Source of the DNA: Gluconobacter cadivus
Lineage (GTDB): Bacteria; Pseudomonadota; Alphaproteobacteria; Acetobacterales; Acetobacteraceae
Length of the DNA stretch: 64,000 nt
Assembly: GCF_015244745.1 (NCBI RefSeq)
Contig: NZ_JABCQI010000004.1
Span: forward strand, 186,001 to 250,000
Direction of reading: 5' to 3'
The notes beneath the pieces were generated by a model. The model had not been told where the DNA came from and did no database searches. It was given only the letters and a program-made list of their open reading frames with translations. Positions 1 through 64,000 of this stretch are shown here, in pieces. The position numbers and the translations under genes were made by a program. Every line of letters begins with the position of its first letter. The stretch's first letter is position 1.

Positions 1-284
1 AGATAGTCTTCATCTATCCGCGCCATGCGCTCCTGAGATGCTGTGACGGCCTGTGCCATTGGTTCAGCAGAAGGACTGTCGGGACGGCTCGAAACAGCCA
101 AGCGCAGGTTCAGCGCCCGGAGTTCAGCGCGCATCTCGGCGATCTGGAACTCCAGATCCTGCAACCGGGGCTTGGTGCCGAACACGGCGAACGGCATGCA
201 CAGCAGTGCCAGTCCGAAGAGTGCGGCTACCACGACCAGGCACCCGAGGGCCCAGCCTGGCAGCCATGAAAAATCAGACATCAT
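1..284 (-). CDS. Small membrane protein with coiled coil, 3' part outside window
   Basis: This reading frame starts at 284 (two consecutive ATG codons, 284 and 281) and runs off the left edge, so the C-terminus is missing. The visible 94 residues begin MMSDFSWLPGW, followed by one strongly hydrophobic segment (about residues 11-35) rich in Leu, Val and Ala. A charged stretch with heptad-like spacing (LQDLEFQIAEMRAELRAL, about residues 41-58) looks like a short coiled coil. It lies 54 bp downstream of gapR on the same strand and could be co-transcribed with it. An AGGAGG-like sequence (GGCCTCCTC on the complementary side, near 286-294) sits just upstream of the start. I do not recognise a family. 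Function unknown; a membrane-anchored coiled-coil protein is all that can be claimed. Confidence 0.6.
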   Translation of the reverse strand, partial: MMSDFSWLPGWALGCLVVVAALFGLALLCMPFAVFGTKPRLQDLEFQIAEMRAELRALNLRLAVSSRPDSPSAEPMAQAVTASQERMARIDEDY

Positions 285-338
285 GAGGAGGCCCGGTCCA
301 GTCTGAAAGTGGCGTGTTCGATGTTCCGGCGGCCGGAA

Positions 339-605
339 TTACATTCCAAGGGCGCGACGATAGATATCGAGCAGGGTTTCCTGTTCCTCGATTTCCGCAG
401 GCTCCTGCTTGCGCAGACGGATGATCTGCTTGATGACTTTTACGTCAAATCCAGCCGATTTGGCTTCGGAAAAAATGTCCTTGATATCGCCAGCCAGAGC
501 CTTGCGCTCCTCTTCCAGACGCTCGACACGCTCGATAATGGAGCGCAGACGGTCCGCAGCGATCCCGCCCGTGGCAGCGCCTTCGTTCTTGATTTCTGCA
601 TCCAT
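339..605 (-). CDS. gapR: GapR-family (DUF2312) nucleoid-associated protein
   Basis: Eighty-eight residues, the normal length for DUF2312 proteins. The core RLRSIIERVERLEEERKAL, followed by DIFSEAKSAGFDVKVIKQII and RLRKQEPAE, matches the family pattern of two helices forming a coiled-coil dimer with basic residues towards DNA. In Caulobacter the family member GapR coats overtwisted DNA ahead of replication forks and highly transcribed genes and stimulates topoisomerases; that role is inferred here by homology. The start at 605 is preceded by AAGGAAA about 10 bases upstream. It is separated from the divergent zwf by 276 bp of non-coding sequence, so both promoters should lie there. The membrane protein gene ending at the window edge follows 54 bp downstream on the same strand. 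Confidence 0.9.
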   Translation of the reverse strand: MDAEIKNEGAATGGIAADRLRSIIERVERLEEERKALAGDIKDIFSEAKSAGFDVKVIKQIIRLRKQEPAEIEEQETLLDIYRRALGM

Positions 606-881
606 GGTCCGGTTTCCTTATGTCGTCTGGGCTATGTTTTGCCGACGCTGCGCAAACACAGCATCCGCCGCGCGGCTTATCGTGATGAGGGTCGGACGGT
701 CAACGGAATTATGCGCACGTTTCATGAACGCGTGAGCATGACGAAGCTTTTCTCCCGATGTCGTGCACGGCTCATCCCTTGACAGAAAGCCCCCCGACAG
801 GGAACTAGACGGTGCCTGAAACGGCCTGAACCTTAACCCTTTTTTCCCGGTCTGCGGGTTCGAGAGGTCAGAGAGTCTCCC

Positions 882-2351
882 ATGGAACATTTTCAGCAGG
901 TCGAACCCTTCGACTATGTCATCTTCGGCGCCACTGGCGATCTCACGATGCGCAAGCTGCTGCCCGCGCTCTATAACCGCCTCCGGCTGGGCCAGATTCC
1001 GGATGATGCCCGCATCATCGGAGCCGCCCGGACGGAGCTGAGCCGTGAGGCCTATGTCGCGCGTGCCCGTGAGGCGCTTGAGCGTTTCCTTCCTTCGGAT
1101 GTCCTGAGCCCCGGACTGGTGGACCGCTTTCTGGCCCGTCTGGACTATGTGACCCTCGACAGCAGCCGCCAGAGCGAACAGTGGGACAGCCTGACGTCCC
1201 TCTTCGCCAAGGCACAGCCTGACCGGGTGCGGGTCTTTTATTTCGCAACCGCGCCGCAGCTTTACGGCAGCATTTGCGAAAACCTGCACCGATATGGGCT
1301 GATCACGGCCAATTCGCGGGTGGTGCTTGAAAAGCCCATCGGAACGGATATGGCGACCGCAACCGCCATCAATGACGGTGTGGGCCAGTATTTCCCGGAA
1401 AAGCAGATCTACCGGATCGATCACTATCTCGGCAAAGAGACGGTCCAGAACGTTCTCGCCCTGCGCTTTGCCAATCCGCTCATCAATGCGGCATGGTCAG
1501 CAGAGCATATCGAGAGCGTGCAGATCACCGCTGCCGAGACGGTCGGCGTTGAAGGTCGTGCCGCCTATTACGATACGTCAGGCGCACTGCGCGACATGAT
1601 CCAGAACCATCTGCTTCAGGTGCTGTGTCTGGTCGCCATGGAAGCGCCGGATTCCCTTGAAGCTGATGCCGTCCGTAACGCCAAGCTGGCGGTTCTGAAC
1701 GCGCTGCGCCCGATTACGGAAGCCAGCGCAGCGACCGAGACCGTACGTGCGCAGTACACGGCCGGCGTGATCGGCGGCGAGAATGTTCCGGGCTATCTTG
1801 AAGAATTGGGCACGCCCAGCGCCACCGAAACCTTTGCCGCAGTCCGCGCCTGGGTGGATACGCCCCGCTGGAAGAACGTGCCGTTCTATATCCGTACGGC
1901 CAAGCGTTCGGCCCGCAAGGTCAGCGAGATCGTCGTGACGTTCCGCCCGGCTGCGACCACGATGTTCGGCGCCACTCCCGCCAGCAACCGCCTCGTGTTG
2001 CGCATCCAGCCCAATGAGGGTGTGGAACTGCGCTTGAACGTCAAGAACCCCGCGCTGGATGTGTTCAACCTCCACACGGCGGATCTGGACACCTCCATCC
2101 GTATGGAAGGCGGCATGCCCTTCCCCGACTCCTACGAGCGGCTGCTGCTTGACGCGGTCCGGGGTGATCCGGTCCTCTTCATCCGTCGCGACGAAGTCGA
2201 AGCTGCATGGCGCTGGGCTGAACCGGTCCTTGATGCGTGGAAGCATAATAAGGTACCCATGCAGACTTACAGCGCCGGTTCCTACGGTCCGGAGCAGGCG
2301 ACCCGTCTGCTTGCCGAGCATGGCGACACCTGGCACGAAGCCTCGGAGTGA
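882..2351 (+). CDS. zwf: Glucose-6-phosphate 1-dehydrogenase
   Basis: The 489-residue product is full length for G6PDH, which oxidises glucose-6-phosphate to 6-phosphogluconolactone with NAD(P)+ and feeds the pentose phosphate pathway. That pathway is the main cytoplasmic sugar route in Gluconobacter. The N-terminal Rossmann motif FGATGDLTMRK (residues 15-25) binds the cofactor. The active-site signature RIDHYLGK (residues 178-185) contains the substrate-binding His and Lys. The C-terminal half, with FRPAATTMFG and the run ending DAWKH, is typical of the family. The ATG at 882 is preceded by a modest purine run (GGTCAGAGAG). The small membrane protein gene follows 6 bp downstream, suggesting co-transcription. 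Confidence 0.97.
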   Translation: MEHFQQVEPFDYVIFGATGDLTMRKLLPALYNRLRLGQIPDDARIIGAARTELSREAYVARAREALERFLPSDVLSPGLVDRFLARLDYVTLDSSRQSEQWDSLTSLFAKAQPDRVRVFYFATAPQLYGSICENLHRYGLITANSRVVLEKPIGTDMATATAINDGVGQYFPEKQIYRIDHYLGKETVQNVLALRFANPLINAAWSAEHIESVQITAAETVGVEGRAAYYDTSGALRDMIQNHLLQVLCLVAMEAPDSLEADAVRNAKLAVLNALRPITEASAATETVRAQYTAGVIGGENVPGYLEELGTPSATETFAAVRAWVDTPRWKNVPFYIRTAKRSARKVSEIVVTFRPAATTMFGATPASNRLVLRIQPNEGVELRLNVKNPALDVFNLHTADLDTSIRMEGGMPFPDSYERLLLDAVRGDPVLFIRRDEVEAAWRWAEPVLDAWKHNKVPMQTYSAGSYGPEQATRLLAEHGDTWHEASE

Positions 2352-2357
2352 CCACAT

Positions 2358-2828
2358 TTGAGTGATGATAAAAGCGCAACGCCCCGTCTGGGCCGCGCGC
2401 CGGGCAAAAATACACGCCGTCAGCCCCGCAGCTTCAAACAGCTTCTGCTGCGGCGGCTTCTGATCGTCATCCCGGCTTTTCTGCTCATGTTCATTGCAGT
2501 CCGGAGTGGGCTGCTGGACATGTCTTATGACAAGATCACGTTCAGCAAGCTGAGCTGGTTCGATAACACCGCTCTAGTGGAGCATCTCCGCCTTGCGGTG
2601 GTGAAGGACAATCTGACGGATCTACCGCGCAACTGCCTCGTCTTCGTCGTTAACGGTAGCGCGTCCGACAACACGCCGACGATGGACGTTCTCGGACGGC
2701 ACGGCAATGGTTGCCCCGGCGAGAAACCATCAGCCGACAAACTGTTCAGCCTGAAGATCAACCGTGCCGACCGGACCGTACAGACCGATGCGGGAACGCC
2801 CGGTTCCTTCCACGATCTGCCTCTCTGA
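2358..2828 (+). CDS. Small membrane protein of unknown function
   Basis: A 156-residue frame starting at a TTG codon 6 bp after the zwf stop. It begins MSDDKSATPRLGR and has a basic N-terminus (RQPRSFKQLLLRRLL), then a single transmembrane segment at about residues 34-50 (LIVIPAFLLMFIAVRSG). The remainder reads as an extracytoplasmic domain with two cysteines (RNCLVFVV and NGCPGE). No in-frame ATG lies upstream of the membrane segment, which supports the TTG start, though it remains uncertain. Position and spacing suggest transcription with zwf, ending at the hairpin just downstream. No family recognised; a periplasm-facing membrane protein of unknown role. Confidence 0.6.
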   Translation: MSDDKSATPRLGRAPGKNTRRQPRSFKQLLLRRLLIVIPAFLLMFIAVRSGLLDMSYDKITFSKLSWFDNTALVEHLRLAVVKDNLTDLPRNCLVFVVNGSASDNTPTMDVLGRHGNGCPGEKPSADKLFSLKINRADRTVQTDAGTPGSFHDLPL

Positions 2829-2836
2829 GATGTTCT

Positions 2837-2869
2837 AAAAAACGGAGCGCCCTAGGACGCTCCGTTTTT
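2837..2869. terminator. Bidirectional intrinsic terminator
   Basis: Near-perfect inverted repeat: an A-run plus CGGAGCG (2837-2849) pairs with CGCTCCG plus a T-run (2858-2869) around an 8-nt loop. It has a T-tract on either strand, so it can end transcription from zwf and its follower as well as from the convergent esterase gene, whose stop codon lies inside the loop. Confidence 0.85.
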
Positions 2870-3847
2870 CTCCTGCGCAAAAGCCTCGCGCAGAAACATT
2901 CCCCCTTCTCTCAACGCCCGCCGCCCATCGCGAAACAGCGCGTAGCCGTTCAGGAAACCATGAATCATGCGCGGGAAGTTTTTCAGCACAACCGGCACCC
3001 CGGCCTCATTCAGGCGACGGGCATAAAGTTCGCCTTCGCCCCTGAGTGGATCGAACCCCGCAGTGACGATCATAGCGGGCGGCAGAGTCTCGAAATCGTC
3101 AGCCAGCAATGGCGAAAATTCCGGATCGAAAAGCTGCTCCGCACTCGCCAGCGTCTGGCCACAATACCAGTACAGAAGCTCCGCACTCAGCATGTAGCCG
3201 TCCGCATAAGCCTGACGGGACGGCGGAACAAACGGACCGCTCAGGGCGGGATAATACAAAAGCTGGGCGCTGAGCGGGCGTGATCCCCGCGCCCGCACCC
3301 ATTGCGTGAGCGCGGCGGAAAGATTGCCCCCCGCACTGTCACCCGCCACAGCCACAGGCATATCGGCTGGCACAGTCGTGAAAATCCACTCCAACGCGGC
3401 TTTGGCATCATCCAGAGCAGCCGGGAAACGGTGCTCGGGCGCAAGACGATAATCCAGCGACAGCATCATCGCCCCTGAAGACGCCGCAAGGCGGCAGCAG
3501 ATCCCATGATGCGAGACGAGATCGCAATGCACGAATCCGCCGCCGTGCAGAAACAGCACAACACCTCTGACTTTCCCCCGTGGCCGGTACAGACGGGCAT
3601 TCCGCTCTCCCTCCGCTCCGGGAACACGGATCTCACGCCACCGCCGGATCCGTAGCGACGAAAGACTGACCGGGAAACTCGGGCGTCCCGTCACACGGCG
3701 GATCTGTTGCAGAACGTCCGCAGAAGGCTGTGGGGCAGGGATGGGCGGAATTTCGTCAAGAGCGATTGTTCGCGGTGCAACACCACGTCTGCGGCTCTGT
3801 CGGGCCAGCCAGAACAGGAAGATCCGCAATGTCAGGGTCGGGCGCAT
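2852..3847 (-). CDS. Alpha/beta hydrolase, HSL-type esterase
   Basis: The 331-residue product belongs to the hormone-sensitive-lipase-like branch of alpha/beta hydrolases. The oxyanion-hole motif HGGG is at residues 101-104, the nucleophile elbow GDSAGG at 169-174 (Ser171), the catalytic Asp in FDPLRGE (Asp266) and the His in MIHGF (His296). Members hydrolyse short-chain carboxylic esters such as acetylated sugars or drugs; the substrate cannot be read from sequence. The first ~50 residues contain a hydrophobic start (LRIFLFWLAR) that could be a membrane anchor or a poor signal peptide. It is convergent with the zwf unit and shares its terminator. The RNase P RNA gene starts about 70 bp beyond its 5' end on the other strand. 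Confidence 0.9.
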   Translation of the reverse strand: MRPTLTLRIFLFWLARQSRRRGVAPRTIALDEIPPIPAPQPSADVLQQIRRVTGRPSFPVSLSSLRIRRWREIRVPGAEGERNARLYRPRGKVRGVVLFLHGGGFVHCDLVSHHGICCRLAASSGAMMLSLDYRLAPEHRFPAALDDAKAALEWIFTTVPADMPVAVAGDSAGGNLSAALTQWVRARGSRPLSAQLLYYPALSGPFVPPSRQAYADGYMLSAELLYWYCGQTLASAEQLFDPEFSPLLADDFETLPPAMIVTAGFDPLRGEGELYARRLNEAGVPVVLKNFPRMIHGFLNGYALFRDGRRALREGGMFLREAFAQEKNGAS

Positions 3848-3885
3848 TTATCCCTTATGCTCCGGTCATCAGTAAAAGTCTGCCC

Positions 3886-3914
3886 TTGACCCCGCAGGCG
3901 TCCCGGAGCAGTGT
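3886..3914 (+). promoter_or_regulatory. Candidate promoter for rnpB
   Basis: TTGACC at 3886-3891 followed after 17 nt by CAGTGT at 3909-3914 has sigma70-like spacing and would start transcription near 3920, where the P1 helix of the RNase P RNA begins. The -10 element is weak, so this is a positional inference. Confidence 0.4.
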
Positions 3915-3919
3915 CTGCC

Positions 3920-4341
3920 CCGCCAGACGGCTGGACGATCGCTGTGTGTGCGATGAGGATCGCATACAGGGAGGAAAGTCCGGGCTCCACGGGAAAACGG
4001 TACCGGTTAATTGCCGGCGGGGGCGACCCTAGGGACAGTGCCACAGAAAACAGACCGCCCGCCGGACTGTTTTTTCAGCGATTTATCGCGGGGAAAATAC
4101 GTTGCGGGTAAGGGCGAAACGGTGCGGCAAGAGCGCACCGCATCTCCGGCAACGGCGATGGTCACGGTAAACCCTACCGGGAGCAAGACCGAATAGGAAC
4201 GGCAGGTTTCCGCAAGGAAGCCGGGGGCTTCTCGCCCCGTCGTTCGGGTTGGTTGCGTGAGGCCTGCAGCAATGCAGGTCCCAGAGGAATGATCGTCCCG
4301 CTTTCGGGCGGACAGAACCCGGCTTACAGGCCGTCTGGCAC
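3920..4341 (+). ncRNA. rnpB: RNase P RNA (class A), catalytic subunit of RNase P
   Basis: This RNA removes 5' leaders from pre-tRNAs together with the RnpA protein. The diagnostic 5' core GAGGAAAGTCCGGGCTCC is at about 3970-3988. The 3' core ACAGAACCCGGCTTACAGGC is at about 4313-4331. The ends pair to form helix P1: GCCAGACGGC (3922-3931) is exactly complementary to GCCGTCTGGC (4330-4339). The length of about 420 nt fits alphaproteobacterial class A RNAs. Internal elements such as GGTAAGGGCGAAACGGTGCGG (P8-P10 region) are also present. The exact termini are estimated from P1. The mraZ promoter region follows about 190 bp downstream. Confidence 0.96.
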
Positions 4342-4496
4342 CCTCTGAAAATCTGTTCTTCCAGTAATTGTCCCCTCCCCCAAAGAAGAACAAAAACAGA
4401 ACAAATAACGGCAGGTATAGATCCGCCTCCGCGATTATCCCTGATAAACCCTAACAAACAGCAAAAATTTTTGTCACATTTCAACTTTTGAAAATG

Positions 4497-4518
4497 CCGC
4501 AGTTTTCTGCGGTTTTTT
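4497..4518 (+). terminator. Intrinsic terminator between rnpB and mraZ
   Basis: CCGCAG (4497-4502) pairs with CTGCGG (4507-4512) around a TTTT loop and is followed by six T residues (4513-4518). It lies about 155 bp after the end of the RNase P RNA and just before the mraZ promoter region, so it probably ends rnpB read-through and insulates the dcw cluster. The segment between (4346-4496) holds no gene; its one visible feature is an AT-rich 12-bp palindrome, CAAAAATTTTTG, at 4462-4473. Confidence 0.75.
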
Positions 4519-4531
4519 GATGATATCTGTT

Positions 4532-4561
4532 TGACGTCCCATGAAATCCCATGATATCCCA
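4532..4561 (+). promoter_or_regulatory. MraZ-box array: three contiguous TGANNTCCCA decamers
   Basis: Three directly abutting copies of TGANNTCCCA occupy 4532-4541, 4542-4551 and 4552-4561. Read on the other strand they are TGGGA repeated three times with 5-nt spacers. This matches the E. coli MraZ operator as I recall it (TGGGN repeats with 5-nt spacers in Pmra), although the orientation relative to mraZ is inverted here. A candidate -35 TTGACG (4531-4536) overlaps the first copy, and a weak -10 (around 4552-4558) would fall in the third. MraZ bound here could therefore block RNA polymerase and autoregulate the dcw cluster. The repeats are seen directly; their regulatory role is inferred. 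Confidence 0.75.
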
Positions 4562-4631
4562 ATAAAGACCAAGCCAAATAATCAGCAGCCGAATACCCGG
4601 TTTCTGAATGCAGGAAGGAGGCACATCGTTC

Positions 4632-5126
4632 ATGAGCATGTTCCTCGGCACGCATCAGAACCGTTTCGATGCCAAGGGACGCGTCTCTATTCCTGCACCT
4701 TTCCGTGCTGCCCTGAAATCTCAGGCCCAGCCGGGCGACCCGCTGGTTATTCTCCGCCCGTCCCATCTCCACCCATGCATTGAGGGTTGGACGGTTGGCG
4801 CTTTCGCCTCCCTTGCCACCCCGCTTGACGAATACGATCCATTTTCGGAAGACCACGAAGATCTGGCCGCCAGCCTCTACGCGGATGCTTATCCGCTGGA
4901 CAGCGACAAGGAAGGCCGCATCATTCTGCCCGAAACCCTGCGCACCCACGCGGCGCTGACGGATGAAGTGTCTTTCATGGGGCTGGGACGGACATTCCAG
5001 ATCTGGCATCCCGCCGCTGCCGAAGAGCGCCGTCAGGCCGCCCGGAGCCGTGCAAAAACACTTGCAACCAGCCGTCGCCCCATCAGCGCGCCCGCCGCCA
5101 CAAACACTGCGGGAGCAGCCGAATGA
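4632..5126 (+). CDS. mraZ: MraZ, transcriptional regulator of the dcw cluster
   Basis: A 164-residue product with two AbrB-like swapped-hairpin domains. The first repeat has [15 protein letters not shown] (residues 11-25) and the second [15 protein letters not shown] (about 90-104), each with the family D-x-K/E-G-R signature for DNA binding. MraZ forms ring-shaped oligomers on nucleoid-associated DNA and represses its own operon in E. coli. The ATG at 4632 is chosen because AGGAGG (4616-4621) sits 10 nt upstream; an upstream ATG at 4608 overlaps that site and would add eight unconserved residues. The C-terminal ~35 residues are rich in Ala, Arg and Ser and exceed the E. coli protein. The stop overlaps the rsmH start by 4 nt. 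Confidence 0.95.
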
Positions 5127-6079
5127 ACGCGATCACTCTGGTTCACTCGGGGCACGTCCCCGTCATGCTGCACGAGGTACTCGAAGCCCTCGCACCCCGC
5201 GCTGGTGGCCGGTATCTGGACGGTACGTTCGGTGGCGGTGGCTATGCCCGCGCCATTCTGAACGCTGCTGACTGCACCCTCGACGGCATCGATCGTGATC
5301 CGGCGGCTATCGAACGCGGAAACGCCATGGCCGTTCAGGCCAACGGGCGGCTGCGGATGCATCAGGGCACGTTCGGTGACATGGAAGCTCTGGTCGGCGC
5401 AGAAGGCCCGTTTGACGGCATCGTACTGGATCTGGGCGTCTCGTCCTTCCAGATCGATCAGGCCGAGCGCGGCTTTTCCTTCCGGAACGACGGTCCGCTG
5501 GACATGCGTATGGGTTCGGACGGTCCTTCCGCCGCCGATCTGGTCAATGACCTCAAGGAAGCGGACCTCGCGGACATTCTTTACCGATACGGCGAAGAAA
5601 AACTCTCCCGCCGCATCGCACGCGCCATTGTGGCGGCCCGTGCTGAAGCTCCGATCACCACCACCGGCCAGCTTGCCCATATCATCCGCTGCTGCGTCCC
5701 CCGCGACCGTGCCAATATCGACCCCGCAACCCGCAGCTTTCAGGGGTTGCGGATTGCTGTGAACGACGAGCTTGGCGAACTGGAGCGGGCCTTGGAAGCA
5801 GCGCCGCGCCTTCTGGCGCCGGGTGGTATTTTCGTGGTTGTCACCTTCCATTCCCTCGAAGACCGTCTGGCGAAACGTGCCATGGCTGTTCTCGCAGGAC
5901 GGACGGGAAATCCTTCCCGCTACGAACCGGCTCCGCTTCGTCAGAACGCGCCGGCTTTTTCCCTTCTCCATTCCCGCCCCCTCTCCGCTACGGACGAGGA
6001 ATCCCGGGAAAATCCGCGCGCCCGCAGCGCCCGTCTGCGTGCACTGGTCCGTAATCCCGCCTCAGGAATCTCCTCATGA
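5123..6079 (+). CDS. rsmH: 16S rRNA (cytosine1402-N4)-methyltransferase RsmH
   Basis: The 318-residue protein (also called MraW) methylates N4 of C1402 in 16S rRNA using S-adenosylmethionine. The N-terminal [13 protein letters not shown] and the SAM loop [13 protein letters not shown] (about residues 33-45) are diagnostic. Further family blocks are [37 protein letters not shown] and [14 protein letters not shown]. It occupies the standard second position of the dcw cluster and starts inside the mraZ stop codon (ATGA overlap), which indicates translational coupling. Its own stop overlaps the following ftsL-like start in the same way. Confidence 0.97.
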
Positions 6080-6873
6080 TCCGGCCCTTCACCGTCGCCT
6101 GTGCCGTCCTTGCCGCAGGATCCGGCCTGTTTCTCTATACGAAGAAGCATGAGACTACGGTTCTGGACCAGCAGATCACGAAAATCGTGCAGGACACGCA
6201 GCGCGTGCGAAGCCAGACCGCCATGCTACGGACGGAATGGGCCCTTTTGAACCAGCCGGACCGCCTCAACACACTCGCTGCCCGCTTCGTCCCGGCGCTC
6301 CATCCGATGGAGCCTGACCAGTTCATCCGCATGACGTCTCTTGAAGCGCATCTTCCAGCCCCCGGCTCGAAAGCGCAGGCGGCAGATCCTCGCGAAGGTC
6401 TGCATGAAGTCGTCAACAGGGCAGCAGAAGCCGCACATCTGCCCCTGCCCGCCCCGCAGCAGCCTGTTGTGCATGCACCTCCTCCTGCCCAGAGCACGCC
6501 CGCGCCCCGACCAGTGGTCGTAGCCATGGCAAGTCACCCTGCCCCGGTCGTCGTCAAACCTGCTGCGATTTCGGCACACCCTTCCCATGCCCATACTGCG
6601 GACGTCCAACTCGCCTCTGCCGCTTCGCATCCAGCTACAGCGTCCGTTCACAGCCATGCTGACACGGCGCCGAACGTGCATCTCGTCAGCTATCGTGAGA
6701 GCCACCCTGCTCCGCTGATGGTGGCTGCCTGGCATCCGCAGACTGTTCATGTCAGCCATGCGCCTGTAACGACCCGCCTTGCGGAAGAGCGTCCGCGGGC
6801 GCATCACGCTCAACTTTCCGCTCTGGCAAATGTAAATGACGCATTGCCCGCGCCGGTGCCGTTGGCTAACTGA
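6076..6873 (+). CDS. ftsL: FtsL-like cell division protein with long His-rich tail
   Basis: Position between rsmH and ftsI, a short cytoplasmic tip, one transmembrane segment (about residues 5-20, [16 protein letters not shown]) and a following coiled-coil region ([21 protein letters not shown], with [13 protein letters not shown]) identify FtsL. FtsL scaffolds the FtsQLB complex and activates FtsWI in the periplasm. Typical FtsL proteins are about 90-130 residues; this one is 265. The extra ~155 residues are low complexity, rich in Ala, Pro, Val and His, with about 18 histidines and three SHPA repeats. The tail would lie in the periplasm. The assignment rests on context plus the N-terminal third; the tail is not explained by the family. 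The ATG overlaps the rsmH stop by 4 nt. Confidence 0.8.
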
Positions 6874-6954
6874 AAGCCCCTTCATCGTTAACCGCTCGTT
6901 CAGCATTCTCAGATAGCTTAGGGCGAGCCCTTCAACAGGACGCACCCCCGCACG

Positions 6955-8946
6955 ATGCCCCAGGACGTGCCACCTTCTTCCGGTTCGCAGCGCCCCGCGC
7001 GTCAGGATGTCCCGTCAGGACGTCCCCGGAAAGGTGCGGCATCACGAAGAGGTAGCCGCCTGAATCTCGACCAGATGCACGGACGCCTTCTGGGCGTCGG
7101 AATGGGCTTTCTGGCGATTTATGGTGCCGTAGCGCTCAAGGCGACCGTCGCCACGGTCCTGATGCCGATGGAGCCCGAAAAGCGGCAGATCGCCCCACAG
7201 GTTCCCGAGATTCCCAAAAGCGATCCGCGCGGGGAAATGTCCGGCGATTTCGTACTGCCGACCGTCAAGCGCGCCACCATCACGGACCGCACGGGTCAGG
7301 CTCTGGCGCTCTCTCTGCCCGTGGCGCAGGTCTATGCCAATCCAATGGAGCTGATCGACCCGGCAGACGCAGCAGACAAACTCCGCAAAGTCCTCCCACA
7401 GCTTGACCGGGATGAGACGATCCGGCGTTTGTCGCTTAAAAAACAGTTCGTTTATCTGGCGCGCGATATTTCCCCCGTTCAGGAAATCGCCATCAACAAT
7501 CTGGGTATTCCGGGCATCTATTTCGAAGCTGGCGAACGCCGTCACTACCCGCTTGGCCGGACCGCCGCACAGATCATGGGCAGCGTCGATATCGACGATC
7601 ATGGCATCGCGGGTGTGGAGCGGTATTTCGACAAGCGCCTGAATTCCGACAAATCTCCGCTGCGCCTGTCTCTGGACGTTCGCGTACAGACTGTCGCGCA
7701 TGACGAGCTTCAGGCCGCAAAAGACGAATTCTCCGCCATTGGTGCCAGCGCCATCGTCATGGATGTCCGCACCGGCGAAATTCTGGCGATGGTCAGCCTG
7801 CCCGATTATGACGCCAACGATTTCGGACACGCCCCCAACGATGCGCGCTTCAACCGCGCCGTTACCGGCATGTATGAACCCGGTTCGACCTTCAAGCTCC
7901 AGACCGCCGCAATGGGCCTTCAGCTTGGTGTCGTGCATATCTGGGACCGCTTCTCGACCATTCCGATCAGGGTCGGGCGCTTCACCATCCGGGACATGAA
8001 GACGGACCATTTCGCCCCGTGGCTCTCGCTGCCCGGCGTTCTGGCGTTTTCGTCCAACCCTGCCGCCGCACATATCGCGCTTGATGTCGGTGCGGCCCGA
8101 CAGCAGGACTGGTTGCGGAACATGGGCTTCTTCAACCGTGTTCCTGTCGAACTGCCCGAAGCCGGACGTCCGCTCGTTCCAGCTTCGCGCAACTGGGGTA
8201 TTTCCACCGTTATGACAGTCGGCTTCGGTCATGGTGTGGCCGAACCGCCGCTTGCAATCGTGCGTGGAACAGCCGCGACCGTGAATGGTGGCATCCTGCT
8301 CAAACCAACGCTCGTAGCCCGCGATACCGAAGACGATAGCAAGCCGACGCCCGATGCTGATGCGGCACAGCTTCGCCCGGTCGCATATCGTCCGGATTCC
8401 GACAGCGACGAAATCGGTGCCGAAACGCCTGTGGGCACACGAGTTCTGTCTGAACAGACGTCAGCCCTCCTGCGCAAACTTCTGCGCCTCGACGTTACGA
8501 TGGGAAGCGGTAAATCCGCTGAAGTTCCAGGCTATTATGTCGGCGGAAAAACCGGCACAGCGGAAAAGATTGGCGCCCATGGCGGCTATCTGAAGCACGT
8601 CAACGTCTCTGCCTTCACCAGCGTCTTTCCGATGAACAATCCGCATTACGCCGTCTATGTCATGCTCGACAGTCCACAGGGAACCGCCGCGACCCATGGC
8701 TGGACGACGGCAGCCTGGAACGCAGCCCCGACGGTAAAAAAGATCATTTCCCGCGTCGGCCCGATCCTGAACCAATTCCCGGATCTTACGAACAAAGACG
8801 CTATCGATGCCTCTCTGGCCATTCCGATGAACCCGGTCGTCCCCGCCGGTTATCATGCCCTCGGCCCCGGAAATGACCCCGGAGACCCGCGTAATCAGCC
8901 TCACGAACCCAAGACCACCTCTCCGAAGACCAAGACACAGCACTGA
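6955..8946 (+). CDS. ftsI: Septal peptidoglycan transpeptidase FtsI (PBP3)
   Basis: A 663-residue class B penicillin-binding protein that cross-links septal peptidoglycan together with FtsW. After a basic cytoplasmic N-terminus of about 45 residues comes a single membrane segment (LLGVGMGFLAIYGAVALKA), then the PBP dimerisation domain and the transpeptidase domain. The catalytic tetrad is STFK with Ser311 and Lys314, followed by SSN (FSSNPAA) and KTGT (GGKTGTAEK). The C-terminus is a ~70-residue Pro/Asn/Thr-rich extension after the catalytic domain. The start is 81 bp after ftsL, the largest gap in this part of the cluster, with AGGA just upstream; a separate promoter there is possible. murE follows 8 bp later. 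Confidence 0.95.
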   Translation: MPQDVPPSSGSQRPARQDVPSGRPRKGAASRRGSRLNLDQMHGRLLGVGMGFLAIYGAVALKATVATVLMPMEPEKRQIAPQVPEIPKSDPRGEMSGDFVLPTVKRATITDRTGQALALSLPVAQVYANPMELIDPADAADKLRKVLPQLDRDETIRRLSLKKQFVYLARDISPVQEIAINNLGIPGIYFEAGERRHYPLGRTAAQIMGSVDIDDHGIAGVERYFDKRLNSDKSPLRLSLDVRVQTVAHDELQAAKDEFSAIGASAIVMDVRTGEILAMVSLPDYDANDFGHAPNDARFNRAVTGMYEPGSTFKLQTAAMGLQLGVVHIWDRFSTIPIRVGRFTIRDMKTDHFAPWLSLPGVLAFSSNPAAAHIALDVGAARQQDWLRNMGFFNRVPVELPEAGRPLVPASRNWGISTVMTVGFGHGVAEPPLAIVRGTAATVNGGILLKPTLVARDTEDDSKPTPDADAAQLRPVAYRPDSDSDEIGAETPVGTRVLSEQTSALLRKLLRLDVTMGSGKSAEVPGYYVGGKTGTAEKIGAHGGYLKHVNVSAFTSVFPMNNPHYAVYVMLDSPQGTAATHGWTTAAWNAAPTVKKIISRVGPILNQFPDLTNKDAIDASLAIPMNPVVPAGYHALGPGNDPGDPRNQPHEPKTTSPKTKTQH

Positions 8947-8954
8947 ACCGTCCC

Positions 8955-10415
8955 ATGCGCCTCTCCCAGCTCTTCGCCCTCTGTGGCACATCGCAGTCCC
9001 TGACGGACGATCCTGACATTCTGGCCGTCACTGCCGACAGCCGCAGGGTCGGACCGGGCGCGCTGTTCTTTGCCCTACGCGGCGCAAAGCAGGATGGGAG
9101 CGCCTTCATCGCACAGGCCCTCTCACAAGGCGCCGCCGCAGTCATCGCAGATCATGATACGGCAGAGATCCCGGCCCAGATCCCTGTGATCGTGCGCCCG
9201 GATGCCAAGCATCTTCTGGCCTGCATGGCTTTCGCCCTTGCTGGCCCGCAGCCCTCCTGTATCGCGGCGATCACCGGAACAAACGGGAAAAGCAGCACGG
9301 CCGATTTTCTCCGGCAACTCTGGATCCTTCAGGGAAACCGCGCGGCCAGTCTGGGAACGCTTGGGCTTGTGTCGGATACAAAAATCCCCGCCCCTCCAAG
9401 CCTCACCACGCCCGATCCCGTTTCGCTAGCCCAGACTCTTGCCGCACTGGCCGGGAACGGGGTGGATCACGTCGCGCTTGAAGCCTCCTCGCACGGACTG
9501 GAGCAGCACCGCCTAGACGGCATCACACTGACAGCGGCTGGCTTTTCCAACCTGACGCGCGATCACCTCGACTATCATCTGACGCTGGACGCCTACCGCA
9601 CGGCCAAACTGCGCCTGTTTGACGAAGTCCTGCCCGAGGGCGGCATTGCAGCCGTCAATGCCGACATGGACAGCGAAACTTTCGCAGCCCTTCAGGCGAT
9701 CGCGGCCAGACGAAACCTGAAACTCCGCAGCGTCGGACGCAATGGCACCGCCCTTCGGCTGATCGAGGCCCGTCCCACGCCCTCCGGTCAAATCCTCCGT
9801 CTGGCGCTGCATGGCGAGGAGCTACCCGAGCTGTCTCTTTCACTACCGGGCCGTTTTCAGGCCGACAACGTCATGCTGGCAGCAGCCATGTGCTGGACGG
9901 ACAAGGCCAACGCCAAGCAGGTTGTCGAACTTCTATCGCGACTGACAGGTGTCCACGGCCGCTGCGAACGGGCGGTCGAGCTGCCCAACGGTGCCGCGGC
10001 CTATGTGGATTACGCCCACACGCCCGATGCCCTCGACTGTGTCCTGTCCAGCCTGCGCCCACATACGACGGGCCGTCTGGTCGTGGTGTTCGGCGCAGGC
10101 GGGGACCGCGACCGGGGCAAACGTCCGCTGATGGGAGAGGTCGCGGCACGTATGGCAGATCTGGCCATCGTCACGGACGACAATCCGCGCACGGAAGACC
10201 CCATGACGATCCGCTCCGAAATTAGGGCCGCCTGCCCGGACGCTCTGGAAATTGCAGACCGCCGCAGCGCCATCGCAGCGGGGCTTGAGGCCCTGAAGCC
10301 CGGCGATATTCTTGTCGTAGCGGGCAAGGGACACGAACAGGGGCAGATCGTAGGCACGGACATCCTGCCTTTCGACGATCGTCTCGTCCTCCGCGAACTG
10401 GCAGGTGCAGCATGA
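8955..10415 (+). CDS. murE: UDP-MurNAc-tripeptide synthetase MurE (meso-DAP adding)
   Basis: The 486-residue Mur ligase adds the third residue of the stem peptide to UDP-MurNAc-L-Ala-D-Glu. The ATP-binding loop GTNGKSS is at residues 108-114 and the central-domain blocks SSHGLEQHRLDG and NLTRDHLDYH follow. The motif DDNPRTEDP near the C-terminus is the selectivity loop of enzymes that use meso-diaminopimelate rather than lysine, as expected for a Gram-negative cell. The start is 8 bp after ftsI with no obvious Shine-Dalgarno, suggesting translational coupling. Its stop overlaps murF by 4 nt. Confidence 0.96.
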   Translation: MRLSQLFALCGTSQSLTDDPDILAVTADSRRVGPGALFFALRGAKQDGSAFIAQALSQGAAAVIADHDTAEIPAQIPVIVRPDAKHLLACMAFALAGPQPSCIAAITGTNGKSSTADFLRQLWILQGNRAASLGTLGLVSDTKIPAPPSLTTPDPVSLAQTLAALAGNGVDHVALEASSHGLEQHRLDGITLTAAGFSNLTRDHLDYHLTLDAYRTAKLRLFDEVLPEGGIAAVNADMDSETFAALQAIAARRNLKLRSVGRNGTALRLIEARPTPSGQILRLALHGEELPELSLSLPGRFQADNVMLAAAMCWTDKANAKQVVELLSRLTGVHGRCERAVELPNGAAAYVDYAHTPDALDCVLSSLRPHTTGRLVVVFGAGGDRDRGKRPLMGEVAARMADLAIVTDDNPRTEDPMTIRSEIRAACPDALEIADRRSAIAAGLEALKPGDILVVAGKGHEQGQIVGTDILPFDDRLVLRELAGAA

Positions 10416-11785
10416 GCGTTCTGTGGACCAGCGCAGACCTGCGCACTGCGACGGGCGGCACGCTTGAGGCCGATGTCCACGTCACGGGCATCTCAATCGA
10501 CACTCGCACGCTCGCGCCCGGAGACCTGTTCATCGCCCTGCGTGGCGAAAGCAGCGATGGCCACGCCCATATCCGGCAGGCTCTGGACAAGGGCGCGGCC
10601 TGTGTCCTCGTGCACGACACCGCCGGTCTGGACGATCCGCGCCTTCTGATCGTTCCCGACACCATGACCGCACTGGTGGATCTGGGTCGCTATGCCCGCG
10701 CCCGTTTCCGCGGAAAAGTCGTGGCCATTACCGGGAGCGTCGGCAAAACAACGACCAAGGACATGCTGAAGGTCGCCTTATCCGCGATCGGCCCGACACA
10801 TGCCGCCGTGGCCTCCTACAACAATCACTGGGGCGTTCCCCTCACGCTGGCCCGGCTGCCGCAGGACGCGCGCTTCTGCATTAGCGAAATTGGCATGAAC
10901 CATGTGGGAGAAATCGCGCCCCTTGCCGCGCAGGTCCGTCCCGATGTGGCCATTATCACCACGATCGGCACGGCGCATCTCGGCCACATGGGCAGCATCG
11001 AAGCGATTGCACAGGAAAAAGCCTCCCTGTTCGGCGCTCTTCCCGTCCATGGGATCGCAATCGTCCCTGATGATGCTCACGGGCAGACAGTCTTTGCCGG
11101 CGCTCTTCCTGAAGGCTGCACGCTCTGGCGGTCAGGCTTTTCCGCAACAGCGGAACTCCGCCTTGAAGACCTGAACTGCACGGCGGAAGGCAGTCATTTT
11201 TTGCTCCACACGCCCAACGGCGAGCAAAACGTGACGCTCACTGCACCCGGCGAACATCTTGCCAGAAACGCAGCTCTGGCCCTCGGCGCTGTTGCAGCCC
11301 TTGGCGAAGACGTCGCAGCAGCAACCCACGCCCTGAACGGTTTCGTGCCAGGCGCAGGACGCGGACAGATCCGCACGATCCTGAACGACGTGCGCCTGCT
11401 GGATGAGAGCTACAACGCTTCCACCCCCAGCGTCCGCGCCGCTTTGGCGACGCTTGCCCTCCTTCCGGCCCAGCGACATGTCGCAGCCCTCGGAGACATC
11501 CGCGAGCTCGGTACATTCGCCGATGCCGAACATCGCTCGCTGGCTGACGCCGTGCAAACCGCAAACGCTCTTACGTTCTGCTGCGGCCCACACATGCGCG
11601 CCCTTTATGACGCGCTTCCCTCCGAACTTCAGGGAGGATACGCCGCCGATGCCGCCTCCCTCGCTCCCATTCTTCTTGATGCCCTCCGCCCCGGCGATCT
11701 CCTGCTCGTGAAAGGCAGCTTCGGCAGCCGGATGCGTGACGTGATTTCAGCCCTCGACAACGCCTCCAGCCCGGTTTCTGCCTGA
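10412..11785 (+). CDS. murF: UDP-MurNAc-tripeptide:D-Ala-D-Ala ligase MurF
   Basis: A 457-residue Mur ligase that attaches D-Ala-D-Ala to complete the cytoplasmic UDP-MurNAc-pentapeptide. The N-terminal domain has SIDTRTLAPGDLFIALRG, the ATP loop is GSVGKTT (residues 108-114), and the central domain has YNNHWGVPLTLARLP and EIGMNHVGEIAPL, all typical of MurF. The C-terminal LLDESYNASTPSVRAAL block binds UDP-muramyl substrate in the family. It starts in the murE stop (ATGA) and its own TGA shares one base with the mraY start, so the three are likely translated in series. Confidence 0.96.
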   Translation: MSVLWTSADLRTATGGTLEADVHVTGISIDTRTLAPGDLFIALRGESSDGHAHIRQALDKGAACVLVHDTAGLDDPRLLIVPDTMTALVDLGRYARARFRGKVVAITGSVGKTTTKDMLKVALSAIGPTHAAVASYNNHWGVPLTLARLPQDARFCISEIGMNHVGEIAPLAAQVRPDVAIITTIGTAHLGHMGSIEAIAQEKASLFGALPVHGIAIVPDDAHGQTVFAGALPEGCTLWRSGFSATAELRLEDLNCTAEGSHFLLHTPNGEQNVTLTAPGEHLARNAALALGAVAALGEDVAAATHALNGFVPGAGRGQIRTILNDVRLLDESYNASTPSVRAALATLALLPAQRHVAALGDIRELGTFADAEHRSLADAVQTANALTFCCGPHMRALYDALPSELQGGYAADAASLAPILLDALRPGDLLLVKGSFGSRMRDVISALDNASSPVSA

Positions 11786-12876
11786 TGCTTTTCAATCTTA
11801 TCGCCGCTCACGACACGTCTCATGGCGGGTTCTTCAACCTGTTCCATTACCTGACGTTCCGCTCAGGCTGCGCCTGCCTGACGGCACTGGTCATCTCGCT
11901 GACACTGGGCAAACCCTTCATCGCACAGCTCAAACGCATCCAGCGCGAAGGCCAACCGATCCGCTCCGTGGGCCCCGAACGACACATTCTGGAAAAAGCC
12001 GGCACGCCGACAATGGGCGGGATGCTGATCCTGATTGCGCTTTTCTCGGCAACACTTCTCTGGGCGGATCTCACAAACGGCTTCGTCTGGGCCGTCATGC
12101 TGACGACGGCCGCTTTCGGCGCCGTTGGCTTTGCCGACGATTATCTGAAGCTCTCCAAGCGCAACACGACAGGGGTCTCAAAGCGCACCCGGCTGTGCTG
12201 CGAATTCCTGACATCGCTGATTGCCGGCATCTGGCTGCAACATTTGACGCCGCCAGAACTGCGCAACATGGTCGCCTTCCCTTTCGTCAAGGATGTGCTG
12301 CTGCCGCTGGGTTATGCGTTTCCGATCTTCGCCATGATTGCCATCACCGGCTTCGGCAACGCCGTGAACTTCACGGACGGTCTGGACGGACTGGCCATCG
12401 TACCGGTCGTGATTGCCGCACTGGTCTTCGCCCTGATTTCCTATCTGGTCGGCAACCATGTCTTTGCGGACTATCTGCAACTCCATCCGGTTCCGGGTAC
12501 GGGCGAACTGGCGGTTTTCTGCGCGGCCCTGATCGGCGCGGGCCTTGGGTTTCTATGGTTCAACGCCCCGCCTGCGGCTGTTTTCATGGGCGATACCGGC
12601 TCCCTGTCCCTCGGCGGAGCGCTTGGCGCCATCGCGGTCGCCACCAAGCATGAACTCGTCCTGTGCATCGTAGGCGGCGTTTTCGTAGCCGAAACCCTTT
12701 CGGTCGTCATTCAGGTCTTCTGGTTCAAACGAACGGGACGCCGCGTGTTCCTCATGGCGCCGCTGCATCATCATTTTGAGAAAAAGGGCTGGCAGGAACC
12801 TAAAATCGTCATCCGCTTCTGGATCGTCTCCATTGTGCTCGGCCTCTGCGGCCTTGCGACCCTGAAACTGCGATGA
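11785..12876 (+). CDS. mraY: Phospho-MurNAc-pentapeptide transferase MraY
   Basis: A 363-residue polytopic membrane enzyme (about ten transmembrane segments) that transfers phospho-MurNAc-pentapeptide to undecaprenyl phosphate, making lipid I. Diagnostic blocks are [24 protein letters not shown] with the Asp pair, [22 protein letters not shown] and the C-terminal [12 protein letters not shown] with the HHH motif. These hold the Mg2+ and nucleotide. The start shares a base with the murF stop (TGATG) and the stop overlaps murD by 4 nt. Confidence 0.97.
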
Positions 12877-14219
12877 ACGCCTTTTCGCCCAACCTTCTCA
12901 CAGGCGAGCGTTATGCCGTCTGCGGTCTGGGGCGCAACGGTGCGGCTGTCGTCCAAGCCCTGCTCGGAATGGGCGCAGAGGTTCAGGCCTGGGACGATCG
13001 CAACGCCGATCTGCCTGCACATCTGAACCTGACGCTTGCGCCCTTGACCGATCTGTCCGGGATGACGGCCCTCATCCTGTCCCCGGGTATTCCGCACCTG
13101 CTGCCAAAGGCGCATCCTGTCGCAGATCTCGCCCGCACGCAGGGCGTCCAGATCCTGTCCGATGCCGAAATCCTGTATCGGGTCGTTCGGAAATCCGGCT
13201 CAAAAGCCGCGTTCGTGGCCGTCACCGGCACAAACGGCAAATCGACGACAACAGCCCTGATCGCCCATCTCTTTACGATGGCCGGGCGTCCCTGCGTGGC
13301 AGGTGGAAATCTCGGAACAGCCTCTTTGGCCTTGCCGCTCCTGCCCGATAATGGCGTCTATGTGATCGAAATGTCGTCCTACATGCTTGAGCGGCTGGAC
13401 CGTTTCCATGCCAGCGCGGCCTGCCTGCTGAACCTGACGCCCGATCATCTGGACCGGCATGGCGACATGACCGGATATGCCGCCGCCAAAGCGCATGTGT
13501 TCGACAATATGGGCTCCGGTGACCTCGCCGTGATTGGCACCGATGATGACTGGTGCCGCGCTATCGCGTCACAGTTCGCAGCGCGCGGTGTGCAGGTCAT
13601 GGAACTGGACGCCGATACTCTGCCCCCCTTCGAGGGGCCGGCGCTTCCGGGCCGACACAATGCCCAGAATGTTGGTGCAGCCTGCGCCATTGCGCGTCAT
13701 CTCGGCCTTGATGAGGCAGCACTCCGCGACGGTCTGAAATCATTTCCCGGCCTGGAACATCGCCTGCAAAAAGTCGCGGAATGCGCTGGTGTGTCGTTTA
13801 TCAATGACAGCAAAGCCACAAATGCAGAAGCTGCCTCCAAGGCTCTTGCTTCCTATGACAGAGTCATGTGGATTGCGGGCGGCGTTGCAAAAGCGGGCGG
13901 CATCGAAAGCCTTGCACCGTTCTTCAACCATATCGCACAGGCCTTTCTGATCGGGCAGGATGCGGACACTCTCGCTGGGACACTGGCCATACACGGCGTG
14001 CCTTTCCAGCAGTGCGGAACGCTGGAGAATGCCGTCTCGGCAGCCTTCAGCGCAGCTCTCGCCCAGATTGTCCCGGTTGTTCTGCTCTCACCCGCCTGTG
14101 CAAGTTTTGATCAATTTCGCAGTTTCGAGGATCGTGGGTCACACTTTCTTCATATTTGCGATAATATTGTGAAATCAGGCCATTCAGGCACCACGCTCAC
14201 GCAAAAGCTGGAGAATTGA
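12873..14219 (+). CDS. murD: UDP-MurNAc-L-alanine:D-glutamate ligase MurD
   Basis: The 448-residue ligase adds D-Glu to UDP-MurNAc-L-Ala. The N-terminal domain has the UDP-binding loop [10 protein letters not shown], the ATP loop GTNGKST lies at residues 119-125, and the central block [14 protein letters not shown] and C-terminal [16 protein letters not shown] match MurD. The last has the SKATN motif that distinguishes MurD from the other Mur ligases. The gene begins in the mraY stop codon (ATGA) and is followed by ftsW after 4 bp. Confidence 0.96.
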
Positions 14220-14223
14220 CACC

Positions 14224-15417
14224 ATGTCGGGACTGTCCCGTGTCGAGACCTCCGCTGTCGCCCGCTGGTGGCGAAACCTTGATCGCGTCACGCTGGCCTG
14301 CGTCGGCCTGCTGATCGGTCTGGGGTATGTGCTGATGCTCGCCGCCAGTCCTGCGGTGGCATCGCGCATCGGTGCCTCGCGCAACATGTTCATTCTCAAG
14401 CAGGTGATCTTTCTGGCGCTGGCTGGTGGGATCGTGCTCGGCACGTCGTATCTGTCCCGCAAAGCCATCAAAAGACTGGCGATCATCGGCGGGATCATCG
14501 CACTCGGTGCTACGGCCATGACGCTGGTTCATGGTATGGAAATCAAGGGCGCGCGCCGATGGATCGCGCTGCCAATGATGTCCGTGCAGCCCTCCGAATT
14601 CCTCAAGCCCTGCTTTGCGGTCGTGACAGGCTGGCTGCTTTCCGCACGACGTTCTGTCGTCATGTGGGGCAATATCGCCTTTCCGGGCATGCTGATTGCC
14701 TTCCTGTGCTTCGGCTTCATCCTGCTCCTGCTGAAATCACAGCCGGATATCGGAATGCTCTCCGTCATCACGATGGTCTTCATGACCCAGCTTTTCGTGG
14801 ATGGGCTCAAACTCTACTGGGTTGGATTGTGCGTTGCAGGCATGGCAGGCGCCTTTGCTGTGGCCTATATCGTCTTTCCGCACGTCCAGTCCCGCGTCCA
14901 GCGCTTCCTGCATCCCGATGTCGGTGATCATTACCAGATCGACACCGCATTACGTGCCTTCGGAAACGGTGGCCTTCTGGGACGCGGCCCGGGTGAAGGA
15001 CGGGTAAAGGACCTGTTGCCCGACGCCCATGCCGACTTCGTCTTCGCGGTTGCTGGTGAAGAATACGGCCTGATCCTGTGCGTGATCATCATTCTGCTTT
15101 TCGGAACGATCGTTTTGCGGACCCTCCTCAAGCTGATGCATGAAGACGATCCGTTCGTCATTGTTTCTGCTGCGGGACTGGTGACGGGTTTCGGCCTTCA
15201 GGCCTTCGTCAACATGGGTTCGACATTGCATCTGATCCCGACAAAGGGCATGACCCTCCCCTTCATTTCCTATGGCGGCAGTTCGGCAATGTCGGTCGCC
15301 CTGACCATGGGAATGGTTCTGGCCCTGACCCGCCATCATGTCGGCCAGAGCAAAATCGCACAAAGAGCCGCTGCATCTTACGGCCAGAACCCGTTGTTTG
15401 AGAGGAATGCGCCGTGA
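14224..15417 (+). CDS. ftsW: Septal peptidoglycan polymerase FtsW (SEDS family)
   Basis: A 397-residue SEDS membrane protein, about ten transmembrane segments, that polymerises lipid II into glycan strands with FtsI. The conserved blocks KGARRWIALPMMSVQPSEF, SQPDIGM, the periplasmic-loop segment with GNGGLLGRGPGEG, and LIPTKGMTLPFISYGGSS are all present. The catalytic Asp of the family lies in the large loop region. It sits in the usual place between murD and murG, 4 bp after murD and overlapping the murG GTG start by 4 nt. Confidence 0.96.
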   Translation: MSGLSRVETSAVARWWRNLDRVTLACVGLLIGLGYVLMLAASPAVASRIGASRNMFILKQVIFLALAGGIVLGTSYLSRKAIKRLAIIGGIIALGATAMTLVHGMEIKGARRWIALPMMSVQPSEFLKPCFAVVTGWLLSARRSVVMWGNIAFPGMLIAFLCFGFILLLLKSQPDIGMLSVITMVFMTQLFVDGLKLYWVGLCVAGMAGAFAVAYIVFPHVQSRVQRFLHPDVGDHYQIDTALRAFGNGGLLGRGPGEGRVKDLLPDAHADFVFAVAGEEYGLILCVIIILLFGTIVLRTLLKLMHEDDPFVIVSAAGLVTGFGLQAFVNMGSTLHLIPTKGMTLPFISYGGSSAMSVALTMGMVLALTRHHVGQSKIAQRAAASYGQNPLFERNAP

Positions 15418-16511
15418 GCCGCCCCATCGTTATCGCCGCCGGTGGCACCGGGGGACATTTCTTTCCAGCCGAAGCCGTTGCAACCGTTCTTGCAGAGCGA
15501 GGCCATGACCTCGTTCTCATGACCGACGCTCGGCATGGACGCCGAGACACGGGCCTGTTCAAAGACCTTCCGCAATATGTGCTGGATGGTGCCGGTGTGG
15601 CAGGCAAGGGCCTTGGCGGAAAAATCCGTGGCGTGCTCGCATTGCTCCGCGGCATAGGAGAAGCACGTCGCGTCCTCAAATCCCTCGATGCAGCAGCCGT
15701 CGTCGGTTTTGGCGGCTATCCGTCCATTCCGCCCCTGACCGCATCCCGGTTTCTGCCTTCCGCAAAGCGGCCCCGCATGGTCATTCATGAGGGCAATGCG
15801 GTCCTTGGTCAGGCCAATGCCTTCCTGTCCCGCTTTTCTCCCCTGATCGCCACATCCTACGCGACGGTCGCGCGCCTCCCGCAAAACGCACAGACGACGC
15901 TCACTGGTATGCCCGTGCGCGCAGGCATCGAAGCGCTCTTTGAAAACGCCTATGCGGTGCCCGAAGAGCAGATCAACCTTCTGGTCTGGGGTGGTTCTCT
16001 CGGAGCGCGGGTCTTTTCCGAGATCGTTCCACAAGCTCTGGCCGCTCTGCCCGAGGAACTCCGCAAGCGCCTCAAAGTCACACAGCAGATCAAGGCTGAC
16101 GATCTGGACCGCGTCCGCACCATCTATGCCGATGCCGGTATCGAGGTTGAAGCTGCACCGTTTTTCACCGATGTGCCAACCTGCCTCAAAGACGCACATC
16201 TCGTGATCGGTCGTGCGGGCGGCTCTTCGGTCGCGGAACTGACCATGTCAGGCCGCCCCTCCATTCTCGTTCCTCTGCCCATCGCGGCCTCCGATGAACA
16301 GGGGGCGAATGGTCAGGCGCTCGTGGATGCGGGTGCCGCCTGGATGATCCGCCAGCCTGATTTCACGCCCGCAGCCCTAACCACTCTGCTGACGGACCTG
16401 TTTTCCCATCCTGAAAAGCTCGAAAATACAGCAAAAGCCGCTCATTCCTGCGCGCGCCCTCATGCTGCCGTAAAAGTCGCGGATCTGATTGAATCCGCTC
16501 TTCGTCCCTGA
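15414..16511 (+). CDS. murG: UDP-GlcNAc:lipid I N-acetylglucosaminyltransferase MurG
   Basis: The 365-residue GT-B enzyme converts lipid I to lipid II at the inner face of the membrane. The N-terminal glycine loop [16 protein letters not shown] (from about residue 8), [11 protein letters not shown] and the C-terminal donor-binding block [25 protein letters not shown] with the following DEQGANG are diagnostic. The start is GTG at 15414, overlapping the ftsW stop (GTGA); no better ATG is available upstream in frame. murC begins 31 bp downstream. Confidence 0.96.
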
Positions 16512-16542
16512 TCCCCCGTTTCTACCCAAGAGTACCTGCCCC

Positions 16543-17976
16543 ATGCGCGCCCTGCCCCTGAACATCGGAACCATTCACTTCGTCGGTATCGGCGGCATCG
16601 GCATGTCCGGCATCGCCGAAGTGCTGCACATGCTGGGCTACAGGGTGCAGGGTTCGGACATCGCGGAGGGTGCGAATGTGCAACGCCTGCGTCAGTCCGG
16701 GATTATCGTTCACATCGGCCATAACGCAGCTAATCTGGGCGATGCACAGGTTGTCGTCACGTCTACGGCCGTAAAGAAAGACAACCCCGAAGTCGTGGCG
16801 GCGCGCGCCAAGCTCATTCCGGTTGTCCGCCGTGCAGAAATGCTAGCCGAACTGATGCGTCTGCGCTGGTCCGTCGCCATCGGCGGCACACATGGCAAGA
16901 CCACGACCACCAGCCTCGTCGCCTGTGTTCTGGAACATGCCAAACTCGACCCCACCGTCATCAACGGCGGCATCATCGAAGCCTATGGCACCAACACACG
17001 CATGGGCTCGGGCGACTGGATGGTTGTCGAGGCCGACGAAAGCGACGGCTCCTTCCTGCGTCTGCCCGCCGTGATCGCGGTCGTGACGAACATGGACCCG
17101 GAACATCTGGATCACTGGGGCACGGAAGAGGCCATGCAGGCCGGTTACGACCAGTTCGTCTCCAACATCCCGTTCTATGGCTTTGCCGTTTTGTGCGTGG
17201 ATCACCCGCAGGTGCAGCAGATGATCCCGCGCCTGTCCGATCATCGCGTCATCACCTATGGCTTCAGTCCACAGGCCGATATCCGCGCCGAAAAAGTCGT
17301 CATGGACAAGCGCGGGGCCACGTTCGAGGTCGTGGTCACGAACCGCCAGCGCAACCGCTCACGCCGTGCGGGTCCGTTCCGCCTGCCGATGCTCGGGCAC
17401 CATAACGTCCTGAACTCGCTCGCGGCGATCGCTGTTGCCCTTGAAATGGAAATCAGCGATTCCGTCATCGCGTCTGCCCTGACGACCTTCAAAGGCGTCA
17501 AGCGCCGCTTCACGCGCACCGGCGACTATAACGGCATCTCCATCATCGACGATTACGGCCATCACCCGGTTGAAATCGCAGCCGTCCTGAAAGCCGCGCG
17601 TCAGGCGGGTGCGAAGAACGTCATCGCCGTCGTGCAGCCGCATCGTTATTCGCGCCTGAAAGTCCTGTTCAACGAATTCTGCACCTGCATGAATGATGCC
17701 GATACGGTCATCGTGGCAGACGTGTACGCTGCGGGTGAATCTCCGATCGAAGGTGCGGGCCGAGATGCACTTGTCGAAGGTCTGCGCGATCGCGGCCACC
17801 GCTCCGTCGTGCCGCTCCCCGATCCCGCACATCTTCCGGAAATGATCAACGCCATCGCCAAACCCGGTGATTATGTTGTCTGCCTCGGTGCCGGAACCAT
17901 CACCCAGTGGGCTCAGGCGCTTCCTGCCCAGCTCGAAGCGCTGAACCGGCAGCCCGCAACCGAAGGCGCGGCATGA
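16543..17976 (+). CDS. murC: UDP-N-acetylmuramate:L-alanine ligase MurC
   Basis: A 477-residue Mur ligase that adds L-Ala to UDP-MurNAc, the first step of stem peptide synthesis. The N-terminal dinucleotide-like loop [14 protein letters not shown], the ATP loop [11 protein letters not shown] (residues 114-124) and [12 protein letters not shown] identify MurC. Further support comes from [10 protein letters not shown] and VVQPHRYSR. The ATG at 16543 is preferred because it places the GIGGIGMSG loop at the normal distance from the N-terminus. An upstream in-frame ATG at 16489 lies inside murG and would add 18 unconserved residues. The stop overlaps murB by 4 nt. Confidence 0.96.
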
Positions 17977-18893
17977 CAGACAGCAGAGATTTTCCGGTCA
18001 CAGGCCTGCGGGGAAGACTGACGCCGAACGCCCCTCTTGGTCCGCGTGCGTGGTTTCGCGTCGGCGGCCCGGCGGACTGGGTCTTCATCCCTGAAGATCA
18101 GGACGATCTGGCACTTTTCCTGCGTGAAAAGCCTGCGTCCATGCCCGTTACGGTTCTGGGGGCTTGCTCGAACGTCATCATCCGCGATGGCGGCATCGCA
18201 GGCACGGTCATTCGTCTGGCGCGTGGCTTTGCGGATATCGACATACAGGGCAACAGCCTGATCGTCGGAGCCGCAGCCCTCGACATCACCGTAGCCGAAC
18301 ATGCCGCCGCAGCCGGTCTCGCTGATCTGGAGTTTCTGGCTGGCATTCCGGGTTCAATCGGCGGCGCTGTCCGCATGAACGCAGGCGCCTACGGATCGGA
18401 TCTCGATGCCATTCTCGAATGGGCCGAAATCCTGACAAACAAAGGCGAACTGCGCCGTCTCTCCCGTGCAGAACTGGGCTTTGCATATCGCCATTCAGAG
18501 CTTCCCGAAGGCAGCGTGGTGATCCGGGCCTGCCTGCGCGGAACGCCGGATGATGCAGACGCCATTCGCAGCCGCATTGCAGATATCCGGGCGTCTCGCG
18601 AGGCTTCACAGCCCGTCCGTGCGCGCACAGGCGGCTCCACGTTCCGCAACCCGGAAGGCCACAAGGCCTGGCAACTGATCGACGAAGCCGGATGTCGCGG
18701 CCTTCGGATCGGCGATGCGCAGGTTAGCGAAAAACACTGCAATTTCCTGCTCAATCTGGGACAGGCCAGCAGCGCTGATCTGGAAACGCTGGGAGAGACC
18801 GTGCGCGAAAAAGTTCTGGCACAGAGCGGCGTCAGTCTGCATTGGGAAATCAAACGGATCGGACGTCAGTCCAAAGGAGACCAGACGTTATGA
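17973..18893 (+). CDS. murB: UDP-N-acetylenolpyruvoylglucosamine reductase MurB
   Basis: A 306-residue flavoprotein that reduces UDP-GlcNAc-enolpyruvate to UDP-MurNAc with NADPH. The FAD-binding blocks [26 protein letters not shown] and [18 protein letters not shown] are clear, and the C-terminal [21 protein letters not shown] contains the catalytic Ser region. The ATG at 17973, overlapping the murC stop, is chosen over an in-frame ATG at 17907 that lies inside murC. The C-terminus overlaps ddl by 4 nt. Confidence 0.96.
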
Positions 18894-19801
18894 AAGTCGC
18901 AGTCCTGCTGGGCGGGACATCCAACGAGCGCCCCGTCAGCCTCGTGACCGGCGATGCCGTGATCAAAGCCCTGCGCGAGACGGGTCACGACGTCACGCCG
19001 ATCGATGTCGGGCCCGACATCGCCGCGACAATCGCCAGCCTGAAATCCGCAGCTCCGGACGTCGTCTTCAATGCGCTGCACGGCCCGCGTGGCGAAGATG
19101 GCGCCATTCAGGGCGTTCTGGAATGGCTCGGCCTACCCTACACGCATTCCGGAATCCGCGCCTCTGCCGTCGCAATGGACAAGGGCGCTACCCGTATCCT
19201 TCTGGCGGCTGCCGGTCTGCCAGTGGCGCAGGGGCGTGTGGTGACGGTTGAAGAACTGGCCGAAGCCGACCCTCTTCCCGCCCCCTATGTCATCAAGCCC
19301 GTTGCCGAAGGCTCTTCCGTAGGGGTCGAGATCGTGCGGACGGGCGATAACCGCCGTGCGGAAATCGCACAGACCTGGCGTTTCGGAAAAGACGCACTGG
19401 TCGAAAGTTTCATTCCCGGCCGGGAACTGACTGCCAGCGTCATGGGAGACCGCGCCCTCGCCGTCACCGACATCCTGCCCTGCGAAACAGCCGCGTTCTA
19501 TGATTTCGAAGCCAAATACAAGGCTGGCGGCTCGCGTCACGTTGTTCCTGCGGATCTGCCCCAGGCTGTAACGGATCGCGCGCTCGACTACGCCCTTCGC
19601 GCCCATCAGACGCTGGGCTGTCAGGGCGCCAGCCGTACGGATTTCCGCTATGACGAGGATACCGACACGCTGATCATTCTCGAAGTCAACACGCAGCCGG
19701 GGATGACACCCACATCCCTGCTTCCGGAACAGGCTGCCTATTGCGGCATTCCCTATCCGGAGCTGTGTGACTGGATGGTCCGGGAGGCCCTGACACGCTG
19801 A
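18890..19801 (+). CDS. ddl: D-alanine:D-alanine ligase
   Basis: A 303-residue ATP-grasp ligase making the D-Ala-D-Ala dipeptide used by MurF. Family blocks include VAVLLGGTSNERPVSL, NALHGPRGEDGAIQGVLE, YTHSGIRASAVAMDKG, VIKPVAEGSSVGVEI, DFRYDED and the Mg2+-binding EVNTQPGMTPTSL. The ATG at 18890 is preceded by AAAGGAG (18874-18880) and overlaps the murB stop. An earlier ATG at 18842 would add 16 unsupported residues. Its TGA shares a base with the ftsQ start. Confidence 0.96.
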   Translation: MKVAVLLGGTSNERPVSLVTGDAVIKALRETGHDVTPIDVGPDIAATIASLKSAAPDVVFNALHGPRGEDGAIQGVLEWLGLPYTHSGIRASAVAMDKGATRILLAAAGLPVAQGRVVTVEELAEADPLPAPYVIKPVAEGSSVGVEIVRTGDNRRAEIAQTWRFGKDALVESFIPGRELTASVMGDRALAVTDILPCETAAFYDFEAKYKAGGSRHVVPADLPQAVTDRALDYALRAHQTLGCQGASRTDFRYDEDTDTLIILEVNTQPGMTPTSLLPEQAAYCGIPYPELCDWMVREALTR

Positions 19802-20757
19802 TGCGGGAAGACCCGTCCTTTCAGAAAAACGATTTTGTCCGGGAGCGTTATTCCGGCGGCATGCCGCCTCAGGAAGACCGCCCTTCCCGGGCCAAGCTGT
19901 TCTGGCGCCGACAACGGCGGCTGATCCGGCCTGCGATCGTGTTTCTGGTCGTGATGGGTCTTGCAGGTGCGGGCATGCGCCTGCTGTATGACGCAGCTTC
20001 GGAAGAACGCTTTGCACCCCTACGCGAACGTCTGGTCGCAATGGAGCCGCTGCCCATCCGCCACATCGTCATCAATGGTCGCGGCATGACGAGCGAAGCC
20101 TCAATTCAGGACGCGCTCGGAACCTCCATCGGACACCCGATTTTCGGGTTCTCCGTCGAAGCCGCCCGCCAGCGACTGGACGAACTGCCATTCATCGACC
20201 ACGCCACGGTCGAGCGACACATGCCCGATACCGTCATCATTACACTGGTCGAGCGCACCCCGATCGCCGTCTGGCAGGACCGCGGGCATTTCATGCTCAT
20301 CAACCGCGTCGGCGAGGAAGTTCCCGATCAGGGCCTGACCGGGAAGAATGCGCAGGCTTTTCTCCAGCTTCCTCTCGTTGTGGGTGAAGGCGCCAATACC
20401 GCTGCTGCAAGCGTTATTGACGCGCTCAACCACGAACCGCTGGTCAAGGCTCAGGTCACGGCGCTGATCCGGGTCGGAAGCCGCCGCTGGAATGCAACAC
20501 TCAAGGATGGCACCACTGTTTTGCTGCCTGAAGGCGAAGAAGCTGCAGCTTTTGCGCGTCTGGCGCGTTACCAACAGAGCATGCGCCTGCTGGAACGTCC
20601 GGTACAGTCGATTGATCTGCGCCTCCCGGACAGAATGGTCGTCCACCAGCCTCCACAGGTCGCCCCGGTTACAGCCACTTCGCCTGCCGAAGGAGCGAAA
20701 CCCGATCCGTCTCCGTCCTCTCCTCCACCCCCAGCAGACAGCACGAAGCAGCCATGA
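19801..20757 (+). CDS. ftsQ: Cell division protein FtsQ
   Basis: A 318-residue bitopic protein. A basic cytoplasmic N-terminus of ~40 residues (KLFWRRQRRLIRP) leads into one membrane segment (AIVFLVVMGLAGAGMRLLY, about residues 43-61). A POTRA domain follows, beginning near PIRHIVINGRGMTSEASIQDAL with the GHPIFGFSVEAARQRLDELPFIDHATVERHMPDT block, then the beta domain. FtsQ links FtsA/FtsK to the FtsLB complex. The last ~40 residues are Pro/Ser-rich. The gene starts at the ddl stop (TGATG) and overlaps ftsA by 4 nt. Confidence 0.94.
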   Translation: MREDPSFQKNDFVRERYSGGMPPQEDRPSRAKLFWRRQRRLIRPAIVFLVVMGLAGAGMRLLYDAASEERFAPLRERLVAMEPLPIRHIVINGRGMTSEASIQDALGTSIGHPIFGFSVEAARQRLDELPFIDHATVERHMPDTVIITLVERTPIAVWQDRGHFMLINRVGEEVPDQGLTGKNAQAFLQLPLVVGEGANTAAASVIDALNHEPLVKAQVTALIRVGSRRWNATLKDGTTVLLPEGEEAAAFARLARYQQSMRLLERPVQSIDLRLPDRMVVHQPPQVAPVTATSPAEGAKPDPSPSSPPPPADSTKQP

Positions 20758-22151
20758 ATGACCTTACCTCCATGTCAGATCTTCCGGCATTCCGGCGCCG
20801 GGGTGGTCTGAGAGGCCGGTCCCTCATCCCTGTTGGCGGCGAGCGTGATGTCAGCGTCAACCGTGTCCCGCGCGACATCCTGCCGCTCCCTCCCGAAGAG
20901 ACGCATCGCAGTATCGCATGGCGTCCGGGCATTTTCGGCGCACTTGATATCGGTACGACGAAAATGACCTGCCTGATCGGCAAGGGAGAGGCCGACGGTT
21001 CCATTCAGGTTCTAGGCCACGGATGGCGCCGTTCTCACGGTATCCGCTCAGGATCGATCGTCGATATCCGCGAAGCCGAAGCCGCGATCCGGGCGACGGT
21101 CGGTCAGGCCGAAGAAGCCGCCGAACGACGCATGGACTCCCTCGTCGTCAACCTGTCTTGCGGCAGACCGTTGAGCCGGCTGGTGGACGCTCAGATCCCG
21201 ATCGGTGGACGCGAAGTGACGGCCGGAGACGTTCAACGCCTCATCGCAGAAGGACAGGCTCGCGCCTGGATGGAAGGCCGAGAGGTCATCCATACGCTCC
21301 CGATCGGATATGTCGTGGATTCCATTCCCGGCATTGCCGATCCCATCGGCCACCAGTGCGAAGAACTGGCGACCCGGATGCATGTCGTGGACATGAACTC
21401 CAGCGCCTTGCGCACTCTGGACGCCGTTCTGCAACATGCGGAACTCAAGCTGGACGGACTGGTGGCAAGTCCGTTCGCCTCGGGCATTTCGGTTCTTGCA
21501 GCCGAAGAGCGGGAGCTTGGCGTCACGGTCGTGGAAATGGGCGGGGGGACCACGTCTCTGGCTGTTTTCTGCGAAGGTAAACTGCTGCACACGGCCCAGA
21601 TCCGCGTTGGCGGCCTGCATGTCACGCGCGACATCGCAGGCGTCCTGTCGACGTCTCTAGAAACGGCCGAACGTCTCAAGACGATGTATGGCGCAGCCCA
21701 GATGGGTTCTGACGACCAGCGGGAAATCCTGTCCGTTCCCCTGATCGGGGAAAACAGCGACCGCTTGGTGCGCCTACAGCGTTCCAAGGTCATTTCCGTC
21801 ATCCAGCCCCGGATCGAGGAAACCCTTGAACTCGTCCGACAGTCCCTCGACAATGCCGGACTGGGCCGACTGGCTAACGGCAGGGTCGTCCTGACAGGCG
21901 GAGCCTCTCTGCTTGAAGGGATCGTTCCCGTTGCTACCCGTATTCTGGGCCGTCCTGTCCGGATGGGAAAACCCCAGAACATCTACGGCCTGCCCGAGAC
22001 AGCCGCGGCTTCGGCAGGCTTTTCAACCGCTGCGGGGCTTCTGGCCTGGGCAGCGGGTGCGGATCGGGACTTCGGAGATATATCCGCACCCGAACCAAGA
22101 CCTCGCGGACTTGTTAAACGTCTCGTAGGCTTCATACGCAATAATGTATAA
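20754..22151 (+). CDS. ftsA: Cell division protein FtsA with N-terminal extension
   Basis: The 465-residue actin-like ATPase tethers FtsZ to the membrane. The phosphate-1 motif DIGTTK is at residues 65-70, with VVEMGGGTTSLAVF and LTGGASLLEGI forming the remaining actin-fold nucleotide loops. The C-terminus GLVKRLVGFIRNNV is an amphipathic helix of the kind that anchors FtsA. About 60 basic/Pro-rich residues precede the first actin-fold strand. E. coli FtsA has almost none, so either this is a lineage-specific tail or translation starts later; the ATGA overlap with ftsQ favours the listed start. Confidence 0.94.
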   Translation: MNDLTSMSDLPAFRRRGGLRGRSLIPVGGERDVSVNRVPRDILPLPPEETHRSIAWRPGIFGALDIGTTKMTCLIGKGEADGSIQVLGHGWRRSHGIRSGSIVDIREAEAAIRATVGQAEEAAERRMDSLVVNLSCGRPLSRLVDAQIPIGGREVTAGDVQRLIAEGQARAWMEGREVIHTLPIGYVVDSIPGIADPIGHQCEELATRMHVVDMNSSALRTLDAVLQHAELKLDGLVASPFASGISVLAAEERELGVTVVEMGGGTTSLAVFCEGKLLHTAQIRVGGLHVTRDIAGVLSTSLETAERLKTMYGAAQMGSDDQREILSVPLIGENSDRLVRLQRSKVISVIQPRIEETLELVRQSLDNAGLGRLANGRVVLTGGASLLEGIVPVATRILGRPVRMGKPQNIYGLPETAAASAGFSTAAGLLAWAAGADRDFGDISAPEPRPRGLVKRLVGFIRNNV

Positions 22152-22208
22152 GCTATTACAGATCATAACGCCCTCACCTGTCGCTTTCCTGAAGTTCCGG
22201 ACCAGATC

Positions 22209-23741
22209 ATGACGCTGAACCTTACCCCTACTCCCAATTCCCACGTTGAGCTGGCGCCACGGATTACCGTGATCGGCGTTGGCGGCGGCGGGACGAACGC
22301 CGTCGACAACATGATTGCGTCTGATCTCAAGGGCGTCGAATTCGTCGTTGCCAACACCGACGCACAGCAGCTTGCCCATTCCAAGGCTGAACGCCGCGTC
22401 CAGCTCGGCCCGCATCTGACCCGCGGCCTGGGTGCAGGCGCAAAGCCGGAAATCGGTCGTGAAGCCGCTGAAGAAGCTGCTCAGGAAATCGACCGGCAGC
22501 TTGAAGGTGCGAATCTGGTCTTCATCACGGCTGGCATGGGCGGCGGTACGGGTACGGGTGCGGCTCCGGTCATCGCACGCATGGCACGCGAACGCGGCGT
22601 CTTGACGGTGGGCGTCGTCTCGAAACCTTTCAATTTCGAAGGGCGTCGCCGCACGACGGCTGCTGAAAAAGGCATTGCCGAACTTCAGAAGCACGTCGAT
22701 ACGCTGATCGTCATCCCGAACCAGAATCTTTTCAATTCCGCAACGCAGAATACGACATTCCGCGAAGCCTTCCGGATGGCCGACAACGTCCTGAACATGG
22801 GCGTTCGCGGCATTACGGACCTTATGGTCTCCCCCGGCCTGATCAATCTCGATTTCGCGGACGTCAAGGCCGTGATGGAAGAGATGGGCAAGGCCATGAT
22901 GGGGACGGGCGAAGCCTCCAGCGAAGAAGACGCGGAAGACCGTGCCGTCCTCGCAGCCGAACGTGCGATTTCCAATCCGCTGCTGGAAGATGCCTCAATG
23001 GCAGGCGCACGCGGTCTTCTCATCAACATCACCGGTGGCGAAGACTTGACGCTATACGAAGTCAACGCCGCCGCAGACCGTATTCGTGAAGAAGTGGCCG
23101 ACGATGCAAACATCATCTTCGGCGCCCTGATTGACGAGAAGCTGAACGGTCGCGTGCGCGTCTCAGTCGTCGCAACCGGCATTGATACCCAGCCCTCTCA
23201 GGATCCGTCTGCTGCTCCCGAGCCCGTTCAGACATCGGCACCGCACGCAAACCCCATGTCCCAGCCTAGCGCCCGGGAAACATCGTCTTCCCGTGCCAAC
23301 GCACCGTCTTTCCAGCCCGGCTCAACCTATGCTGGTGGCCCGCCGCGCCCGAATTTCGCACTCGACGCACAACAGACACAGGCTCACAACACAGCTCCCC
23401 TGTCCGCACAGGAAGCCCCTGCTCCTGAGCAGACTGCCCCTGAAAACCCCGCGCACCGACAGGAGAGCGCCCATCAGCCTTCTCCGCGAGCTGGTCTGTT
23501 TTCAGATCCCTCCCGCCATGCTCCCCAGCAGCAGGCCGAACCGCCCCGCAGCCTGTTCGGCATGGTCACAGGTGCTTTCCGCAGTCGTCCGCCCCAGCCG
23601 CAGCAGGGCCAACAGCCAACGCAGCGCGCAGAACCCAACACACGCGACAATTACCAGCATCAGGCCCCGCAGCATCCCGAACAGCCTTCGAGCGGCGGCG
23701 ATGATTCCAATCTGGATATCCCAACCTATCTGCGTCGCTGA
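22209..23741 (+). CDS. ftsZ: Tubulin-like division GTPase FtsZ
   Basis: A 510-residue protein that polymerises into the Z ring. The N-terminal [14 protein letters not shown] loop, the tubulin signature GMGGGTGTG (residues 109-117), NFEGRRR and the T7-loop region [11 protein letters not shown] are all intact. After the conserved core (to about residue 325) comes a long Gln/Pro/Ala-rich linker of roughly 165 residues. The linker ends in the C-terminal peptide LDIPTYLRR that binds FtsA. Long disordered linkers are usual in alphaproteobacteria. The gene is 57 bp after ftsA, the only clear gap at the end of the cluster, so a dedicated ftsZ promoter may lie in or upstream of ftsA. Confidence 0.98.
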
Positions 23742-23752
23742 TCAACGCCCCC

Positions 23753-23779
23753 CCCCTCTTGCTCGCAGGGCAAGAGGGG
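23753..23779 (+). terminator. Strong hairpin after ftsZ, lacking a T-tract
   Basis: A perfect 10-bp stem, CCCCTCTTGC (23753-23762) with GCAAGAGGGG (23770-23779), around a 7-nt loop, 12 bp after the ftsZ stop. The following bases are TAATAT, not a T-run, so it may stabilise the 3' end or act with Rho rather than terminate by itself. Confidence 0.5.
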
Positions 23780-23862
23780 TAATATCCGGCAACAATCGTT
23801 GACTGGAACCAAAACCCAGTATCTGTTTTCTAGTCTCCGGAACCAGATTTTTCGGAGGCTTT

Positions 23863-24894
23863 ATGCAGGTGACGCCCAAGCAAGGTGTAAAAACGGCGCG
23901 TGGCGTTGATGTCATAAAGCCAGAGACGGCTTCGGCTCTTGATGGCTCGCCTTCCCGCACTGAGCGCAGCAGTTCAAAAAACCTGCAGACAACTCTTGCA
24001 CACCCCATCCACTGTCAGGGAATCGCCCTGCATAGCGGTGTCACGGTCGATCTCCATCTTTCTCCTGCTGCTGCCAATACGGGAATCCGGTTCCAGCGTT
24101 CCGACAGAGAAGGGTCGCCTTCTTTTCCGGCGACCTATGAGCACATCGTGGATACGCGCCTTTCAACTGTCGTCGCGTGCGAGGCCGATCCCTCCCTGCG
24201 TGTCGCGACGATCGAACATTTGATGGCGGCACTCAATGCCTGCGAGATCGACAATATCCTGATTTCGGTCAGCGGTCCTGAACTGCCGGTTCTCGACGGC
24301 TCTTCTGACGCCTTTGCATTCCTGATCCAGTGCGCTGGTCGCAAGATCCTTGATACACCTCGCCAGGTCATTGAGATCCTGCGTAATGTTCGCGTCGAAG
24401 GCGAAGACGGAGCATTTGCCGAACTGCGCCCTGCCCAGCGCGGACTGTCACTGGCCATTTCCCTGAGCTTTGCAGCACAGGCCATCGGAAATCAGCGTTA
24501 CGCAATGCAGCTCAACGAGCAGCGCTTCATGGAAGAAGTGGCGTTCTGCCGGACATTCGTTAATCGTCAGGACATTGAATATCTTCAGAGTATTGGCCTT
24601 GCTCGCGGTGGATCACTGGAAAATGCCGTCGTCGTGGATGGCGAAAATATCCTCAATCCTGCTGGACTGAAAATCGAACGCGAGTTTGCCCGCCATAAAT
24701 TACTTGATGCCATTGGCGACCTTTATTGTGCCGGACACCGGATGCAGGCTGGTTTCATTGGCCATAAATCCGGACATACGCTCAACAACAAGCTTCTGCG
24801 AACCGTTTTTTCAGATGCTTCCAACTGGCGCTTCGTTCCCACAGCCCCTTCCCGGTCCGTTACAAAAGCTTTGCGCACACGCGTTGCCGCCTGA
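23863..24894 (+). CDS. lpxC: UDP-3-O-acyl-N-acetylglucosamine deacetylase LpxC
   Basis: A 343-residue Zn-dependent deacetylase, the committed step of lipid A synthesis. Family blocks are LAHPIHCQGIALHSG (about residues 45-59), TIEHLMAAL with the first zinc His, ELPVLDGSSDAF, and the zinc pair in RHKLLDAIGDL. GHKSGHTLNNKLL carries the catalytic His. The ATG at 23863 has CGGAGG about 7 nt upstream and gives roughly 40 residues (Lys/Arg/Ser-rich) before the usual start of the family. The ftsZ-lpxC neighbourhood is common in proteobacteria. Whether it has its own promoter in the 121-bp gap is not resolved. Confidence 0.96.
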   Translation: MQVTPKQGVKTARGVDVIKPETASALDGSPSRTERSSSKNLQTTLAHPIHCQGIALHSGVTVDLHLSPAAANTGIRFQRSDREGSPSFPATYEHIVDTRLSTVVACEADPSLRVATIEHLMAALNACEIDNILISVSGPELPVLDGSSDAFAFLIQCAGRKILDTPRQVIEILRNVRVEGEDGAFAELRPAQRGLSLAISLSFAAQAIGNQRYAMQLNEQRFMEEVAFCRTFVNRQDIEYLQSIGLARGGSLENAVVVDGENILNPAGLKIEREFARHKLLDAIGDLYCAGHRMQAGFIGHKSGHTLNNKLLRTVFSDASNWRFVPTAPSRSVTKALRTRVAA

Positions 24895-24963
24895 GGCCGC
24901 ATGGCAGGTCTTTCGTCAGCGCATTCCCGTGATATAAGACGAGCTTCCACGGGAAGAGCAGGT

Positions 24964-25863
24964 ATGACAAGCAGCACTCAGCGTCATTTTGAAGCATCGG
25001 TCACGAATGGTGGTTTCATTCTGAGAGCTGCGGCTGTCAGCGGACTTCTTCTGCTGTCCGGCTGCTCCCTGTTTTCGCATCAGCACGAAAAACCAGCGAT
25101 TCCAAAAACCGCTGATGCCGAGACTCTGTATAATTACGGAATCGATGCGCTGCATACGGGCCATTACGAACTGGCTGGTGGCGAATTCGAACTGCTTCAG
25201 CAGAATTACCCCTATTCCGGTTTTACTGGAAATGCGGAGCTGATGGAGGGATATGCGTATTACCTTCAGGGCGAATACGCACTTTCAGTTCAGCAGCTCG
25301 AACGTTATCTCCAGCTGCATCCGACCAGCCCGGATGCCGCATACGCCTTTTATTTGCGGGCACTCTGCTATTACGAACAGATTGCCAATGTCGAACGTGA
25401 CCAGCAGGGTACGGTTGAAGCACTGGACGCGCTTGAAGAAGTCATCACCCGCTTCCCCCAGACGTCCTACGCCCGCGACGCCCAGCTGAAAATCGATCTG
25501 TGCCGCGACCATCTGGCCGGCAAGGAAATGCTGGTTGGCCGCTGGTATCAGCAGCAGCGCAACTACGAAGCCGCCATGACACGTTATCAGCGCGTCGTGC
25601 AAGACTACCAGACAACCAACCACGTCGCCGAAGCTCTTGAGCGTCTTGTGGAAGTCTATCTGTCTCTTGGTCTCAAGGATCAGGCCCGCCAGACGGCTTC
25701 CGTTCTCGGCTACAACTATCCCGACAGCCAGTGGTATCGTTATGCCTATAATGATCTTCGGGAGAATAAGCTGCTCAATGGCGATCTCAAGAAGCCTGTC
25801 GTCCGTCCGGGCCAGCAGGACCATCGTGGATTTTTCTCGCGGATGTGGCACAGCGTCTTTTGA
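24964..25863 (+). CDS. bamD: Outer membrane assembly lipoprotein BamD
   Basis: A 299-residue lipoprotein of the BAM complex that inserts beta-barrel proteins. The start at 24964 (MTSSTQRH), preceded by AGAGCAGG, gives a signal sequence ending in a lipobox LLSGC with the lipidated Cys34. An ATG at 24901 would give an implausible leader. The mature part has five TPR-like repeats, including the first DAETLYNYGIDALHTGHYELAGGEFE, the block YPYSGFTGNAELMEGYAYY, and YARDAQLKIDLCRDHLAGKEM, which match BamD/ComL. The C-terminus is Lys/Arg-rich. It is followed by recN after 45 bp. Confidence 0.95.
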   Translation: MTSSTQRHFEASVTNGGFILRAAAVSGLLLLSGCSLFSHQHEKPAIPKTADAETLYNYGIDALHTGHYELAGGEFELLQQNYPYSGFTGNAELMEGYAYYLQGEYALSVQQLERYLQLHPTSPDAAYAFYLRALCYYEQIANVERDQQGTVEALDALEEVITRFPQTSYARDAQLKIDLCRDHLAGKEMLVGRWYQQQRNYEAAMTRYQRVVQDYQTTNHVAEALERLVEVYLSLGLKDQARQTASVLGYNYPDSQWYRYAYNDLRENKLLNGDLKKPVVRPGQQDHRGFFSRMWHSVF

Positions 25864-25908
25864 TACTGGCCCTTTGAAACAGGCCGCTCCACTCCCAACA
25901 TTGCTGTC

Positions 25909-29678
<3,770 letters not shown>

Positions 29679-29748
29679 CAGAACTGCAAAACCAAAACCG
29701 TGAGAAAGTTGGTAATATTTCACTTTTTCAGGGTATAACGCCTCCCGC

Positions 29749-31098
29749 ATGTCAGTCCTTCCTTCATCCCAGCAACAGATCGTTTTCCTCCTGCTGGGCT
29801 TAGCCGCCACGGTCGCGCTGATTGGCGTCTCCATCCTGATCTCGCTATCGGAGATCTCTTTTGCTGCGGCACGCGATGTGCGCCTTCGCTCCAGAGCCGA
29901 GGCGGGAGACCCTCGTGCTGTCGCGTTTCTCAAACTGCGACGCAACAGCGGCCAGGTCATTACGGTCCTTCAGATCTGCCTGAACGCGGTCGGAGTTTTG
30001 GGCGGCATCATCAGCGAATCCATGCTGAGCGACCCGATCGCGGCAGGCTTTCGTGCGATGGGCACAAGCCCAGCACTTGCCAGCAAGCTGGGTTCAGCCT
30101 GTTCCTTTATGCTGATCACCGGCCTTTTCGTCCTGTTCGCAGATCTTTTGCCCAAGCGAATTGCCATGAACGCGCCCGACCGGATCGCGCTCAAGGTCGG
30201 CTGGTTTCCCGCCATCGCCCTGAAAATTCTCTACCCGGCGGTTCTGGTTTTCTCGAAAATCTCCGACTGGCTGCTCAAACTTCTCAAGATCCCGGCCGCC
30301 GCAACCGTCGAGCCTGTCACGCCTGAAGACCTTCGCGCCATTCTCGCGGCCGGAACAGCCTCCGGCGTGCTTCTGGAAGAAGAGCACCAGATGATCCAGA
30401 ACGTGCTCGGCCTTCAGGACCGCGCCGTCACGTCCGCCATGACACCACGCGACGAGATCGTCTTTCTGGACGTACAAGAAAGCCCTGAAAGCCAGCGCGA
30501 CAAGGTGCGGGTTCGTCCCTATTCGCGCTACCCGCTCTGCGATGGTGGTCTCGATAAGGTTATCGGCTCCATTCGCGCAGAAGACGTTCTGGTTGCCGTT
30601 GTTGACGAACCTCAGCCCAAAAGCACGGGTCTGACCACCATCGCCAGCCAGATCTTCCGCATGCGCCGCGATGTCCTTTCGCTCCCCGACACCTTGAATT
30701 TGTGGGAAACCCTCGCACAGTTCGAGGCACATTCAGCAGGCTTTGCCCTGATCGTCAACGAATATGGTCTCGTGGTCGGCCTCATCACCTACAAGGACAT
30801 TATGGGCGCCCTGATGGACGGTCTGGTGAGCCCGTTCGAGGAACAGGCCATCGTCCGCCGCGACGACAAATCCTGGCTGATCGATGGCGCTGCCCCCATC
30901 GGCGACGTCATCCGCGAACTGGACATCCCCATGTTCGACGATGCCCAGAACTTCGACACGGTCGGCGGCTTTGTCATGAACCGTCTACGTCGCATGGCGC
31001 GCAAGGCGGACAGCGTACAATCGTCCGGATTCCGGTTTGAAGTGGTGGACGTGGAAGGCTTCAGAATCAACCAGTTGTTGGTGACACGTCTGAACTGA
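29749..31098 (+). CDS. CNNM/DUF21 membrane protein with CBS pair (CorC/HlyC type)
   Basis: A 449-residue protein built as an N-terminal DUF21/CNNM membrane domain (about four segments in residues 10-195, including ISLSEISFAAARDVRLR and QVITVLQICLNAVGVLGGI). Two CBS domains follow (GVLLEEEHQMIQNVLGL, then ALIVNEYGLVVGLITYKDIMGALMDGL) and a C-terminal CorC_HlyC domain. Members such as YtfL/PaeA and CorB act in Mg2+/Co2+ efflux or polyamine export and are often annotated as hemolysins; a toxin role is not supported. It is 70 bp after ligA, with an AT-rich gap (GGTAATATTTCAC) where an independent promoter is plausible. Confidence 0.9.
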   Translation: MSVLPSSQQQIVFLLLGLAATVALIGVSILISLSEISFAAARDVRLRSRAEAGDPRAVAFLKLRRNSGQVITVLQICLNAVGVLGGIISESMLSDPIAAGFRAMGTSPALASKLGSACSFMLITGLFVLFADLLPKRIAMNAPDRIALKVGWFPAIALKILYPAVLVFSKISDWLLKLLKIPAAATVEPVTPEDLRAILAAGTASGVLLEEEHQMIQNVLGLQDRAVTSAMTPRDEIVFLDVQESPESQRDKVRVRPYSRYPLCDGGLDKVIGSIRAEDVLVAVVDEPQPKSTGLTTIASQIFRMRRDVLSLPDTLNLWETLAQFEAHSAGFALIVNEYGLVVGLITYKDIMGALMDGLVSPFEEQAIVRRDDKSWLIDGAAPIGDVIRELDIPMFDDAQNFDTVGGFVMNRLRRMARKADSVQSSGFRFEVVDVEGFRINQLLVTRLN

Positions 31099-31134
31099 CT
31101 TCCTCTGCCGGACGCAGGCTGCTTAGATCGTGAC

Positions 31135-31707
31135 ATGATCGATCTCAACCGCTCCGCTCTTATCCTTGTCGATATCCAGAATGATTTCCTGTCCGGCGGT
31201 GCACTTGCCGTACCAAATGGGGACAGCATTCTTGAGGCCGTCAACGCGCTTGCCAGACGCCCCTTCAGGGCAGTGATCGCAACGCAGGACTGGCACCCTT
31301 CCCATCACTGCTCTTTCAGCTCTCAGGGCGGTCCTTGGCCGGTTCACTGCGTTGCAGGCACCCATGGGGCTGATTTTCCTGAAGCACTCACGCCCGAACC
31401 AATAACGCACATCATCCGCAAAGGCGTTCTGCAGGAGCGGGACAGCTATTCGGGTTTTCTTGACAATGATCGTGCAACTTCAACAGGGCTCGACGGGTTA
31501 TTGAAAGGTCTTGGCATTGACCATGTGGTCGTCTGTGGGCTGGCTCTGGATTACTGCGTCATGGCGACGGCGCTGGATGCCGTAAATTGTGGCTATCAAA
31601 CCGACGTCGTGCCGGAAGCCTGTCGAGGGATTTCGACTGATCCAAATGCCACCTTGGAAAAACTTGAAAAACAAGGCGTTCGGTTGAAAAACCTGAATGC
31701 CTTCTGA
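31135..31707 (+). CDS. pncA: Nicotinamidase PncA
   Basis: A 190-residue isochorismatase-fold amidase converting nicotinamide to nicotinate for NAD salvage. The catalytic triad is visible: Asp13 (VDIQNDF), Lys96 (IIRKG) and Cys141 (LALDYCV). The metal ligands lie in QDWHPSHHCSF (Asp52, His54, His58). The spacing matches bacterial PncA, which also activates pyrazinamide. The start is 36 bp after the CBS protein. The Ivy-like gene begins 11 bp after its stop, so the two are likely co-transcribed. Confidence 0.95.
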   Translation: MIDLNRSALILVDIQNDFLSGGALAVPNGDSILEAVNALARRPFRAVIATQDWHPSHHCSFSSQGGPWPVHCVAGTHGADFPEALTPEPITHIIRKGVLQERDSYSGFLDNDRATSTGLDGLLKGLGIDHVVVCGLALDYCVMATALDAVNCGYQTDVVPEACRGISTDPNATLEKLEKQGVRLKNLNAF

Positions 31708-31718
31708 AGGGCACAATC

Positions 31719-32129
31719 ATGCATATAACCCGACTGCTTCCTGCCCTGCTGGCATGTGCGGCGTTTCAGACTGCCTCGGCAGCGACACCTCCGATAACGG
31801 CGGATCTGGCGAACACGCAAGGGTTCCGACAGGCCTATCAGGCTATGGTGACACTGCCGTCATGGGTGATGACGGCACATGCGACCTCCGTACCGGTCAG
31901 CGATTTCAGCATTGGGGGCAAGTCTTATCTTCTCGGGCATATGTGCCGCCAGCATGACTGTGCAGCAGAGCAGCTCGAGGTTGTTTTTGCGAAAGACCAT
32001 TCAGCCGCGTGGGGGCTGTTGAGCATCAAACGGGATGGGCCGCTGAAACAGACTTTTCTAGGTGCACCCGATTCCGAGATGCAGAAAGTGCTTCTCAAAG
32101 CCTATCAGGATAATAATCCAACAGACTGA
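31719..32129 (+). CDS. ivy: Ivy-family periplasmic lysozyme inhibitor
   Basis: A 136-residue protein with a clear signal peptide (HITRLLPALLACAAFQTASA, cut near residue 21). The mature part contains the motif CRQHDC (Cys76-Cys81) in the context SYLLGHMCRQHDCAAEQLEVVF. This corresponds to the CKPHDC loop of E. coli Ivy, which plugs the active site of C-type lysozymes and in that protein is held by a disulfide between the two cysteines. Length and the upstream FRQAYQAMVTLPSWV block also agree with the family. Function is inferred from family; protection against lysozyme or the cell's own lytic transglycosylases are both possible. An AAGGG sequence precedes the ATG. It follows pncA closely and ends before the tRNA pair on the opposite strand. 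Confidence 0.85.
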   Translation: MHITRLLPALLACAAFQTASAATPPITADLANTQGFRQAYQAMVTLPSWVMTAHATSVPVSDFSIGGKSYLLGHMCRQHDCAAEQLEVVFAKDHSAAWGLLSIKRDGPLKQTFLGAPDSEMQKVLLKAYQDNNPTD

Positions 32130-32172
32130 ATTTAAAGGAAAATGGAGCGCCAGCCGATGTCTCTGAAATGGC

Positions 32173-32249
32173 TGGTGCGCCCTGATGGATTCGAACCATC
32201 GACCCACAGCTTAGAAGGCTGTTGCTCTATCCATCTGAGCTAAGGGCGC
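32173..32249 (-). tRNA. tRNA-Arg(UCU)
   Basis: Read on the minus strand: acceptor GCGCCCT pairs with AGGGCGC, the D-arm is GCTCAGATGGATAGAGC, the anticodon stem ACAGC/GCTGT holds the loop CTTCTAA with anticodon TCT, and the T-arm is GATGGTTCGAATCCATC. The 3' CCA is encoded (32173-32175). It reads AGA/AGG codons, which are rare in this GC-rich genome. Confidence 0.97.
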
Positions 32250-32266
32250 ATCAATTGGCCGTTAAC

Positions 32267-32343
32267 TGGTCGGGGCGCCCGGACTCGAACCGGGGGCCTC
32301 TTGTACCCAAAACAAGCGCGCTACCAGGCTGCGCCACGCCCCG
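32267..32343 (-). tRNA. tRNA-Pro(UGG)
   Basis: Minus-strand cloverleaf: acceptor CGGGGCG with CGCCCCG, D-arm GCGCAGCCTGGTAGCGC, anticodon stem CTTGT/ACAAG with loop TTTGGGT (anticodon TGG), T-arm CCCGGTTCGAGTCCGGG and an encoded CCA at 32267-32269. It lies 17 bp from tRNA-Arg(UCU) on the same strand, probably one transcript. Confidence 0.97.
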
Positions 32344-32392
32344 AACCGGCCGGAACCTAGGATGTCTGGCCGGTCGAGGCAAGAGGGTTTTT

Positions 32393-32899
32393 TTACTCGC
32401 CTTCGCTTCTTACGAGCGGCGGCACGAAAAGCGGCGCTGTGTCCCACGGAAAGAGCACCCAGGTGTCCTGCGCAACTTCCGTCACATAATGATCCGTGAA
32501 GGGTTTGCCCTCAGGTTTGGCATAGAGGCACGCAAAGACTGCCTTGGGCAGCAGTTCGCGCACGATACGAGCGGTCACACCCGAATCCACGAGATCGTCC
32601 ACAATCAGGAAGCCATCGCCATCTCCCGCAGCAACAGGCGGCTTGACGACTTTCGGCTCATGCTGCGTGCCTTCTTCGCCCGCATAGCTGATGACCGAAA
32701 CGCTTTCGATCAGGCGGCAGCCCATCTCGCGGCCAAGAATGGCGGCGGGGATCAGGCCACCACGGGTAATGGCGACGATCCCGCGGAAAGGCCCATGTTT
32801 CTGCATGAGGGTTGAGGCCAGAAGACGCGCATCACGATGGAGCTGGTCCCAGGTGACGGTAGCATAATGAACGGTTTGGGGAGTCTGATTGGCTGTCAT
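32393..32899 (-). CDS. gpt: Xanthine-guanine phosphoribosyltransferase Gpt
   Basis: A 168-residue purine-salvage PRTase that uses PRPP to make XMP and GMP. The PRPP loop FLIVDDLVDSG and the upstream GIVAITRGGLIPAAILGRE are the family signatures; the C-terminal WVLFPWDTAP is also conserved. The ATG at 32899, with GAGGAAGA just upstream, is preferred over an upstream codon at 32926 that would add nine unconserved basic residues. It is divergent from the MFS exporter gene (70 bp gap) and upstream of the tRNA-Pro/tRNA-Arg pair on the same strand. Confidence 0.94.
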   Translation of the reverse strand: MTANQTPQTVHYATVTWDQLHRDARLLASTLMQKHGPFRGIVAITRGGLIPAAILGREMGCRLIESVSVISYAGEEGTQHEPKVVKPPVAAGDGDGFLIVDDLVDSGVTARIVRELLPKAVFACLYAKPEGKPFTDHYVTEVAQDTWVLFPWDTAPLFVPPLVRSEGE

Positions 32900-32969
32900 G
32901 ATCTTCCTCTGCCTTCCGTCTCGCAATTTTGCAATAAACTTGAGAGACGGAAGTGCCTAAAGTGCCGCA

Positions 32970-34196
32970 ATGATCGATCCGGCCCTGCGCACCCTCCCCG
33001 GCCTTCCGGCTCTTATCGTCGGAAGAATTTTCTCACAGCTTTCCGCGACCACCATGACGATCGCCATCGGATGGCAGATCTATGCGCTGACGCATGACGT
33101 AGCCTCTCTGGGCTATCTGGGGCTGGCACAGTTCCTGCCCATGATCCCGCTGACATTCGTCGCAGGACACGTTGCGGACCGCTTCAACCGGCGCACCATC
33201 GTCCTTGTCTGTCAGATCTGCGAAATTCTCTCTACGGCCGCCCTTGCCGTTGCCGCCGCACTTCACGGGCTGACGACGGGCGGCATCTACGCGTTCGCAG
33301 CCTTCTATGGCGTTCTGCGCAGCTTCGAGATGCCCTGCCAGCAGGCATTTCTCCCCGCCATCGCACCTCCAGCCCTTCTGCCCCGCGCACAGGCCCTACT
33401 CTCCTCGCTCTTCATGACAGCCTCCATCGTCGGCCCGAGCCTTGGCGGCCTGCTTTACGGCATTGGGCCGGTCGTCTGTTATGGCCTCTCGACCATCGGG
33501 TTTGCCGTGGCCTTCTCAGGAACATTTTCCCTGAAACTGGTGCACACCGTTCCCCCAAAAGAGCCGATCACATTCGCTTCGGTCTTTGCCGGTCTCTCCT
33601 TTCTTAACCGCCGCCGCGACCTTCTGGGGGCGATTACGCTCGATCTGTTCGCCGTTCTTTTGGGAGGCGCCACAGCCATGCTCCCGGTTTATGCCGACGG
33701 CATTCTGCATGTTGGTCCGGTCGGGCTGGGACTGCTTCGCGCGGCTCCGGCGATTGGCGCACTCCTGATGTCCTGGGGCCTGTCCCGTTACCCCCTCAGG
33801 GGGCGTGCAGGTCTCGTCATGTTTGTGTCGGTTGTCGTGTTCGGCGTTGCGACGATTGTCTTTGGCGCATCCCACACGGTTTGGGTCTCGATTGTAGCAC
33901 TGATGATCCTCGGAGCTGCTGACGTCATCAGCGTCGTGATCCGTTCCTCGTTGATCCAGCTTGCAACACCGGATTCGATGCGTGGACGTGTCTCAGCCGT
34001 CAATACGCTGTTCATCGGGTCCAGCAACCAGCTTGGCGAATTTGAGAGCGGCATGCTCGGAACGGCGATCGGACCGGAAGCCGCCGTGATCGCGGGCGGC
34101 ATTGGCACCATTCTGGTGGCGGCAGCATGGGCGCGGCTTTTCCCGCGACTATGGGCGCTGGATCGTCTGGAAGACGTCTTCCCCGAAGAACGGTAA
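32970..34196 (+). CDS. MFS transporter, DHA3/EntS-like exporter
   Basis: A 408-residue major facilitator protein with about 12 predicted membrane segments. The loop GHVADRFNRRTIVLVCQ after the second segment is the MFS motif A, and later blocks (FFEMPCQQAFLPAIAPPALLPRA-like region at about 115-140, and DSMRGRVSAVNTLFIGSSNQLGEFESG near 340) are typical of the EntS/DHA3 branch, which exports siderophores or drugs. The substrate cannot be inferred. It starts at an ATG 70 bp from the divergent gpt and ends just before a strong bidirectional terminator. Confidence 0.88.
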   Translation: MIDPALRTLPGLPALIVGRIFSQLSATTMTIAIGWQIYALTHDVASLGYLGLAQFLPMIPLTFVAGHVADRFNRRTIVLVCQICEILSTAALAVAAALHGLTTGGIYAFAAFYGVLRSFEMPCQQAFLPAIAPPALLPRAQALLSSLFMTASIVGPSLGGLLYGIGPVVCYGLSTIGFAVAFSGTFSLKLVHTVPPKEPITFASVFAGLSFLNRRRDLLGAITLDLFAVLLGGATAMLPVYADGILHVGPVGLGLLRAAPAIGALLMSWGLSRYPLRGRAGLVMFVSVVVFGVATIVFGASHTVWVSIVALMILGAADVISVVIRSSLIQLATPDSMRGRVSAVNTLFIGSSNQLGEFESGMLGTAIGPEAAVIAGGIGTILVAAAWARLFPRLWALDRLEDVFPEER

Positions 34197-34208
34197 GGCC
34201 AGAAACGC

Positions 34209-34235
34209 AAAAAGCTCCCGAAAGGGAGCTTTTTA
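34209..34235. terminator. Bidirectional intrinsic terminator
   Basis: An A-run plus AGCTCCC (34209-34219) pairs with GGGAGCT plus a T-run (34224-34234) around the GAAA tetraloop. It is symmetric, so it can terminate the MFS gene on the plus strand and the minus-strand tRNA-Asn transcript. Confidence 0.9.
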
Positions 34236-34267
34236 TTGCGGCCAAAGCAGCTTTTCAAAAGAAAAGC

Positions 34268-34343
34268 TGGCTCCCGAAGTAGGACTCGAACCTACGACCC
34301 AGCGATTAACAGTCGCTTGCTCTACCAACTGAGCTATTCGGGA
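34268..34343 (-). tRNA. tRNA-Asn(GUU)
   Basis: Minus-strand cloverleaf: acceptor TCCCGAA with TTCGGGA, D-arm GCTCAGTTGGTAGAGC, anticodon stem GCGA(C)/(G)TCGC region with loop CTGTTAA (anticodon GTT), T-arm GTAGGTTCGAGTCCTAC and encoded CCA at 34268-34270. Confidence 0.97.
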
Positions 34344-34453
34344 CCGGCGAGGTGGTATGTAGCCAAATGGTCGGGGTCGGTAAAGCCCCTAAATGAACTT
34401 TTTTTGGAGATTTTTTCGTTTTTCTTCAAAGACCTGAGAAAAACCGTCATTTT

Positions 34454-34906
34454 TCAGAGCTCTTCCCGCCCCCGCGTTGCAAGCTGATCCACGCGTTCGT
34501 TGTTTTCATCGCCCGAATGCCCTTTGACCCAGAGCCATTCAATCTCGTGCGGCTTCGCAGCTTCCAGAATACGCTGCCACAGATCCATATTGGCGACAGG
34601 GTCCCCAGCCGCATTCCGCCATTTCCGGCGCACCCAGCCCGTATGCCAGCGGGTAATGCCATTCCGCAGATATTCGCTGTCCGTATGCAGCGTCACGATG
34701 CAGGGGCGTTTCAGAGCCTCCAGCGCCTCGGCGGCAGCCGTCATTTCCATACGGTTGTTGGTCGTTTCCGGATGCCCACCCAGAAGCTCTTTTTCCTGAC
34801 CGCGGCAGACCAGAAGCGCCCCCCAGCCACCCGGGCCGGGGTTGGGTTTACACCCGCCATCCGTCCAGATTTCAACCTGAGGCCGCTCCGCAGAGGCCTC
34901 AGACAT
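34454..34906 (-). CDS. rnhA: Ribonuclease HI
   Basis: A 150-residue enzyme that cuts the RNA strand of RNA-DNA hybrids. The four carboxylates are in place: Asp16 (WTDGG), Glu54 (RMEMTA), Asp76 (HTDSEY) and Asp140 (ERVDQLA), with the catalytic-loop His130 (KGHSGDENN). The ATG at 34906 overlaps the last codons of thrB; a GTG nine bases upstream (34915) is an alternative start. It is the last gene of the ispH-thrB-rnhA run. The 110 bp to the tRNA-Asn on its 3' side contain only AT-rich sequence and a weak hairpin. Confidence 0.94.
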
Positions 34907-35849
34907 GCGCGACACCCGCGAAATGACGCAGGCGCACCAGATAGGCCAGCGGGTCTTTGCGTGTCACGAGTGCATTGGCCGGAGTGTTGATCCAGTCATA
35001 CAGACGCGTCAGCAGAAAGCGGATCGAAGCCCCCTGACACAGCAGGGGAAGCGCCGATTTCTCCGCCTCAGTCAGCGGGCGAACACTTTCATAACCCTGA
35101 AGAATGGCCGCAGCGAATGACGGCGCGAATGTCTTTTCGTCCCGGAAACACCAGGCATTCAGGCAGATCGCCAGATCGTAAGCCAGAAAATCCGTACAGG
35201 CGAAATAGAAGTCGATCAGCCCCGACACCTGCCCGTTCTGGAAGAAAACATTATCCGGAAACAGATCCGCATGGATCTGCCCACGCGGCAGTTCATCCGG
35301 CAGAGGCCATGCGCTTTCGATCAGCTGCAGCGCAGCCCGCACTTCAGCTGTCAGGCCGGGCGACAGTACGTCTCCGCTCTCCCCACAGCTATCAAGCAGC
35401 GGTCCCCATGCCGCCGGAGAGAGCGCATTCGGACGAACAGCGCTATATCCCTCACCAGCAATGTGCAGCCGGGCCAGCGCCTTGCCGAGTTCCAGACACA
35501 GCCCCCCATCGAGCTGTGTGGCGGACACACCGGGAAGGAATGTCGTGATGGCAGCCGGACGGTCTGCCAGTGTCCGCAGCGCGGTGCCATTCCGGTCGGA
35601 TACGGGAAGCGGGCAGTTCAGCCCCCTGCCCGCAAGATGCTGCATAAGCCCCAGAAACCATGGAAGCTCACTGGCATTTACCCGACGCTCGAACAGCGTA
35701 AGAATAAAATCCCCCTCCGTCGTACGGAGGAGGAAATTGCTGTTTTCGACACCCTCGGCGATGCCATGAAATGAGACCAGAGTGCCGATCGCGTAAGTGC
35801 CAAGAAACGCTTCAAGCGTCTCGGCCGCCAGTTCCGTATAGACGGCCAT
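34899..35849 (-). CDS. thrB: Homoserine kinase ThrB (APH-like, type II)
   Basis: A 316-residue kinase of the aminoglycoside phosphotransferase fold that phosphorylates homoserine for threonine synthesis. This family is the alphaproteobacterial/pseudomonad type rather than the GHMP-type ThrB of E. coli. The N-terminal block [26 protein letters not shown], the Brenner motif [11 protein letters not shown] (catalytic Asp) and [17 protein letters not shown] are diagnostic. It is 6 bp downstream of ispH and overlaps rnhA, so the three genes are probably one operon; the functional reason for this conserved arrangement is unknown. Confidence 0.94.
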
Positions 35850-35855
35850 GAGAAA

Positions 35856-36866
35856 TTAGTCTTCCTCGCCAGCCAGCGGACCGGGCAGTCGAAAGTTGAT
35901 GTTCTCTTCCTTGACAATCCGCTCTTCGATCTTGAGCGAATATTTCTCGGACAGAGCCGTCACCATTTCCTGCACGAGGCTCTCGGGAGCGGACGCACCG
36001 GCACTGATGCCCAGCGTTTCCACGCCTTCAAGGACGCTCCAGTCCAGATTTTCGAGCTTCGGCACCAGAAGCGCACGACGCGCGCCCGACCGTTCAGCCA
36101 CTTCGCGCAGGCGCTGTGAGTTGGACGAGTTCGGAGAACCGATCACGATCACCAGATCACTTTCGGGCGCAATCGCCTTCACGGCTTCCTGACGGTTGGT
36201 CGTCGCGTAGCAGATGTCTTCGCGCTTCGGCCCTTCGATGAGCGGGAAGCGCGAACGCAGGATGTCCACGATCTCGGCCGTATCATCGACCGACAATGTG
36301 GTCTGCGTGATGAAGGCCAGTTTCGCGGGGTCTTCCGGCTGGATCGTACGGGCTTCTTCCGCATCGTTGATGAGCGTGACAGCACCCGGCGGGAGCTGGC
36401 CCATGGTGCCAACAACTTCCGGATGGCCCGCATGACCGATCATGAGGATATGGAGCTGGTCCGGCCCACCACCCGCGAAGTGACGCTCGGCCTCACGATG
36501 AACCTTCGACACCAGTGGGCAGGTTGCATCCAGATACAGCAGATTGCGGCGCTGGGCCTCGGCGGGAACGGATTTTGGAACGCCATGCGCAGAGAAAACA
36601 ACATGTCCGTCCTCGGGAACCTCGTCCAGTTCCTCGACGAAAATGGCCCCCTTGGCCTCAAGCCCCTCAACGACCGTGCGGTTATGGACGATCTCGTGAC
36701 GGACATAGACCGGAGCGCCATAACGACGCAGCGCTTCTTCCACGACACGGATTGCGCGGTCCACACCGGCACAGAATCCACGCGGACCGGCAAGCAGGAC
36801 GCGAAGGGTTGGAGGAGCATCCACACCATTGGTGCGGGCAGGAGCGAAAGTCGTCTGTTCTGACAT
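35856..36866 (-). CDS. ispH: 4-Hydroxy-3-methylbut-2-enyl diphosphate reductase IspH
   Basis: A 336-residue iron-sulfur enzyme, the last step of the MEP isoprenoid pathway. The three cluster cysteines are Cys32 (GPRGFCAGV), Cys116 (ATCPLV) and Cys219 ([10 protein letters not shown]). Other blocks are [16 protein letters not shown] and [11 protein letters not shown]. The ATG at 36866 is chosen because the 24 residues before the conserved core fit the family. The frame stays open for almost 500 codons upstream, but that part is antisense to the lipoprotein and OPT genes and is not coding. IspH is often followed by thrB in alphaproteobacteria. Confidence 0.96.
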
Positions 36867-36980
36867 GGTGTTCCCCAAGCGGGCGGAGTTCGATATGTAG
36901 GACCAGTATCGACCGGATTGCCTCTCGTCGCAACGTCCGGGCTTCTTTGCCGAGCCTCTTTGTAGGAGTTTCTTCAGCTG

Positions 36981-37574
36981 ATGCCAGCCATCCGGCGCTT
37001 CGCCTCGCCCCTGTTTGCTCCGGCTTTCGCCCTCCTGGCCCTTTCGAGTCTGGCCGGCTGCGACGAATCCAACCAGAGTTTCTTCGCCCCCGCCTGTCCG
37101 GCGCTCGATATCCCGGGATCGGCAGCGGACCAGTTCGTCTATGACGGCAAGAGCGCGGATATCGGAAGCCTCGTCAGCCATGCGCAGATCACATCTCTGT
37201 CCGGAGACTGCGAGCGCGGTCCGGAAGGACCTCATGGTCACCAGACGGTCCGCACGCGTCTGAGCCTTGCCATGAACCTGACCCGTGGCCCGGCGGCGAC
37301 CAGCAATACGATCGATGTGCCGTATTTCATTGTCATCATGCGGGACGGCAAGATCGTGGACAAGAAAGTCTTCACGGACACGTTCCGCTTCCCACCGAAT
37401 GTCAGCACACAGTCCGTCCGCACGGATCTGCGCCTGATCGACCTGCCAGCCACCGACAACATGGCGCAGGAAAATCCATACACGCTCGAAATCGGGTATC
37501 AGCTGACACACGGCGAACTGGGCTATAACCGCGAACACCTCTCCCCGGTCGCTTTTCACAGCCACACCCAGTAA
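36981..37574 (+). CDS. Conserved lipoprotein of unknown function
   Basis: A 197-residue secreted protein with a lipoprotein signal peptide (hydrophobic segment [16 protein letters not shown], lipobox LAGC, Cys27). The mature part has two more cysteines (PACPALDI and SGDCERG). It shows beta-rich stretches such as [22 protein letters not shown] and is followed by a C-terminus lacking membrane segments. I do not recognise a named domain; similar short lipoproteins occur in Acetobacteraceae and other alphaproteobacteria as uncharacterised proteins. It is divergent from ispH across a 114-bp gap and upstream of the OPT transporter, separated by a hairpin. Confidence 0.75.
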
Positions 37575-37593
37575 AAGTACCAGTAAAAATCGG

Positions 37594-37615
37594 CGGGGCT
37601 GAAGCATCAGCCCCG
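37594..37615 (+). terminator. Hairpin between lipoprotein and OPT genes, no T-tract
   Basis: CGGGGCTGA (37594-37602) pairs perfectly with TCAGCCCCG (37607-37615) around an AGCA loop. There is no T-run after it, so full termination is doubtful; it may attenuate read-through into the OPT gene. Confidence 0.5.
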
Positions 37616-37640
37616 ACATGCAGTCACAGCGAGCGGCTCT

Positions 37641-39554
37641 GTGCCTGCCATCATTTCGGAACAGAAATACATGGACAATCGCGAACTGACCCTCCGGGGG
37701 ATTATTCTCGGAGCCCTCATCACGGTCGTCTTTACGGCAGCAAACGTTTATCTGGGCCTGAAAATCGGTCTGACTTTCGGCTCGTCCATTCCAGCCACCA
37801 TCATCTCGATGGCCGTCCTGCGCCTCATGGGCGGCGGGACCATGCTGGAAAACAACATGGTTCAGACGCAGGCTTCTGCTGCCGGTACCCTGTCCTGCGT
37901 GTTTGCGGCCCTTCCGGCCCTCATCATGGTTGGATACTGGCATGAATTTCCGTATGTCATCACCCTGCTGCTGACGATGGCGGGCGGCATGACGGGCGTT
38001 GTTTTCACCATCCCGCTGCGCCGGGCCCTCGTGAGCAACTCCGATCTGCCCTACCCCGAAGGCACGGCCTGTGCCGAAATCCTGCGCGCCTCCTCGCCGG
38101 AGGGCGATGCCCGGAGCCTCAAATCCCTCACCCTCGGCACTCTTGTCTCGGGTGCTGTAGCGTTTGCCACATCGGGTCTGCGCCTCCTGTCGGACGGATT
38201 TTCTGCTGCTACCGTCGTCGGGTCCTCGGCATTTCGTCTGAGTGGAAGTTTTTCGCTGGCCCTGCTGGGCACCGGCTATCTGGTTGGTATCGGCGGCGGT
38301 ATTGCGATGCTGCTCGGCGTGTTTCTGGCCTGGGGCGTCATGGTGCCGGTTCTGGGCCACCTCGCCCCCTCAGCCACGCCACTGGCCGAAGCCTCGGGAC
38401 TTTGGCTGCACAAGGTGCGTTTCATCGGTGCCGGAACCATTGCAGTGGCAGCGGTCTGGACGCTGCTCGCTCTTGCCCGTCCGGTCGCACAAGGGTTGAA
38501 AGAAGCGCTTTCCGTCACTCATCTGGCAACCGGCGATGACAGCGACCGCGATCTTTCTCCTCGTACACTGATTGGTCTTTGCGCAGGTCTTGCAATCCTG
38601 CTCGCTGCGCTGTTCAGCTATTTCCTGTGGCCTGTCATGCCGCATGGTGGCGCTCTGGGAACACTGGTCGTTCTGGGGTTGATCGCCTGTTTCGGACTGG
38701 GTTTTCTGGTCGCCAGCGCGTGCGGCTATATGGCTGGTATCATTGGATCATCATCTTCGCCGATATCCGGTGTTGGCATCATCGCCATCATTGTCATTTC
38801 GGTTGCTCTCTGGGGGCTGGAGAGCGGCGGCATCCTGACGGTGGACCAGCGCCCGATCGCCATCGCGTTCGGCTTGTTCGTCCTCTCCGCCATCACTGCC
38901 TCAGCCGCCGTTTCGAACGATAATCTGCAGGATCTCAAGACAGGCCAGCTCGTCGGCGCGGCACCCTGGAGGCAGGAAGTTGCGCTGCTTATCGGCTGTG
39001 CCGTTGGCGCGATCGTTATCCCCTGGGTGCTTCAGGTGTTGTATCAGGCTTATGGTTTCGTGGGTGCCATGCCACGTGCAGATATGAACCCTTCGCGCGC
39101 ACTTGCCGCCCCCCAGCCCGCCCTGATGGCAGCTATTGCAACTGGGATTCTGACGCACCGACTTGACTGGCTGATGCTGGAAATCGGAGCAGCCATTGGC
39201 GTCTGCCTGGTCGTACTGGATATTGTGCTGAACCGCCGCAACCTTGCTCTCCCGCCGCTGGCCGTGGGAATGGGCATCTACCTCCCGGCAGAGGTCTCGG
39301 TAACTATCGGGATTGGTGCAGGGCTTGCGTGGCTTCTGCGCCGTTTCCCCAGAGAACAGGGAACGATGATCGCCTCAGGATTCATTGTCGGGGAAAGCCT
39401 GATCGGCGTAGCACTTGCGGCCATGACAGGCGCTACGGGAAGCTCAGATACTCTGGCGCTTCCCGTTCCAGCTCTGTTGAATGCCGGATTGGGCTGGGCT
39501 GTTTTCTGTGGTGTTCTGCTCTGGTTCGGACGCCGGGTCAGACATTCAGAGTAA
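37641..39554 (+). CDS. OPT-family oligopeptide (or metal-chelate) transporter
   Basis: A 637-residue polytopic membrane protein, about 14-16 hydrophobic segments, of the OPT family. The N-terminal [38 protein letters not shown], the block [14 protein letters not shown] (about residues 132-145) and [20 protein letters not shown] are family signatures. OPT members import oligopeptides, glutathione or siderophore-like chelates by proton symport; the substrate here is not deducible. The start is GTG at 37641; an ATG at 37671 (MDNRELT) is a reasonable alternative because conservation begins there. The gene stands alone and is convergent with the coiled-coil gene at a shared hairpin. Confidence 0.9.
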
Positions 39555-39581
39555 ATAAATAAAGGCCTGCGGTCAGGCCTT
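39552..39581 (-). terminator. Intrinsic terminator for the minus-strand coiled-coil gene
   Basis: AAGGCCTG (39562-39569) pairs with CAGGCCTT (39574-39581) around a 4-nt loop; on the minus strand it is followed by TATTTATTTAC. The stop codon of the minus-strand gene lies in the stem/loop. Confidence 0.7.
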
Positions 39582-40133
39582 CACCCACCACTGCACAGGC
39601 TCCTGTTCGGCAATCTCGGCTTCCGCCACATCCACCACCTGCGGAGCAGGCTCCTTGCGAGGGCGTCCAACAGGGCGCGGTGTACGGCGTGCTGCTTCGG
39701 CAGCCTGCTCACGCGCCTGATGAAGAGATGCCTTCAATGTCTGGATCGTATCCTGATTTTCGCGTAACTCGCGGTTCAGTTCACTGATCTGGATTTTCGC
39801 ATGGGCTTCGCGCGTCTCGAACGCCTTGAGCTGGCTGCGAATTTCCCCGAGGCTCCGCTCGGCCTCTTCCCAGCGACGCTGTTCACGCTTGACCGACTGG
39901 CGAAGACGCTCAAGTTCTTCCTGATCGTCCTGCCCGACATTACGCGCTGCAATTCCACGACCGCCCTGATGTTCGACCACAACCTGCCCGTCGCGGACGA
40001 AACGACGACGGCGCTCGGCAGTCGGGGGAACGGGCCTTGACTTGTTTGGAGTGCGTGAGGACGCCCCGGCACCCAGACGGGCCAGAGCCTGTCGCAGTTT
40101 GTCTTCTTCGTTAGCCTGATGCTCGTCCTGCAT
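39573..40133 (-). CDS. Coiled-coil protein with AT-hook-like motif
   Basis: A 186-residue hydrophilic protein of unknown function. After a basic, Pro-rich N-terminus (KSRPVPPTAERRRRF, residues 31-45) there is a long predicted coiled coil from about residue 72 to 148 with heptad spacing of Leu and Gln/Glu. A basic segment RRTPRPVGRPRKEPAP (about residues 149-164) contains GRPRK, an AT-hook-like DNA-binding core. The last residues are EPVQWWVKA. A nucleoid-associated or regulatory role is possible but only inferred. The ATG at 40133 is preferred; the open frame extends upstream to 40238, but that stretch is Cys/Phe-rich and atypical. The 214 bp between it and cobO hold no gene. Confidence 0.65.
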   Translation of the reverse strand: MQDEHQANEEDKLRQALARLGAGASSRTPNKSRPVPPTAERRRRFVRDGQVVVEHQGGRGIAARNVGQDDQEELERLRQSVKREQRRWEEAERSLGEIRSQLKAFETREAHAKIQISELNRELRENQDTIQTLKASLHQAREQAAEAARRTPRPVGRPRKEPAPQVVDVAEAEIAEQEPVQWWVKA

Positions 40134-40347
40134 TCTGTATTCTTCAACCAATATGATATTTATGGATTTTCCCCTGCAAAACAGGTCTGCCGAAAAGCAG
40201 AAAAGCTGACCGGATTTAAACCCGCTCAGCCGAAACATGTCCTGACAAGGATATGAAAAGTCGACTCGCCTAGAGAAACCCCAGCGTTCTGACGAGGCTT
40301 TCCTAGCACTTCACGCCCATTCTGTCATCAGGGCAATAAGCGTTTAT

Positions 40348-40920
40348 TTATATTTTCTTCTCATGCCAACGACCCGGCGACCAGAGAATATCGGTTTCAC
40401 CATGATTGTTCGCGTGACGCGCAAGAACAAAGAAGTAATCAGACAATCTGTTCAAAAAACGAAGTCCCTCTACCGGCCTCTGTTCAAGAAGCGCAACACG
40501 CCGTTCTGCCCGGCGCGCAACAGTTCTGACAAGATGCGCTTGAGCCGCGACGGAACAGCCCCCTGGCAGCACGAAGCTTCTGAGTTCCTTCTGGTGTCGG
40601 CGCAGAGCCTCCAGCCTGCTTTCCAGCCATATAATGGCTTCCGAAGGCAGGCTGGAGGTACGTTCTGGGTCAGGCAGACAAAGGTCCGCACCAAGATCGA
40701 ACAGACAGGACTGGATCTGACGGATCTCGTCTTCAAGCACAGCCATCCGGGAATCCTGCGCCATGGTACAGCACAAAATTCCCAACTGGGCATTCAGCTC
40801 ATCAACAGTCCCCATCGCCTCGATCCGGTCTGAAGACTTGGGGACGCGTGTGCCATCTCCAAGAGACGTCTGCCCGCCGTCTCCACCCCGTGTTACGATC
40901 TTATCGATGCGGATCGTCAT
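40348..40920 (-). CDS. Cob(I)alamin adenosyltransferase, PduO/MMAB type
   Basis: A 190-residue enzyme that adenosylates cob(I)alamin to the coenzyme form. The N-terminal KIVTRGGDGGQTSLGDGTRVPKSS is the ATP-binding signature of the PduO family, and AEAMGTVDELNAQLG-like (here IEAMGTVDELNAQLGIL), FVLPGGCSVAAQAHLVRTVARRAER and FLNRLSDYFFVLAR complete the helical bundle. These features exclude the unrelated CobA type. No other cobalamin gene is near, so it may serve salvage of imported corrinoids. It is downstream of the DUF4142 lipoprotein on the same strand, with a 26-bp gap. Confidence 0.93.
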   Translation of the reverse strand: MTIRIDKIVTRGGDGGQTSLGDGTRVPKSSDRIEAMGTVDELNAQLGILCCTMAQDSRMAVLEDEIRQIQSCLFDLGADLCLPDPERTSSLPSEAIIWLESRLEALRRHQKELRSFVLPGGCSVAAQAHLVRTVARRAERRVALLEQRPVEGLRFLNRLSDYFFVLARHANNHGETDILWSPGRWHEKKI

Positions 40921-40946
40921 GACCTGTCCAATCCTCCGCGCTGGTC

Positions 40947-41537
40947 TTAGCGGCTTCTTTTGTGCTTCGCGTGATGACCGATGCTGCGATCGCCCATCAG
41001 ATCACGGGCGCGGGATGTATGATCCGTCAGCATCTTGTCCGTGTCCGTAGCGAGGGTCTTGATGTCCGGCGTGCCGCCCGAAGCCTGAGCCGTCGCGATG
41101 GCCTTGCTCAGATCCGGCGTGCGGATGCTGACGATATCGCGCAGGAACATCCGGTCGAACGCAGCGCCGTAAAGATGGGAAAACGACTCGACATGCTCCT
41201 GATCGGCCGCATCAATCTTGGAGGCAACCGTCAGATTGGCGTCTGAGGCGATCTTGGCGACGGCTTTCTGATTGGTCGTGTAATCACCCTGAACGGTCGA
41301 ACCGAAGGCTTTGACCACGTCACTGTTGCTATGGGTCGCGGCCAGCGTCGCAATGGCGATCTGGGTCTGATCCATCTCATCCACCTGCTGGAGGAACGCC
41401 GCATCTGCCGTCGTCAGCTTGTAGGTCGAAGCGACGCTCGGCAGCGCAGGCGCAGGCGGCGCATCGGGAGCGTTACAGGCCGCAAGACCGGCGAGAAGGC
41501 CCGCGGACAGACACAGGCGGAGATACGAAACAGTCAT
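40947..41537 (-). CDS. DUF4142 lipoprotein
   Basis: A 196-residue protein with a lipoprotein signal (LRLCLSAGLLAGLAAC, lipid Cys21) followed by a Pro/Ala spacer and a helical DUF4142 domain (TTADAAFLQQVDEMDQTQIAIATLA and the block HVESFSHLYGAAFDRMFLRDIV). DUF4142 proteins are four-helix-bundle relatives of ferritins found in the envelope, with no settled function. The ATG at 41537 is preferred over one at 41645 because the signal peptide begins there. The extreme C-terminus is basic (HHAKHKRSR). It precedes the cobalamin adenosyltransferase on the same strand and is divergent from the DUF423 gene. Confidence 0.85.
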   Translation of the reverse strand: MTVSYLRLCLSAGLLAGLAACNAPDAPPAPALPSVASTYKLTTADAAFLQQVDEMDQTQIAIATLAATHSNSDVVKAFGSTVQGDYTTNQKAVAKIASDANLTVASKIDAADQEHVESFSHLYGAAFDRMFLRDIVSIRTPDLSKAIATAQASGGTPDIKTLATDTDKMLTDHTSRARDLMGDRSIGHHAKHKRSR

Positions 41538-41652
41538 CGAAGCTTCCTTTTTCAAACGCGCCTGCCTCGAAAAGACAGGCCGCGACAGACTGACAATGCA
41601 CTCATGACAGTCTCTCATTCGCTGTTCAGACAACACATGATACATTCACGGC

Positions 41653-42087
41653 ATGTCCGCAAACCCCATCCAGCCCGGTACACCAGTTCTGCTTCGAGGC
41701 AGTTTCATTTTCGCGGCCCTCTCTGCAGCGTCCGGCGTCATGCTCGGCGCCCTGTCCTCCCATCTGCCGGACCGATTATTTGCCGTTCCGGGTGGCAGGG
41801 CCATGCTGCATTCCGCAGTGGAAATCCAGATGTGGCACGCCCTTGGGCTCGGTCTGTTTTCCCTGAACGCTGCGCGCCTGTCGCCTCGGCTGATCCGCAT
41901 GGCGTGCCTGTGCATGGCGGTCGGCATGGTTCTGTTCTGCGTGCCCGTCACCCTGCTTGCGCTGTTTGACCTGAAGCTGGGGCCAGTCTCGATTGGCCGG
42001 ATCGCGCCTTATGGCGGGACGATGCTCATGCTTGCATGGTGTCTGGCAGCCGTTTCGGCCCTGAAAGTCAGGCCCGGTTTTTTCTAA
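41653..42087 (+). CDS. DUF423 family small membrane protein (YgdD-like)
   Basis: A 144-residue inner-membrane protein with four hydrophobic segments. The N-terminal ALSAASGVMLGALSSHLP and central AVEIQMWHALGLGLFS with RIAPYGGTMLMLAWCLAAVSAL are the DUF423 pattern (E. coli YgdD). Function is unknown for the family. The 3' end overlaps the next, opposite-strand gene by 20 bp. Confidence 0.88.
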   Translation: MSANPIQPGTPVLLRGSFIFAALSAASGVMLGALSSHLPDRLFAVPGGRAMLHSAVEIQMWHALGLGLFSLNAARLSPRLIRMACLCMAVGMVLFCVPVTLLALFDLKLGPVSIGRIAPYGGTMLMLAWCLAAVSALKVRPGFF

Positions 42088-42400
42088 GCTTCCGAAAAAT
42101 CAGAAATCCGACGGACTGGACGGCAAGTGCCAGCAGAAAACAGGCCACCATGATTCCGGTCAGGATCAGTTGCTCGCGTCCGACCCCTGAGTCGATATGA
42201 AACAGGCTGTAGAGTTCCTGCCAGACAGACGTTCCAGCGATATGCTGCGCGGCCTTGATGGCCGGTTGCCAGAAACGGAAGACCGATGCAAAGGCCAGCG
42301 TTAACGCCACGAGGATTGCTGTCCGGATCAGGGTTTCCGTAACACTGACTTCACGCGGAGACGCGACTTGCGGGCGGGGTGCTGCTTTTTTCAAACGCAT
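42068..42400 (-). CDS. Hypothetical membrane protein
   Basis: A short frame of 110 residues (starting MRLKKAAPRPQ) with two hydrophobic segments (about residues 25-40 and 80-100) and a basic C-terminus (FRKLRKNRA). The ATG at 42400 has AGGAAAGG just upstream; an ATG at 42430 with AGGA is also possible. The 3' ends of this gene and the DUF423 gene overlap by 20 bp on opposite strands, which is compact but permissible. No family recognised. Confidence 0.55.
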   Translation of the reverse strand: MRLKKAAPRPQVASPREVSVTETLIRTAILVALTLAFASVFRFWQPAIKAAQHIAGTSVWQELYSLFHIDSGVGREQLILTGIMVACFLLALAVQSVGFLIFRKLRKNRA

Positions 42401-42474
42401 GACCTTTCCTGAAAATTGGGCTTTAATCATCTGTTCCTGTCATTCTGCGTTATGGCATGCAGAGGACAACATCA

Positions 42475-43008
42475 ATGAAAGCCTTTTTCATGAACCGTTC
42501 CCTTCTTGCCGCCGGCCTTGGTCTGGCGCTGACTGCAACCCTTCCGGCACATGCCGCATCCACAACGCCAGCAGTCCCCGCCCCACAACTGACCGAAACA
42601 TCTGCACCGCCCGTAGCAGCGCCCTATCCCGATACCTCCGTAGCGCACGAGCAGGTGGAACAGGCCTTCGCGCTCGCGAAGAAAACGCATCGCAAGGTTC
42701 TGCTCGATTTCGGCGGCAACTGGTGCCCGGACTGCAAAATGCTCAGCGGCATTTTCGCATTGCCTGATGCGGCACGCTGGCTGGACAGCCAGTTCGTGGT
42801 GGTACCGATCAATGTCGGACGCATCAACACCAATCTCGATCTGGCGGAACGCTATGGCGTGACCATCAAGGCCGTCCCGACCGTCATTATCGTTACGCCG
42901 GAAGGTCATGCCCTGAACGGCGACGGCTCCAAGGCGCTTGGCAACGCCCGCAGCATGTCACCGCAGGCTGTTCTTGACCTCATTTCCGATTGGAACAAAC
43001 GCGGATAA
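42475..43008 (+). CDS. Periplasmic thioredoxin-like protein
   Basis: A 177-residue protein with a signal peptide (SLLAAGLGLALTATLPAHA, cut near residue 27), then a Pro/Ala/Thr-rich linker of about 25 residues. A thioredoxin fold with active site WCPDC follows (Cys84-Pro-Asp-Cys87), preceded by KVLLDFGGN and followed by AVPTVIIVTPEGH with the cis-Pro. This resembles DUF255/Thioredoxin_7-type proteins that reduce or assemble periplasmic thiols. The ATG at 42475 has AGAGGA about 8 nt upstream. It is terminated by the hairpin at 43016-43039 and is convergent with the M3 peptidase. Confidence 0.85.
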   Translation: MKAFFMNRSLLAAGLGLALTATLPAHAASTTPAVPAPQLTETSAPPVAAPYPDTSVAHEQVEQAFALAKKTHRKVLLDFGGNWCPDCKMLSGIFALPDAARWLDSQFVVVPINVGRINTNLDLAERYGVTIKAVPTVIIVTPEGHALNGDGSKALGNARSMSPQAVLDLISDWNKRG

Positions 43009-43015
43009 GTCCTTG

Positions 43016-43039
43016 AGGCTCCGGTTTTTTCCGGAGCCT
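43016..43039. terminator. Hairpin between converging genes
   Basis: AGGCTCCGG (43016-43024) pairs with CCGGAGCCT (43031-43039) around a loop of six T. It lies directly after the thioredoxin-like stop and 10 bp before the stop of the convergent peptidase gene. There is no T-run downstream on either strand, so it is a weak terminator or a 3'-end stabiliser. Confidence 0.5.
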
Positions 43040-43049
43040 TACTCTATCC

Positions 43050-44738
43050 TCAGAGCGCGAGCACCTGCTCGGCTTCATGGACGACTTCAGCGAGCACATC
43101 CGCTTCAAACGGAGAGGTCAGTCCCGCTTCGGACACGAGTTGCGCGAACGGTTTCGACCCACCTTCGGCGCAGAGCCTGCGGTAGATTTCCAGCGTCCCT
43201 TCCCGGTCCAGACGCGCCCCCAGCCAGAGTTGCAGCGCACAGCACTGCGCCAGCGCGTAGTCGATGTAATAAAACGGCAAGCGGTAAATATGGAGCTGCG
43301 CCTGCCAACGGCCACCCTTGGCCGGATAGGCCAGATCGCCCCAGTCCCGCCAGGGCATGTAGAGTTTTTCAAGCCGCTCCCAGGTCTGATGCCGTTCTTC
43401 TGGCGTCATGTCAGGATGGGCATAAATCTCATGCTGGAAGTGATCCACACAGACGCCATAGGGAAAGAACGACAGCGCATCGATCAGATGCATGCGCCGA
43501 TATCGTTCTGCCGCGCCATTCTCGACCAGTTCTCCAATCTGCGGCCAACTCAGGAACTCAAGGCCCATGGAGTGGATTTCCGCCGCTTCCATGGTCGGCC
43601 AGAGTTGATCGATCCACGGCAGATCACGGCTTTTCCAGTTCTGGAACGCATGACCCATTTCATGGGTGAAAACGCCGATATCGTTATGGGTGCCATTGAA
43701 GTTAGCGAAAATATAAGGCGTCCCGACCGTCGGAAAAGACGTACAGAAGCCGCCTCCCGCCTTGCCCTCTCGGTTTTTCAGATCGAGATACCCAAGATCG
43801 CGCATCTGGACGTAAAAATCCGCCATTTCCCCTGAAGGATCGAGGTCGCGGAACATGGTTTCAGCGCGCGCCACCAGTAGGTCATGATCGCCAGCGGGCT
43901 CGGGGTTGCCCTGAAGGTCAATCAGAGCCTCATCCCACGCCATCACCTTGTCCCAGCCCATTTTCAGACGACGACGCTCCATGAGCGCGCTGATCAGGGG
44001 TGTGACATAAGCCAGAACCTTCTCTCGAAAGGCTGCGACCTGCTCAGGACCGTAATCTGTCCGGCGCATCCGGCGATACCCGAGTTCGATATAGTTATCG
44101 AAACCAAGGGTTTTCGCCATCCGGTCCCGCAGAGCGACCAGTTTGCCGTAAAGGGCATCCAGTTCAGCGCCGTTCTGCTCGAAAAAATCCCAGCGCGCCT
44201 TCTCCGCCGCATGACGGACATCCCGATCCATGCCCTGAAGATAAGGCACCAACCCCGACAGGTTCAGGACTTTCCCATCAAAAGCGATTTTCGCAGCCGC
44301 CAGAAGCGCCGTGTATTCCCCTGAAAGACGGGCTTCCTCTTCCAGATCCGTACTGATACGCGGATCGAATGTGGTCGTATCAGCTTCCCAGAGCCGCACC
44401 ACATGCGACGTTACAATGGCTTCAAGACCCGCGCGGTCGGGATCGGCCAGAAGACGCTTCTTGACCGTCACCTCATGATCGGTTGCGACCGGAGACAACC
44501 GATCCGCATAATCCCGATCTGCCTTGGCGGTCTCATCCTGTGTATTGCGCGAAAATTGCAGATGAACGTGCGATGCCCACGACTCATACTCGCGTCGGAC
44601 AGCATCAAAAGCCTTCAGGGCTTCCACCCGGTCCCCGGCATCCAGCAGAAACGCGATGGCATCGTAGCGCGCTTTGAGCGACTGCTCGTCAAGCCGGGGG
44701 AAAGACAGTTTGGAAAAGGGGGGGAGTGTCTTCGTCAT
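43050..44738 (-). CDS. M3-family oligoendopeptidase (PepF-like)
   Basis: A 562-residue zinc metallopeptidase. The HExxH motif is HEMGH at residues 359-363 (His359 and His363 bind Zn, Glu360 is catalytic), with the third ligand in the GLEFLS region of the downstream helix. The size and the helical surroundings (ARWDFFEQNGAELDALYGKLVALRDRMAK-like segment, VGTPYIFANFNGTHNDIGVFTHEMGHA) fit the M3B/PepF branch. Such enzymes degrade short peptides in the cytoplasm. The ATG at 44738 (MTKTLPPFSK) is preferred; an open frame continues 12 codons upstream. Confidence 0.9.
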   Translation of the reverse strand: MTKTLPPFSKLSFPRLDEQSLKARYDAIAFLLDAGDRVEALKAFDAVRREYESWASHVHLQFSRNTQDETAKADRDYADRLSPVATDHEVTVKKRLLADPDRAGLEAIVTSHVVRLWEADTTTFDPRISTDLEEEARLSGEYTALLAAAKIAFDGKVLNLSGLVPYLQGMDRDVRHAAEKARWDFFEQNGAELDALYGKLVALRDRMAKTLGFDNYIELGYRRMRRTDYGPEQVAAFREKVLAYVTPLISALMERRRLKMGWDKVMAWDEALIDLQGNPEPAGDHDLLVARAETMFRDLDPSGEMADFYVQMRDLGYLDLKNREGKAGGGFCTSFPTVGTPYIFANFNGTHNDIGVFTHEMGHAFQNWKSRDLPWIDQLWPTMEAAEIHSMGLEFLSWPQIGELVENGAAERYRRMHLIDALSFFPYGVCVDHFQHEIYAHPDMTPEERHQTWERLEKLYMPWRDWGDLAYPAKGGRWQAQLHIYRLPFYYIDYALAQCCALQLWLGARLDREGTLEIYRRLCAEGGSKPFAQLVSEAGLTSPFEADVLAEVVHEAEQVLAL

Positions 44739-44792
44739 GATGCAAGTCTGACACTCCCCTGCTTCTGCGTCCATGCCCTGCCTTTGTTGCCG

Positions 44793-47236
<2,444 letters not shown>

Positions 47237-47286
47237 CTAGGCATGTTCCAAGGGTTTTGACCACAGCCAGCCGGGCTGCGAACAAC

Positions 47287-47322
47287 AAAAAAGGCGCCCT
47301 CCCCAAGGAAGGCGCCTTTTTT
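47287..47322. terminator. Intrinsic terminator downstream of leuB
   Basis: A-run plus GGCGCC (47287-47298) pairs with GGCGCC plus T-run (47311-47322), with an inner TCC/GGA pairing. On the plus strand T residues follow (GCCTTTTTTG); on the minus strand the A-run gives a T-tract too. It lies between the leuB stop and the aspartate aminotransferase start. Confidence 0.8.
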
Positions 47323-47346
47323 GTGTCAGACAGAGCCCGCAGAAGA

Positions 47347-48456
47347 TCAGGCCAGCTTTTCCATCTCGCGCAGCACGGCCTGCCCCATCATTTCGGTGCC
47401 GACTCGAGCCATGCCCGGAGACATGATATCGCCTGTCCGCAGTCCCGAAGCCAGAACGTTGGACACAGCCGTCTCGATCAGGTCGGCATCCTCGCCACGA
47501 TTAAGCGAATACCGCAGTAACATAGCGAAAGACAGGATCTGGGCCAGCGGATTGGCGATCCCCTTGCCAGCGATGTCCGGCGCACTGCCATGGATCGGCT
47601 CATACAGGGCATTGCGCTTGCCATCGGCGCGAACCGGGCCAAGCGTTGCGGAAGGCAGCATCCCGAGCGAGCCCGTCAGCATCGACGCCAGATCGGACAG
47701 GATATCCCCGAACAGGTTGCCTGTGACAATGACATCGAACTGGTTCGGGTCACGCACGAGCTGCATCGCGCAGTTGTCAGCCAGCATATGTGAAAGCTGG
47801 ACGTCGGAATATTCGCGCTTGTGAATGTCGGTTACGACCTCCTTCCACAGCAGGCCGCTTTCCATGACGTTACACTTCTCGACCGAACACACACGGTTGT
47901 CGCGCTTGCGGGCCAGATCGAACGCCACGCGCGCCACACGCTCGATTTCGGACGTCGTATAAACTTCCGTGTTGATACCGCGACGGGAGCCATCTGGCAG
48001 CGTTTCGATTCCACGCGGCTCACCGAAATAGATGCCGCCGACCGTTTCGCGAACGATCATCAGATCAAGCCCGCGCACCACTTCCGGCTTCAGCGCGGAG
48101 GCGTCAATCAGGGCATCAAACAGCTTGGCCGGACGCAGATTGGCGAACAGTTCAAGTTCTTTGCGGAGCTTGAGGATCGCCACTTCCGGGCGCTTGTCGA
48201 ACCCGACATGGCTCCAGGCCGGATCTCCCACCGAGCCAAACAGTACCGCGTCAGACTGGCGGGCCAGTTCAATGACCTCATCGCGGATGGGGACCCCATG
48301 CACGGCCAGCGACGCTGCGCCGACAAGTTCTTCCGTGATTTCAAGCTTCAGTCCGCGATGCGCACTCATCCAGTGCACGATCCGCGCCACTTCGCGCATG
48401 ACTTCCGGTCCGATCCCGTCTCCGGCCAGAACCAGAAGCTTGTGTGCGTCGCTCAT
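47347..48456 (-). CDS. leuB: 3-Isopropylmalate dehydrogenase LeuB
   Basis: A 369-residue NAD-dependent decarboxylating dehydrogenase, third step of leucine synthesis. Signatures are [61 protein letters not shown] and the Mg-binding [15 protein letters not shown], plus [18 protein letters not shown]. The ATG at 48456 overlaps the leuD stop by 4 nt; the frame stays open 11 codons upstream without conservation. Together with leuC and leuD it forms the leuCDB unit. Confidence 0.97.
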
Positions 48457-49079
48457 TTCACAGTCCCTATGGTAATTGACGGCACCCACGCACGAGCCAG
48501 GCGATGTTCAAAGCTGCTGATTTCGGCATCATGGGCCATGGTCTGTCCGATATCGTCCAGCCCTTCCAGCAGCATGTGACGACGGAACGGATCGACCTCG
48601 AACGCGATGGTCTCACCATTCGGACGCACAATCACCTGACGCTCCAGATCCACCGTCAGACGCGAATTCGACCCCTGACGGGCATCGTCCATCAGTTCGT
48701 CGCAGATCTCGCGCGGCAGCGGGATCGGCAGGATACCGTTCTTGAAGCAGTTATTGAAAAAGATATCGGCAAAGCTGGGCGCGATCACACAACGGATCCC
48801 GAAATCCAGCAACGCCCACGGGGCATGCTCGCGCGAAGATCCGCAGCCCAGATTGTCGTAAGTAATCAGGATTTCGGCGTGCCGGTATGGCTCCTGATTA
48901 AGCACGAAATCCGGCTTTTCATTGCCATCGGCGTCATATCGCTGGGCCGCGAAAGCATTCTTCCCCAGACCGGTCCGCTGGATGGTCTTGAGAAAGCGGG
49001 CCGGAATGATCTGGTCCGTGTCGATGTTCTCGGTCGGCATGGGCGCCGCAATGGCGGTCAGTTCCGTGAACTTGTCCAT
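48453..49079 (-). CDS. leuD: 3-Isopropylmalate dehydratase small subunit LeuD
   Basis: A 208-residue swivel subunit that, with LeuC, isomerises isopropylmalate. Signatures are [45 protein letters not shown] and [11 protein letters not shown]. Its start shares the last base of leuC (stop 49079-49081) and its stop overlaps leuB by 4 nt, consistent with coupled translation of the two dehydratase subunits. Confidence 0.97.
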
Positions 49080-50506
49080 CAGACAGTCTCCTTCACCAGT
49101 TCACGCACATCGCACAAACGTCCCGTCACAGCCGCGGCTGCCGCCATGGCAGGCGAGCAGAGATGCGTGCGACCATCCGGGCCCTGACGGCCTTCAAAAT
49201 TACGGTTGGATGTCGAAGCACAGCGCTGGCCCGGCGTCAGACGATCCGGGTTCATCCCCAGACACATCGAACAGCCTGCCTCACGCCATTCAAAACCGGC
49301 ATCAAGGAACACCTTGTCCAGTCCTTCCACTTCAGCCGCATGTTTCACCAGACCGGAGCCGGGAACGATCATAGCCCGAACGCCCTCGGCAACATGGCGA
49401 CCACGCACCACGTCCGCAGCAGCGCGCAGATCTTCCAGACGGCTGTTCGTACAGGAGCCGATGAACACGACATCCACTGGCGTCCCGGCAATTTTCTGCC
49501 CGGCTTCGAGACCCATATAATCCAGAGCACGCTGGATCTGGGCAGCACGGGCCGGATCGGCAACGTCTGACGGAGATGGCACGGAACCGTCGATCGGCAG
49601 CACGTCCTGCGGGCTGGTGCCCCATGTGACGGACGGGATGATCTCTTCAGCGGCGAGCGTGACTTCCGTATCGAAATAGGCACCTTCGTCAGACGCCAGA
49701 CTGCGCCAGTACTCACAGGCCTGCTCGAACGCTTCGCCCTTCGGCGCGAACGGGCGGCCCTTCACATAGGCGAAGGTCGTCTCGTCAGGCGCGACCAGAC
49801 CTGCACGCGCACCGGCTTCGATGGACATGTTGCACAGCGTCATACGCCCTGCCATGTCCAGATCACGGATCGCAGATCCTGCAAATTCAATGACATGGCC
49901 AGTGCCACCCGCGGTGCCAATGCGCCCGATGATGGCCAGCATGATGTCCTTGGCCGTTACGCCCGGACCGACCTTGCCTTCGACCGAAACACGCATGTTC
50001 TTCGCGGGCTTCTGCAGGATCGTCTGGGTCGCGAGCACATGCTCGACCTCGGACGTGCCGATCCCGAATGCCAGCGAACCAAGAGCGCCATGCGTGGAGG
50101 TATGGCTATCGCCGCAGACGATCGTCATGCCCGGCAGGGAAATGCCCTGCTCCGGCCCGACAACATGCACGATCCCCTGAGAGGCGGAACGCAGCGGGAA
50201 ATAGGGAACGCCGAATTCGGCAACATTCTTCTCAAGCGTTTCGATCTGGAGGCGGCTCTGCGGCTCCTCGATCGGCTTGGAACGGTCGGACGTGGGGACG
50301 TTGTGGTCCACCACGGCCACCGTGGCATCCGGACGACGCACACGGCGCCCGGACAGCCGCAGACCTTCAAAGGCCTGCGGGCTTGTCACCTCGTGAACGA
50401 GGTGACGGTCGATGTAGAGGATGCACGTCCCGTCTTCGAGACGTTCGACGACATGATCGTCCCAGATCTTGTCAAAAAGGGTTCTGGGCGAATTGGTAAC
50501 GGGCAT
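49079..50506 (-). CDS. leuC: 3-Isopropylmalate dehydratase large subunit LeuC
   Basis: A 475-residue aconitase-family enzyme with a [4Fe-4S] cluster. The cluster cysteines are in [14 protein letters not shown] and [14 protein letters not shown]. Other blocks are [35 protein letters not shown] and [17 protein letters not shown]. The 21-bp gap to rplS upstream and absence of an obvious promoter suggest possible read-through from the ribosomal unit. leuA is not in the window. Confidence 0.97.
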
Positions 50507-50527
50507 CCTGTCTCTACTCCGAACGGT

Positions 50528-50920
50528 TTAGGAAGCGGCCTTGCTGTCCGCCTTCGGCAGATCGCGGGGACGCTCGGCAATACGGGCGGACTTGCCCGAA
50601 CGGCCACGCAGATAATACAGCTTTGCGCGACGGACCTTACCGCGACGCACGACTTCGATGCTGGCGATCGACGGTGCATACAGCGGGAACACGCGCTCAA
50701 CGCCTTCACCGTTGGAGATCTTGCGAACCGTGAAGTTGCTGTTCAGACCCTTGTTGGAACGGGCGATAACAACACCTTCGAAGCTCTGGACACGCTCACG
50801 CGTGCCTTCGACAACGCGGACGCCAACGCGGACCGTGTCACCTGCAATGAACTCGGGAACAGCGCGGACGCCGGAAAGACGCTCGATTTCGCGCGCCTCA
50901 TACTGCTGGATAATGTTCAT
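50528..50920 (-). CDS. rplS: 50S ribosomal protein L19
   Basis: A 130-residue protein, slightly longer than the 115-120 typical because of a C-terminal tail rich in Lys and Ala ([12 protein letters not shown]). The core [63 protein letters not shown] is diagnostic. The ATG at 50920 (MNIIQQYEA) is chosen because AGGAG lies just upstream; a TTG six bases earlier is unlikely. It follows trmD in the usual rpsP-rimM-trmD-rplS order. Confidence 0.97.
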
Positions 50921-50944
50921 GACCAAACTCCTGAAAACAAAACT

Positions 50945-51649
50945 TCAATGGACCTGCTGTCGTGCCAGATACGCATCCCAGAGGTCCGGGCGGCGCGCCT
51001 TCGTGACGGCGATTGATTGTTCATGGCGCCAGCGGGCGATAGCACCATGGTTGCCGGAGAGAAGAATGTCGGGCACGTCCCGCCCGTCCCACACTGCCGG
51101 CTTGGTGTATTGTGGATATTCAAGAAGCCCTTCGGCGAAGCTCTCATCCTGACCGCTGACATCTGACCCCATGACGCCGGGGAGGAGCCGTACGCACGCA
51201 TCCAGAAGAGTCAGAGCAGGAATTTCTCCACCTGACAGTACGACATCGCCCATACAGAGCTGTTCGATATCGTGCTTTTCCAGAACGCGCTCGTCCACGC
51301 CTTCAAAGCGCCCACAGAGAACGACGACCCCCGGCCCGGACGACAGGCGCTCCGCATCTTCATGCGACATGCGCTTGCCCCGTGGCGTCGGGTAGACAAC
51401 CGGGCGCCCATCCAGCGCGGGAAGCGCCGAGAGGGCCGTATCCAGAACGTCTGCCCGCATCACCATGCCGGCTCCGCCACCAAAAGGCGTATCATCGACG
51501 GCCCGGTGACGTCCCAGTCCATGCTGGCGCAGATCATGCGCCTCACAGGACCAGATCCCCCGCTCCAGCGCCCGGCCCGCAAGGGAGAATCCCAGCGGCC
51601 CCGGGAACATGTCGGGGAAAAGGGTCAGGATGTCCGCGCGCCAGCTCAT
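50945..51649 (-). CDS. trmD: tRNA (guanine37-N1)-methyltransferase TrmD
   Basis: A 234-residue SPOUT methyltransferase that modifies G37 next to the anticodon to prevent frameshifting. Diagnostic blocks: [25 protein letters not shown] and the knot region [16 protein letters not shown], with [24 protein letters not shown], and [19 protein letters not shown]. It starts 4 nt inside the rimM end and sits 24 bp upstream of rplS. Confidence 0.97.
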
Positions 51650-52188
51650 GCCCGCACCTGGACCTCGCCGGAAAGATCCCCCTCAACCTCGACTTCAACA
51701 GGAGGAACAAGGGTCACTTCCCGTTTCGCGAGATCAACGCGCGGCACACAGGCCAGCGTGAAAGGCACGATCAGACCACGATCCACTTCGAGGCTGACGC
51801 CTGCGCCGTAATCGTGAACGACCGACACCGTCCCGAGAACCTCTCCGTCTTCCGAGACAGCCGTCATACCGATCAGATCGGCATGATAGAATTCGTCGTC
51901 TCCGGCTTCCGGAAGAACGGTACGCGGAACATACAGCTTGGCATTGACCAGACGTTCGGCGGCCGTACGGTCAGGAAGATCCTGGCCTTCGGCATCCGTC
52001 AGTGCAGCCACGCCAGCCGAAATCCAGCGTGCCGTCCATGCCCTGCCCTGCCCGTCATGCAGCACGCCCAGCGTCTCGACCGAAGCCGGATCATCTGTGG
52101 CAGCATGAAGATGCACCAGACCGCGGACACCGTGCGGACGACCGACGGTGGCAATCAGGACATCGCTGTCAGGGTTGAAGCGGGGCAC
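51646..52188 (-). CDS. rimM: 16S rRNA processing protein RimM
   Basis: A 180-residue two-domain protein (RimM N domain, then PRC-barrel) assisting 30S head assembly with S19. N-terminal [18 protein letters not shown] and barrel [22 protein letters not shown] are characteristic. The C-terminus is basic/acidic ([17 protein letters not shown]). It sits between rpsP (28 bp) and trmD (4-nt overlap). Confidence 0.94.
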
Positions 52189-52216
52189 GTCTCGGGCTTC
52201 CTGAAAAGCAGCTCAA

Positions 52217-52561
52217 TCAGGCCGCAGCAGCGGCAGCAGCAGCCTTGGCGCGTTCCTGAGCCTTCGCCTTCGGAGCGGACTGCTTGGGCTGCTCGTTGTA
52301 GGTCGGCTTCGGAGCCAGGCCTGCATTACCGAGGAAACGGGCGACACGGTCCGTGGCGAGGGCGCCGTTGGACAGCCAGTGCTTGATGCGCTCGTCAACC
52401 AGACGGATACGGTCGGCGTGATCAGCCGGCAGCATCGGGTTGTAGGAACCAACCTTCTCGATGAAACGGCCATCGCGCGGGCTGCGGCTGTCAGCAACAA
52501 CGATGTGGTAGTAGGGACGCTTCTTGGCACCTGCACGTGCAAGGCGGATCTTGAGGCTCAT
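52217..52561 (-). CDS. rpsP: 30S ribosomal protein S16
   Basis: A 114-residue protein. The core [38 protein letters not shown] is typical and the rest has [19 protein letters not shown]. The C-terminal ~30 residues are a low-complexity basic tail ending in an eight-alanine run, which is longer than in E. coli S16 (82 residues). Start ATG is conserved. It is the first ribosomal gene after ffh in the minus-strand unit. Confidence 0.96.
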
Positions 52562-52601
52562 GAAATACTCCTAAGAGACAGAACTTGTAAAACGGGACAG
52601 A

Positions 52602-54029
52602 TCAGACGAAAGGCGGGCGTCCGCCGGGTTTTCCCCCGGGGCCACCCATGCCCTTCATCAGATCCGCCAGACCTCCTGCACCACCCATGCCGCGCATCAG
52701 GCCACCAAGGCCCATCTTGCTGATGCGTTTCATCATGGTGGACATGTCGTTGAACTGTTTGAGCAGACGGTTGATCTCCGGAACCGTGGTTCCCGAGCCT
52801 GCCGCAATGCGCTTTTTGCGGGACGCCTTGATGATCTCCGGCGTCTTGCGCTCCTGCTTCGTCATCGAGGAAATGATGGCTTTGTGACGCTTGAAGATCG
52901 ACGTATCGAGCTCCTTGTCGCCCAGCATATCCTTGATCTTTCCCATCCCCGGCATCATGCCGAGAATGCCGGAAATCGAGCCCATGCGGTTGATCTGGTT
53001 GATCTGGGACACATAGTCATCCAGATCGAACTTGCCCGCGAGCATCTTCTTGGCGACGCGCTCACCTTCCTCGTGATCGAGGGTTTCAGCAGCACGTTCC
53101 ACCAGCCCGGCAACGTCCCCCAGACCGAGAATACGGCCTGCAACACGCTCGGGATGGAATTCTTCAAGCGCTTCGAGGTTCTCGCCCGAACCGGCCAGCT
53201 TGATCGGCGCGCCCGTGATGGCCTTCATGGACAGGGCCGCGCCACCGCGGGCGTCGCCGTCCATCCGGCTCATGACAACGCCGGTAATGCCAACAGCTTC
53301 GTTGAAGGCCTTCGCGGTGTTGACGGCGTCCTGACCGGTCATCGCGTCAACGACCAGCAACGTCTCTGCCGGCTTGGTTAGTGTACGGATTTCCCGCACT
53401 TCATCCATCAGCGCTTCGTCGATGGACAGCCGACCTGCCGTATCGAGAATGACGACGTCATAACCTTCGAGACGACCGGTCTCGAGCGCACGCTTTGCGA
53501 TCTGGACAGGCGACTGCCCGGCAATGATCGGCAGAGCCTGAACGCGACCTGTCTTGGCGTTGACGCGCTCAGCCAGCTGCTGAAGCTGGAGCTGCGCGGC
53601 CGGACGTTGGACGTCAAGGCTGGCCAGAAGGACTTTCTTGTTCTCGCGACCGGACAGGCGCAGGGCAATCTTGCCGGAGGTCGTGGTCTTACCCGAACCC
53701 TGCAGACCCACCATCAGCACTGGAACCGGCGGATTGGCGGACAGGTTCAGCGGAACCGCCCCTGCCCCGCCCAGTGCGTCGATCAGGGCATCGTTGACGA
53801 TCTTGGCGACAGCCTGACCGGGAGAAACGCTTTCCAGCACCTCTTGCCCGACAGACCGCTCGCGAACCTTGTTGACGAAGTCCCGCACCACAGGCAGAGC
53901 AACGTCTGCCTCCAGCATGGCGAGACGCACTTCACGCATGGCCTCGGTGACATCAGCCTCCGAGAGCTTCCCGTTCTTGGAAAGCCCTTCGAGGACACCG
54001 GACATCTTGCCTGAGAGTTGATCGAACAA
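52602..54029 (-). CDS. ffh: Signal recognition particle protein Ffh
   Basis: A 475-residue SRP54 GTPase that delivers nascent membrane proteins to FtsY. The NG domain has GLQGSGKTTTSGK (G1), the DTAGRLSID motif (G3) and the G4 region VVMSRMDGDARGGAALS. The M domain is Met-rich (LGMMPGMGKIKDMLG, MSTMMKRISKMGLGGLMRGMGG) and ends in a Gly/Pro-rich tail PGGKPGGRPPFV. A 40-bp gap leads to rpsP. The 5' side has an AT-poor gap before the Spy-like gene. Confidence 0.97.
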   Translation of the reverse strand: MFDQLSGKMSGVLEGLSKNGKLSEADVTEAMREVRLAMLEADVALPVVRDFVNKVRERSVGQEVLESVSPGQAVAKIVNDALIDALGGAGAVPLNLSANPPVPVLMVGLQGSGKTTTSGKIALRLSGRENKKVLLASLDVQRPAAQLQLQQLAERVNAKTGRVQALPIIAGQSPVQIAKRALETGRLEGYDVVILDTAGRLSIDEALMDEVREIRTLTKPAETLLVVDAMTGQDAVNTAKAFNEAVGITGVVMSRMDGDARGGAALSMKAITGAPIKLAGSGENLEALEEFHPERVAGRILGLGDVAGLVERAAETLDHEEGERVAKKMLAGKFDLDDYVSQINQINRMGSISGILGMMPGMGKIKDMLGDKELDTSIFKRHKAIISSMTKQERKTPEIIKASRKKRIAAGSGTTVPEINRLLKQFNDMSTMMKRISKMGLGGLMRGMGGAGGLADLMKGMGGPGGKPGGRPPFV

Positions 54030-54104
54030 CGGGTCACCTTAAAAGCAAACAGAAACACGCCACTGCGCGAGTCTTCGCGAGGTGGCGTGTCCGGAAACAG
54101 AGTT

Positions 54105-54143
54105 CGTCTATCGCCTTGCCGCCGAGGCGTCAAGCGATAGACG
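54105..54143 (-). promoter_or_regulatory. Long imperfect hairpin between Spy-like gene and ffh
   Basis: CGTCTATCGC (54105-54114) is complementary to GCGATAGACG (54134-54143); inner CTTG/CAAG and CCG/CGG pairings extend it with small bulges. On the minus strand it lies after the Spy-like stop and before ffh and has no T-run. It could be a Rho-assisted terminator, an attenuator of ffh, or a processing site. Confidence 0.45.
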
Positions 54144-54158
54144 CAGAAACCTCGGTTT

Positions 54159-54686
54159 TCAGGGCATGTCGTCCGGTTCGCCTTCTGGCGGATGCCCCAT
54201 CAGAGCCTTCATCTGTTCATGAAGGGCCTTGAGCTTGTCCATGGTCTCTTTGCCCTGCTGGCGCTGAGCAGGCGTCAATAGATCATGAAGCTGCTCCATG
54301 GTTTCGAGATGCAGCGCGGAGACTTTCGCCTTGAGGGCGTTTTCCTGCCCACTCAGATCCGTCAGCGTTGCACGATCCAGATCGCCGACAGCACTGAGGG
54401 CATCGTGGATCTTGTCCTCGATCGCCCGCCCTTCGAGACGAAGCGCGCGCTCATCCTGATGAGCCTTTTCAAAAATGGCCTTGAGCTTTGTTTTCTGAGC
54501 CGCCGTCAGTGTAACGCCGGGAGGAACAGGAGGCATCATATGGCCGGGAGCGCCACGCGGACCTCCCGGAGGCGGCTGAACCCAATCGGACGCATGGTGC
54601 GCCTGCGCCGAAGCCAGAAGAGGAGTTCCCATCAGGCCTAGAGCCGCAATGAGGGGAAGAAAAACAACAGGACGAAGGATCGTCAT
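54159..54686 (-). CDS. Spy/CpxP-like periplasmic chaperone (LTxxQ motifs)
   Basis: A 175-residue exported protein. A signal peptide (TILRPVVFLPLIAALGLMGTPLLASA, cut near residue 28) is followed by a Pro/Gly-rich linker (VQPPPGGPRGAPGHMM). A helical domain follows with LTAAQKTKLKAIFEKAH and LTPAQRQQGKETMDK, the two LTxxQ motifs of the Spy/CpxP fold. Such proteins chaperone unfolded periplasmic proteins or sense envelope stress; the assignment is by motif. The ATG at 54686 has AAGGA at a good distance; the ATG at 54695 is too close to it. The C-terminus is acidic (PPEGEPDDMP). Confidence 0.85.
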   Translation of the reverse strand: MTILRPVVFLPLIAALGLMGTPLLASAQAHHASDWVQPPPGGPRGAPGHMMPPVPPGVTLTAAQKTKLKAIFEKAHQDERALRLEGRAIEDKIHDALSAVGDLDRATLTDLSGQENALKAKVSALHLETMEQLHDLLTPAQRQQGKETMDKLKALHEQMKALMGHPPEGEPDDMP

Positions 54687-54905
54687 GGACGTCATATCCT
54701 TGGAGGTTATGGCAGCCGGAAACGCACAAGGCGCCTTCCATGACGTTCTAGATGGCATGCTTCAATGTTGCTGAGTTCCCCCTCCTCCGTTTCAAAGAGT
54801 AAGGAGAGAGGGTATATGTAACATAGCGACTTGACGGCAAATGCTTCCCGTCGCATGAAGCATCCAGATCCGAACAGAAGTCTTCAGAAATGAAGTCTGC
54901 CGGAT

Positions 54906-54995
<90 letters not shown>

Positions 54996-55448
54996 CTAAG
55001 ATAAATTTCATGATATCCCGTCACATTCGGTCCTGAATCTCGCAGGGGTGCGCGATATTCAAGGACCTAAAGCGGGCTGAGGTTTTCCGGGAACTCCCTA
55101 TCAACGCGATCCTCTATTGATCCGCAAACAACGCCAGGCAGAAGCCCGCAAGCGGCATAACGGATACAGCATAGACTGAGCGCGATTTTCCCTCGGCACC
55201 CCCGCTGGTCTTGGCACATTATATCCCGCAACAATCATCAAAAGGCAGTCGTCTTAATAAGAAGAGGTATCAGTCTGCTATCATAAATCTGGGTAAACTG
55301 CACGATCAGTTCTGCGAGGTTGATGCCATTTCAGTTCATTTTGTAACGCTACTGGCGCTCAGCTTTCTGGCCCTGTCATCTATACCGCCCAGCATTACCT
55401 GATATCGTCGGTATATATGCGCCAACACGCCTCAGCAAAGTCCTGAAC
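54996..55448. other. Intergenic region after tRNA-Ser, no gene found
   Basis: About 450 bp without a credible gene. Only short frames exist, including a 63-codon one at 55211-55402 with no recognisable domain and no Shine-Dalgarno. GC content is visibly lower than in the neighbouring dcw region and stops appear in every frame. It may contain a degraded remnant, but no match to an insertion sequence can be claimed from inspection. Confidence 0.6.
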
Positions 55449-56000
55449 ATGAATTCACGCGTCCAGAAGCAAACTTTTCAGATCCGTGACGCACGCCTGA
55501 CGGACATAGAGCAACTGCCCGCCATTGAACTTTCTGCAGCACAATCTTTCAGGTCTGTGCCGGGACTGGCCTGGATTGCGACCTCAGAGACGATGCCAGA
55601 GGAGGCGCACCGAAGCTCTATACAGACAAAGACATGCTGGGTAGCTGTGGATACAGCAGATACGCCTGTCGGTTTTCTGACAGCTTCTGTGAAGCATAAG
55701 GACGTCCATATTCTTGAAATGTCAGTCGCGTCGTCCTGGCAGAAATGCGGGATCGGGAAAGCATTACTACAACATCTTAAACACTGGGCTCTACGCAAAG
55801 AGCTGGCAGATATAACTTTAACTACTTTTCAGGAAATTCCATGGAATGCACCATTTTACTCCAAAATGGGTTTCGTGATCCTTACGCATGACGAGTTGAA
55901 TCAGCGCCTGATATCCATCCTCGACAGGGAGCAGGCACATGGATTTCCAGAGGGTTCCCGGTGTGCAATGCGGTTCGATCTAAGGCGCATCACAGACTAA
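55449..56000 (+). CDS. GNAT-family N-acetyltransferase
   Basis: A 183-residue protein. The coenzyme A loop is QKCGIGKALLQHL (about residues 98-110), preceded by the beta4 strand HILEMSVASSW and followed by WNAPFYSKMGF, the standard GNAT motif A and B. The N-terminal IRDARLTDIEQLPAIE is the usual beta1-alpha1. Substrate unknown; similar proteins acetylate amino groups of small molecules or proteins. It stands alone in AT-richer DNA; the start has no clear purine run. It lies 453 bp after the tRNA-Ser. Confidence 0.8.
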   Translation: MNSRVQKQTFQIRDARLTDIEQLPAIELSAAQSFRSVPGLAWIATSETMPEEAHRSSIQTKTCWVAVDTADTPVGFLTASVKHKDVHILEMSVASSWQKCGIGKALLQHLKHWALRKELADITLTTFQEIPWNAPFYSKMGFVILTHDELNQRLISILDREQAHGFPEGSRCAMRFDLRRITD

Positions 56001-56104
56001 AAGGGCATTTATTTTGTATCTATAAATCAATAATACCCTTAACGCACAAACATACAATTACTTTAAAAAATTAGGATTTTATTTTAATTGTTATAATTTT
56101 ACGA

Positions 56105-56932
56105 TCACTTCTCTTTTTTCAGTTTCTCTCTGTCCAGTATGATCTCTTTACGATCCACGCCCCATGCATAACCAGACAGAGAACCGTCACGGCGAATCAC
56201 ACGGTGACATGGAATTGCGACAGCCAACTTGTTAGCTGCACAGGCTTTTGCCACTGCCCGTGTGGCGCGTGGCAGACCAATATATTCCGCAACAGCAGTG
56301 TAAGACCGCGTTTGCCCAAAAGGAATATCGCGAAGGGCCTGCCATACTCTGCGCTGAAATGCTGTGCCTCTGATATCCAGCGGCAAGTGAAGTCCGATTT
56401 TAGGTACTTCAATAAATCCTACGACTTCAGCCACAACCGCTTCATAATCCGCTTCGGCACCGAGCAGGCGCGCTTTTGGGAACATATCCTGAAGTTGGCG
56501 AAGGAGCACTTCAGGATCATCACCAAGCAAAATAGCGGCTACCCCCGCAGCACTTGAAGCCACGAGAAGATCACCAAGCGTTGTCTTTGCAATCGCGAAT
56601 TTAATATCTTCGTCGGCCCCTCCTTTGCGGTAGCGTGATGGTGTCATACCAAGCATTGCACGAGACGTTTCGTAGAACCGACCACTGGAGCTAAAGCCGG
56701 AATCGTAAATCGCATTGGTGATGGTTGCCTCACGCGCCAATGCCGCGCGAACGCGCTTTGCACGATGTGCGGCAGCATAGTCCTTGGGTGTAAGCCCGGT
56801 ATGGGCCTTAAAAGTACGATGAAAATAGCCGCTGCTCAGGCCAACCGCCTGCGCAAGATCTGTCAGCGAAAGGCTTTCTTCGCTTTCCTCGATAAGACGA
56901 CAGGCCATTGTCACGGCTGCGGCGCTCTTCAT
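56105..56932 (-). CDS. Ada-like AraC/methylguanine methyltransferase lacking zinc domain
   Basis: A 275-residue two-domain protein. Residues 1-103 form an AraC-type HTH domain (VTMACRLIEESEESLSLTDLAQAVGLSSGYFHRTFKAHTG-like, cf. E. coli Ada) and residues ~115-275 an O6-alkylguanine DNA alkyltransferase with active site IPCHRV (Cys242). E. coli Ada is about 354 residues because an N-terminal zinc domain, whose Cys senses methylphosphotriesters, precedes the HTH. That domain is absent, so this protein repairs O6-methylguanine but probably cannot be switched on by the usual phosphotriester route. Its ATG shares a base with the stop of the upstream flavin reductase (TGATG), so translation is coupled. 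Confidence 0.88.
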   Translation of the reverse strand: MKSAAAVTMACRLIEESEESLSLTDLAQAVGLSSGYFHRTFKAHTGLTPKDYAAAHRAKRVRAALAREATITNAIYDSGFSSSGRFYETSRAMLGMTPSRYRKGGADEDIKFAIAKTTLGDLLVASSAAGVAAILLGDDPEVLLRQLQDMFPKARLLGAEADYEAVVAEVVGFIEVPKIGLHLPLDIRGTAFQRRVWQALRDIPFGQTRSYTAVAEYIGLPRATRAVAKACAANKLAVAIPCHRVIRRDGSLSGYAWGVDRKEIILDREKLKKEK

Positions 56933-57621
56933 CAGAGCCAGTTCTTTTCTGTACGCGCCCGATCCACATCAGGCATCCGATAAATTGTTTCATCAATTTC
57001 GGCGAGACGGGATGGCACGATCTGAGCATCAGAAACTCCGTACAGTTTTTGGAAGTTCATGATGAGAGGATGCCATTTATCCGGGTCAATTCTATTCTCG
57101 TATCCTTCCATAAGGATGCCCGGATGCGCATGGACACGCGTTATACGCACTTCGAAAGCCGAGATGAGGCCTGCAACCTGGGGATCATCGTCCATGATAC
57201 CGTGCTGCGCGACCAGAACGGCTTCCAGTTGAATTGGACATTCCAGAACACGAGGCGCGTTGACCGTTTGAGACGCGACGGGTGTAAGACCCGCAACTTC
57301 AAATTTGGACGGCTCGTAAGTATAGCCCAGTTTTTGTTTGAATTCAGGAATGCTTTTGCTTCCAGTAAGGCGAGCAAGCCTGTTCACTGCATCAGCCTGC
57401 GCCGGAGATGGCAGGTTGAGAACGCATTGTCCTGTGCGCAACATATTCTGTGGGGTTTTTGACGCCGTCTGAAGTCCTAGCATGGCTCTCCAGCCCAGCC
57501 ACCACGCGGCTGACATCGGCGCAAGATTAGAGCTTCCGTCTTCATTAACCGTATTGATCAGGACAACTGGAGTCCCCAGATAAAGAATGGACGGCTCAAT
57601 CGTGAGATGCGGATCGTTCAT
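56932..57621 (-). CDS. Flavin reductase family protein (FMN-binding split barrel)
   Basis: A 229-residue protein of the flavin-reductase-like/FMN-binding split-barrel family. The N-terminal PVVLINTVNEDGSSNLAPMSAAWWLGW and the segment ASKTPQNMLRTGQCVLNLPSPAQADAVNRLARLTG are typical. Such enzymes reduce free FMN or act as flavin-dependent oxidoreductases; the substrate is unclear. It is transcribed before, and translationally coupled to, the Ada-like protein, which is an unusual partnership. The 224 bp to the next gene on the same strand hold no gene and no recognised terminator. Confidence 0.8.
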   Translation of the reverse strand: MNDPHLTIEPSILYLGTPVVLINTVNEDGSSNLAPMSAAWWLGWRAMLGLQTASKTPQNMLRTGQCVLNLPSPAQADAVNRLARLTGSKSIPEFKQKLGYTYEPSKFEVAGLTPVASQTVNAPRVLECPIQLEAVLVAQHGIMDDDPQVAGLISAFEVRITRVHAHPGILMEGYENRIDPDKWHPLIMNFQKLYGVSDAQIVPSRLAEIDETIYRMPDVDRARTEKNWL

Positions 57622-57845
57622 CGAAAAATTCCTGGCGATAAAGACGGATTCTTATGTCGCCTTCGGTGCCCTCACGAACTCCGTTTCTTGCCCTTAATGC
57701 CTTTTTTATTCGCCATGAAAATCGATAAAACTGCGATGCTGCGCCTCACGGGCGGCCACCCAATCTCTCGGCAAACGTCCGCTTTCAGAGACAAACGAAA
57801 GGTCTGGTTTAGAGATAGACTATATCAGCCCTGCCTTCCCCTTCC

Positions 57846-58997
57846 TCATGCATTCTTGCGGAAGAGGTATTTCCTGGAGCGCAGCAGGATCTGCCACAGA
57901 ACACGGCGCCCCCAGAGCGAAAAGCGGTTTGACGGGACGAACAACTGGGAACGCAGAGCGATGAATCTCTGATGCTTGCGGACAAATGGGCGCATCCGGG
58001 CCTCGAACGTTTTCAGCGCACCATCAATGTCCTGCGGACAAGCCGCGAAAGCTTCGCCGAGGACCTGTCCACCGAGCATCCCGGCTGAAGCCCCCATGCC
58101 TGAATACAGTGTCAGACACCAGGCTGAATCCCCCAGAAGCAGGACACGACCTTTCGACCAACGAGGCATTTTGACCATCTGAACGGAATCAAAAAGGAAG
58201 TCGTCTGTTGTTGCCAGATCCTCAAGAGCTTTGGAAATAATCCCGCCCACATCCAGATCGGCAAATATCTGGCGCAGCGTGGGAAGAGGATCTTTTCTCG
58301 AGGCTCTTTCCGGATTTCTGGTTCGGTATGAGAAAAGTGCGGTTGAGGGACGTCCTTCCAGAGGAAAGACGGTCAAAGTGCGCTTTACATCCGCGACCAT
58401 AAGGCCATCGCCAGCTTTGAAGCCCTCGACGGGCCGCGCCAGGGGAAAAGCACACAGCATCGTGCCAATTGAATGGAAGAACGCTTTATCCGGACCAAAG
58501 ACCAGTCTGCGCACCGTTGAACGGACGCCATCAGCCCCTATCACAAGATCATAGGTTTCCGTCGTTTCCTCACCGCCTTCGGTGCGGAGTGTGACCTGAG
58601 CCTGCATGGCGCCATTCGCGATCGCCACGGGGACAGTGCCGAACCGGACGTCCACCTTTCCTTCAATTCCGGACCAGAGAGCTTCTTCGATATCCCCTCG
58701 CAGCACGGCAATCGGCGCATTTGTCTCTTGCGTCAGATCGGCAATGCGTCTGCGGGTGCCATCCTTGCGCACATCCCAGAAACGAATGTTTTCCGGAGTT
58801 CTTTTTTCCATGACATCCAGCACACCCAAAGCCGAGGCGGCATTTTTTCCCTCATCGCGCAGACCGATGAAATACCCACCTTTCCGCCGCTCGGGAGCAC
58901 GTTCGACAATCACAGGCGTCCAGCCCTGACGCTGCAATGCGATGGCAGCGGACATGCCGCCAATGCCGAGGCCTACGATCAGTGCGCGCTGTGTCAT
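57846..58997 (-). CDS. FAD-dependent monooxygenase
   Basis: A 383-residue class A flavoprotein monooxygenase. The FAD dinucleotide loop GLGIGGMSAAIALQ is at about residues 8-21, VIGADGVRSTVRRLV is the DG motif and the GD motif is VLLLGDSAWCLTLYSGMG. The ATG at 58997 (MTQRALIVGLG) is chosen because the Rossmann strand begins directly there. The pattern is closest to TetX/PHBH-like hydroxylases of small aromatic or antibiotic-like compounds; no substrate can be named. It is divergent from the TetR gene across 99 bp containing a palindrome. Confidence 0.9.
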   Translation of the reverse strand: MTQRALIVGLGIGGMSAAIALQRQGWTPVIVERAPERRKGGYFIGLRDEGKNAASALGVLDVMEKRTPENIRFWDVRKDGTRRRIADLTQETNAPIAVLRGDIEEALWSGIEGKVDVRFGTVPVAIANGAMQAQVTLRTEGGEETTETYDLVIGADGVRSTVRRLVFGPDKAFFHSIGTMLCAFPLARPVEGFKAGDGLMVADVKRTLTVFPLEGRPSTALFSYRTRNPERASRKDPLPTLRQIFADLDVGGIISKALEDLATTDDFLFDSVQMVKMPRWSKGRVLLLGDSAWCLTLYSGMGASAGMLGGQVLGEAFAACPQDIDGALKTFEARMRPFVRKHQRFIALRSQLFVPSNRFSLWGRRVLWQILLRSRKYLFRKNA

Positions 58998-59062
58998 ATA
59001 ACGTCTCCCAGTGGAGTGATTTCTCCATCTGAACATTGCATAGATTGAAGCAGCCATCAATT

Positions 59063-59075
59063 TGAACGATGTTCA
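59063..59075 (+). promoter_or_regulatory. Candidate TetR operator (TGAAC-GAT-GTTCA)
   Basis: A perfect 5-3-5 inverted repeat in the monooxygenase-tetR intergenic region, 21 bp upstream of the TetR start. A related TGAACATTG sits at 59030-59038, giving a possible second half-site. Position in a divergent TetR promoter region is the argument; binding is not shown. Confidence 0.55.
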
Positions 59076-59096
59076 CATTAACACACAGGAGGTGAT

Positions 59097-59732
59097 ATGA
59101 GCGTGACAGCACGGGAAAGCTATCACCACGGCGATCTGAAAACGGCACTTATTGTGGCGTCAGAAGCCATCATCAGAGCAGAAGGCGTTGAAGGGTTTAC
59201 CCTGAGAAAAGCTGCGAAGTCTGCTGGCGTCTCTCCCGGAGCCCCCTCGCATCATTTCAATGGCACGAAGGGGCTTCTGACAGCTGTTGCCATCCGGATT
59301 TTCAAGCAGCTCGGAGCGGAACTGGATGCTCTCCCGTCATCCGGAATGCCGGCTCAAGATCTTCGGACGCAGGCTCTGGGCTACGTGACATTCGCCGCAC
59401 GTAATCCCGGATTATTCCGGCTTATTTGCCGCGTGGATCTGATTGATTTCAAAGACGCTGATTTGATGCAGGCTTCTTTTGAAGCGCTGACACACTATGC
59501 CCATGCAGCAGCAGCCTATTTCGGGCACGAACCAACCAATCTGCATCACCGTGTCTTTCGCCCCCATATGGCCAGTGCAATGGCAACGGCTCATGGACTG
59601 GCGCATATGGTGATAGAAGGCCGCCCTGCACTCTTGTTCGATACGCCAGATCCGATCGGCACTTTTATCGAGACGGCGCTTCCCTCCATTCTGCTGGCGA
59701 CGTGGCCAGACCCAACCAGCATTGATCCGTAA
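59097..59732 (+). CDS. TetR/AcrR-family transcriptional regulator
   Basis: A 211-residue regulator. The N-terminal HTH has HHGDLKTALIVASEAIIRAEGVEGFTLRKAAKSAGVSPGAPSHHFNGTKGLL, the TetR signature; the rest is an all-helical ligand domain (TetR_C with ARNPGLFRLICRVD). AGGAGG (59087-59092) lies 4 bases upstream of the ATG. It is divergent from the FAD monooxygenase and most likely represses it and itself; the shared region holds the palindrome at 59063-59075. Confidence 0.9.
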   Translation: MSVTARESYHHGDLKTALIVASEAIIRAEGVEGFTLRKAAKSAGVSPGAPSHHFNGTKGLLTAVAIRIFKQLGAELDALPSSGMPAQDLRTQALGYVTFAARNPGLFRLICRVDLIDFKDADLMQASFEALTHYAHAAAAYFGHEPTNLHHRVFRPHMASAMATAHGLAHMVIEGRPALLFDTPDPIGTFIETALPSILLATWPDPTSIDP

Positions 59733-59798
59733 CGATCACTCAAGCGCGCAAAAACAGACCGTCATCATTCAGGCGAAGCGTGGATCTGATGTGAAAAA

Positions 59799-60428
59799 TC
59801 AATTGGGGCGGGTTTTCAGAAGAAGAGCTGCGAACCCAACGAAAATCACTCCTGTGACACGATTGAAGATGCGTTTGATGGAGGGACGCGTCAGATAATG
59901 GGATAACGAACGCCCCCCTGCGGCATAAATGACGTACCAAAAACATTCGACAGCCGAGAAGCTCGCAACAAGGATTGCAAACTGAGGGGCCTGTGCGGCA
60001 ACGGGATTAACAAATTGCGGGAGAAAAGCTGCTGCGAACAGAAGAAGCTTGGGATTACTGATACCGATGATAAAGCCGCCCCGAAACAGAATGGCCGGAG
60101 AGAGACACACAGGGAGCTTGTCCTCATCGACATCGAGAGGGGCAACATCGCTGCGCCACGCTTTGATGCCGAGATAAAGCAGATAGGCGACACCGACATA
60201 TCTCAGAATTTCGAATGCGCCCGGAAGCGCCATAAGCAGCGTGGTTAATCCTACGGATGACGCTGTCAAAACGGTCACGAGTGCCGTGAGGCAGCCCGCC
60301 ATGGCAGCAATGCTTCGCCTCATACCAAGGTCAACACTGCGCGACAGAATGTGCAGCATATTGGGGCCCGGCGTGCCTGAGAGCAGAAAAACAGCGGCCA
60401 GAAAGAGCCACCAAGTGTGTAGTGTCAT
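59799..60428 (-). CDS. LysE/RhtB-family amino-acid exporter
   Basis: A 209-residue membrane protein with about six hydrophobic segments. The start FLAAVFLLSGTPGPNMLHILSRSV and the GGFIIGISNPKLLLFAAAFLPQFV region are LysE/RhtB signatures (amino acid efflux). AAGGAG precedes the ATG at 60428. The flanking gene on the same strand is a MetC-like lyase 149 bp upstream, so an amino-acid theme is plausible but the exported substrate is unknown. Confidence 0.9.
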   Translation of the reverse strand: MTLHTWWLFLAAVFLLSGTPGPNMLHILSRSVDLGMRRSIAAMAGCLTALVTVLTASSVGLTTLLMALPGAFEILRYVGVAYLLYLGIKAWRSDVAPLDVDEDKLPVCLSPAILFRGGFIIGISNPKLLLFAAAFLPQFVNPVAAQAPQFAILVASFSAVECFWYVIYAAGGRSLSHYLTRPSIKRIFNRVTGVIFVGFAALLLKTRPN

Positions 60429-60577
60429 AATGCCGTTTCTCCTTAACCCAAGCGTGCCATCCGGGAATGATATGTCTTACACATCCTTCTCATCCTGATG
60501 GGTTATAAAAAATCATTGAGTGCAGGCATCACGCGAATCAATTCCGCATGCTGTCTGCGCCAGACATTTCGGTCGGG

Positions 60578-61777
60578 TCAGGCATGACCTGTCTGTCGTA
60601 GGTTTTTCTGCGTTGCGATCGCTCTCAGGCGGCTGAAACCCCCTTCAAGATCAGCCATCAGGTCATCGACGTCTTCCAAACCGATATGCAACCGTATGAG
60701 ATGCCCGGTTTCCGTCCATTGTGTGGCAGTGCGCATGGAACGGGGATCCACGGGCAGCGCCAGACTTTCAAAGCCGCCCCAGCTATAGCCGATCGTAAAC
60801 AGCTTCAGCCCGTCGATCATAGCTGCCACGACGTCGGATGACGGACTACGGGTCACGAATGACAGCAAACCGCTGGCCCCTCGGAAATCCCGCTGCCACA
60901 GAGCATGATCCGGATGAGACGGGAGCGCGGGATAAAATACACGCGAGACTTCAGGCCGCTGTTCCAGCCAGTGGGCAATGGTCAACGCACTTTCCTGATG
61001 CCGTTGCAGACGGACATCGAGGGTACGAAGCCCGCGCAGAACAAGCGTCACATCGTCCGGCCCGACGTACTGGCCAAGCTGGAAATGCATGTCTCTGACC
61101 TGCTCCCACGCACGGGGGCCACAGGCGATCGTGCCCAGCATCACGTCGGAATGACCACCGATATATTTCGTTGCCGCCATGATGGACAGATCAACACCCA
61201 GTTCCAGTGGCTTCAGGAACAGAGGCGTTTCCCAGCTATTATCCATCAGAACGCAGATATCACGCTCATGGGCTATGGCGGCGATAACGGGAACGTCCTG
61301 AATTTCGAACGTCCCGGAACCAGGAGATTCGAGGAAGACGGCACGGGTATTGGGTTGGAGCAGTTCGGCAATGCCAGCCCCAACGCGGGGATCGTAATAG
61401 GTGGTCTGGATATCCATCCGTCGTGCCGCGGTATCGCAGAAATGTCGGACCGGGCCGTAAACGCTGTCGGGAACCAGCAGATGATCGCCCGCACCACATA
61501 CCGCCAAGATCGCTGTGGTGCAGGCCGTCAGACCGGACGGGCAGAGCACCGTGCCGATAGCTCCTTCCAGCGCATTGATGGCCTCACACAGTGCGGTTGA
61601 GGTTGGGTTACCCCATCGACCGTAACGATAGGGCTGCGTCCTCCCAGCCAGAGCAGCGACGTTGGGGAACGCGACGGTCGAACCGCGATAGATGGCAGGG
61701 TTGATGAACCCATGGTGCTCAGCCGGATTGACAGCCGCGTGGGTCAGGAGTGTGCGATCATTCATTTTCTTAGGCAT
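60578..61777 (-). CDS. metC: Cystathionine beta-lyase-like PLP enzyme (MetC family)
   Basis: A 399-residue Cys/Met-metabolism PLP enzyme. The Schiff-base lysine is in MAATKYIGGHSDVMLG, with YRYGRWGNPTSTALCEAINALEG, PSGLTACTTAIL and ESPGSGTFEIQD (with the conserved Asp/Ser). It probably cleaves cystathionine or a related sulfur amino acid, feeding methionine synthesis or a cysteine desulfhydrase-type reaction. GGAGG sits 5 nt before the ATG at 61777. It is divergent from an Lrp-type regulator; the 101-bp gap includes an AGGAAATTCCT palindrome at 61802-61812. Confidence 0.9.
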   Translation of the reverse strand: MPKKMNDRTLLTHAAVNPAEHHGFINPAIYRGSTVAFPNVAALAGRTQPYRYGRWGNPTSTALCEAINALEGAIGTVLCPSGLTACTTAILAVCGAGDHLLVPDSVYGPVRHFCDTAARRMDIQTTYYDPRVGAGIAELLQPNTRAVFLESPGSGTFEIQDVPVIAAIAHERDICVLMDNSWETPLFLKPLELGVDLSIMAATKYIGGHSDVMLGTIACGPRAWEQVRDMHFQLGQYVGPDDVTLVLRGLRTLDVRLQRHQESALTIAHWLEQRPEVSRVFYPALPSHPDHALWQRDFRGASGLLSFVTRSPSSDVVAAMIDGLKLFTIGYSWGGFESLALPVDPRSMRTATQWTETGHLIRLHIGLEDVDDLMADLEGGFSRLRAIATQKNLRQTGHA

Positions 61778-61878
61778 TTTGCCTCCATTCCCTTCGAACC
61801 TAGGAAATTCCTGACAAAATGTGCTTTCAAAAGCTTGGTTTCATGGACGTGTTTGGGAAAGAATATTAACCTGATCTG

Positions 61879-62337
61879 ATGATAAAGCTGGATCAGATCG
61901 ACCGTACGATTTTACAGGCGCTTCAGGCGGATGGACGCCTGAGCAACAGCGATCTGGCGCAGCGGGTCGGTATTTCCGCGCCCGCGTGCTGGAAACGGCT
62001 GAAGCGGCTGGAAGCCGACTGCATTGCGGGATACCACGCAGAGTTAGACGCAAAAGCGCTTGGCCTCAATCTTCTGGCGTTTCTCAGCATCATGCTCGAT
62101 GACCATTCAGAAGAAACGATGACCGGGTTTGAAAGCGCAGTCTCGAAAATGCCCGGAGTGATCGCCTGTCATAATGTCTCGGGAAAATATGATTATCTGC
62201 TACAGATAGTCGTCCGGGACATGAACGATTTTCATAACCTCTCGATGCGGCAAATCCGGATGCTGGGGTGCATCAAGGAAATGCATACGCATTTCTCAAT
62301 CCGCGAAATCAAACGGTCCGGCAGCTTGCCCGTGTGA
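61879..62337 (+). CDS. Lrp/AsnC-family transcriptional regulator
   Basis: A 152-residue regulator. HTH: LDQIDRTILQALQADGRLSNSDLAQRVGISAPACWKRLKRLE; C-terminal RAM domain with GVIACHNVSGKYDYLLQIVVRDMNDFHN. Such proteins sense amino acids and control nearby genes, so control of the divergent metC-like gene is the natural inference. The ATG at 61879 is 101 bp from metC. A following MFS gene starts 64 bp downstream and could be in the same transcript. Confidence 0.92.
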   Translation: MIKLDQIDRTILQALQADGRLSNSDLAQRVGISAPACWKRLKRLEADCIAGYHAELDAKALGLNLLAFLSIMLDDHSEETMTGFESAVSKMPGVIACHNVSGKYDYLLQIVVRDMNDFHNLSMRQIRMLGCIKEMHTHFSIREIKRSGSLPV

Positions 62338-62401
62338 CATCACGCCGAAAGCCCCTCTGACCAGTGCCTCCCTACCGCATGAAAATAAAGGTTTTTTCGA
62401 C

Positions 62402-63577
62402 GTGTCATTGATGGGCAATCCTCACCCAGCTTCGCTCCGGGCCCAGCACTCAACCCGTTTGGCATTCCTCATCGCCGGTTTTTCGGGTGCGGCATGGGCG
62501 CCGATCATTCCCTATGTCAAACTGCGATGCGGCCTCACAGACGCCAATCTTGGTCTGCTCCTTTTATGTCTGGGGATGGGATCGATCATCGCCATGCCCA
62601 TTGCTGGAAGTCTGGCTGGACGCTTCGGTTGCCGATGGATCATTGCAATGGCCACCCTGGCCGTCTGCTGCGCTTTGCCTGTTCTGGCGTCTTCAGACTT
62701 TATGCCTCTTCTTGTGGCTGCCCTGATTATTTTCGGCGCGGGAGTTGGATCGATTGACTGCGTCGTGAATGTCCAGGCTGTTATCGTCGAACGCGGCTGC
62801 CAAAAAACCATGATGTCGGGCTTTCATGGCCTTTTCAGCGTAGGTGGCCTCCTCGGAGCCGTAGGCGTGAGCAGCCTGCTCAGCCTTGGCTTCACGCCCA
62901 CTCAGGCCTCTCTTGTCGTTGTTGTTTTGCTGTTTCTGAGTGCATGTCTGGCGCTCTCTGGTCTGCTGACCGGGCGAACCAGTTCGGACGCCGGGACCGC
63001 CTTTGCTCTCCCTCATGGGATCGTTCTGATCATAGGGATTATGTGCTTTATCGTCTTTCTGGCGGAAGGAGCTGCCATCGACTGGAGCGCGGTCTTCCTG
63101 GCGACAGTGCGTCACGTCGAGATGCGCTATACGGGGCTGGGATACGTTGCGTTTGCTTCCACAATGACAGTCGGGAGATTGCTGGGAGATCGGTTGGTTC
63201 GCCATATCCCCGGCCGTATGCTGGTCGTGGGTGGAAGTCTTCTGGCTGCCATGGGAATGTTTCTGGTGACGATGTTTCCGGTCTGGCAGCTGACCCTTGT
63301 GGGCTACGCACTGGTTGGCGCAGGGTGTGCCAACGTGGTTCCAGTGCTTTATTCAGCCGTTGGAAGACAGACTTTCATGCCAGAACATCTTGCCGTGTCG
63401 GCCATAACAACGCTCGGATATTCAGGAATTCTGGTTGGCCCTGCGGCCCTGGGATTTGTCGCCCAGAGTGCAAACCTTCCCATCGCGCTCGGAAGCGTGG
63501 GGGTTTTGCTCATCTTTGTCACCATGATGGGGCTGATAATTCCCCAAGCTCTCATCAATGGTGGAACTTCGCGCTAA
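62402..63577 (+). CDS. MFS transporter, YbjJ-like
   Basis: A 391-residue major facilitator protein with about 12 hydrophobic segments. Its N-terminus (AGFSGAAWAPIIPYVKLRCGLTDANLGLLLLCLGMGSIIAMPIAG) resembles E. coli YbjJ and related proteins, which were annotated as drug/sugar MFS proteins without a firm substrate. The start is GTG at 62402 (AAAGG upstream) with ATG at 62411 as an alternative. It lies downstream of the Lrp gene on the same strand and converges with the HxlR gene 69 bp later. Confidence 0.85.
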   Translation: MSLMGNPHPASLRAQHSTRLAFLIAGFSGAAWAPIIPYVKLRCGLTDANLGLLLLCLGMGSIIAMPIAGSLAGRFGCRWIIAMATLAVCCALPVLASSDFMPLLVAALIIFGAGVGSIDCVVNVQAVIVERGCQKTMMSGFHGLFSVGGLLGAVGVSSLLSLGFTPTQASLVVVVLLFLSACLALSGLLTGRTSSDAGTAFALPHGIVLIIGIMCFIVFLAEGAAIDWSAVFLATVRHVEMRYTGLGYVAFASTMTVGRLLGDRLVRHIPGRMLVVGGSLLAAMGMFLVTMFPVWQLTLVGYALVGAGCANVVPVLYSAVGRQTFMPEHLAVSAITTLGYSGILVGPAALGFVAQSANLPIALGSVGVLLIFVTMMGLIIPQALINGGTSR

Positions 63578-63646
63578 GAAACACGAACCATGGAGATGGA
63601 TCGAAAATCCCCTATGGCTTCTTCTCACCCAGTATTTCCGGAGTGT

Positions 63647-64000
63647 TCATTCAGCGGCTGAAAAGGAGTCAATGACAGGCAAAAATGCTTCGTCCTGACC
63701 CTTGCAGTCCGCAGGGCCGGGCTTGAAAACCGTGTGTTCGTCCCCCCATTTCTTGAGGGCCATGATGACGGGCTCGAGAGTCCACCCGCGTGGGGTGAGA
63801 CTGTATTCCACCTTTGGCGGAACTTCCGGATAAACCGTCCGTAACACGAACCCGTCACGCTCCAGTTCGCGAAGCTGGGTCGTCAGCATTCTCTGCGTGA
63901 TGTTGGGCAGGCGCTTGCGGATGGCGTTGAAGCGCAGGGTCCCCTGAAGCAGGTGATAGAGGATCACGCCTTTCCATTTTCCGTCGATGAGCTGAAGCGT
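63647..64000 (-). CDS. HxlR-family winged-helix regulator, 5' end outside window
   Basis: The visible 117 residues include LIDGKWKGVILYHLLQGTLRFNAIRKRLPNITQRMLTTQLRELERDGFVLRTVYPEVPPKVEYSLTPRG in several short blocks (the HxlR core: GKWKGVIL, then the recognition helix and wing). The frame remains open to the window's right edge (TLQLIDG at 63980-64000), so the first residues are missing. HxlR proteins sense redox or formaldehyde-type electrophiles and regulate an adjacent gene; the target is likely outside the window or the neighbouring MFS gene. The acidic C-terminus (FLPVIDSFSAAE) is unremarkable. Confidence 0.9.
   Translation of the reverse strand, partial: TLQLIDGKWKGVILYHLLQGTLRFNAIRKRLPNITQRMLTTQLRELERDGFVLRTVYPEVPPKVEYSLTPRGWTLEPVIMALKKWGDEHTVFKPGPADCKGQDEAFLPVIDSFSAAE

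Follow-up and report, generated by a model that had tools for sequence, protein, structure and literature searches.

The mraZ gene of Gluconobacter cadivus is preceded by three TGGGA boxes that lie on the strand opposite to the gene, repeat with an exact period of 10 bp and interleave with the elements of a conserved candidate promoter. We propose, with a probability of about 0.85, that these repeats are an MraZ operator and that the bound protein covers the promoter and represses mraZ, rsmH and the genes that follow. That MraZ should control its own operon is ordinary in kind; the layout described here is a clear variant, kept in most of our sample of the Alphaproteobacteria.

The array lies in a 64,000-nucleotide stretch of contig NZ_JABCQI010000004.1, here called the window, whose positions 4531-4561 read TTGACG TCCCATGAAA TCCCATGATA TCCCA on the plus strand. 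Its three TCCCA boxes (4537-4541, 4547-4551 and 4557-4561) start exactly 10 bp apart, read as TGGGA on the minus strand (TGGGATATCATGGGATTTCATGGGA) and end 70 nt before mraZ. A preliminary description of this DNA had reported a threefold decamer with exact 10-bp spacing, equal to three TGGGA-N5 units on the other strand; the decamer, TGANNTCCCA, is literally present three times at 4532-4561, and the minus-strand reading was confirmed. The window thus contains the three or more TGGGN boxes at a 10-bp period that we take to define such an operator. A fourth box place at the same period (4567-4571, minus strand) has decayed to GACCA, the triple at 4547-4571 matching with two mismatches; at this offset, CCC or CCA letters were found at 72-83% in relatives.

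Downstream of the array, an open reading frame at 4632-5126 (plus strand) encodes a protein with two SpoVT/AbrB-like halves that matched Pfam PF02381 in two stretches (E 1.2e-18) and the MraZ structure 1n0e of the PDB (E 5.9e-07). It is followed by rsmH (mraW; open reading frame at 5123-6079, plus strand; Pfam PF01795, E 4.4e-94), the start of the dcw cluster, which overlaps the mraZ stop. With its two domains and its place before rsmH, at the usual head of dcw, the protein belongs to the MraZ family (PF02381). Upstream of the array, an intrinsic-terminator-like hairpin followed by a T run (4496-4513, plus strand) is separated by 17 nt from the -35 element discussed below, and the interval 4300-4700 holds three terminator-like sites compared to a shuffle mean of 0.4. 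The gene directly upstream of mraZ, on the same strand, is rnpB, which encodes class A RNase P RNA (3923-4342; Rfam RF00010, 308.7 bits, E 1.1e-101).

Conservation and orientation of the array

Conservation of the repeats in related genomes had been set beforehand as a check, and the repeats proved to be kept across the family and the class. The window itself aligned with Gluconobacter aidae at 83.4% identity in one alignment of 8,030 columns. For the family, we searched 100 Acetobacteraceae genomes, found an MraZ match in 91 and took all 91 loci; for the class, 113 of 134 genomes had a Pfam match, including three of Acetobacteraceae, and the other 110 were read. Thirteen alphaproteobacterial genomes with MraZ that were first met in a sample of the phylum were left out of the alphaproteobacterial counts. 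Strand scoring required 250 nt or more of DNA upstream of the gene, which left 89 in the family and 109 in the class after removal of L021, L025 and L180, and an array was called at 13 or more of 15 letters. Scored in this way, a TGGGA array lay opposite to the mraZ strand at 80/89 Acetobacteraceae loci and on the mraZ strand at 0/89; the corresponding counts for the other alphaproteobacterial mraZ loci were 95/109 and 1/109. Dinucleotide shuffles never reached this score (0/445 for the family, 0/545 for the class, 0/990 together), and 23 of the 198 mraZ-bearing loci scored below 13. Within the last 320 nt before mraZ at 201 alphaproteobacterial loci, TCCCA pairs numbered 186 at a spacing of 10, 84 at 20 and 35 at 30, with none at 11-16, and just one TGGGA pair occurred at a spacing of 10. 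By a lax count, many alphaproteobacterial loci have four or more boxes.

A database scan with the pattern TTGACN{1,2}CCCAN6CCCATGNTATCCCA returned at least 119 loci. Among the matches listed, 113 lie upstream of mraZ, on its strand, by 56-237 nt, and at the other six the available sequence ends 190 nt or less from the array. All but two of the matches listed are classed as Alphaproteobacteria or as unclassified Proteobacteria/Pseudomonadota, or belong to groups that we take to be alphaproteobacterial. Contigs with an alphaproteobacterial type of array and mraZ were also seen in a bin titled Nitrosomonas (L314) and in one titled Candidatus Kuenenia (L367); their MraZ proteins are 51% and 88% identical, respectively, to the best match among the matches listed, which for L367 is from a Sphingomonadales bin. 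L367 is probably mis-binned. An rnpB-like motif was found within 1 kb upstream of the array at 61 of the 100 loci with enough DNA among the matches listed (L282-L400), and an rnpB-mraZ pair is also listed for Pelagibacter (PMC2704228).

The preliminary description had likened the array to the E. coli MraZ operator, in opposite orientation relative to mraZ. Box and period do equal those upstream of E. coli mraZ, and the claimed inversion is correct because the boxes of E. coli K-12 (TGGGAAATTGTGGGGCAAAGTGGGA; NC_000913.3, L092) sit on the mraZ strand, where the array scores 14/15 and ends 12 nt (tblastn start) or 15 nt (HMM start) before the gene. In the phylum sample of 120 genomes, 52 outside Alphaproteobacteria had an MraZ match; we read 49 of these loci, 21 of them from a single family (f130), and scored them on a TGGG core within 300 nt of mraZ. 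The array was on the mraZ strand at 29/49 loci, 20-69 nt ahead of the start in 25 of them, and an opposite-strand array occurred at 4/49, all four with arrays on both strands (shuffles, 1/245). Because the strand counts differ in this way, orientation separates the sampled Alphaproteobacteria from E. coli and from most of the array-bearing non-alphaproteobacteria sampled in this one phylum. The flip had been presented in the setting of an acetic acid bacterium; it is real, but it is common to most sampled Alphaproteobacteria and extends beyond the acetic acid bacteria.

A CCAC pair 10 bp apart, that is, a pair of inverted boxes, was present at 21/49 non-alphaproteobacterial loci, starting 149-297 nt upstream (L130, L131, L135, L136, L140, L144, L145, L148, L149, L232, L240 and L242-L251). 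The same 21 loci, 16 of which are from family f130, also have gene-proximal GTGG boxes on the mraZ strand. The distal pair could be a second operator for looping or could serve a divergent promoter.

Elsewhere in the 3,288,808-base genome from which the window comes, perfect triples are absent: TGGGAN5TGGGAN5TGGGA gave one match without mismatches, and the next best had two. Within the window, four matches at up to three mismatches compare with a chance mean of 2.39, which is no excess, so only the perfect match is informative there. Across the whole genome, the same tolerance gave 74 triples versus 35 for the reversed control, and a one-pair pattern gave 13 places (one perfect and 12 with one mismatch) versus three; the 12 include a shifted register of the mraZ array and one site within mraZ. 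Looser patterns thus ran about two- to fourfold above reversed controls in this genome, an excess that may reflect further weak MraZ targets or composition bias. The strict form of the exact triple, in which A precedes boxes 2 and 3, occurred at 18 places in 15 of 95 class genomes, and 18/18 are at mraZ by coordinates (reversed control, 0).

Overlap of the boxes with the core promoter

The boxes are interleaved with two promoter-like elements on the plus strand. TTGACG (4531-4536) had been put forward as a candidate -35, and this proposal stood up: a TTGAC-like element is kept at a fixed distance, 17-18 nt from TATCCC, in most relatives. The second element is a putative extended -10, TGATATCCC (4552-4560), made up of TG at 4552-4553 and the hexamer TATCCC at 4555-4560, the end of which is formed by the first four letters of box 3. 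TATCCC matches TATAAT at 3/6 positions, so where the -10 and the box use common bases, it is the -10 that departs from its consensus. A generic promoter scan of the window reported no sigma-70 site here; we did not read this as evidence of absence, given a -10 that departs from consensus and a pair of elements brought out by conservation. A TTGACA-like hexamer with 5-6 of 6 matches stood 17 or 18 nt before TATCCC at no fewer than 51/90 family loci and at least 67/109 class loci.

The anchor CCCATGNTATCCCA was found at 12 or more of 13 letters at 87/91 family loci and 98/110 class loci. In its columns, which were selected for, the letters CCCA were kept per position at 88-100% (family) and 88-98% (class) in box 2 and at 93-100% and 88-100% in box 3; CCCA also recurs on either side of the anchored pair, at a distance of 10 bp, in both samples. 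The anchor contains TGNTAT, and therefore triples were also picked on TGGGA alone and their unselected spacers counted separately. TGNTA occupied one of the two spacers in 74/80 family and 70/95 class triples, and both spacers in 3/80 and 1/95. The decamer as a repeat unit thus holds in part: the TCCCA cores are conserved in relatives, but TGNTA is usually in only one of the two spacers. Because it is tied to a single spacer, TGNTA looks like an extended -10 and not like a part of the repeat.

A published transcription start supports the promoter reading as an independent check. Public RNA sequencing gave S. meliloti a mraZ leader of 170 nt (PMC5089854), and in S. meliloti 4H41 (L286), perhaps another strain than the one sequenced, the end of the array is 176 nt from the start codon, placing the published +1 just after TATCCC, with 7 nt between them. 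From this spacing, transcription of the dcw operon in the window is predicted to start at 4568 (plus strand) with a leader of 64 nt; mraZ leaders outside Rhodobacteraceae are typically 70 nt or less (PMC5089854). With the conserved TTGAC-17/18-TGNTAT pair and the S. meliloti start, the boxes 70 nt upstream of mraZ are in the promoter region of the gene. A function of the boxes at the RNA level was considered and set aside because they lie upstream of or at the predicted start and would hardly be in the transcript.

The array and MraZ

Thirty-six alphaproteobacterial genomes had no MraZ match, and 28 of them had an rsmH match. Three in which an HMM found a diverged MraZ (L256, L266 and L273) were removed from this mraZ-less set and two with rsmH fragments only (L278-L281) were left out, giving 23 loci; leaving out L269, with 185 nt upstream, gave 22 rsmH loci with at least 700 nt of upstream DNA. 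No array of 13 or more was present at 21/22 of these loci, and one had an array (L263), compared to 175/198 loci with mraZ (Fisher value 3e-16, which overstates independence because the genomes are related). Anchor scores at the 22 loci were 9-11 of 13. Array presence thus goes with mraZ presence, with the exception of L263, a 0.8-Mb genome in which a 14/15 array stands 212 nt before rsmH with no MraZ between them. The most sensitive HMM scan detected no MraZ in L263 and none that was convincing at the other mraZ-less loci; the L263 array is perhaps a relic of recent loss, or the site of an MraZ that was not found. Plus-strand locus L253 had an array score below 13. Two loci of family f121 without detected mraZ (L252 and L254) have a box-like triple of 12/15 upstream of rsmH on the opposite strand, perhaps in decay.

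The sequence of the boxes also varies with that of the protein in family f11 (L431-L457, L266 and L273), where arrays were picked on NGGGA whatever the first letter and L443 was left out for its truncated N-terminus. At the 13 loci whose MraZ lacks the D of DxKxR, the boxes have drifted from TGGGA to CGGGA or GGGGA and 0/39 start with T, versus 19/42 at the 14 loci that keep the D. Restricting the comparison to arrays of 10 or more of 12 letters gave 0/36 (12 loci) and 11/27 (nine loci). L454 keeps the D, yet its boxes have drifted too, and the covariation, being within one family, may reflect a single event. At several f11 loci, the mraZ strand carries a further pair of boxes about 270-350 nt upstream.

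The mraZ-less loci without an array and the drift of the f11 boxes with a changed N-terminal motif favour MraZ as the reader. Each minus-strand TGGGA would be one MraZ box, and the 10-bp period would bring all boxes to the same side of the helix, so that adjacent subunits of a single MraZ ring could each occupy one. Because the boxes overlie and span the -35 and -10 elements, bound MraZ would block access of RNA polymerase to the promoter, and the outcome would be negative feedback, with autorepression of mraZ-rsmH and the downstream genes. On balance, we also favour the view that Alphaproteobacteria share a distinct MraZ module, in which the inverted operator has merged with the core promoter so that MraZ box and extended -10 have bases in common; in at least one family, the boxes and the N-terminal DNA-binding motif of the protein would have evolved together.

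It is very unlikely that the conserved block is the dcw core promoter alone, with the CCCA repeats incidental to conservation of the -35 and -10. A promoter would account for the TTGAC-like element and TGNTAT at promoter spacing and for the fit of the S. meliloti start, but there are four CCCA places at 10-bp intervals, including one located downstream of the -10, box pairs keep to a period of precisely 10, CCC displaces favoured letters of the -10, and the block is absent at 21/22 loci without detected mraZ, where rsmH still needs a promoter. That array presence mostly tracks mraZ presence also speaks against a different reader, for example the alphaproteobacterial cell-cycle regulator CtrA or NtrX, although a CtrA motif is listed for mraZ of S. 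meliloti (PMC3616915) and NtrX is reported at the mraZ operon of R. sphaeroides (PMC7240162). CtrA and NtrX were set aside because their reported motifs (TAA-N7-TTAAC and GCA-N9-TGC) are unlike TCCCA-N5; with box and period equal in E. coli, and the strict triple at mraZ in all 15 genomes that carry one, we regard any regulator other than MraZ as highly improbable.

MraZ might instead bind the array and activate, or act only with another factor, the flip marking a changed regulatory sign. Such a change would suit the flip and the shift from the start-site region to the -35/-10, which are conserved in most of the class sample, and we keep activation in consideration because overexpression of MraZ in M. 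gallisepticum went with a rise in FtsZ that does not fit simple repression (as cited in PMC8475190). We nevertheless consider it unlikely: the boxes cover the two core elements, where steric repressors usually bind, and in both E. coli and M. genitalium MraZ acts as a repressor (PMC8475190).

Comparison with known MraZ systems

In many bacteria mraZ is the first gene of the division and cell-wall cluster, and the experimental work on MraZ that we met concerns E. coli, Burkholderia, corynebacteria and mycoplasmas. In the literature searched, which did not extend to Eraso et al. 2014, we found no published description of the alphaproteobacterial layout and no alphaproteobacterial MraZ-DNA binding or expression experiment. 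An operator recognisable from sequence in most sampled Alphaproteobacteria, its promoter and a probable start make control by MraZ testable in Caulobacter, Sinorhizobium or Gluconobacter by a few base changes. The flip between Alphaproteobacteria and E. coli, with boxes and period equal, is a natural test of how a ring-shaped MraZ (an octamer, as cited in PMC7761207) reads direct repeats and of the effect of their orientation.

The dcw leader of R. sphaeroides starts 268 nt upstream of mraZ (PMC5089854). In family f19, of which 30/39 loci were read, two with too little upstream DNA, arrays of 13 or more of 15 letters were present at 18/30 loci, 252-294 nt upstream, and arrays of 12 or more at 21/30; the family perhaps comprises relatives of R. 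sphaeroides, its tie to Rhodobacteraceae being leader length alone. Unlike the leader predicted for the window, the R. sphaeroides dcw leader/UpsM is long, with a terminator and an sRNA, and the available text of PMC5089854 makes no mention of an MraZ box, TGGG or repeats.

In Mollicutes, direct repeats of AAAGTG[T/G] lie in the mraZ promoter region (Fisunov et al. 2016, as cited in PMC8475190), as the boxes do here, with a single such place in M. genitalium; the core is AAAGTGK compared to ATGGGA in the window (PMC8475190). Levels of mraW, MG_223 and ftsZ mRNA are raised in an M. genitalium strain mutated in mraZ (PMC8475190). MraZ of B. cenocepacia shifts the DNA upstream of its own mraZ in gel shift assays, and the shifted DNA, PmraBc, has repeats at the same period of 10 nt (7 nt + 3 nt) as the window; unlike in the window, the repeats number four, have a GTG core and cover the start site, downstream of the -10 (PMC7761207). 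The boxes also resemble those of E. coli, which has three TGGGN boxes at a 10-bp period upstream of mraZ (Eraso et al. 2014, as cited in PMC8475190). The E. coli boxes share the strand of mraZ, lie downstream of the -10 (PMC7761207) and end 12-15 nt short of the start; those of the window occupy the other strand, overlap the -35 and -10 and leave 70 nt to the start. The window therefore does not have the layout of E. coli and Burkholderia, and that arrangement is a trait of the studied cases that is not as such required for being an operator. If our reading is correct, one regulator would work with two arrangements of its site, which covers the start site in E. coli and Burkholderia but the -35 and -10 in Alphaproteobacteria.
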